Of a stretch of 35,090 nucleotides of DNA, positions 1 through 35,090 are shown one piece after another (the first letter of the stretch is position 1; the number at the start of each line of letters is the position of its first letter). A program made the position numbers and the translations under genes. The notes beneath the pieces were generated by a model. The model did no database searches, had not been told where the DNA came from, and was given only the letters and a program-made list of their open reading frames with translations. The stretch lies in contig DYPH01000002.1 in the NCBI GenBank assembly GCA_020720045.1, positions 1-35,090 on the forward strand, in the 5' to 3' direction. The DNA is from Sorangium cellulosum. GTDB taxonomy: Bacteria; Myxococcota_A; Polyangia; Polyangiales; Polyangiaceae.

Positions 1-100
1 CATTGCTTTGATCACATCCCGTGTAAATTGCAATTCCGAGCAGCTACCTAGGGCAGCGTTCGTCATCGGTCCTTGGAAACCGGTCGGTCGGCTCGTCGGC

Positions 101-1036
101 TCAGGCGTGGAAGGGGATCTTCCCGCCGAAATCGCACATCGTCTGGAAGGCGTCGAGGCGGGCGGCGATAGCGGCCTTGTTGGCCGAGAGGAGCCGTTCG
201 GTGCCGATCGCCTCCACGCAGAAGGAGCCCATCGTCGACGCGACGATCATCGCTTGGCGGAAGCTCGCATCCGAGAGGCCATTCTTCGCGAGCCAGCCGA
301 TGAGGCCGCCCGCGAAGGAGTCGCCGGCGCCGGTCGGGTCGAGCACCGTTTCAAGCGGGAAGGCGGGGGAGAAGAAAACGCCGGCGTCGTCGAAATAGAG
401 GGCGCCATGCTCGCCGCGCTTGATGATGAGGCGCTTCGGCCCCTGCTTGCGAATGTCTGCGGCCGCCTTCGTGATGTTGTGGATTCCGGAGAGCTGCCGG
501 GCTTCTTCGTCATTGATCACGAGGAGATCGACCTTCTCCATCACCTTGCCGAGCGTCGCGCGCTCGATGTCGATCCAGAGGTTCATCGTGTCGCACACGA
601 CGAGCTTGGGCGACTCAACCTGGTTCAAGACGTCGAGCTGGAGGGCAGGGTGAATGTTGCCGAGCAGAACGATCGGCGACGCCTTGTACGCCGGGAGGAT
701 CTTCGGCTGAAACGTCGCGAAGACATTCAATTGAGTGTCGAGCGTCTCGCGGCTCGAAAGGTCGGCCGAGTAGCGCCCCGACCAGTGAAACGTCTTCCCG
801 CCTGCGACGTGCTCGACGCCGGCGAGGTCGATGCCGCGCCCTGCAAGCTTCTCCAAGAAGCCCTTGTCGAAGTCATCGCCGACGACGCCGACGAGGTTCA
901 CCTTGGCGAAATTCGATGCAGAAATCGATGCATACGTCGCAGCGCCGCCGACGACGTCCGCGAAGGTGCCGGTCGGCATCTCGAGATCGTCGTAGGCAAC
1001 GGAACCGACGACCAGGACTGAATTCTCTTGCGTCAC
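101..1036 (-). CDS. PfkB-family carbohydrate/nucleoside kinase
   Basis: Predicted cytoplasmic ATP-dependent kinase of the ribokinase (PfkB) family, 311 aa, close to the usual family length. The N-terminal half has the substrate-lid region with GGAATYAS (residues 30-37) and the VGVVGDDF segment (49-56). The C-terminal signature DPTGAGDSF lies at residues 233-241 and contains the anion hole and the catalytic Asp (D239). The start is a GTG at 1036; no nearby ATG fits better. It is the last gene of a minus-strand cluster, 69 bp after gmk. The substrate cannot be read from the sequence: adenosine, ribose and other sugars are all possible in this family. Family call secure, substrate unknown. Confidence 0.9.
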   Translation of the reverse strand: MTQENSVLVVGSVAYDDLEMPTGTFADVVGGAATYASISASNFAKVNLVGVVGDDFDKGFLEKLAGRGIDLAGVEHVAGGKTFHWSGRYSADLSSRETLDTQLNVFATFQPKILPAYKASPIVLLGNIHPALQLDVLNQVESPKLVVCDTMNLWIDIERATLGKVMEKVDLLVINDEEARQLSGIHNITKAAADIRKQGPKRLIIKRGEHGALYFDDAGVFFSPAFPLETVLDPTGAGDSFAGGLIGWLAKNGLSDASFRQAMIVASTMGSFCVEAIGTERLLSANKAAIAARLDAFQTMCDFGGKIPFHA

Positions 1037-1105
1037 GGAAGTATCCCTTTCGAAATCAAACGTCGCGAAGGTGGCGAGCAGGTAAGTTTGGGCGCACAGA
1101 AGTCG

Positions 1106-1765
1106 CTAGGAGGACCGAATCTCGTCACGCACCCCTTCGAGCTTTCCGTGGCGGAGAAGCTCTTCTGCGAGGCCCGCACGCCGGACGCGCTTTGCGCGCT
1201 CCGCATAGATGATTCCTTCGAGCTGGGCAAACGCATGTTCGAGCGCATCATTCACGATGACGTAGTCGAAGAGCGCGTAGTGCTCGATCTCCTTCTTGGA
1301 GGCGGCGAAGCGACGAAGAATCACATCTTCGGCGTCGGTTGCACGGCCGCGAAGGCGCCGTTTCAGCTCTTCCATCGAGGGGGGAAGGATAAAGATTCCG
1401 GTAACATCAGGGACCTTTGCGCGAATCTGTCGCGCGCCCTGGTAGTCGATATCAAAGATGATTCCGGTGCATTCCGGGTCTTCGGAAGATCGCGCAATCT
1501 CGCTGCGCGCCGTCCCGTAGAGGTTTCCGTGGACTTCGGCCCATTCGATGAACTGGTCTTCGGCGACCATCTCCAGGAACGTCGACCGGTTGACGAAATG
1601 GTAGTCGAAGCCGTCCTTCTCGGTCGATCGCGGCGCTCGGGTCGTGTGGGACACGGAGAAGCGAAGGCCTGGAAATCGCGCGAGAAGCTTGCGGGTGAGG
1701 GTCGTCTTCCCGGCACCGCTCGGCGACGAGAGAATGAGGAGGAGGAAATCCGAGCGGTTGACCAT
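1106..1765 (-). CDS. gmk: Guanylate kinase
   Basis: Phosphorylates GMP to GDP with ATP in the cytoplasm, an essential step in GTP synthesis. The protein has 219 aa, near the family norm of about 205. The P-loop SSPSGAGKT is at residues 13-21, followed by the GMP-binding segment with SVSHTTRAPR and GFDYHFV, and later by the IFDIDYQGARQI stretch typical of Gmk. It follows yicC in the same orientation (127 bp gap); yicC-gmk is a common bacterial gene order. Guanylate kinase is an established (p)ppGpp target in several bacteria, which makes the RelA/SpoT-like gene three genes upstream notable. All expected motifs are present. Confidence 0.97.
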   Translation of the reverse strand: MVNRSDFLLLILSSPSGAGKTTLTRKLLARFPGLRFSVSHTTRAPRSTEKDGFDYHFVNRSTFLEMVAEDQFIEWAEVHGNLYGTARSEIARSSEDPECTGIIFDIDYQGARQIRAKVPDVTGIFILPPSMEELKRRLRGRATDAEDVILRRFAASKKEIEHYALFDYVIVNDALEHAFAQLEGIIYAERAKRVRRAGLAEELLRHGKLEGVRDEIRSS

Positions 1766-1892
1766 AGTGCCCGAGGGGGCCGTTCGAGGTCATCGGCAAG
1801 CAAAAGCGCTGAACCCGATGCCGCAAGGAACGGTTGCCCGAAGTGGAGCCCGTCTACTCGATTTCCGGGTGAATCGGCGGCGAATTGGCGCG

Positions 1893-2783
1893 CTATTCTA
1901 GGTTTTGGACCTGTTCGCGAAGGCGCTCAATTTCGACCTTCATCGCAACCACGACGTGGGCGACGGTCGAGTCCTGGGCCTTGGACGCGGTCGTGTTCAC
2001 TTCGCGCGCGAATTCCTGGAGAAGAAAATCGAGGCGCTTCCCCTGGGGCTCTTTGTCGTTCGCGAGTGCTTCGTCGAACTGCTGAAGATGACTTGCGAAT
2101 CGGGTTAGTTCTTCCGCAACGTCCCCACGATCGGCCAGCAACGCCGCCTCCTGGACGATGCGGTCGCTTGGCACCACGACCCCAGTCCCGTCGAGGAGCT
2201 TCGCGATGCGCCCGCGGAGGCGATCGAAGTGCTCCGTGGCGAGCGCCGCGGTACGTTGCGCCAGGTCGGCGTGAAGCTTCGTGAGGAGGGCGAGGCGCTC
2301 CCGCAAATCTCGAACAAGATTCACGCCTTCGCGCACGCGCATCGCGTCGAGATCGGCCATCGCCCCTTCGAAGGCTCGCTCGGCAGCGGCGCAAAGTTCG
2401 GGGTCTTCTCGCTCGCCGGCATCGCTCGCGAAAAGGCCGGGGACCTGCAAGACAGCAACGAAGGGTAGGGGATCACCCGGCGCAAGCGCATCGCGAAGGG
2501 CCTGGAGGTCGGCCCAGGCCTTGGCTACCCGCTCGAGCGAAATCTTTGATTTCTCACCAGAAACGGCCGCATCGACCGCAAGAGAGACGTCAAAACGCCC
2601 TCGCCCGGTAGACGCAGCGGCGCGACCTTCGAGGAGAGGACCGAGGTCCGCGTAGCCCTTCGGTGGCCGGACGCGGACCTCGCGGTGCCGGTGATTTACC
2701 GTCCGAATTTCAACGCTTACGCGGGTACCGTCCGTCGTGGTCTGCGCAGCGGTCCCAAACCCGGTCATGCTCCGAAGCGGCAT
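1893..2783 (-). CDS. YicC/YloC family protein (putative endoribonuclease)
   Basis: 296-aa protein of the YicC family, whose members have been linked to RNA cleavage and stationary-phase physiology. The N-terminus MPLRSMTGFG matches the family's usual start, followed by VEIRTVNHR. The C-terminal DUF1732-type region contains GKRLDFLLQEFAREVNTT, then a final helix rich in charged residues. The ATG at 2783 is only 2 nt from the TGA of the upstream DUF507 gene, so the two are probably translationally coupled. The gene precedes gmk as in many bacteria. The family call is safe; the ribonuclease activity is inferred from relatives. Confidence 0.93.
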   Translation of the reverse strand: MPLRSMTGFGTAAQTTTDGTRVSVEIRTVNHRHREVRVRPPKGYADLGPLLEGRAAASTGRGRFDVSLAVDAAVSGEKSKISLERVAKAWADLQALRDALAPGDPLPFVAVLQVPGLFASDAGEREDPELCAAAERAFEGAMADLDAMRVREGVNLVRDLRERLALLTKLHADLAQRTAALATEHFDRLRGRIAKLLDGTGVVVPSDRIVQEAALLADRGDVAEELTRFASHLQQFDEALANDKEPQGKRLDFLLQEFAREVNTTASKAQDSTVAHVVVAMKVEIERLREQVQNLE

Positions 2784-2785
2784 CT

Positions 2786-3295
2786 TCAGCTTCCGCGGCG
2801 CTTGCGGAACTGCTCGGAAACGCGGGCGTATTCCACGTCCCAGAGCTGCGTACCTTCCTGGACGTGCTTCAGCTGGGCGCGGATCTCAAGTTCGACTTCA
2901 CTCGCGTCTGCCAGGTGCTTCTTAAAGACACGCGCCATCGCCCGCCGAAGCTCGACATCTTCAACAAAGATTTCGTCGACGCTCGGCGAGTTGTGGAACG
3001 TCATCACGATTTGATCGAGGACGTAATCAAGCGCCTCGTCACCGACCTTGATGCCGTGACTCTCCGCGATCTGCTCACGAACGCGACCGTACTGATCCAT
3101 GCCGCGACCGGTCTGCGCGAGGAGATCCTTCGCCTTTTCGTTGATCTTTCGCTCCTCGGTGAGGAAGGCGTTGAGCACCGCGACAATGTCTTTTTCGACC
3201 TCGCCCGGAGCATCGGTCTCGATGTCCCCCGCAGCGATGAGCGCCTTGACACATTCCTTCGAGATCGGCTGAACCTTCGCAGATTGGAGTCGCAC
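2786..3295 (-). CDS. DUF507 family protein
   Basis: Cytoplasmic protein of unknown function, 169 aa from the chosen start. The start is a GTG at 3295 (VRLQSAKVQPIS), because DUF507 proteins characteristically begin with a similar MRL...KV...I segment and an AAGGA ribosome-binding site lies 5 nt upstream. The open frame extends to 3346, but those 17 extra residues look non-coding. The protein holds two similar halves: 'GDIETDAPGEVEKDIVAVLN' (residues 22-41) and a later segment around 'VEDVELRRAMARVFKKHL', consistent with the two-copy form of the family. It is almost all helical. It sits between the RelA/SpoT-like gene (61 bp upstream) and yicC (2 bp downstream). Confidence 0.85.
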   Translation of the reverse strand: MRLQSAKVQPISKECVKALIAAGDIETDAPGEVEKDIVAVLNAFLTEERKINEKAKDLLAQTGRGMDQYGRVREQIAESHGIKVGDEALDYVLDQIVMTFHNSPSVDEIFVEDVELRRAMARVFKKHLADASEVELEIRAQLKHVQEGTQLWDVEYARVSEQFRKRRGS

Positions 3296-3356
3296 GACAA
3301 TCCTTCTTTCGTGGGGGAGTGGCTCCGAGCTGGCGGAAAGCAACACCCGTAATCAG

Positions 3357-4664
3357 TCAGCCTTCCGGGCTCGACGGCTTGGTTGCGGGGGATGCGTTTC
3401 CAGGGAACTCCGCGCCGTCTCCCGCTTCGCCGGCGGACGCGTCCATTGCAAACTGCGCGGCGTCCCCGGAAGAACGGACGGACGTGGCCGTGGAGGACCG
3501 AAGCGTCGGATTTGCAAGGGAAACCGCAGGAAACCCATCGGAGGGGCGCACTTCGGCGGGGGGCGGCGTCGCTTGCGAACTCGGCGCAACGCTCCCCGGC
3601 GTCCGCGGCGGCGAGTCGGGCCCGCTTTCCGACTGCTTTCCAAGCTGAAGCCGACGCATGACGGCCCGCTTCTGACGCTCTTTGTACTGGGCGTGAGACG
3701 CGTCCCCTTTTTCGTTGGTCGCTTCGGTCACGCGGTCGATGATCTGGAATTCGCACACGACGAACGTCACGGGTCCTAGGGACCAGGCCGCTGCGGGCGC
3801 CTTCTCAAGGACCGCGTGCGGAAGGCGCACCGGCATATCGACGACGAAGTGGATGATTCGGTAGCTCGCCGCCGAGAACACATTGTCGCTGGGCGTGAAG
3901 TCGAGATCCTTCCCCGCCTGCATTTTGGGAAGCATTTCGGCTAGATGAGGCACTGCTTCGCAGTGCTGCTTGAAGCCGAAGACCGAGTTGATGCTCTGCC
4001 CGGGGATGATGTAATTGAACGGAAAAAGCGTCTTCGTGAGATGTTCCATCACGGGGAACATGTCGTCTTCGCTCTCCGTCACGATCCGGAAACGCAGTTT
4101 GTCGTAGACCTGCGCGGCGATCGTTTCCTGCTTTGAAAGCAGCTTTGTATAGAGGCTATCCTTGTGCTTCCGACCACCGACAAACTCGACGATCGGATAG
4201 CCACCGACGAGCATTTCGCCAATGGTTCGATAGACTTTCGCCTCGACCAGGTGAAAGAGCTCCTGGTGGGAGAGCGGCAGCATGAACAGCAGCTCGCGCC
4301 CATCCAAGTGATGGATGATGTGCATGCACTTGAGGATGGTGCAGGCGCACGTCTGCCGGTGCCCCTTGCCGGAGGCGATGAGAAAGAGCTCCTCGACGGA
4401 GGCTTCTTCCACCGGGCGCGGAATCGAATACTCAAGATGGCGGCGGAGGAAAGCGATCGCCTCGGCCTTGATTGCGTCCATCCGTGCACGATCACTCGTG
4501 TTTTCCGGATCGAACGCATTCGCTACGAGGAACGCCCGAACTTCCGCAGGGTCGACGAAATTGAGGCGGTGCCAGTCGATGACCGAATCGCCGCGGAGGA
4601 GAATCCGCACCGCTTCCAAGTCGGTGACGGAGAAATCTTCGAGACGTTTCGGCGAATGGCGCAT
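3357..4664 (-). CDS. TIGR04552-type protein with RelA/SpoT-like nucleotidyltransferase motifs
   Basis: 435-aa protein that I recognise as the myxobacterial TIGR04552 type, without characterised function. In order it shows divergent versions of the (p)ppGpp synthetase motifs: GGRKHKDSLYTKL (163-175; synthetases have GR.K...S...K), YDKLRFRIV (187-195; compare DIAGIRIV with the Mg-binding Asp), SYRIIHFVV (267-275; compare GYRSYHLVV with the guanine-stacking Tyr), VVCEFQII (302-309; compare VEIQIRT with the catalytic Glu) and SHAQYKE (323-329; compare AHWRYK). An insert of about 50 residues separates the second and third motifs. No HD hydrolase or TGS/ACT domain is visible. The N-terminal 120 residues are helical with a Cys/His cluster (TCACTILKCMHIIHH, 105-119). 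The last 90 residues are low-complexity Pro/Ser/Ala. It starts the run leading to DUF507, yicC and gmk. Enzymatic activity is inference. Confidence 0.75.
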   Translation of the reverse strand: MRHSPKRLEDFSVTDLEAVRILLRGDSVIDWHRLNFVDPAEVRAFLVANAFDPENTSDRARMDAIKAEAIAFLRRHLEYSIPRPVEEASVEELFLIASGKGHRQTCACTILKCMHIIHHLDGRELLFMLPLSHQELFHLVEAKVYRTIGEMLVGGYPIVEFVGGRKHKDSLYTKLLSKQETIAAQVYDKLRFRIVTESEDDMFPVMEHLTKTLFPFNYIIPGQSINSVFGFKQHCEAVPHLAEMLPKMQAGKDLDFTPSDNVFSAASYRIIHFVVDMPVRLPHAVLEKAPAAAWSLGPVTFVVCEFQIIDRVTEATNEKGDASHAQYKERQKRAVMRRLQLGKQSESGPDSPPRTPGSVAPSSQATPPPAEVRPSDGFPAVSLANPTLRSSTATSVRSSGDAAQFAMDASAGEAGDGAEFPGNASPATKPSSPEG

Positions 4665-4705
4665 GGAGGTGGGGGCGCGACGTTAGCGGCGAGCCGACCC
4701 GACGA

Positions 4706-4897
4706 TCACGCCTGGTCGACCTGAACGACCGGCGACGTTGCCGGCAGTTTCGGCGCGGAAGAACGGCCGAGGTTGAGCGTACCGACGAAGATGCCGAGGG
4801 TCACGGCAAAAACCGCGACTTGACCGAAGAATGCGCCCGAATAGCCAGCGACGGCGAGGGGGGCGAGAGCGGCCAGGCACCAGGGGGTAATCTTCAT
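4706..4897 (-). CDS. Small membrane protein
   Basis: Predicted 63-aa protein starting at ATG 4897 (MKITPWCLAALAPLAVAGYS). Residues 5-45 are almost entirely hydrophobic and form one long or two short membrane segments, broken around SGAFFGQ. The tail (LGRSSAPKLPATSPVVQVDQ) is hydrophilic and Pro/Ser-rich. A GGAG sequence lies about 10 nt before the start. The same frame is open upstream to 5059, but that part is Arg/Pro-rich and looks non-coding. The gene ends 41 bp before the RelA/SpoT-like gene and may be the first gene of that cluster. I do not recognise a family. Confidence 0.55.
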   Translation of the reverse strand: MKITPWCLAALAPLAVAGYSGAFFGQVAVFAVTLGIFVGTLNLGRSSAPKLPATSPVVQVDQA

Positions 4898-5318
4898 GAG
4901 GTCTTTTCTCCGGGGGGGCCGGCGGCGGCGCAGGAAAGCGGCGGAACGGTGGCCGGGTGCTGCAAACGGGAGGGGAGGCGCCGTTCGCAGAGGATGCTTC
5001 TTCAAACGCGAGCGTCGGGAGGAGCGATCCGGTTCTGAGAGGCGGTGGGCGTGTCCCACATGTGGGATAACCTACGACAGCTCTCGGAACTGGCCAACTT
5101 CTACCCAGCGGAACCGGTCGCCTGCAAGCCCTTCCATGGTCAGGGCTGGACAAGTGACTCCCCTCTGGCACGCATGTCATGGGCCGATCGGGGAAAAACG
5201 CCCCGAATTCTTGACAAGGCTCCCGTGTCGCACATCGCCTGTCTCTAAAGCGTCTCAGGACCAGTCCGAGACGATCGAACCGTGGTCACGGAGCAACAGG
5301 GTGTGGCGTTCTTGCCGT
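4898..5318. other. Intergenic region, no gene recognised
   Basis: 421 bp between the small membrane protein start and the stop of the next minus-strand gene. Reading frames on both strands are Arg/Pro-rich without family resemblance. It should contain the promoter for the 63-aa gene and perhaps for the cluster behind it. The only ordered element seen is the 14-bp perfect palindrome at 5054-5067, plus a short GC hairpin near 5189-5205. No convincing -35/-10 pair was found. Confidence 0.5.
5054..5067. promoter_or_regulatory. 14-bp perfect palindrome, possible operator
   Basis: TCCCACATGTGGGA is a perfect inverted repeat without a spacer. It lies about 155 bp upstream of the start of the small membrane protein (4897, minus strand) in a region without genes. 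Its size and position fit a dimeric repressor or activator site, but no regulator is known for it and it occurs once in the window as far as I can see. Confidence 0.3.
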
Positions 5319-5654
5319 TCATTCGTGGACGCGGACGCTCATTTCTGGGCCGTCGACGGTGACTTTTCCGGCGAAGGTCCGAAGGTCGCCCGGCGTCGAG
5401 ACGCTTGCCGTTACTTGGAGGGGCCCGTTCGGCAACTTGGCGCGAAGGGCAAACTCGTGAGGCGCGGCAGGCTTCGCCCCGGACACACGCACCATGGTGA
5501 GGAGCTCGGGGTCGTCGGCACGGCGAAACGCGACTTCGATTTCTGCCGCCGCCGAGAGGGTAACGGCGTCCGGGAAGCGGACGCGCACCGCTCGCTCCTC
5601 CGGCCCCTTGGGGGCGTAGTAAAGAGTAGCCGCCAGGCCGAGGCCCAGCACCAA
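5319..5654 (-). CDS. Membrane-anchored protein of unknown function (start uncertain)
   Basis: The convincing coding part encodes an N-terminal membrane anchor (about FLVLGLGLAATLYYA) followed by roughly 90 residues with alternating beta-type pattern, ending in VTVDGPEMSVRVHE, probably a small periplasmic beta-sandwich. The start is a problem. A TTG at 5654 lies inside the hydrophobic stretch, while the only upstream in-frame ATG (5843) lies 135 nt inside the cytochrome c gene and would add a non-coding-like tail. The basic residues just before the anchor (SASKRLG) suggest the true start is slightly upstream of 5654, perhaps with a non-standard codon. It follows the cytochrome c gene closely, so a role linked to it is possible. 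I do not recognise a family. Confidence 0.6.
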   Translation of the reverse strand: MVLGLGLAATLYYAPKGPEERAVRVRFPDAVTLSAAAEIEVAFRRADDPELLTMVRVSGAKPAAPHEFALRAKLPNGPLQVTASVSTPGDLRTFAGKVTVDGPEMSVRVHE

Positions 5655-5707
5655 GAAGCCAAGGCGCTTGGAGGCGCTGGCTCGCGATGTTTCTTTTGGA
5701 AGATCGG

Positions 5708-6181
5708 TTACTTCTGGCGGAGCGTCCGAATCTTGATCACGAGGCCCGCGATCGCCTTCTCGGGCAGGTCGAACTTCGGCATCTTCCCCTTGCCGTTCTT
5801 CAGAACCGCCACGATTTCCTCGTCCTTGATCTTGTCCTGCCATGCCGGGTCGCTCAGGTTCGTCGCTTGGACCATCGGTCCGGTGGGGCCGTCGCCGCGG
5901 CCGAGTTCGCCGTGGCAGGTGACGCATTGCTTGTTCCACGCAAGGTCGGCGAGGCGCGCCTCTTCGTCCCCTTTGCGTGCGCCGTTGGCCGGTCGATTTG
6001 CGGGGTCGACGACCTTCTGCCCCTGCGCTTCCCGCGCTTTTTCCTCGGCGCGATCGTGATCGGCGGCGTTCCACTCGGGCAAACCGGCCGCCGACGGGGC
6101 GCGATCGCACGCCACAAGCCCAGCGACGACGATGGCAACGAACAGCGCAGAGGTCGAACGGGAGGGCGGGGACGAGCGCAT
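5708..6181 (-). CDS. Cytochrome c class I lipoprotein
   Basis: 157-aa predicted periplasmic electron carrier tethered to a membrane by lipid. The N-terminus is a lipoprotein signal with lipobox GLVAC, so the mature chain starts at C25. A charged linker (40-75) leads to a single c-type haem site CVTCHG at residues 86-91. The likely distal ligand is M134 in GKGKMPKF, followed by LPEKAIAGLVIKIRTL, the usual C-terminal helix of class I cytochromes. The ATG at 6181 was chosen because it gives the intact signal peptide; the frame is open further upstream without coding character. The downstream gene encodes a membrane-anchored unknown protein. The redox partner cannot be told from this window. Confidence 0.88.
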   Translation of the reverse strand: MRSSPPSRSTSALFVAIVVAGLVACDRAPSAAGLPEWNAADHDRAEEKAREAQGQKVVDPANRPANGARKGDEEARLADLAWNKQCVTCHGELGRGDGPTGPMVQATNLSDPAWQDKIKDEEIVAVLKNGKGKMPKFDLPEKAIAGLVIKIRTLRQK

Positions 6182-6229
6182 GGCGGGTCGATAGTCGACG
6201 GGCGCCGAAGTCTCAACGGCGATGACCGA

Positions 6230-6268
6230 GGAAAGCGAAACCCCGATGTCCACAGCGGAACATCGGGG
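6230..6268 (-). terminator. Rho-independent terminator
   Basis: On the minus strand a 9-bp perfect stem (CCCCGATGT and its complement, 6241-6249 with 6260-6268) is closed by a 10-nt loop and followed by TTTCGCTTTCC. It lies about 30 bp after the stop of the Cys-rich lipoprotein gene at 6297 and so separates it from the cytochrome c gene. Confidence 0.7.
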
Positions 6269-6296
6269 CGATTTCAGCAGCTTACGGCTGAGTTCT

Positions 6297-7085
6297 TCAC
6301 GGCGTGTAGTACCAGCGCGGCCCCTTGCAAAGCGCACTAGAGGTGGTGCAGAAACCGGCTGAATTCTTTGAAGAATAGCCGCGAAATAGCTCCGCTTGCA
6401 GCGATGCGTTGTTGTTGCAGACGTGGTACTCGCCGAGCGTTGAATTGGCCGATTTCGCGACCGCCGCCATCGCCTCGTCGAGGGCCGACTTGAGGTCGTT
6501 GCCGGTAAATTTGCAGGTCGGGACGAGCTTTGTCGCTGCTTCAATGTCCTGAGCCTTCAGCGCATCGACGAGCCCCTTCACGCCGCCGGCGCAGGTGACG
6601 TCCCGTTCGACGATCGGAATGAGCTGACCAAGAAGATCGGCGGCAGGCCCCTTTTGGATGGTCGAAAGTCCGAGGAATTTCGAGGGGTCACACCCGCACC
6701 CTTCATACTCGGCCAGAAGCGCTAGGAGCTCTGCTTTGGTCCCCTTGCGCGTCTCGGTCTTGACGACATCGAGGAGGTCGCGGCCGTTTTTGTCTTTCTC
6801 GCCGGGCTTCGAGCCGTAGTTCGCCTGAAAGCCGTAGCCGACTTGGGTCGTCCCGCACGTCACCGAGAGGTCGGTCGTCGTGTGCGGCGGCCACATCGAC
6901 GTCGTTCGTCCGCTGAGGTCCTTGTACGCGTCCTTTTGGAGGGTTCGGTAGGTCGCCGTGCAGTTCGACTTGAGGTCGTCTTCGGTGGTTTCGTCGGGAC
7001 TCCCCTCATCGGCTGCACAGGCGACGAGCGCGGCAGCGAGGGCGGCGATTCGGAGAAAGCGAGCGGCGAAGCGGACGTAGGACAT
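6297..7085 (-). CDS. Cysteine-rich lipoprotein of unknown function
   Basis: 262-aa predicted lipoprotein. The signal peptide has a basic N-region, a hydrophobic core (IAALAAALVA) and lipobox LVAC, giving a mature N-terminal Cys near residue 23, then an acidic linker (DEGSPDETTEDD). The mature domain has about ten Cys residues (for example EGCGC, DVTCAGG, VPTCKF, FCTTSSALC), consistent with several disulfides outside the cytoplasm. There is no catalytic motif I recognise. It is transcribed divergently from panB with a 112-bp gap and has its own terminator. Similar disulfide-rich lipoproteins are frequent in myxobacteria; no function is assigned. Confidence 0.8.
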   Translation of the reverse strand: MSYVRFAARFLRIAALAAALVACAADEGSPDETTEDDLKSNCTATYRTLQKDAYKDLSGRTTSMWPPHTTTDLSVTCGTTQVGYGFQANYGSKPGEKDKNGRDLLDVVKTETRKGTKAELLALLAEYEGCGCDPSKFLGLSTIQKGPAADLLGQLIPIVERDVTCAGGVKGLVDALKAQDIEAATKLVPTCKFTGNDLKSALDEAMAAVAKSANSTLGEYHVCNNNASLQAELFRGYSSKNSAGFCTTSSALCKGPRWYYTP

Positions 7086-7197
7086 GGAACGTAAAGCTAC
7101 CGAAATGGGCGGCAGATGGGTTTCTTTTTCCTCCCCGGTTGCCTATGAATCTTCCTCGGCGTGGACCTCAACCGATGGGGCCGCGACCGGAGGTTCC

Positions 7198-8112
7198 ATG
7201 TACACACCGACCGCAGCGGGCGCCGTCGCGCCGAAGAAGATCACGGTCCCCGAGCTCCGCAACCGCAAAGCCGCCCAAGGGCAGGCGCGGATCGCGATGA
7301 TCACCGCCTACGATTTCACGATGGCGCGCCTCGTGGAAGAGGGGGGGGCCGAAATGGTCCTCGTCGGCGACTCGCTCGGAATGGTCGTTCAAGGGCAGGC
7401 GAATACGCTCCCCGTCACGATGGACGACATGGTCTACCACTGCCGCGCCGTCGCCCGCGGACTTGCGCGCGCCCACCTCGTCGGCGATTTGCCGTTTCTT
7501 TCCTACCAAGCCTCCCCAGAAAAGGCCCTCGAGAGCGCCGGCCGTCTGATGAAGGAGGGGTTCTGCGAGAGCGTGAAGCTCGAGGGGGGCGCCGAGTACG
7601 CTCCCCACGTAAAGCTTCTTGTTCGTGCAGGAATTCCGGTTGTCGGCCACATCGGCCTCACCCCGCAAAGCGTTCACGCGCTTGGCGGTTTCAAAATGCA
7701 GGGGCGCGGCGACGAAGCAGGTAAGCGCCTCCTCGCCGATGCCCTCGCCCTCGAAGCGGCCGGTGCATTCTGCATCGTTCTCGAGGCGGTCCCGCCGGAT
7801 GTCGCCGCCGCCATCACGGAGGCGCTCACGATTCCGACGGTCGGCATCGGAGCCGGCGTCCATTGCGACGGGCAGGTGCTTGTCTGCACCGACCTCCTCG
7901 GAATGGGGCGCGGGCATTCGCCGAAATTTGTCAAATATTTCGCGAATGTCGCCGACGTTGCCGTCGCCGCATTCCAGAGCTACGTCGACGAAGTTCGCTC
8001 TGGCGCATTCCCCGCCGCCGAGCACGCCTTCAAGGCGAACCGTCCAGCCGCACCGACGAGCGAGGTGCAGGGCGTCTCGGCGCCCGATTCCTCGAAGCGC
8101 TACGTCGCCTGA
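7198..8112 (+). CDS. panB: 3-methyl-2-oxobutanoate hydroxymethyltransferase
   Basis: Catalyses hydroxymethyl transfer from 5,10-methylenetetrahydrofolate to alpha-ketoisovalerate, giving ketopantoate, the first step of pantothenate (CoA) synthesis, in the cytoplasm. 304 aa from ATG 7198, which has GGAGG 5 nt upstream; the frame is open from 7084 but the first 38 codons look non-coding. Family features: ITAYDFTMARLVEEGG, then GDSLGMVVQG with the metal-binding Asp, the KLEGG segment, GIPVVGHIGLTPQSV, and the late GIGAGVHCDGQVLV with LLGM. The last 30 residues are a Pro/Ala/Ser tail. It is followed by glk after 47 bp. Confidence 0.97.
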   Translation: MYTPTAAGAVAPKKITVPELRNRKAAQGQARIAMITAYDFTMARLVEEGGAEMVLVGDSLGMVVQGQANTLPVTMDDMVYHCRAVARGLARAHLVGDLPFLSYQASPEKALESAGRLMKEGFCESVKLEGGAEYAPHVKLLVRAGIPVVGHIGLTPQSVHALGGFKMQGRGDEAGKRLLADALALEAAGAFCIVLEAVPPDVAAAITEALTIPTVGIGAGVHCDGQVLVCTDLLGMGRGHSPKFVKYFANVADVAVAAFQSYVDEVRSGAFPAAEHAFKANRPAAPTSEVQGVSAPDSSKRYVA

Positions 8113-8159
8113 TCGCGAATCGGCTCCGCGGCCGGCCTCAGGCGTAGTAGAGGAGCGAC

Positions 8160-9140
8160 GTGCTTCTCGCGGCCGATGTGGGTGGAACGAACACGCGCTT
8201 TGCGCTCTTTTCCGAAGACGGCACGCTCCGGCGTCGGTCCCAGGTTGCCAATGACGAGGTCGCGTCTTTTGATGCGGCCTTGTCTTCGTTTTTGGCCCAA
8301 GAAGCGGAGGACGCAAGGATGCTTCGGGCGGCGGCAATCGGAGTCGCGGCGCCGATTGCCGGCCGGGTTGCGACGCTCACCAATCGCGCCTGGACCGTCG
8401 ACGCCAACGCGATTGCGCAACGGCTCGGCGCACCAGTTGTTCTCGCGAATGACCTGGAAATTCTTGCGGAAGGCGTCTTCGCGCCGCCCGCGTTTCAAGC
8501 AAGCGCACTGCCGCTCGTGCTTCGAGATCGTCCGCGAACCGGCACGCGCGGCGTGGTCGTCGCAACCGGAACGGGCCTCGGCGCGACCTTCGCCGCGAAT
8601 CATGCGGGCCACCCTCCGGTCCTTTTCCCGTCAGAAGCCGGCCACGTCCTCGCGCCGGCCTTCGACGACCAGGCGGCGCACTTTCATAAGTTCCTCGCGA
8701 AGCGCCTCGATTTTCCTCTGATTACCGTTGAGCATGTCGCCCGCGGACGCGCCCTCTCCGATGGGTACGCGTTCTTTGCAAAACGCGAAGTCCCGACGGA
8801 ACCTGCGGAGGATCCGAATCGCGCCGTCGTCCGCCGGGCCCTCGACGACGGCGACGAAGCGGCCCTCGCCGCGGTGCTCCTCTACGTCGATACCGTCGCT
8901 GTCGCGTTACGCGATCTCGCTGTCCTCGGAATCGCGCGCTCCGGTGTCTATATTGGCGGATCTATTGTAACTTCGCTCGCGCCGCTCCTCGAGGCCGCCC
9001 TCGAAGCGCGCTTCGACGAGCCCCATCCCATGGCGCCGCTCCTCGGCGAAGTTCCCGTGTTCCTCATTTCCGACGGTGATGCCGCCCTTCGTGGAGCCGG
9101 GTCAATGGCCTCCCGTCTCACGTTCCAAAACTCGAACTGA
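8160..9140 (+). CDS. glk: Glucokinase
   Basis: Phosphorylates glucose with ATP to glucose-6-phosphate in the cytoplasm. 326 aa, matching the E. coli-type Glk length. The phosphate-binding loop ADVGGTNTRFAL is at residues 5-16, VLANDLEILAEG carries the catalytic Asp, and ATGTGLGATF and SEAGHVLAPA match the sugar/ATP-binding segments of the Glk family; GVYIGGSIV is near the C-terminus. The start is a GTG at 8160 with a GAGGAG ribosome-binding site just upstream. It lies between panB and tkt on the same strand, 71 bp before tkt, so glucose entry and the pentose phosphate pathway may be co-expressed. Confidence 0.93.
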   Translation: MLLAADVGGTNTRFALFSEDGTLRRRSQVANDEVASFDAALSSFLAQEAEDARMLRAAAIGVAAPIAGRVATLTNRAWTVDANAIAQRLGAPVVLANDLEILAEGVFAPPAFQASALPLVLRDRPRTGTRGVVVATGTGLGATFAANHAGHPPVLFPSEAGHVLAPAFDDQAAHFHKFLAKRLDFPLITVEHVARGRALSDGYAFFAKREVPTEPAEDPNRAVVRRALDDGDEAALAAVLLYVDTVAVALRDLAVLGIARSGVYIGGSIVTSLAPLLEAALEARFDEPHPMAPLLGEVPVFLISDGDAALRGAGSMASRLTFQNSN

Positions 9141-9211
9141 ACCGCCCGACCATTCTCTGACGCAAAGCGGGTCTTCGCCCGCCCTGTCCGACGCCACCCC
9201 CGAGAGAGCTC

Positions 9212-11239
9212 ATGACCCGTACGTTCGATCAAACCGCGTTTGAAGCTGCCGTCACCACGATCAAGACACTGTCGATGGACGGCGTTGAGAAAGCGAACAG
9301 TGGCCACCCCGGGACGCCGATGGGGCTCGCCGATATTGCGTTTGAGTTGTGGGCGAATCACCTTCGTCACGACCCGAAAGATCCGACGTGGATCGGTCGC
9401 GATCGCTTTGTCCTCTCGTGCGGACACGCGTCGATGCTCATCTACTCGCTGCTTCATATGTTCGACTACGGTCTGAGCATTGACGATCTCAAGAACTTCC
9501 GCCAGTGGGGGTCGAAGACGCCGGGGCACCCGGAGGTCTTCCACACGGCAGGTGTTGAAATTACTACCGGTCCGCTCGGATCTGGCGTCTCCAGCGCCGT
9601 CGGTTTCGCCCTCGCCGAGAAGATGAAGGAGGCGCGCTTCGGAGCTCCCTTCGCCCACAATCATGTCTATGTCATTTGCTCCGACGGCGATGTCCAAGAG
9701 GGGATTTCGGCGGAGGCGGCAAGCCTCGCCGGCCACTGGGGGCTCGACAACCTGACGGTCATTTGGGACGACAATCGCATCACCATCGAGGGGACGACCG
9801 ACCTCGCGACGAGCGAAGATGTCGGCGCGCGCTACGAAGCGCAGGGGTGGTCCGTTGTACGCATTGATGGGCACAATCGCGGCGAGATCGCGAAGGCGCT
9901 CGACAAGGCGAATCGTACGAAAGGTCGTCCGACGTTCGTCGTCGCGCGGACCCATATCGCAAACGGTGCGCCGCACGCCCACGACACGTCAGAAGCGCAC
10001 GGCGCCCCTCTTGGGAAGGCGGAAATCGCCGCGACGAAGACGGCCCTTGGCGTCGACCCGGCTCTCGATTTCTACGTCCCGGAAGTCGTGCGGACCGCCG
10101 TCGCCGCTCGCGTTGCGGAACTCCACAGCGAGCGCCAGGCCTGGGACGCGAACTACGCCGTTTGGCGCGCAGGCGACAACGCGAAGGCGGCTGCCCTCGA
10201 TTCGTTGCTTGGAAAAGTCGTTCCGGACGACCTGCTCTCCCAATTGATTGAGGCGATCCCGGCGAAAGAGGACGCAACGCGCAACCTCTCGAACGCCATT
10301 GAGCAAAAGGTTGCGGCACTGCTGCCGAGCTTGATCGGTGGGTCTGCCGACCTCGGCCCGTCGACGAAGACGCTCATCAAGAACGGCGGGGCGATCGGCG
10401 CGGGGAGCTACGAGGGGCGGAACCTCTTTTTTGGCATCCGCGAGCACGGGATGGGCGCCATCGTGAACGGCCTCGCCCTCGCGGGCGGCTTCATCCCCTT
10501 CGGTTCGACGTTCTTGGTGTTCTCCGACTACATGCGCGGATCGATTCGTCTTTCCGCAGTCATGGGCCTTCAGACGCTCTGGATTTATACCCACGATTCC
10601 GTTTGGCTGGGCGAAGACGGCCCGACCCACCAGCCGATCGAGCATCTGTGGGCGCTCCGGTTGATTCCGAACCTCCACGTCGTTCGCCCCGCCGACGCCC
10701 TGGAGACGGCAGCCGCTTGGACAATGGCCATTCAGCGGAAGCATGGTCCGACCGCATTCGCCCTTTCCCGCCAGAAAGTTCCGAATCTCGTTCGCCCGTC
10801 CGGGTTCGTCCCGACCGATATGCTCAAAGGCGCTTATGTCGTCTACGAGCCGAGTTCCGAAGAGCGCATGACGCTCCCAAGCTTCCCCGCACATCCAGAC
10901 GTCATCCTCGTTGCGACCGGCAGCGAAGTCGGGGTGGCCGTGGAAGTGGCAAAGACGCTCGCGGCAGAAGGCAAGCAAGTGCGAGTGGTTTCGGCGCTTT
11001 GCCTGGAGGTTTTCGAGGAGCAAGACGCCGACTACAAGGAGAGTATCCTCCCGCATGGTGTCAAACTTGCTGCCTTTGAAGCGGGGCGGACGGCCCCCTG
11101 GCGAGCCATTGTCGGACGCGACGGTCTTGTCATTGGCGTCGACCACTTTGGCGCGAGCGCCCCCGACAAGGTTCTCGCCGAAAAGTTTGGGCTCACCGCG
11201 CCGCAGGTCGCTGACAAATTGCGTGCCTACATCGGCTGA
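9212..11239 (+). CDS. tkt: Transketolase
   Basis: Thiamine-diphosphate enzyme that transfers two-carbon ketol units in the pentose phosphate pathway. 675 aa, full family length. Visible features: NSGHPGTPMGLADI with the substrate-binding His, the cofactor motif beginning SDGDVQEGISAEAA near residue 156 and ending in IWDDN, the pyrimidine-domain GIREHGMGAIVNGLA with the catalytic Glu, THDSVWLGEDGPTHQP, and the C-terminal GVDHFGASAP. Start ATG 9212 has a GAGAGAG ribosome-binding site. A strong hairpin terminator follows 19 bp after the stop. No anomalies. Confidence 0.98.
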   Translation: MTRTFDQTAFEAAVTTIKTLSMDGVEKANSGHPGTPMGLADIAFELWANHLRHDPKDPTWIGRDRFVLSCGHASMLIYSLLHMFDYGLSIDDLKNFRQWGSKTPGHPEVFHTAGVEITTGPLGSGVSSAVGFALAEKMKEARFGAPFAHNHVYVICSDGDVQEGISAEAASLAGHWGLDNLTVIWDDNRITIEGTTDLATSEDVGARYEAQGWSVVRIDGHNRGEIAKALDKANRTKGRPTFVVARTHIANGAPHAHDTSEAHGAPLGKAEIAATKTALGVDPALDFYVPEVVRTAVAARVAELHSERQAWDANYAVWRAGDNAKAAALDSLLGKVVPDDLLSQLIEAIPAKEDATRNLSNAIEQKVAALLPSLIGGSADLGPSTKTLIKNGGAIGAGSYEGRNLFFGIREHGMGAIVNGLALAGGFIPFGSTFLVFSDYMRGSIRLSAVMGLQTLWIYTHDSVWLGEDGPTHQPIEHLWALRLIPNLHVVRPADALETAAAWTMAIQRKHGPTAFALSRQKVPNLVRPSGFVPTDMLKGAYVVYEPSSEERMTLPSFPAHPDVILVATGSEVGVAVEVAKTLAAEGKQVRVVSALCLEVFEEQDADYKESILPHGVKLAAFEAGRTAPWRAIVGRDGLVIGVDHFGASAPDKVLAEKFGLTAPQVADKLRAYIG

Positions 11240-11258
11240 CAGGCATTTCCGAAGCGAG

Positions 11259-11295
11259 AAAGCCCTCCCACATCAGATGGGGGGGCTTTGTGTTT
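11259..11295 (+). terminator. Rho-independent terminator of tkt
   Basis: A 12-bp stem (AAAGCCCTCCCA pairing with TGGGGGGGCTTT, one G-T wobble) with a 7-nt loop, followed by GTGTTTT. It lies 20 nt after the transketolase stop and between convergent genes, so it may also act for the minus-strand gene at 11325. Confidence 0.85.
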
Positions 11296-11324
11296 TCCGG
11301 GGGACTATCGCTTAGAAACGTCGA

Positions 11325-12002
11325 CTAATAGCCGTGAAGGTTGCCGTCGTAGACCATTCCGCCCCGCTGGATGCGCTGATTGGCGAAATCGGTCGCTCGC
11401 ATCGTAAGCATATAAATTACGCGGATGCTCAATACCGTCTCAACGAGTTTCACAAAAACGACAATCGGGATGCTCGGCGAAATCGTGATCCAGAGTCCAA
11501 TGAACTTCACAACCCAATAAACCCGAACCAACGTCCACTTTGTCTCGAAGGAGAGCCCGTCACGCTCTTCCTGAGGAATCGTCGAACAGTTCCACAGGTC
11601 GTCGATATCCTTGAAGCAAAGGTAAATGCTCGCGAGCGGGATTACGTGGTGCCAAAAGAGGGGATGCCTCGGCTTCGCATAGGTGCTTTCGCGGAGCGGG
11701 TAGATGAGTTCGGCAGTTGCGTAGAGCCAAAGCACCCAACCAAGCTTCCCGAGGAGTCCGAATAGCTGCGCGATGCCGAGAGCTCCTCGCCCCGATTCTT
11801 CGTCCCCGCCCAGTGCGAACAGGAGGAACAGGCTCTCAAACGCTCCGAGCGCCAAACATGCCCACGCGATTCCCGTCATGAGGGTGCGTCGCAAACGGAT
11901 GCCCGTGATCGCGTTGGTTAGCGGATCGGGATGGGCCGGCGGCGATGGCAGGTACGGGACGGCGGTCGGCGGGGCATAGGGATTGTATTCATCATCAGAC
12001 AT
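11325..12002 (-). CDS. Multi-pass membrane protein, DUF4328-like
   Basis: 225-aa predicted inner-membrane protein. The cytoplasmic N-terminus has the NPYAPPT motif and a Pro-rich stretch. Then come about four to five hydrophobic segments: MTGIAWACLALGAFESLFLL, LFGLLGKLGWVLWLYATAE, a third around FWHHVIPLASIYLC, and WVVKFIGLWITISPSIPIVVFV. The third segment with IPLASIYLCFKDIDDLWNCS resembles the P..n..rP...L..lw..S signature of DUF4328 proteins, whose role is unknown. Its stop faces the tkt terminator. The family assignment is tentative; the membrane topology is clear. Confidence 0.75.
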   Translation of the reverse strand: MSDDEYNPYAPPTAVPYLPSPPAHPDPLTNAITGIRLRRTLMTGIAWACLALGAFESLFLLFALGGDEESGRGALGIAQLFGLLGKLGWVLWLYATAELIYPLRESTYAKPRHPLFWHHVIPLASIYLCFKDIDDLWNCSTIPQEERDGLSFETKWTLVRVYWVVKFIGLWITISPSIPIVVFVKLVETVLSIRVIYMLTMRATDFANQRIQRGGMVYDGNLHGY

Positions 12003-12127
12003 TCAGCAAGATTAACCGGTTAGGCTGCTTGCGTCTATGCGATGGCTCCAGCGACCACCTTTGATGCCATTTGATTCCATCACTGCCGACCTTTCGGGTA
12101 GCACGCGATGCCAACAGGAGTTACGCC

Positions 12128-13581
12128 GTGAAGAATCATCTCGCTACGTTCGCCAAAGGTCTTTCCGCCATCTTCGCCATTTCGCAACTTGCCGGCTGCG
12201 GGATCATCAAGGTCAATATGCCCGGCGGAAGTGGCGGCGGAAGCAGCGGGGGGGCGGTGGAAATCCCCTTTCGGCGCTCACCGGGAACTACGATCAGGGC
12301 GCCTTGGAGAAAGCAACGATCGCGACGTTCAATGCATGGACCTTCGAGAGCTGCGAGGAGTCCTACAAATGCGTCGGCGCCTTTAAGAAGAAGATCGGCG
12401 TGACCGAGTACCGGGACGCGGGGACCTACGTCTACGAGTACAACCCGCGACGAACGCTCAAGAATCCGGACCCCGCGTGGCTTACCGAGTGGGACAAGAT
12501 TTCCGAAGATGAACATCTGAACACCGCCGACGAAACCTACCAGGCACTTCTAGTTGCCGCCGGTCGTCGCACGTGGCAGGCGCGCTGTTACGCGGACTTT
12601 GCGGCCCTCGATAGCGAGTGGCGCGCGAACGACGCCAAGTGGAACAAGGATATCGATTCCGCGGTAAAAATTTCTGAGCCGTACGAGCACATTACCGCCG
12701 TACGCGCCCTCATGACGACGGCGATCGAGGAGGCCCACAAGGCACAATCGCTCATTGATCACATGAGGACGGACGTCGGGTACGCGAATACCCTCAACGG
12801 GGCGCTCAAGGGTGCCTACGACTCGACCGGCCGCGACTACCTCTACGCGATCCAGGCGCCGCCGCGCCTTGGGCGCGTTCGTCCCCGCCTAAGCGCCGAA
12901 ATCGAGCGTGATCTCTATTGCTTCCGTGCGATGAGCAGCGGCACCCCAAAGACGCCGGCGCTCCCGTCCTTCGCCGGGGGCGATTCCTACACGGAGCGCG
13001 GCGCCAAATTCGTCCGCCCTATTTTTACGCAGGATCAACGCGAGAAGCTTGCGAAGCTTGCCGACGAGCAGGCAATCGCAGCCGAGAAGGCGTTCGTTCC
13101 TGGGAAGTTCAACGACGCGTGGGCGAACGCGGTGTTCGACGGAAAGGCGGAGATCTCCGGGCATCCCAAGCTCGCCCACATGCCAAACTATGGCGAAATC
13201 AAGAAGATTTCGACGGAGAATGGCAAACAAGTTCTTGAGATCGCCGAGCACTCGGAAGGGGCCTATTCCTACGATTGCGTCGAGACGAACAAGTTCGACC
13301 ATTGGGACGGAAACGGCCGCGCCGTATATCGTTCGATCTGCAAACAGGGGAAGGAAGTAAGCGATCTCGCGGTCAAAATCGTCGTCGGAGCCGACCTGCC
13401 GGCGGGCGTTACGCTCGCCGTGGGCGATCGGATTGAGGGATTTGCGACGGTCCAAGCCCACGTCGCGAAGACGCTCGTCGATACGAAGCCCTACGTTAAA
13501 AAGTCGGAGTCCTGGGCCTTTGAGCTTCAACACCTTTCGAGCATTTCCCGCAAAGGAAAGACGGTCTCGAAGTGGTGGTGA
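12128..13581 (+). pseudogene. Large lipoprotein, reading frame interrupted in a G7 run
   Basis: The product starts at GTG 12128 (AGGAG 8 nt upstream) with a clear lipoprotein signal: VKNHLATFAKGLSAIFAIS, lipobox LAGC, then a Gly/Ser linker. At the G7 run 12248-12254 the frame breaks. One additional G would join the linker smoothly to GNPLSALTGNYDQGALEK and give a 484-aa protein. The downstream 430 residues are helical and charged, contain paired Cys (SCEESYKCVG), and end in a beta-rich region (KIVVGADLPAGVTLAVGD...). I recognise no family. Alternatives are an assembly error (most likely in my view), phase variation in the G run, a genuine mutation, or a shorter product from an internal start. 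The downstream frame is otherwise intact and keeps its coding character. Confidence 0.75.
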
Positions 13582-13643
13582 AAGCGTGAGACGGGGGCGC
13601 CGTTTTCTTTCGCGGCGCTTCCGACTCGGCTAACGAAGGGGCA

Positions 13644-13937
13644 ATGTACGCCATTGCCATTCTCCGCTACCGGAAGCCCCTCGAGGAAATCTTGCCGCTC
13701 GTAGACGAGCACCGCGCCTACCTTCGTGAGTTGCAAGCGCGCGGACTTCTTCTAGCTTCCGGGCCTTGCGTGCCGCGAAACGGAGGCGCGTTACTCCTCC
13801 GGGTCCCCGACGAGGCGGTTGCCGCGACCCTCGACGCCATTCGTGACGGTGATCCGTTCACGCGGGCAGGGGCCGCACAATACGAGTTGCTCCCGTGGGC
13901 GCCGGCGATCGGCCTCGAGGCGCTCGACGCTCTCTGA
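13644..13937 (+). CDS. YciI family protein
   Basis: 97-aa cytoplasmic protein of the YciI family (ferredoxin-like fold, small dehalogenase-like domain of mostly unknown function). The family pattern is visible: an N-terminal beta strand (YAIAILRYR), DEHRAYLRELQARG at residues 22-35 with the conserved Asp-His pair, LASGPCVPRNGG, and DPFTRAGAAQYELLPW. Start ATG 13644 follows AAGGGG. It lies 62 bp after the large lipoprotein gene. Substrate unknown. Confidence 0.9.
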   Translation: MYAIAILRYRKPLEEILPLVDEHRAYLRELQARGLLLASGPCVPRNGGALLLRVPDEAVAATLDAIRDGDPFTRAGAAQYELLPWAPAIGLEALDAL

Positions 13938-14061
13938 AAAGAAAATGCGCGTCGGGGTGTTACTCGTCGCCAGAGCCGGTGTCTCTCCACTGAACCGACC
14001 GCCTCGCAGCCCCGCGCAGTTCCGCGCAGGGCGCGTTGGTCCGGAATCTTGGAGAATTCGT

Positions 14062-14481
14062 ATGTGGATCTTGAGCACCCTCATCGGTATCGCGGGCGGA
14101 CTCTTGGCGATGTCCTCACTCATCGCAAAGCGCGCTCCGAACGCGAAAGAACAAATGGCGAAGCTCGCCGCCTACCAGGGGTGGATCGGCCTTGTAATGT
14201 TTGGTTGGGGGGTCTGGGAACTTCTCAGTTCCGTACTGTCGATCGGCGCGCTTTCAAGCGCTCCGCTCGCATGGATCTTTGGACTTCTCTCCGGCGTCGC
14301 CGACTTCAGCGTCGGCCTGTTGCTCGGTTTCGGACTCATCTCAACTTATGCGTTCCGAGGAAACGCCGTAGCCATCGAGCGCGGAAATCAACTGCGCGAA
14401 AAGCTTGTTGTTTTTCAGGTTCCGCTTGGCGGTCTTGCCGTGGTCGTCTCGGTGCTCTACGGCATCTTTCACGTCATTTGA
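14062..14481 (+). CDS. Small multi-pass membrane protein
   Basis: 139-aa predicted inner-membrane protein with four hydrophobic segments: LSTLIGIAGGLLAMSSLIA, GWIGLVMFGWGVWELLSSVL, LAWIFGLLSGVADFSVGLLLGFGLI, and VPLGGLAVVVSVLYGIFHVI. Short charged loops (KRAPNAKEQMAK and AIERGNQLREK) lie between them. The ATG at 14062 has GGAG 8 nt upstream; the longer open frame to 13819 overlaps the YciI gene and is not supported. The stop overlaps the last 8 bp of the convergent sigma-factor gene. I do not recognise a family. Confidence 0.8.
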   Translation: MWILSTLIGIAGGLLAMSSLIAKRAPNAKEQMAKLAAYQGWIGLVMFGWGVWELLSSVLSIGALSSAPLAWIFGLLSGVADFSVGLLLGFGLISTYAFRGNAVAIERGNQLREKLVVFQVPLGGLAVVVSVLYGIFHVI

Positions 14482-15397
14482 GCGCATCGCTCGAGGGCGA
14501 ACTTGACCCGAGTTCGAGGCGTAAACTGAAGTCGAGCTGGCTCTGAATCATGCGAAGTACGCTGGCCACTTCAGCGTCCTTCGCAGTGAGCTTTTCCGCC
14601 ATGTGTTTGCGCGTAATCTCGGAAATTTCGCCGCGCGCAGCTTCGATCCAGCGGAAGACGGTAAGGCGATGCACCTGGTACAACAGTCCCATTTGTTCCA
14701 TCGTCATGCCGTCGATGTAGTGCTGGCGAAATAGCGTGCGCTGCCGTGGTGTGAGCTCGCCGAGCGCACTCCGAAATGCTTCCCGAAAGACGGCCCGGTA
14801 GGCGGTCTTCAGCATGGCTACTTCGGGATCGAAGGTCGTTTGTTCGCCAAGTGCTTCGTCTTCGTCGAGAACTTCTCGGCGCACGCTGCGCTTCCCGTTG
14901 AGCCATGCCCGGGTTGCCGCGACCCGGACCCACTTGCGGAGGTCGCCGCGCCCCGCGTAGGCGAGAAGGCGCGGCGGGGCGTCATTCGTGCCAAGAAAGA
15001 GTACCATCCGAACGCGTTGAATCGCGTCCTCGGCATCGGCGTCCCCCTTCGCGAGGTGGGCGAGGGCAGGGCGAAGGACCTGCGCATCGAGGGTCTCCAT
15101 CGCCGCGCGGTCTCGGTGGGCCGCGCGGAAGGCGAGCCACAGATCTCCAAGGCGAAGCGGCGCTGCGGAAGCGACCGCCGTCGAAGCGGCAGAAGCAGGG
15201 TTGCCGGGATTTTCATGCGTAATACCAAGTACATGAAGCGCAAACGCTTCGACTTGATCGGCGGTCGCACTCGCCCCGCCGAGCGCTTCGCGGACCGTCG
15301 CCAGCACGCTCTCGTGGGGCGCACCGGGCCAGAGCGGCGCGAGGAGAGGCGCCAGCAGCGCGGCGGCGTCGAAATTCGGGGGAGTCGTTGCGCCCAT
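14474..15397 (-). CDS. Sigma-70 family RNA polymerase sigma factor, myxobacterial type (TIGR03001-like)
   Basis: 307 aa. The first 110 residues form an Ala/Leu-rich extension not found in ordinary ECF sigma factors. Region 2 follows with DAIQRVRMVLFLG and GRGDLRKWVRVAATRAWLNGK, then a spacer, and region 4 with LTPRQRTLFRQHYIDGM and the helix-turn-helix MTMEQMGLLYQVHRLTVFRWIE. This layout fits the Myxococcales-specific sigma group. It is divergent from a zinc-finger anti-sigma-like gene with only 71 bp between the starts, so the pair probably forms one signalling unit with a shared promoter region. The target promoters are unknown. Confidence 0.88.
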   Translation of the reverse strand: MGATTPPNFDAAALLAPLLAPLWPGAPHESVLATVREALGGASATADQVEAFALHVLGITHENPGNPASAASTAVASAAPLRLGDLWLAFRAAHRDRAAMETLDAQVLRPALAHLAKGDADAEDAIQRVRMVLFLGTNDAPPRLLAYAGRGDLRKWVRVAATRAWLNGKRSVRREVLDEDEALGEQTTFDPEVAMLKTAYRAVFREAFRSALGELTPRQRTLFRQHYIDGMTMEQMGLLYQVHRLTVFRWIEAARGEISEITRKHMAEKLTAKDAEVASVLRMIQSQLDFSLRLELGSSSPSSDALK

Positions 15398-15468
15398 TGG
15401 TGGCGACCTTACTTCATTTCCGTTGGTTCCCCATCGCTCGCGCTCCGATCAACGCTAATGGGGGGCCT

Positions 15469-16086
15469 GTGAATTGTCCGTCGGAAACGCGAACGCTCGC
15501 GTTCGTCGAAGGGGCGGGGAGCGTCGCGGAGCGGGCCGAACTCACCGCCCACTTAGATGAGTGCGCCGACTGTCGCGAGCTCTTCGCGGCGCTCCTCGGC
15601 CAGTCGCAGCTCTTCTCACACGTCCCCGACGGCGACACCGCCGAACTCGCCGAGCGATTCCCCGAGGACGATTCGCGCATTCCGGCGCCGCGACCAGTCC
15701 CTAGGTCCGCCGGTTTCCCCGCGCGTTGGCTAGCCGTACCTTTCCTACTTCTTGTCCCGATCGCAGGCACGTTCGTCGGGATCGAACTACGCACATTCTT
15801 TGCGAATTGGAGAACGTCCAATGCGCCTGCCGATTCGGTGACGCTCGAGTGCCGTACACCCCTTGGTCGCATTCGCGGAGGCACCTACATCGCCGGCCCG
15901 ACGAGCCCCGCCGTTTCTGGAGACGATGCCTGCGAGGTCACCTTGGAAGGCGCGACGATTCGCGGACGAGGGATTTTTCCAGCGGTGACGGCAGGTGGAA
16001 AATCTCGTATTCACTTGGTAAAGTGCCATGTCGTTGGGACGATTTCGCTCGTCGGCGATGGGCGCGTCGATGTCCTTTCCGAGTAG
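15469..16086 (+). CDS. Anti-sigma factor-like protein with zf-HC2 motif, TM segment and outer domain
   Basis: 205 aa from GTG 15469. Residues 1-45 form a putative zinc-finger anti-sigma domain with the H-x3-C-x2-C pattern (H28, C32, C35 in HLDECADC). A linker with Asp/Glu and Pro leads to one membrane segment (about 86-107, LAVPFLLLVPIAGTFVGIEL). The outer 95 residues are Gly/Thr/Val-rich with short repeated strands (CEVTLEGATIRGRGIF, SRIHLVKCHVVGTISLVGDG), resembling a beta-helix. Inside-out this is the standard plan of a membrane anti-sigma factor, here facing the divergent sigma gene. The start was chosen because it begins directly before the finger; upstream codons look non-coding. What the outer domain senses is unknown. 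Confidence 0.8.
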   Translation: MNCPSETRTLAFVEGAGSVAERAELTAHLDECADCRELFAALLGQSQLFSHVPDGDTAELAERFPEDDSRIPAPRPVPRSAGFPARWLAVPFLLLVPIAGTFVGIELRTFFANWRTSNAPADSVTLECRTPLGRIRGGTYIAGPTSPAVSGDDACEVTLEGATIRGRGIFPAVTAGGKSRIHLVKCHVVGTISLVGDGRVDVLSE

Positions 16087-16133
16087 CGTCGAGCAAGTTG
16101 CCCCAGGCATCTGCCGACGGCTAAGGTCGAGCA

Positions 16134-16660
16134 ATGCTCCTTCCGCTGGTCGCCGTCGCCGCCTCCGTTTCCGCAATTGTTGCCGTCGCGTCGCGGCGAC
16201 CCGATGCTTTCCACTATTCGCGTTCGATCGTCATTTCTGCCCCGCCAGAGCGCGTTTTCGGACGGGTCGCGAACTTCCGCGCGTGGACCGATTGGTCCCC
16301 ATACGAGGAATACGATCGGGCCATGAAGAAGTCGTACTCGGGGGAGGACGGCGCCCTCGGTTCTGGCTACGCGTGGGAAGGGAACGGAAAAGTCGGTGCC
16401 GGGACGATGCGGATCAACACGCTTGACGCTCCATCTCGCGTGGAGATTGCTCTCGCCTTCGATCGCCCTTTCAAGGCGAACAACGTCGCCGAATTCCTGT
16501 TTGAGGCAACGTCGGAGGGACGAAGGTAACGTGGTCGATGCGCGGGAAGAACCCCTTCTTCAGTAAGATGATGGGGCTGTTTGTCGACATGCATAAACTG
16601 GTCGCCGGTGACTTCCAGCGAGGTCTCGCTACCTTGAAGGCGCTCGTCGAGGCTTCCTGA
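16134..16660 (+). pseudogene. SRPBCC family protein, frame broken near the 3' end
   Basis: Starts at ATG 16134 with a membrane anchor (LLPLVAVAASVSAIVAVA), then the SRPBCC fold: HYSRSIVISAPPERVFGRVA, FRAWTDWSPYEEYD, GSGYAWEGNGKVGAGTMRI and FDRPFKANNVAEFLFEAT. The frame stops at 16529, but the next frame continues with the expected end of the domain (VTWSMRGKNPFFSKMM, then MHKLVAGDFQRGLATLKALVE) to a TGA at 16660. One more G in the GGG at 16517-16519 would restore a 175-aa protein. The ligand is unknown. The interruption may be an assembly error, since the rest of the domain is not decayed. Confidence 0.85.
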
Positions 16661-16683
16661 GTGACGGAAAAATGCCAAGCACT

Positions 16684-19304
16684 TCAGTTTTTCGGCGCTT
16701 TTTCGGGCAGCGGAAGCACCGTCGGCTCAACGCAGCGGGTCCCGCTTGTAAAGCGAAGGTGACCGTCCGCCGGGGCAAGTGAGACGGAGGCGTGAATCGT
16801 CGATTGAGGTACGCAGGCGGGAGGGGCCGCTTTCGGATCCTCTTCCGCGGGCGCATTCACCGTTGGCGGAGCGGCGATCGCCTCGCCGGCGAGCGTCAAT
16901 GCCGGTGTTTTTTCGCTCTTGCCGGAAAGGGCCCCCCGGAGCGGAATCGCCGTCTCGCCATCGGCAACAGGCAATGAGAAATTGAGCGCCCCATCGGCGG
17001 TCGTGTCGGTGTTGCTCCCTACGCCAAACGTAATTGCGCCATTGTAGGCGCGCCCGTCGGCCGGAAGTACCCCGGTCAGCGAGAAGCGCCCTTGGCCGCG
17101 CGGCCCGGTCGGGAAAAAGGTCACGAAGGCGGTTCCGCCCAAGGTCGCCGAATCCGAAATGCCGCCAAAGAACTCACGAGGGACGGCCAACTCGGTTCGG
17201 GGAGTCGGCGGCAAGTCGAGCGCAAGTGTTGGCGGTTTTTTCGCAGCAAACGCGAGGACCATATGGGGCGGCGGCGTCTTCTGCCCCGCGACGACCGGCT
17301 TCGCCGGCGGGATGGCCAACGATAGGTCGAGGGCGGCACCCTCGTTTGACTCGTGGAGGGTCCCGCGAAGGGGGCCGTAGGAAGGGCCCGGACCGACTCC
17401 GTGGAAACGAATGTCGGTCAAGTCAAATAGAATTTTTCGTCCCGTGATCGCGCCATCAAACGTCGCTGTGAGATCACTTCCTGGTCCAAAGAGGTCGCGG
17501 AAGTCGAACTTTCCGTTTCGGACGCGCACGTCGATCGCAGGGCCATCATCGCCGAGCCATGCACCGGCGAACCGTGTCCGCCAGCTTTCGAGGCGACCGA
17601 CGCGGTCGGCAGGGTCGCCCGCGAGTTCCAGTACCGGGGCATCGATGGCAACGCTTGTGATGACCCTTCCTTCCCGGCGCACAATTACGGTTGTTGCTTT
17701 GAGCGAGAAGCGATCTGTCGTACCGGCGTTTCCGGCGCCGCGCACAAGAATTGTCGCGTTTTTCCAGACAATACGGTCACTCTCGATCTGTCGGTCCCCT
17801 TCGACGAGGACCCCCCGATTCGTCAATTCCTCATTGATGGCCGCACCGACCTGGGCTCGAAAAATCGCCCGGGCCGCTGTCGGGACGACGATAAGCAGGA
17901 CCGCGCCGATCGCGAGTTTCTTCAGAAGCGGGCGGTCGCCAGCGACTTGAAGTGCAGCCCTCTTCAGCTCGTCAAGCGGGGAAGCCGCGGGCGCTTCGCT
18001 TTCGACGGTCGGAAGCGGAATCGAGAGAAGTCCCGGCGGCGGTGCCGGTGGCGAGGCCGGGTCGGCAGACGGCGGAGCAACGGGAGGAGGCACCGGCGCA
18101 GGTGGCGAAATTTGTTGGGGTTGTGCAGCCACGACCGGGCTAGCGACTGCTGGCGGCGGCTGAAATTCGGGCTGGGTTCCGGTGTCGGAGGTTTGCCCTT
18201 GCGGCACCGCCAGCGTATTCCCGGGGGGAGCATGCATCGATGCTCGAAAAGGTTCGGCGACGGTTGCCGCCGAGCCTTCGAAGGGGTCGCTAGGGTCCAG
18301 AATGGCTTGCTCAATTTGGAGGAGCATCGCCGCTCGCGCTGCAAGCTTTTCGCCGACCAGCCGGTCGACCCAAGCGGCCACCGCGGACGCGGGCGCGGGA
18401 ACGATCGCCCGTTCGAGGGCAAGCGCCATTTCCCGCGCGGAGGGGAACCGATTCGCCGGATTCTTCTCGAGCGCGCGTCGAACAATCGCATCGATGGATG
18501 CCGGCACCGCCCGATTGACGTCGCGCGGACCGGGGAGAGGGTTCCCAATGATGCGCTCGTAAATGCCCACCGTTGGAATGCCTTCGTGCAGGCGCTTGCA
18601 GGTCAGTAACTCCCAAAGGACAACTCCTGCTGCCCACTGATCGACGGCTGGCGAGATCGGTTCTGTCGACAGCTGTTCGGGCGCCATATAGGCAATTTTG
18701 CCTTTGAGCTGCCCGGCTTCCGTCGTCTGCGCCCGATTGATTGCTTTCGCAATTCCGAAATCAATGACGCGCGGAACACCCCGACCAAGATATTATGCGG
18801 GGAAATGTCCCGGTGGACGAGGCCGAGCGGCTCCCCGTTTCGGTCTTTCGCTTCGTGGGCGGCATGAAGGCCGTGAAGGGCGCCAGCGACAATCGTCGCC
18901 GCGATGGCAGGGTGCGGTGCCTCTCTGCGGGAAAAAGCAGCGCTCAATAGGCCGTTTAGCGACTCGCCGTGGACATATTCAAGTGCGACAAGAAGTTGGC
19001 CTTCGACGGCAAGGATGTCGAGCGGTTGAACAACGTTCGTATGTCGGATGCGCGACGCCAAACGCGCTTCGTCGAGAAACATCGCGCGAAATTCGGGATC
19101 GTTCGCGAAGTTTTCGTGGAGCCGCTTCACAGCGACTGTCTTCGAAAAACCTACGCTCCCGTCCATCCGTGCAAAGTGCACGGATGCCATCCCGCCGGAC
19201 GCGATTTTGTCAAAAAGTACGTACCGCCCGACGCGCAGAAGCGGGGCGATGGTAGACGGCGGCGATGAGTCCGCCGGGGCTCCCGTGGGCCGGTCCTTCG
19301 ACAT
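16684..19304 (-). pseudogene. Transmembrane Ser/Thr protein kinase with large outer domain, one frameshift
   Basis: The N-terminal part from ATG 19304 has a Hanks-type kinase start: ASGGMASV loop, VAVKRL (K60), HRDISPHN (D166, N171). After the C4 run 18779-18782 the frame changes, and the rest of the kinase (VIDFGIAKA, then YMAPEQL) continues in the next frame. One extra base there would rejoin them as an 873-aa protein. A Pro-rich linker and a membrane segment (KKLAIGAVLLIVVPTAARAI) follow the kinase. The 370-residue outer part is beta-rich and resembles AsmA-type proteins (VAIDAPVLELAG, VRVRNGKFDFRD, LTGVLPADGRAYNGAI). The gene is divergent from a beta-propeller lipoprotein. Without repair, kinase activity would be lost. 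The AsmA likeness is inference. Confidence 0.8.
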
Positions 19305-19475
19305 CGCGCGGAATGTACTGGGGTTGACCGGAGACGGGGAACAAATGGGTGGACGTGGCGCCAAAAGTTTGGGGACTCTTTCGGACCTCCCGCGCGATGG
19401 CATCCCGCCCACGTGAGGTGGCCTTTCGGCACATCCCGTCGGTCACACTTTCCCCGATCTCGACGAAAGACCGGC

Positions 19476-20930
19476 ATGCATCCTCGAACCCCTCTCGTCG
19501 CGGCGCTCCTTTTTGGCTCCACCCTCGCGCATGCGTGCGTCGCAAGAGCGCCCGCACCAAGTGTCACCTCCGCTCCCGCGGCCGTGACGTCGGTTGCGGT
19601 TGCGCCGGCGGCTGCCCCGCTCGAACAGCCTCTTTCTGGCGACAAGGTGGGTGAGATCGCCTGGACGACGGCCGGACTCTACACCGTCTCAGAGAGCGCT
19701 GTTCAGCGCATCGATCCGTCCAATGGCCATGTGCTCGCGATGACGCGCCTGCTCGAAGACGAGCAGACGAGCGCGATCGACATCACTGAAGGAACCGTCG
19801 TCGTTCGCGGAAAGAAACAAGTTCGTTTTCTTCACCCGACGACGTTTGTCCCGTTGGCGGTCATGCCAGAAAGTGATGGCGTAACGCGAATCTCCGTCGC
19901 CACGACGCAGGGCGGAACTCCCGTGGAGGCGCTCGCGATCTTTCCTCCCGAAGGGGGAAACGTCGTTCGCATTTTTCACCGCGGAAAATCCTTCACCCTC
20001 ACGCTTGGATCCGGCGAAGAATTTGCGGGCGTTCAGCTCTCGGAGCCGTGCACCGATTGCGGGACTCTCGCCATTGTATCCCTCGCGGGTGGGGCAGGGC
20101 TGATCGTAGATATTACCTCCGGTCGCCGAATCGCGAAACTCCCCTTCAACCTCGGACCTGCGTACATGGCGCCGGCGGCGCGCGTCGTTGGCGAGCATCT
20201 CCACGCCGTCCTGACCCCCGATAGCCTTTCAGACCGCCGAAAGCACGGAACTTACCAGCGCTACAATGTACGAACCGGCGCCCTCGAGATGACGATTCCG
20301 ATCCCGTGCAGTACCGCCGTGGATCCGACGCCAAGTCCCGATGGGCGGCAAGTACTCTTCAGCTGCGACTATGGCGATGCGGTTTTGATCGATGTTGTTC
20401 AGCGCAAAGTACGCGCGCGTTTCAAGCATTTCATTGCTGGTTGCGACAACGGACCGTCGCTCAGCAGCTATTGGGAGCCGTCCGGAAAAAGAGTTCATAA
20501 GGAGGGCTGCGGGGGCGAAGCCATCGTCGAGATTCCTTCGGGAAAGATCGTGTGCACCGATGACCCGCACTTGGCAGGCGTCCCCTACGACATGGGCTTT
20601 GGAACGCCAACTCCCCCGAAACAACTGACGGTGCCCGTGTGCGGCGGCGTGAACTCCTGGGCGGTTGTCGCCGCGCCATTCCGCCGCGGGGGCTCCCACA
20701 TCGTGGCTGGCGAAGCGGACGACGACTCGACCCAAAAGTTCTCATTAATTACACTATCCGGCGCGACGATTCCGCTCCGGACGGAGGAGAAGGTGTTTGC
20801 CTACGACCCGACGGGAACCCAGGTCGCGGTTCTTGAGGAGACCGGGACGCGGGAGGCGAGCGCGCGGCCCCGCCCCTTCGAAGGGACGTTGCACCTGCGC
20901 GACGCAGCAACCGGAGCACGCCTGTGGTAG
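19476..20930 (+). CDS. Beta-propeller-like lipoprotein
   Basis: 484-aa predicted lipoprotein. The signal MHPRTPLVAALLFGSTLAHAC ends in a lipobox-like LAHAC at residue 17 to 21, followed by an Ala/Pro/Val linker. The mature chain has repeated beta-blade patterns with WD40/PQQ-like turns: AVQRIDPSNGHVLAMT, VRFLHPTTFVPLAVM, RYNVRTGALEMTIPI, VDPTPSPDGRQVLFSC and LHLRDAATGARLW. It ends directly at ATGARLW, in the middle of what looks like a blade, so the C-terminus could be naturally closed by an N-terminal strand or could be shortened. It is divergent from the transmembrane kinase gene. No enzyme motif is seen. Confidence 0.75.
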   Translation: MHPRTPLVAALLFGSTLAHACVARAPAPSVTSAPAAVTSVAVAPAAAPLEQPLSGDKVGEIAWTTAGLYTVSESAVQRIDPSNGHVLAMTRLLEDEQTSAIDITEGTVVVRGKKQVRFLHPTTFVPLAVMPESDGVTRISVATTQGGTPVEALAIFPPEGGNVVRIFHRGKSFTLTLGSGEEFAGVQLSEPCTDCGTLAIVSLAGGAGLIVDITSGRRIAKLPFNLGPAYMAPAARVVGEHLHAVLTPDSLSDRRKHGTYQRYNVRTGALEMTIPIPCSTAVDPTPSPDGRQVLFSCDYGDAVLIDVVQRKVRARFKHFIAGCDNGPSLSSYWEPSGKRVHKEGCGGEAIVEIPSGKIVCTDDPHLAGVPYDMGFGTPTPPKQLTVPVCGGVNSWAVVAAPFRRGGSHIVAGEADDDSTQKFSLITLSGATIPLRTEEKVFAYDPTGTQVAVLEETGTREASARPRPFEGTLHLRDAATGARLW

Positions 20931-20991
20931 TAAAGAGACGTAATTGTTTCTTTTGCATCCGTGGGGCGAATCGTTCTATTTTCCGTGTTGC

Positions 20992-22062
20992 ATGATCGAT
21001 ATCGATAAAGCCGGGTTTCACGTCGGGCGCGCGGTGCTTTCCTTGCCGAAGCGATGGAAACGCCGCATTGCGGGGCCGGAAGTTCGCAAAGATGGCGCTG
21101 CTCTCGACCTCGATATGCAGCTTGTTCTCACGCTCCGCGATCGCGTGAAGCGGAAAGCGGAAAGCCACCGGCAGTCGCCAGCGGTGTTGCGGGCGCGCAT
21201 GCGCCACGAGATTGTCGCGTCGTCGGGGCCTGCAGTCCCAGTTGGCGTCGTACGTGATGTGCAAATTCGCTTGGAAGATCCGGAGCGTTCACTGAACGCG
21301 CGCCACTACATTCCCGCGAAGACGACGCCCTCCACCGACGCGCGCCCGCTGCTCGTGTACTATCACGGGGGTGGCATGGTGTTCGGGGACGTGGATACCC
21401 ACGATCGCGCCTGCCGCATCTTTTGTGCGACGGCGAACGTCGATGTTCTTTCCGTCGAGTATCGGCTCGCTCCCGATGCGAAGTTCCCCGCCGCCGCGAC
21501 CGACGCCTACGCCGCGTTTCAATGGGCGGTCGCCGAAGCGGAGCGGCTCGGAGCGGATCCGGCACGGATCTCCGTCGCCGGCGACAGTGCTGGCGGAAAT
21601 CTCGCCGCGGTGGTGGCGCAGCTCGCTGCCGGCGATCGGCATCCTCCCGCCTCGCAAATCCTCATTTATCCGGCCGTCGATCGTGCCAATCACGACTACC
21701 GCTCGCTGGATCTTTTTGCCGAGAACTTCCTGCTCACGCGCGCAGAAATTGGTTGGTATCACGAGCAATATACCGCCGGAACGGGGGTTGACGACCGTGA
21801 CCCGCGCGTCTCTCCCATCTACGCGCCGTCGCTTCGGAATCTCCCCGCGGCGCTCGTCATCACCGCAGGCTTCGATCCGCTTCGCGACGAGGGGGAGGCC
21901 TACACAGGTCGCCTCCGCGAGGACGGAAATCGTGTGATCTTACATCGCTTTGAGGGCCTTATTCACGGCTTCTTGAACCTCGTCGGCATCAGTACGTCGG
22001 CCCGCCTCGCCGTTGAAGAGCTTGCCCGTCGGATGGCGCCGTTCCTCCACGGCAAATCGTGA
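20992..22062 (+). CDS. Alpha/beta hydrolase, hormone-sensitive lipase (HSL) type esterase
   Basis: 356-aa predicted carboxylesterase acting on short acyl esters. Family motifs are complete: HGGG at residues 125-128 (oxyanion hole), SVEYRLAPDAKFPAA, nucleophile elbow GDSAGG with S199, then the acid in FDPLRDEGEAY and the His in LIHGFLNLV. The ATG at 20992 is preferred over an upstream start at 20944, because MIDIDKAGFHVG begins the coding character. The N-terminal 85 residues are a cap-type extension with basic helices (KRWKRRIAG). No signal peptide is obvious, so it is probably cytoplasmic. Its 3' end nearly touches the following kinase gene (13 bp). Confidence 0.93.
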   Translation: MIDIDKAGFHVGRAVLSLPKRWKRRIAGPEVRKDGAALDLDMQLVLTLRDRVKRKAESHRQSPAVLRARMRHEIVASSGPAVPVGVVRDVQIRLEDPERSLNARHYIPAKTTPSTDARPLLVYYHGGGMVFGDVDTHDRACRIFCATANVDVLSVEYRLAPDAKFPAAATDAYAAFQWAVAEAERLGADPARISVAGDSAGGNLAAVVAQLAAGDRHPPASQILIYPAVDRANHDYRSLDLFAENFLLTRAEIGWYHEQYTAGTGVDDRDPRVSPIYAPSLRNLPAALVITAGFDPLRDEGEAYTGRLREDGNRVILHRFEGLIHGFLNLVGISTSARLAVEELARRMAPFLHGKS

Positions 22063-22075
22063 TAGTTCCTCAAGG

Positions 22076-25000
22076 GTGGCCCGCTTCGAACTGCGCGAAC
22101 GGATTGGCGAAGGCGGGATGGGCGAAGTTCACCGCGCCTTCGATAGGACGACCGGTGCCTTTGTCGCCGTAAAGACGATGACTGCTCGGAGCAAGGTCGA
22201 CGCCGCCGAGCTCCAGCGACAGCAGCGATTTCTTCAGGAAGCCGAACTGCTTGCGCAGGTGAACCATCCGAACGTCGTTCGTCATGTCGCCCATGGCGTC
22301 GACGATTCTGGACGCCCGTTCTTGGCGATGGAGTGGCTCTCCGGCGTTGACCTCGATCGTGCCTTGGAAAATGGGCCGCTGCCGATCGCCGACGTCATCG
22401 CTCTCCTCCACGGGACGGCGGCCGGACTTGCCGAGCTTCACCGGCGGGGAATTGTCCATCGCGACGTCAAGCCGGCGAACGTCTTTCTCGAAGATGGGGA
22501 CGCAGCACGCGTAAAATTGCTCGATCTCGGCGTGGCCCACCTCCAGGGCGGGGCGCGCCACACGCGCACAGGGGCGCTTGTTGGGACGCCGGGCTATATG
22601 GCGCCGGAACAGGCGCGCGGGCAGGCTCAGCTTACGCCGGCGGCCGATCTCTTTTCCCTCGGCGCCCTTGTCTACGAATGCCTCGCCGGGCGCCCTGCGT
22701 TTCAAAGCGAGAACATTCCTGCGCTGTTGGCGAAAATTCTCTTCGACACGCCGCCGCTGGTCTCCTCCCTTCGAGGCGATGTCCCGCCGGCCCTCGCCGA
22801 CCTGGTAGAGCGATTGCTCGCCAAGGACTCTACCAAGCGGCCGAAAGACGCATGTGAACTCCTTGAAGTCCTTCCGCATTTGCCTGCGGCGGTGACGTCG
22901 GATGCCCCACGGCTCTCGTCGACGCAGCCGATCGGAGACGCCGAGCGCCGTCTGACGATTTGTGTGTTTTCACGAGCGCTTGGGCCGGTGTCGCCTACCT
23001 TCGACGCGCCGCGAACCGGCGAACTTCCCCCGCTCGATGAGGAGATTTCCGTCCTTGCGCGTCGCTATGGCGCCCAGCTTTCGGCGCTGGCAGATGGGTC
23101 GGCGGTTTTCGTCTTTTCCGACGCCGGAAAAGTACCCACCGAACAGGTGCGCTACGCGGTTGGCTTTGCGCGTGACCTCCATCGGGCGCGCGGTGACCGG
23201 GCGGTTGCCGTTGCGACCGCGTTTCTGGCGGTTCCCCTCGGTGCCGTCGCGAGCGCGGTCGCGCCAGAGGCTATCGAAAAAGCTGCAAGATTGCTCACTT
23301 TTTTGCCAGACGGTGCCGATGGTGCACCGCTAGTTCTCGACGATCTCACCACAAATCTCCTCGACGAAGGGGCGCGACGCGACGCCGAAGTCCCGCCGGC
23401 CGAGCTCCCCTTTGTCGGACGCCAGCGCGAACTTGCCGTGCTTCGGGGGACCTTCGAAGAAGTCGCCGACGAACAGGTCGCCCGCACGGTTGTGGTTCAC
23501 GGCGTTGCCGGAATTGGGAAGTCAAGACTCGTCCACGAGTTCCTCAACGGCCTTGAGAAAAGCGGCGAATTTGCGCGAATCTTCCAGGTCGAGGCCGATC
23601 CGTTCGCCCCCAACGTTCCGCTTTCGCTTGCCGCACGGCTCGTCGCCGTTTTTTCGGGAATCGTCGCGACCGACGGCGCCGACGTTCGCCAGCGAAAGCT
23701 CCTCGATCTGACGGGTGAAGTCGCCGGTGACGCAGCGCCTGTCGCTGCCGCGTTCGGCGCCGTTTGTGGCGTTCCGTTTCCGGAAGCTGGCGGCTGGGCC
23801 AACGATGCGATTCGCGAAAAATGTCGCGACGCCTTGGTCATTTTTCTCAATTCTTCTCACGGGGAAGCGTTCGTGCGCGGAGGAGCAGCGACCCGCCGCG
23901 GCGCGGAAATACCGCCAACGGTGATCGTCTTGGAGGGGGTGGCCGACGACGCGAGTCGCGGACTGTTTTCCTACGTCACAAAGACCCTGCCCGACCTTCC
24001 GATATTGCTGGTTTACGTCGAGCGCGACGAAGGCGATGGGCCACGATCCCCGCGCAAGGACGACGGGACCGTGCTGCCGATTCCGCTCGGGCCCCTGCCG
24101 CCGAAGGCGCTTGAGCGCCTCGCTGCCGAACTCGGTGGAGAGGCGCTCACGGCGAAGGATCGCGCGGATGCCGTCCAAGAATCCGAAGGAAATCCATTGC
24201 TTTTGCAAGAACTTCTTCGCGAGCAGGTCGCCGTCGGCCGGCGCGAGGCGCGCACGAGTTCTGAGCATCCTGGGACGCTGGGCCCAAGGCCAGCACGCCT
24301 CTCCGAGCTTCCCGGCGAACGGAGCTTGGGCGCCAACGGGCGACTCCTCGCCTTCGTAACCGCGCGATTTCAGCGCTTTGATCCGCCGGCTCGAAGGCTG
24401 TTGCGCGCGGCGAGCGTGTTCGGTGGCGTCGCTCCGGCGGCTGGAGTGCGCGTCCTCACGGGGGATGACGTCGACGGCTTTGCGGAGCGCGTCGCGCGGC
24501 TTGTCGCCGCCGGCGTTCTTCGTGTCGTCGACGATACCTTGCGAATCGTCCAGGCGACGCTTCGTGACGCTGCCTATGCGAGCTTCCCTCGTGCCGATCG
24601 GCAGCTCGCCCATGCCCTTGCCGCCGGGTTCTTGGCTCGCGTCTTTGAAGCACGCACGCCGGGCGCCTCCGAGCGTCGGGCCGATTTTCGCGGCGGCGAG
24701 GCGACCATCGCGTCCCATTGGGAGCGCGGGGGGAGGCCAGACCGCGCGGCACTTTGGTGGGTCCGCGCAGCGCGGTCTGCGCTTTTTGCCGCCGATCCGG
24801 ATGCCGCGGAACGATTTGTGGCTGCCGCCCTCCAGCAAATCCCCGTCGTCGTTGACGAAAGCGTCGATCGTTCGCCCGCGGGGCACGAAGACAGCGTCGG
24901 CGAACCGCTTCCCGGTGCACGCGTTCTCCGATCCGGCGCCTCGCCGGGCGGAGACGAACGCGTCACGAGTGCTCAAAAGAACGTCGCTCGCGCGGAAGCT

Positions 25001-26254
25001 CTTGTTCTTGCAGCGCAAATTTCTGCTTACCGCGGCGAAGAGCGTGAGCGGCTCGATCGGGCGATGGACGCCCTTTTGGCCGCCCCGCGTCGAAGTGACG
25101 CCTGGTTCGCCGCCGCCGCCGAGCTGTCGGAAGCGTCGTATTCGTGTGCCGATCCGGTCAGCCTCCATCCGGTCGCTGTCGCCGTCGGCCGCGGCGATTT
25201 CGACGCCGCCGAGTCGCCAACCAGCCTCGACGCCCTCTTGCAAGTGTCCGATGTTTTGTTCCGTTTCGGGCGGACTGCGCATGCAACCGCTCTCCTAATG
25301 CACGCCGAGGTTCGCGCCCCCGACGACGCACACGGACGCCTCCGTTTTGCAATGCGGGCCGTCGGCGCGCGATCGGAACGGGCGCGAACCGAGCGGAACG
25401 TCGTGGCGATGCTCGCCGCCTTCGATGAGGGGATCGCCGCAGCAACGGTCGCCGCCGACCGCCGTGCAGGGATGCAGTTTCGAATCCGTCGTGCAGAGAC
25501 GCTCGCGTCGTGTGGGCGCCTCGCCGAGGCGGAAAGCGCGCTTGCCGAAAGTCGCGAAGAGGCGAAGGCACTCAACGACCGCGGCCACGCGCTTTGGGCG
25601 TCACTGATTCATGGAGTCGTTCTTCATCAGCTCGCTGAAACTACTGACAAAAAGGACCACGCGCTTTCCCTCATCGACCATGCAGCGGCCGCGTTCGCGA
25701 GCTCGGGGAACCGGGGCGGCGCGGCGCTGGCGTGGAGCCTGCGGGCGCGCGCGAGTTGGTTCGCCGGGGACGCCGTCGATACGCTTCGATGTGCCCGAAA
25801 AGGGCGCAGATTTACCGATGAAGGTGGCGCAACACGCCGCACTGTCGACGCCCTCGTCCTTCTCGCGGTTGTCGCCTCGGGGGGCGCGCGCGAAGCATCC
25901 CGCCTCGCACGACGGCTCGGATTCTTGAGTGCCGAGGCCGCCGAACCGCCGCCGCCCACCGAAGACCCGGGCGGCGCGATTTCTACCGGCGCGACGCGCC
26001 GACCGTCTAACGGGCCGATATCCGAGCGTAATGAGTCGCTCTCCCGGCTGGCCGAGGCGGAGGTACTTGCGGCGAGTGGCCGCGGCGTTGCGGCAACGGA
26101 CGTTGTCCGCAGCGAGCTCGCACAAATCGACGGCGCGGCCGCCCGCATTCCCGACGCGAAACACCGTCACGCGTACCTGACCGCCGTGTATGAGCATGTT
26201 GCGCTCCAAGAACTCGCGACTCGCCTCGCGCGAAAAGATGAGTCAAACGCTTAA
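22076..26254 (+). CDS. Ser/Thr protein kinase fused to cyclase-like, AAA-type ATPase and TPR-like regions (PknK-like)
   Basis: 1392 aa. The kinase domain (1-265) is intact in key residues: IGEGGMGEV (10-18), K33, HRDVKPAN (128-135) and GTPGYMAPEQ. The activation-loop motif is DLG rather than DFG. Next comes about 150 residues beginning ERRLTICVFSRALG, a degenerate class III nucleotide-cyclase-like domain without visible metal-binding Asp residues. Then FVGRQRELAVLRG and a Walker A loop GVAGIGKSR (about 475-483) start an AAA/STAND ATPase. The remaining half is Ala-rich helical repeat, probably TPR. The start GTG at 22076 is where kinase homology begins; a TTG at 22013 overlaps the esterase gene. 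Members of this type act as large cytoplasmic signalling hubs; targets unknown. Confidence 0.9.
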   Translation: MARFELRERIGEGGMGEVHRAFDRTTGAFVAVKTMTARSKVDAAELQRQQRFLQEAELLAQVNHPNVVRHVAHGVDDSGRPFLAMEWLSGVDLDRALENGPLPIADVIALLHGTAAGLAELHRRGIVHRDVKPANVFLEDGDAARVKLLDLGVAHLQGGARHTRTGALVGTPGYMAPEQARGQAQLTPAADLFSLGALVYECLAGRPAFQSENIPALLAKILFDTPPLVSSLRGDVPPALADLVERLLAKDSTKRPKDACELLEVLPHLPAAVTSDAPRLSSTQPIGDAERRLTICVFSRALGPVSPTFDAPRTGELPPLDEEISVLARRYGAQLSALADGSAVFVFSDAGKVPTEQVRYAVGFARDLHRARGDRAVAVATAFLAVPLGAVASAVAPEAIEKAARLLTFLPDGADGAPLVLDDLTTNLLDEGARRDAEVPPAELPFVGRQRELAVLRGTFEEVADEQVARTVVVHGVAGIGKSRLVHEFLNGLEKSGEFARIFQVEADPFAPNVPLSLAARLVAVFSGIVATDGADVRQRKLLDLTGEVAGDAAPVAAAFGAVCGVPFPEAGGWANDAIREKCRDALVIFLNSSHGEAFVRGGAATRRGAEIPPTVIVLEGVADDASRGLFSYVTKTLPDLPILLVYVERDEGDGPRSPRKDDGTVLPIPLGPLPPKALERLAAELGGEALTAKDRADAVQESEGNPLLLQELLREQVAVGRREARTSSEHPGTLGPRPARLSELPGERSLGANGRLLAFVTARFQRFDPPARRLLRAASVFGGVAPAAGVRVLTGDDVDGFAERVARLVAAGVLRVVDDTLRIVQATLRDAAYASFPRADRQLAHALAAGFLARVFEARTPGASERRADFRGGEATIASHWERGGRPDRAALWWVRAARSALFAADPDAAERFVAAALQQIPVVVDESVDRSPAGHEDSVGEPLPGARVLRSGASPGGDERVTSAQKNVARAEALVLAAQISAYRGEERERLDRAMDALLAAPRRSDAWFAAAAELSEASYSCADPVSLHPVAVAVGRGDFDAAESPTSLDALLQVSDVLFRFGRTAHATALLMHAEVRAPDDAHGRLRFAMRAVGARSERARTERNVVAMLAAFDEGIAAATVAADRRAGMQFRIRRAETLASCGRLAEAESALAESREEAKALNDRGHALWASLIHGVVLHQLAETTDKKDHALSLIDHAAAAFASSGNRGGAALAWSLRARASWFAGDAVDTLRCARKGRRFTDEGGATRRTVDALVLLAVVASGGAREASRLARRLGFLSAEAAEPPPPTEDPGGAISTGATRRPSNGPISERNESLSRLAEAEVLAASGRGVAATDVVRSELAQIDGAAARIPDAKHRHAYLTAVYEHVALQELATRLARKDESNA

Positions 26255-26366
26255 CTTGGGTCCGAGCGTTTGTGCCGTCCATTTCGACGTTTGCGATTTC
26301 GAGTCGTCGTGATTCACTCGTGGGCCCATGCAACGGTCCGCGGTCACCCAGGGAATAAGAGGGACG

Positions 26367-27689
26367 ATGAGTTCGGACCAAGAGGCGCCCCAACGCGAAC
26401 TGCCGCGGACCGACGTAGATGGCGATTTCCGGCAGTCGGACCTTCTGCGGGCGCTGATTGATTCGCTCCCCGATCTCGTCTTTTTCAAAGACACAAGAAG
26501 CGTCTACCTTGGGTGCAACAAGGCCTTCGAACGTTTTTTTGGCCACCCGGAACGCGACATCGTCGGAAAAACCGACTTCGACTTTGTCGCTCCGGAACAA
26601 GCGCGTGAGTTTCAAGCGAACGATGCAGCGATGCTTGCGCTCGAATCCGGCAGAATCAATGAAGAATCTGTGCTTGCCGCCGACGGCCAACTGCTCCACC
26701 TTGAGACGTTAAAGACGCCGCTCCGAGACGCGAGTGGCACGATACGCGGACTCATTGGTGTCGCGCGGGATATCGGTGAGCGCCGACACTTTCGCGCCGA
26801 ACTTGAAGCAATGAATGCCCACCTCGAGCGCCGCGTAGCGGAACGCACCGCTGAACTGCTCGCAGCGAATGAGCAGCTTTCCCAAGCAATGGGGCAACTT
26901 GTCGAGGCGGAAAAACTTGCTGCTCTGGGGAGCCTCGTCGCGGGCGTCGCCCACGAATTGAATACCCCCCTCGGCAATGCGCGCGTCGTCGCAACAACGC
27001 TTCAGAGTAGGGTCGCCGCGTTCGAGGCGTCGCTTGCAGAGCCCTCAGGCCTTAAACGATCGACGTTGCAGGCCTTTCTTCGAGACGCCCGTGACGCCGC
27101 CGACCTGCTCGCGCGGAGTCACGAGCGGGCGTCGCTTCTCATTTCTCAATTCAAGTCGGTCGCCATCGATCAAACAAGCGAACGCCGCCGCAGCTTCACG
27201 CTAGGCGAGATTTTCGAAGAGTTGTTGGCACCTTTTCGGCCGCAGCTTCGTGCGGCCAATGTTGCCATTCAGGTTAATCTTGAAAGTGAGATGACTCTCG
27301 ATTCTTATCCGGGTCCGCTGGAACAAGTGTTCGCAAATTTGATTCAGAACTCGCTCCTCCACGCCTATTCAGATCCCGGTCGCGCCGAAACGGGAACAAT
27401 CTGCATCAACGCGCGCGATCTCGGCGACTTCGTGGAAGTTCGCTTCGCTGACGACGGTTCTGGGATGACGGATGCCGTCGCCGCACATGCCTTCGAGCCC
27501 TTTTACACAACGAAGCTCGGTGCTGGCGGTTCGGGGCTTGGACTCGCAATTGTTAGAAACATTGTTCGCGGAGTTCTTGGTGGGGAAATTGTATTTGATG
27601 GCAAGCACCGCACGGGTAACTCCCGCGGAACGGCGTTCCTCATTCGGCTTCACAAGGTCGCGCCGCGGCGCGAGGAGGTCACCCAATGA
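26367..27689 (+). CDS. PAS-domain sensor histidine kinase
   Basis: 440 aa from ATG 26367 (an ATG at 26328 is also possible). A PAS domain covers about residues 27-137 (LIDSLPDLVFFKD, GKTDFDFVAPEQ, GLIGVARDIGER). A coiled coil (LERRVAERTAELLAANEQL) leads to the H-box AGVAHELNTPLGNAR with H196. The catalytic ATPase has N-box FANLIQNSLLHAY, G1 DDGSGM, F-box FEPFYTTK and G2 GSGLGLAI, all intact. No membrane segment or signal peptide is seen, so it is a soluble sensor. Its stop overlaps the start of the downstream response regulator by 4 bp (ATGA), which makes them a translationally coupled two-component pair. Confidence 0.95.
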   Translation: MSSDQEAPQRELPRTDVDGDFRQSDLLRALIDSLPDLVFFKDTRSVYLGCNKAFERFFGHPERDIVGKTDFDFVAPEQAREFQANDAAMLALESGRINEESVLAADGQLLHLETLKTPLRDASGTIRGLIGVARDIGERRHFRAELEAMNAHLERRVAERTAELLAANEQLSQAMGQLVEAEKLAALGSLVAGVAHELNTPLGNARVVATTLQSRVAAFEASLAEPSGLKRSTLQAFLRDARDAADLLARSHERASLLISQFKSVAIDQTSERRRSFTLGEIFEELLAPFRPQLRAANVAIQVNLESEMTLDSYPGPLEQVFANLIQNSLLHAYSDPGRAETGTICINARDLGDFVEVRFADDGSGMTDAVAAHAFEPFYTTKLGAGGSGLGLAIVRNIVRGVLGGEIVFDGKHRTGNSRGTAFLIRLHKVAPRREEVTQ

Positions 27690-30037
27690 ATGAGGCGGAT
27701 GACCTCCTTCTCCTCGACGACGAAGACGCACTGCCGCCGAGTTCCGCGCTGGTGTGGACGGTCCTCGTCGTAGACGACGACGACGAGGTCCATATCGCGA
27801 CGCGAATTGCTCTTCGCGACGAGGTAATTTCCGGTCGCAAACTATCGTTACTTCACGCGTATTCGCGGAAGGAAGCGGAGGAGATTCTGGCCCGCAATCC
27901 GGATATTGCGGTCGTTCTTCTCGACGTCGGGATGGAAGAGTCTGACGCCGGTCTCCGCCTTGTCGGCGCGATTCGCGACCGTTTCCACAACTCGAGGGTC
28001 CGAATTATCTTGAGGACGGGGCAGCCCGGCTATGCGCCCGAGCTGGATGTTGTTCGACGGTTTGACATCAATGACTACCGAACGAAGTCAGAACTTACGC
28101 AAGTTCGTTTGGTTACGGCGGTAACCGCCGCCATCCGCTCTTTCGCCCATCTTTCGCAACTTGAGCGGCATCGCGCGGGGCTCGAGTTGGTCGTCGGCGC
28201 CTCCAGGGACCTCATTCGCCGCAACGGCGTCGCGAGTTTCGCGGAAGGCGTACTTACACAACTTGCTGCTATTCTTGATGTTTCTGCGGAAGGCATCGTC
28301 GCGGCCTACCGCCCGACGCCCGCCGACAAGGATTCCGGGCCGCAATCGAGCCGGTTCACGATCGTTGGCGCGACGGGCGGGCACGCGAACTACGTGGCTT
28401 CGCCGCTCTCCGCGATTCCCGACGGCGCCGTAGCCGACTCGATCTTGGCGTGTGTCCGCGAGCGCATCAATATTTTCGCCAATACCTATGCGGTTTTGTA
28501 CATCTCGTCGGCGGCGCCCGCCGAGGGGACAGCACGTGGCGTTGTCGGGCGAACGATGATCGAGGGGGCGGTCTATGTGGCGACCGGGCGCCCCGTCGAA
28601 GGGGCGCATCGAGCGCTCGTCGAGGTATTTGCTGCGAACGTCGCTGCGGCCTTCGCGAACGTCGCACTTTTCGAAGAACTTGAACACCTTGCGTACCACG
28701 ACACCGCTACGGGGCTCCGTAACCGTGCCGGCCTGCTTCACGCACTCGCGACGTCGGGTGGGCGTTGGCGGACCGACCCCGACGGTGCAGAGCCGGTGCT
28801 GGCGCTGATTGACATCGCCGATTTTGGGGCGACCAACCACCACCTCGGCCACGATGCGGGGGGCGCGCTGCTGGCTGCGATCGCCCGTCGCCTGGAGAGC
28901 CACGTGCTGGGCGGCGGTCTCGTCGCGCGGGTCGGGGACGACCTGTTCGCGGTGGTCGGTCCGGCGCCGCTTGTAGCCCCCGAAGCGCTCCGGCAGACGT
29001 TGATTGAGCCCTTTTCCCTTCCGTCGACTGCCGCCGAGGCGGGCCTTTCCGACGGGGCGCCCTGCGACAGCGTCGCCTATCAGCGCGTAAATGTCCGATT
29101 CGCCATCGGTTTTGCCGCGACTCTCCGTGAAGGTGGCAAGGCAGCGCTCCGTCAAGCAAGCCTGGCGCTTGCCCATGCGAAGCGAGGAAGCAGCCCCTAC
29201 GCGACACGCGAGGCGCCGCCGCTTACGGGCTTCGCCACGTTTGCCCCCGAGCTGGAAGAGCGCACCCTTGCTCGACTTTCGCTTCTCCGAAGGCTTCGAA
29301 ATGACATCGGCGCCGAACGTCTCGCCGTGTGGTTTCAGCCGCAGATTGACTTTGCGACCGGGAGCCTTTCGGGCATGGAAGGGTTGCTGCGCTGGCCCGA
29401 CGGGAAGGGTGGCTTTGTTGCGACGCCAGACCGTTTCGTCCCGCTCGCTGAACAAGCGGGATTGATTGTGGATCTTGGCCGATGGGTCCTCGATGCCTCC
29501 TGTGCCGCGCTCGCAGCCTTGCGGGGCGAAGGGCAAGCGATTCCGCGCGTTTCCGTAAACGTCAGCCCCCATCAATTTCGCAGCGAGCAGTTCGTCGACG
29601 ACGTCCGCTCCGCCTTGCTCCGACACGCTCTAAAGGGCCGCGATCTGGAACTGGAAATTACCGAAAGCGTTGCGCTCGATGATCCGGAAATCGTCCTCGC
29701 AACGATGCAAACCCTCCGCGAAAGGGGGGTCCGTTTTGCGATTGACGATTTCGGGACCGGGTACGCGTCGCTCGGGCAGTTGCGTCGACTCCCGTTCGAC
29801 GTACTTAAGATCGACCGCAGCTTTATTCGCGATCTGGATGGAAGTGCCCAGCGCTCCCTTGTCGAAACGATCCTCGCACTTGGTGCGCAGATGACCCTTG
29901 AGACGGTCGCCGAGGGGGTCGAAACCGAAGAGCATGCTGCCACGCTGCGGGCCCTCGGGTGCACGGCTGGGCAGGGATTTCTCTATGCGCGCGCGCTCCC
30001 CGTCGCTGAACTGAGTCGTTGGATCGCCTCTCGCTAG
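27686..30037 (+). CDS. Response regulator with DUF3369, degenerate GGDEF and EAL domains
   Basis: 783-aa cyclic-di-GMP signalling protein. The receiver (24-150) has the acidic pocket VVDDDDEV, phosphoacceptor D80 in LLDVGMEE, T111 and K134. A DUF3369-like region (about 155-330) follows. The GGDEF domain (about 335-500) carries VGDDLF (416-421) where active cyclases have GG(D/E)EF, so it is probably inactive for synthesis. The EAL domain (about 540-783) has EGLLRW (565-570), VNVSPHQF, LEITESV, IDDFGTGYAS (686-695), LKIDRSF and VAEGVET, so the catalytic residues are kept and c-di-GMP hydrolysis is likely. It is coupled to the histidine kinase upstream. Its stop codon lies in the target duplication of an insertion sequence. 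Confidence 0.93.
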   Translation: MNEADDLLLLDDEDALPPSSALVWTVLVVDDDDEVHIATRIALRDEVISGRKLSLLHAYSRKEAEEILARNPDIAVVLLDVGMEESDAGLRLVGAIRDRFHNSRVRIILRTGQPGYAPELDVVRRFDINDYRTKSELTQVRLVTAVTAAIRSFAHLSQLERHRAGLELVVGASRDLIRRNGVASFAEGVLTQLAAILDVSAEGIVAAYRPTPADKDSGPQSSRFTIVGATGGHANYVASPLSAIPDGAVADSILACVRERINIFANTYAVLYISSAAPAEGTARGVVGRTMIEGAVYVATGRPVEGAHRALVEVFAANVAAAFANVALFEELEHLAYHDTATGLRNRAGLLHALATSGGRWRTDPDGAEPVLALIDIADFGATNHHLGHDAGGALLAAIARRLESHVLGGGLVARVGDDLFAVVGPAPLVAPEALRQTLIEPFSLPSTAAEAGLSDGAPCDSVAYQRVNVRFAIGFAATLREGGKAALRQASLALAHAKRGSSPYATREAPPLTGFATFAPELEERTLARLSLLRRLRNDIGAERLAVWFQPQIDFATGSLSGMEGLLRWPDGKGGFVATPDRFVPLAEQAGLIVDLGRWVLDASCAALAALRGEGQAIPRVSVNVSPHQFRSEQFVDDVRSALLRHALKGRDLELEITESVALDDPEIVLATMQTLRERGVRFAIDDFGTGYASLGQLRRLPFDVLKIDRSFIRDLDGSAQRSLVETILALGAQMTLETVAEGVETEEHAATLRALGCTAGQGFLYARALPVAELSRWIASR

Positions 30038-30864
30038 GGCCTGTCCCTAAATTCGCATCCACATGCGGATGCAAGCGAGGGTAACGACAGCGCTGTAGTT
30101 GCGCAGAGTCTTCTCATACCTGGTAGCAAATCTGCGCATTTGCTTAAGCATATTAAAGGCACATTCGACGCCGGAGCGCGCGCGGTAGAGGTCCTTATCC
30201 AACGGAATTCGCGACGACCGAATGCGGTTGCACGCAATTACAGCTTGCGCCCCACGTTCCTTCAGCGCGTGCCGAATTGCATTATTGTCATAGGCTTTAT
30301 CTGCCAGCAAACACTTCGGAGATACTCGCTCGATGAGTGACAGTGCGGGGACGGAGTCGTGGCGCTGGCCCTCCGTTATGTCGAAAATCACGGGCATTCC
30401 GAGGGCATCGACGACGAGGTGGACCTTCGTTGACGGGCCGCCACGGGAGCGCCCGATGGCGTGGCTTTGTGCCCCCCTTTTCCTCCCGCCGCGTGCTGAT
30501 GGGCGCGATTGATGGTGCTGTCTAGGCTGTGCCACTCGTCATCGCAATCCAGCTTGATAGCCATAAAAAGCCGTTCAAACTTTCCGCTCTTCGCACATCG
30601 ATCAAACCGATTGAAAACGGTTTTCCACGAGCCGAAGTCGGCGGGCAGATCTCGCCACGGGACCCCCGTTCGAGCCCACCAGAATACCGCCTCAAGGAAG
30701 TTCCGGTCGTCGCGTCCGGGTCTCCCTCGTCCCGCGTCCGCCGCGAGGAAAGCCTCGACCCGCGCCCATCGTCGATCGTCGAATTCGCAGCGATTCATGA
30801 CGACTTGCCTATCGATCACGTCTCGCATCGAATGTGGATCCCTATTTTTAGGGACAGGCCCTAG
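30034..30864 (-). mobile_element. IS5-family (IS427-type) insertion sequence with CTAG target duplication
   Basis: The element itself runs 30038-30860 (823 bp). Its ends are inverted repeats GGCCTGTCCCTAAA (14 bp perfect, with further partial match). Both ends are flanked by CTAG (30034-30037 and 30861-30864), the target site expected for the IS427 group. It carries one transposase in two overlapping frames on the minus strand. Both ends and duplications are identical, which suggests a recent insertion. The left CTAG supplies the last base and the TAG stop of the preceding EAL gene. Confidence 0.92.
30047..30828 (-). CDS. IS5-family transposase in two overlapping frames
   Basis: The first frame (30828-30388; an internal ATG at 30798 is a likelier start) holds the DUF4096-type N-terminus (FDDRRWARVEAFL, FWWARTGVPWRDLPADFGSW) and the first catalytic Asp in SLDSTINRAHQH. 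The second frame (to 30047) continues with IGRSRGGPSTKVHLVVDALG, LLADKAYDNNAI (second Asp) and SGVECAFNMLKQMRRFATRYEK (Glu), so DDE is complete. The frames join by a -1 shift at the A4G6 tract (complement of 30472-30481). In this IS group such shifts can be programmed. Adding one G would also give a single continuous transposase, as in other IS5 members. Confidence 0.9.
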
Positions 30865-30905
30865 CGTTTCGTCGAGGGGAAGACGAGACGGCGGCGCTGC
30901 GATAG

Positions 30906-31175
30906 GCGACGCCGCTCCCAGCCATTTCGCTGGCGGTCACGACCGGACGGGCTCTGTTGAATGGCGCCCGCCGTCTCTCGCGACGCCGCTCCCAGCCATT
31001 TCGCTGGCGGTCACGACCGGACGGGCCCTGTTGAATGGCGCCCGCCGTCTCTCGCGACGCCGCTCCCAGCCATTTCGCTGGCGGTCACGAACGGCCGGGC
31101 CCTGTTGAATGGCGCCCGCCGTCTCGCGACGCCGCTCCCAGCCATTTCGCTGGCGGTCACGAACGGACGGGCCCT
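30906..31175. repeat. Tandem repeat of 74 bp, 3.6 copies
   Basis: Units start at 30906, 30980, 31054 and 31126; the first two periods are 74 bp, the third 72 bp because of a lost CT. The copies differ at only a few positions. Each unit contains CCAGC-CATTTC-GCTGG, a 5-bp stem with 6-nt loop. The period is not a multiple of three and frames run differently in each copy, so it is not a protein repeat. It lies between the insertion sequence and the YceI gene, in the 408-bp gene-free stretch 30865-31272. Confidence 0.92.
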
Positions 31176-31272
31176 TCGTTCCGCTGCGCGCACCCTCGCG
31201 TTGTTGCGCGTCCGGCTAGGCGGAACGCTCTTCCCAAACTAGGTTGCCTGAAACTTCAAACAGGAAAAACAA

Positions 31273-31875
31273 ATGAAGAAGGTCGCGCTATTTTCCGTGC
31301 TTGCATTTCTCGTGCCTGCGACCGCCTTTGCCGATAGCTACGAGATTGATCCGATGCACTCGCAGGTCGGATTCGAAGTTCGTCACGCGATGGTCTCTAC
31401 CGTCCACGGAAAATTCGACAAATTTTCTGGAACCCTCGAGATCAATGACAAGCGCCCCGAAGACGACAAGATCGTCGTTGAGATTGACGCGACGTCAATC
31501 AACACCGGCGTCGATAAGCGCGACGGTCACCTAAAGTCGCCGGACTTTTTTGATGTCGCTAAATTCCCGAAGATCACCTTCGTACCCAAGATCGTTCGCG
31601 CGACGGAGAACGGAAAACTTGAAGTTATCGGGGACTTTACGATGCACGGCGTCACGAAGTCGGTGCTCGTCGACACCGTCTCGCCGGATGTCGTCAATCC
31701 GATGGACAAGTTGAAGCACCGTGGCGCCCACGCAACGACGACGATTAACCGCCAAGATTTTGGTGTGAAGTGGAACGTTCCGCTAGGCAAAGGGGCCGAA
31801 GAAGTCATGGTTGGTAACGACGTGAAGATTGAAATCGATCTAGAAGTCGTAGAGAAGAAGGCCGCAAAGAAGTGA
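31273..31875 (+). CDS. YceI family protein (periplasmic lipid-binding lipocalin-like)
   Basis: 200 aa with a signal peptide (MKKVALFSVLAFLVPATAFA, cleavage before DSYEID). The mature part has the YceI pattern: YEIDPMHSQVGFEVRHAMVS, VHGKFDKFSGTLEI, VEIDATSINTGVDKRDGHL, SPDFFDVAKFPKITF, GDFTMHGVTKSV and DFGVKWN. YceI proteins bind polyisoprenoid or related lipids in a beta-barrel and occur in the periplasm. The length matches the family. AGGAAAA lies about 8 nt before the ATG. It stands alone, with its own terminator. The bound lipid is not known. Confidence 0.96.
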   Translation: MKKVALFSVLAFLVPATAFADSYEIDPMHSQVGFEVRHAMVSTVHGKFDKFSGTLEINDKRPEDDKIVVEIDATSINTGVDKRDGHLKSPDFFDVAKFPKITFVPKIVRATENGKLEVIGDFTMHGVTKSVLVDTVSPDVVNPMDKLKHRGAHATTTINRQDFGVKWNVPLGKGAEEVMVGNDVKIEIDLEVVEKKAAKK

Positions 31876-31922
31876 TTCTTGTGCTGCGCCGCTGACGTCG
31901 CGGTAGCCAGCACTCATCAAGG

Positions 31923-31955
31923 AGCCCTCCGTCGATAGTCGGGGGGCTTTCTTTC
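31923..31955 (+). terminator. Rho-independent terminator of the YceI gene
   Basis: A 9-bp stem (AGCCCTCCG pairing with CGGGGGGCT, one wobble) with an 8-nt loop is followed by TTCTTTC. It lies 48 bp after the YceI stop. The rest of the 335-bp interval 31876-32210 has no recognised gene, and the open frame running through it ahead of the helicase looks non-coding. Confidence 0.8.
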
Positions 31956-32210
31956 GTCTGTCGCATGCCTGTTCTCGGTCGCATTCGCCGATCGAAAAAC
32001 GGTCCCCGTTTTCGCCCCGTAGCTTTGTGCTTGCTCTTTGACGTTTGCTGCCGCATACCGCCTTCCCCTTTTTTGACCGCCTCCGTGGGACTGCAAATCG
32101 CAGCCGGGGAGGGGAGCGGCTCGGTCCCGTTCGGCATGTCCGGCGCGATTCGAGCCTTTTCGGCGCCCGAATTCGCCCGTTCGCTTCGCGAACTGGACTT
32201 CGGTCGACAC

Positions 32211-34685
32211 ATGGCCGATTCGTTTTCGCGGATCGTCACAGGCGCGACGGGCCAAGAGGCCCTCGACTCGGAGCGGTGGATGCAACAGGCTACGCAAGCG
32301 GCGGCGAATCGAAAAGAGATTGAAGTTCCCGGACTTGAAGAAGACGCCGAGGGAATCGCGATTGTCCGTGAGGAGCTGAAGCTTCTTGCCACGGTCGAGA
32401 CGGCGCTGGAAGCTGCTGCGCGTGCCGCCGCCGTCCCCGAGGAGACCCGCGACGACGCGCTTCTCCTCGAATTGCGCGAAGAAATCGCGATCGCGAAGCC
32501 GGAAGACATGCCGGCGCTCCTCGAACAGATGCACAACCTTGGCGCGCTCCGTTCCCAGCGAGGGAAGGGGGTCGTCGGCGCGATCAACCGAAAGAGCCCC
32601 TATTTCGGACACTTGCGTCTCGAAGAGCAGTTTCAAGGCAAGCCGCGCCGCCGTGACGTCTTGATTGGCGCGAAGAGCTACGTGGATGCGTCGGCCGGCG
32701 TTCGCATCGTCGACTGGCGTAACGCCCCCGTGAGCCGCATTTTTTATCGCTACCAGGAGGGGGACGACTACGAAGAACTCCTCGGCGACCAATTGGTGGA
32801 CGGCCACGTTCTCGCCCGCCGAAGCGTTGCCATCGTCAAAGGGGAGCTGCGCCGGGTGTCGTCCCCCCAGGGCGTCTTCGTCAAATCGCCAAACGGCAGC
32901 TGGAAGCGACTCGCGGTCAACGCGTCGCGCCTTGTAACCGACCGAAAGAGCGGCGACAAAAACACTGCAAAGCTCGGCATTGGGGCCGATGGCGAGCTCC
33001 GCGAGGACAAGGTCCTTCCGGCGATTGCCGCGCTTCTCGACAAGGCCCAGTACGATCTGATCACGAAGCCGGGGGCCGGAATCATTGCGATTCAGGGCTC
33101 TGCCGGCTCCGGGAAGACGACCGTCGGCCTCCACCGCGTCGCTTACCTCGCGACGACGGAGCCGGGGCGGTTCCGCCCGGACAAGATCCTCGTGGTGGTG
33201 CCGAACGAGGCGCTCATTCACTACGTCGGTCGCGTGCTCCCTGAACTCGGTGTCGACGGCGTGGCCGTGACGACGTTCAAGCGCTTTGCCGCGCGTACGG
33301 TCGTCGCGCTGTTCCCCCGACTGCCGACGGCGGTTTCGGAAGACACTCCGGCGATTGTCTCCCGCGCAAAGACGCACGGCGCGATGCTCCGCGGCGTTCA
33401 TGCCGTCGTCGCCAAGCTCGTCGCCGACGTCGAAAAGCGTCTTGAAACCGCGATGTTGAAGTGGCCGGATGGCCAGCCGGTCCTCCAGGCCTGGAAAGCG
33501 ACGGCGGGGAAGAACCCGGAAGTCCCGGAACCGCTCGACGTTCGCCTGCAGACGCTCGGCCAGTGGCTCGCGAATAAGAAGGAAATTCAGGGAATTTCGA
33601 AGGCTTCTGACCTTCCGCCGGTCACCCGTACCGGTGCGGAGTCGCTCGTCGGCGACCTTCGCAAGACTGCCCGCAACGTGCTTTCTGCGTGGGACGACGT
33701 CCTCACGTCGAAGGAGGGGCTCGAGTCCTGGTTCGCCAACGAGCCCGGCTTTGGCCCGTTCCAGCTCAACCAGATCCACGACTGGTGCGTCCGCCAGATC
33801 CGCCTTCGCGCAGAAGGCGAAATCGATGGGGAAGTCCCCAGCGTCGACCTCGAAGATCACGCGCTGCTCCTCCGCCTGTGGCAGCTCCTCCGTGGGCCGC
33901 TCCTCGATGGCGACGAGAAGCCGATTCGCCTGAGCCACGTCTTTGTCGACGAAGTACAGGATTCGAATCCTGTGGAACTTCGGGTACTTTTGGACCTTGC
34001 CGGCAAGGAACAGTGCGTCACGCTCGCAGGCGACGTCGCCCAGCGGATGCTTGACGACGGCGACGACCGCGGCGAGTTCTCCTGGCACGCACTCCTCGAA
34101 GAGCTCGGTGTTCCCGCAACGGCGATCGACCCGCTTCAGGTCAGCTACCGTTCGACGGCGGAGATCACGGCGTTTTCGCGCGAAGTTCTTGGGGATTTCG
34201 CCCACGAACAGGAAGCGGTCGCCCCACGAAACGGTCCGCCGGTCGAGCTCTTCGAGTTCGCGTCGCCGGGCGAGGCGGTCGCCTTTGTCGCCGACGCCCT
34301 CAAGCAGCTCTCCCTCGAGGAACCGTACGCAAACGTTGCACTTGTCGCGCGTTTCCCCCAGCAGGCGCAGGTCTACTTTGACGGGCTCGAACGCGCGGAA
34401 GTGCCCGGCATCCGTCGCGTCGCCAAGCAGAACTTCACCTGGGAGCCGGGCTTTGACGTCACCGACGTTCGCCAGACCAAAGGTCTTGAATTTGATGAGG
34501 TTATTCTCCTCGAGACGACCGCTTCCAGCTACCCGGACGCTCCGAACGCCCGCCATTCGCTCTACGTCGGTGCCACGCGTGCCGCCCACCAGCTCTGGTG
34601 CGTCTCGTCGGAAGCGGCCTCGCCCGTCGTCCAAAAAGCGCTCCTGGCCGTCGACGAAAAGCGACGCGCAAAGGCAGCCAAGTAG
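32211..34685 (+). CDS. helD: HelD-type superfamily 1 helicase
   Basis: 824 aa from ATG 32211. ATGs at 32136 and 31965 are in frame, but the added sequence looks non-coding. The N-terminal helices (about 20-120, Glu/Ala/Leu-rich) fit the HelD coiled coil, followed by the HelD signature KSPYFGHLRL, DVLIGAKSYVD and VDWRNAPVSRIFYRY. Walker A is GSAGSGKTT (about 296-304), Walker B VDEVQDSNP (about 578), then VSYRSTAEI, TKGLEFDEVILLE and LYVGATRAAHQLW (helicase motifs IV to VI). HelD proteins bind RNA polymerase and release stalled complexes or aid DNA repair; which role applies here is not visible. It is a single-gene unit ended by a terminator. Confidence 0.88.
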   Translation: MADSFSRIVTGATGQEALDSERWMQQATQAAANRKEIEVPGLEEDAEGIAIVREELKLLATVETALEAAARAAAVPEETRDDALLLELREEIAIAKPEDMPALLEQMHNLGALRSQRGKGVVGAINRKSPYFGHLRLEEQFQGKPRRRDVLIGAKSYVDASAGVRIVDWRNAPVSRIFYRYQEGDDYEELLGDQLVDGHVLARRSVAIVKGELRRVSSPQGVFVKSPNGSWKRLAVNASRLVTDRKSGDKNTAKLGIGADGELREDKVLPAIAALLDKAQYDLITKPGAGIIAIQGSAGSGKTTVGLHRVAYLATTEPGRFRPDKILVVVPNEALIHYVGRVLPELGVDGVAVTTFKRFAARTVVALFPRLPTAVSEDTPAIVSRAKTHGAMLRGVHAVVAKLVADVEKRLETAMLKWPDGQPVLQAWKATAGKNPEVPEPLDVRLQTLGQWLANKKEIQGISKASDLPPVTRTGAESLVGDLRKTARNVLSAWDDVLTSKEGLESWFANEPGFGPFQLNQIHDWCVRQIRLRAEGEIDGEVPSVDLEDHALLLRLWQLLRGPLLDGDEKPIRLSHVFVDEVQDSNPVELRVLLDLAGKEQCVTLAGDVAQRMLDDGDDRGEFSWHALLEELGVPATAIDPLQVSYRSTAEITAFSREVLGDFAHEQEAVAPRNGPPVELFEFASPGEAVAFVADALKQLSLEEPYANVALVARFPQQAQVYFDGLERAEVPGIRRVAKQNFTWEPGFDVTDVRQTKGLEFDEVILLETTASSYPDAPNARHSLYVGATRAAHQLWCVSSEAASPVVQKALLAVDEKRRAKAAK

Positions 34686-34710
34686 TTAAAACAACTCGTG
34701 TTTGTATCCG

Positions 34711-34744
34711 GAACGGCCTGGGACCTTAGGGTTCCAGGCCGTTC
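34711..34744 (+). terminator. Strong hairpin, likely terminator of helD
   Basis: A 15-bp stem (GAACGGCCTGGGACC pairing with GGTTCCAGGCCGTTC, one wobble) with a TTAG loop starts 25 nt after the helicase stop. Only a weak T stretch follows (TCATTGG), so termination strength is uncertain. Nothing else is recognised between 34745 and 34880. Confidence 0.65.
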
Positions 34745-34880
34745 TCATTGGCGCGCTATTCGTTCTCGAAGTTGACATAACTCATGCACTGAGGCCGAAG
34801 TGGAAGGCGAGTCGACGAGCGAGCTTCGCCCACGAACTCGAGCTCGCCGGGCCGCGGAGGCCGATGGGTATAGAGGGGCG

Positions 34881-35090
34881 TTAGCGTCGGACGGGAGGGC
34901 CTCGGACCCGAATGGGTCCTGCCGAGAGCTCCCGTGCCTCCCGCTTGCCAGACGAAGGTGTGTCTCCGCGGTGCGAGCCGGATCGGTGAGTGTTGTTGCC
35001 TCCGCCCGGCGAGCCGGATCGGCGAGTGTTGTTGCCTCCGCCCGGCGAGCCGGATCGGCGAGTGTTGTTGTCTCCGCCCGGCGAGCCGGA
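34881..35090 (-). CDS. Possible 3' end of a repeat-containing gene running off the window (partial)
   Basis: On the minus strand a frame open from the window edge to a TAA at 34881-34883 encodes repeats of PGGGNNTRRSGS (12 residues) and then a tail ending in GPPVRR. The Gly/Asn/Ser composition is plausible for a low-complexity protein end. However, the 36-bp unit is open in most frames on both strands because its length is a multiple of three, so coding is not proven. The start lies outside the window. Confidence 0.3.
   Translation of the reverse strand, partial: SGSPGGDNNTRRSGSPGGGNNTRRSGSPGGGNNTHRSGSHRGDTPSSGKREARELSAGPIRVRGPPVRR
34975..35090. repeat. 36-bp tandem repeat reaching the window edge
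   Basis: Three full copies (34975-35010, 35011-35046, 35047-35082) and the first 8 bases of a fourth. Copies differ by one or two bases (GGTGAG/GGCGAG, GCCTCC/GTCTCC). A degenerate partial copy precedes at about 34956-34974. There are no spacers, so it is not a CRISPR array. The array continues beyond the window. Confidence 0.93.

Follow-up and report, generated by a model that had tools for sequence, protein, structure and literature searches.

A TIGR04552-family protein of Sorangium cellulosum as a candidate second, Rel-independent alarmone synthetase of Myxococcota

Whether a protein family without a functional name contains an alarmone synthetase, and on which nucleotide such an enzyme would act, is the question raised by one gene in the window analysed here, a 35,090-nucleotide stretch of Sorangium cellulosum DNA (contig DYPH01000002.1 of assembly GCA_020720045.1). 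An earlier note on this DNA had taken five short motifs in the gene product for those of a very divergent RelA/SpoT-like synthetase, and this proposal is supported by the score against the Pfam RelA_SpoT model, by the predicted fold and by HHalign comparison. At a probability of roughly 60%, the protein is read here as a distant member of the RSH superfamily that serves as a Rel-independent second alarmone synthetase of Myxococcota, acting as a Mg-ATP 3'-pyrophosphokinase. The gene and its domain layout are:

3357..4664, reverse strand: TIGR04552-family gene, 435 aa, a divergent RelA/SpoT-type synthetase
4200..4664, reverse strand: N-terminal helical domain, residues 1–155, family-specific, with no PDB fold or HD-domain match
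3645..4199, reverse strand: SYNTH (RelA_SpoT) domain, residues 156–340, from Pfam, VIA and HHalign
3357..3644, reverse strand: Pro/Ser-rich C-terminal tail, residues 341–435, outside the family profile

The product matched the NCBIfam model TIGR04552 with 343.7 bits (E 1e-102, cut-off 125) and the sister model TIGR04562 with 329.1 bits. The two models describe sister subfamilies, neither of which is functionally named; no function for the TIGR04552 family was found in the literature searched, and the RSH classification of 2011 (PMC3153485) mentions neither Myxococcus nor Bdellovibrio. The match to TIGR00691 (spoT_relA) was weak. Pfam PF04607 (RelA_SpoT) scored 31.8 bits, above its gathering score of 27, and was matched at E ≤ 1 by all 33 close relatives compared. 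The most distant family members score below the Pfam cut-off, and the link to RSH proteins may therefore be missing from the family name. At the sequence level the protein had no match in the PDB, whether the query was a single sequence or a profile. Alignment of the family profile by HHalign to the synthetase domains of Rel proteins from the same phylum gave P 8e-7 with TIGR04552 only and P 1.2e-9 with both subfamilies, and to short Rel-like synthetases P 3.8e-10. Because these values lie far below the controls (40 column shuffles reached P 0.0054 at best, the reversed profile 0.043), a chance likeness to Rel is excluded. The assignment of an RSH fold and active site to TIGR04552 and TIGR04562, families previously without a functional name, is made here.

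An AlphaFold2 model of residues 1–345, built from 33 window and locus sequences, reached a mean pLDDT of 74.8 and a pTM of 0.76 and was weakest in the active-site loops, with residues 167–188 and 255–268 below pLDDT 50. Comparison of this model with the PDB by Foldseek and VIA, the check that had been put forward for the fold, identified the Rel synthetase fold. Foldseek ranked RelP, RelQ and Rel first with a probability of 1.00, at E-values of only ~2e-3. In the VIA search the 23 best entries were all RSH (p)ppGpp synthetases (Z 7.2–9.6), headed by RelSeq (24io, Z 9.6, rmsd 2.9 over 121 residues), Mtb Rel (9.5) and BsRelQ (9.4). The best unrelated fold was DNA polymerase X with a Z of 5.9, and CapRel reached 5.7–5.8.

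The SYNTH fold, the ATP and Mg residues and the aromatic residue of the G-loop are shared with the long RSH proteins Rel, RelA and SpoT (TIGR00691, PF04607). Unlike these, the TIGR04552 protein has no ribosome-sensing C-terminal region, and HD, TGS and ACT regions were likewise absent (Pfam: no HD or TGS); it carries its own helical N-terminal domain. The synthetase-only architecture resembles RelP and RelQ (SAS2 and SAS1), from which the extra N-terminal domain in turn sets it apart. A helix with the pattern LKxMH..HH, reminiscent of LxKLADRLHN in Rel, prompted a comparison of the N-terminus with the Rel HD domain, and a remnant of this domain was rejected (HHalign P 0.17). When modelled alone, the N-terminal domain gave no convincing fold (best E of 1.1 in Foldseek, best Z of 4.4 in VIA). 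The N-terminus had been described as Cys/His-rich; a conserved C-x6-H-x3-H face does exist but is confined to one helix:

4308..4343, reverse strand: helix motif C108-x2-L-[KR]-x-M-H115-x3-H119, conserved in both subfamilies

The conservation of the face formed by C108, H115 and H119 would be compatible with a metal or redox site; the face has no known match.

The ATP and Mg side of the active site was compared with RelP of Staphylococcus aureus, in which R78 and R112 hold the adenine, K80, K88, R91 and S84 the phosphates and H190 the ribose, with Mg bound by D107 and E174 and Tyr151 critical for guanosine binding (PMC5794853). The motifs on this side are:

4143..4169, reverse strand: ATP-phosphate motif K166-x3-S170-x3-K174, roles from PMC5794853
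4086..4103, reverse strand: predicted Mg-binding D188 and adenine-stacking R193 (D-x4-R), invariant, roles from PMC5794853
3675..3695, reverse strand: H324-x2-Y327-K328-x-R330 (HWxYK in Rel), 19 residues after E305

Eight of the ten published RelP positions are filled in register (K166, S170, K174, D188, R193, Y268, E305 and H324), with K166, S170 and K174 corresponding to Lys80, Ser84 and Lys88. At the positions of R78 and R91 the basic residues are shifted by one (R165 and K178). All five motifs first listed are present, but the first, GRxK, is out of register, since the Arg before K166 is off by one and is lost in TIGR04562. Conservation was assessed in 76 sequences, comprising 75 Myxococcota family members and one distant relative. 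K166, K174, D188, R193, E305, Q307, Y327 and K328 are invariant in all 76, S170 has one exception and H324 two, and the HxxYK motif is nearly invariant. The invariance of the ATP and Mg residues argues for an active pyrophosphokinase. The interval of 19 residues between E305 and H324 recurs in 30 of 30 Rel proteins, whereas both RelQ-like proteins compared have 16, so that the core resembles long Rel more than RelQ; the motif GxA[AS]HxxYK is likewise shared with long RSH proteins.

On the acceptor, or guanine, side the likeness to (p)ppGpp synthetases is only partial. The features on this side are:

3987..4004, reverse strand: P221-G-Q-S-I-N226, aligned with IPG-RXKD of Rel, motif role as cited in PMC3153485
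3885..3986, reverse strand: family-specific insert of about 34 residues (227–260), after the RXKD-like motif and ahead of the G-loop
3849..3863, reverse strand: G-loop Y268-R-x-x-H272 (YQSLH in Rel), position 272 being His, Asn or Gln across the family
3735..3752, reverse strand: E305-F-Q307-x-x-D310 (ExQIRT in Rel), with the catalytic Glu kept, Arg-Thr replaced and D310 invariant

The positions named for the Mg-binding Asp, the stacking Tyr and the catalytic Glu are filled and conserved, with D188 and E305 as given above and position 268 occupied by Tyr in 64 of the 76 sequences and by Phe in the other 12. The IPG that precedes the RXKD position in long RSH proteins is retained. Neither the RXKD or EXDD motif of long RSHs nor ExQIRT, however, is present in the protein: the first position reads PG[QE]SxN in TIGR04552 but, for the majority of TIGR04562 members, P[SGT]RSRN, and the second reads ExQxxD, confirming that the Arg-Thr is replaced. 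The insert, first put at 50 residues, is real but shorter, and its length varies among other family members. Given the changes from RXKD to [QE]SxN (RSRN in TIGR04562) and from ExQIRT to ExQxxD, the protein was not classed as a canonical long-RSH ppGpp synthetase, and with both guanine-side motifs altered the acceptor may be something other than GDP or GTP.

It is accordingly possible, if doubtful, that the enzyme makes a product other than ppGpp or pppGpp. The guanine-side changes are conserved and family-specific, with D310 invariant; many members have Asn or Gln in place of H272, and the insert ahead of the G-loop is variable. Precedents exist among the toxSAS enzymes: tRNA is the acceptor for FaRel2, CapRel, PhRel and PhRel2, and (pp)pApp is the product of FaRel and Tas1 (PMC11559606). 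With FaRel2, CapRel and PhRel the TIGR04552 protein shares the fold, the ATP site and an acceptor site diverged from that of ppGpp makers. The structure nevertheless lies nearer to Rel and RelQ/RelP (Z 8–9.6) than to CapRel, the G-loop aromatic is retained, and TIGR04562 keeps an RXRN form of RXKD. A guanine nucleotide would most likely be the preferred acceptor.

The distribution of the family also sets it apart from toxSAS enzymes. Members of the family were found in 169 of 284 sampled Myxococcota genomes and in none of 14 control genomes. The TIGR04552 family is vertically inherited: pairwise distances of family and Rel proteins from the same genomes were correlated with a Mantel r of 0.91 for 16 TIGR04552 genomes and 0.96 for seven TIGR04562 genomes (p<0.001). 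No member was found on the plasmids searched. A defence system was considered and rejected, as PADLOC returned no defence-system match at the TIGR04552 locus. Phage origin was rejected as well, a scan of viral contigs having revealed no relative and the sole phage match being a record that resembles a bacterial contig. This record, Microcystis phage MaAM05 (MW495066.1, 117543–130607; locus L142), carries glyS, secF, secDF and mtgA beside a TIGR04562 gene and is seemingly mislabelled. Vertical inheritance and the lack of plasmid and PADLOC matches weigh against a toxSAS-like product. The source genome also encodes a complete Rel with an HDxxED motif (locus L034) and a RelQ-like synthetase (locus L035), making the TIGR04552 protein an additional enzyme. 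With no recognisable antitoxin, the family is not a typical toxSAS, being vertically inherited, absent from the plasmids searched, frequently unpaired and present alongside a normal Rel.

Three further observations concern related genes. The RelQ-like small alarmone synthetase of the source genome (898–2013 of L035, reverse strand) has 371 aa with an extra C-terminal region and a weak PADLOC match to PDC-S33. A TIGR04552 gene and a TIGR04562 gene occur together in one genome (G213, loci L080 and L081); the subfamilies are therefore able to coexist, and their roles may differ. Short Rel-like synthetases of one Myxococcota family (L135, L136, L137 and L138; open frames of 213–285 aa) have N-termini resembling signal peptides or membrane segments and are possible exported alarmone synthetases (compare PMC12691689).

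The genes on either side of the TIGR04552 gene are:

4706..4897, reverse strand: unannotated small membrane protein gene, 63 aa, 41 nt upstream of the TIGR04552 gene
1106..3346, reverse strand: DUF507, yicC and gmk, downstream of the TIGR04552 gene, a linkage not conserved beyond the taxonomic family

Clustering with gmk had been offered in support of an alarmone function. As the linkage is local, this argument is weak, and gmk was rejected as a functional partner because the linkage is lost outside the taxonomic family.

The pairing with the small gene is more widespread. Its product carries the motif G[NHQ]xxVLxxTxGIFxGTLxLGR. When 12,860 six-frame ORFs from the family loci were searched with a model of this product, 54 scored below E 0.01, and with a single exception these lie immediately ahead of the enzyme gene in the same orientation. 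An added set of 20 regions contained the gene in nine, always upstream and on the same strand. None of 59 whole genomes from the class has more than one copy, and in 24 of the 27 genomes with both genes it precedes the enzyme match, in the same orientation, by no more than 330 nt. Among 43 class genomes with the enzyme, 16 have no detectable small gene, two have it elsewhere and one has it in convergent orientation, and none was found beside the TIGR04562 members examined. Another 12 genomes have the small gene but lack the enzyme, with several copies close to a Ser/Thr kinase gene; it is thus a partner of the enzyme rather than an obligate part of it. These solitary copies would be odd for an antitoxin and count further against a product other than (p)ppGpp. 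The small proteins often contain a lipobox-like GC (examples also in L039, L049, L064, L072 and L080).

That the two proteins form a toxin–antitoxin pair or a membrane-tethered stress module, in which the small protein would inhibit the enzyme until the envelope is disturbed, is unlikely. The adjacency on one strand with the small gene first, in 24 of 27 genomes, and the specificity of the six-frame search suggest such a module, but the 16 genomes in which the enzyme stands alone, the displaced and convergent copies and the 12 genomes with only the small gene do not fit it. It is more improbable still that the protein is a pseudo-synthetase, a non-catalytic regulator that retains the fold to bind ATP or an alarmone. 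The displaced equivalents of R78 and R91 and the altered acceptor motifs would be consistent with lost activity; a dead enzyme, however, is expected to lose some catalytic residues, and D188, E305, both ATP lysines and R193 are invariant even in a 26%-identical relative. Coincidental motif matches in a protein unrelated to RSH synthetases, to which the sub-threshold Pfam scores of the most distant members might point, are scarcely credible when profile, fold and residue register agree.

For the preferred reading, a second alarmone synthetase, the following mechanism is proposed from the sequence and the model. Mg-ATP would be held by K166, S170, K174, D188, R193 and E305, and the nucleotide that stacks on the Tyr or Phe at position 268 would receive the pyrophosphate at its 3'-OH. 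The canonical Rel of the same genome would be the likely hydrolase of the product. The helical N-terminal domain probably controls the enzyme, as does, in relatives at the class level, the upstream small membrane protein, which would tie the enzyme to the cell envelope.

In M. xanthus and Sorangium, rel/relA mutants make no ppGpp on starvation, which would mean that the TIGR04552 family is not the main starvation source of ppGpp. The single published observation found for the family comes from Bdellovibrio NC01, where a frameshift in a gene annotated 'TIGR04552 family' reached high frequency in one of six evolved lines (PMC9888234), so the gene can be lost there. Accumulation of (p)ppGpp has been described as necessary and sufficient for entry into M. 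xanthus development (PMC4880591); for this organism, RelA is the synthetase discussed as ribosome-linked (PMC12288465). A bolder and rather unlikely extension is that the second, vertically inherited pyrophosphokinase of most Myxococcota sampled, derived from the Rel synthetase core, produces some signal nucleotide different from (p)ppGpp and, in part of the phylum, is controlled by the co-encoded small membrane protein; an alarmone pathway linked to the membrane would then run alongside the stringent response. The small membrane protein, being conserved, provides a concrete handle on how the enzyme is regulated. Most Myxococcota sampled carry a previously unnamed second synthetase-type enzyme whose ATP site is intact and whose acceptor site is changed. 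If active, it would be a candidate source of alarmone in predatory, multicellular bacteria and may broaden the known chemistry of the RSH fold.
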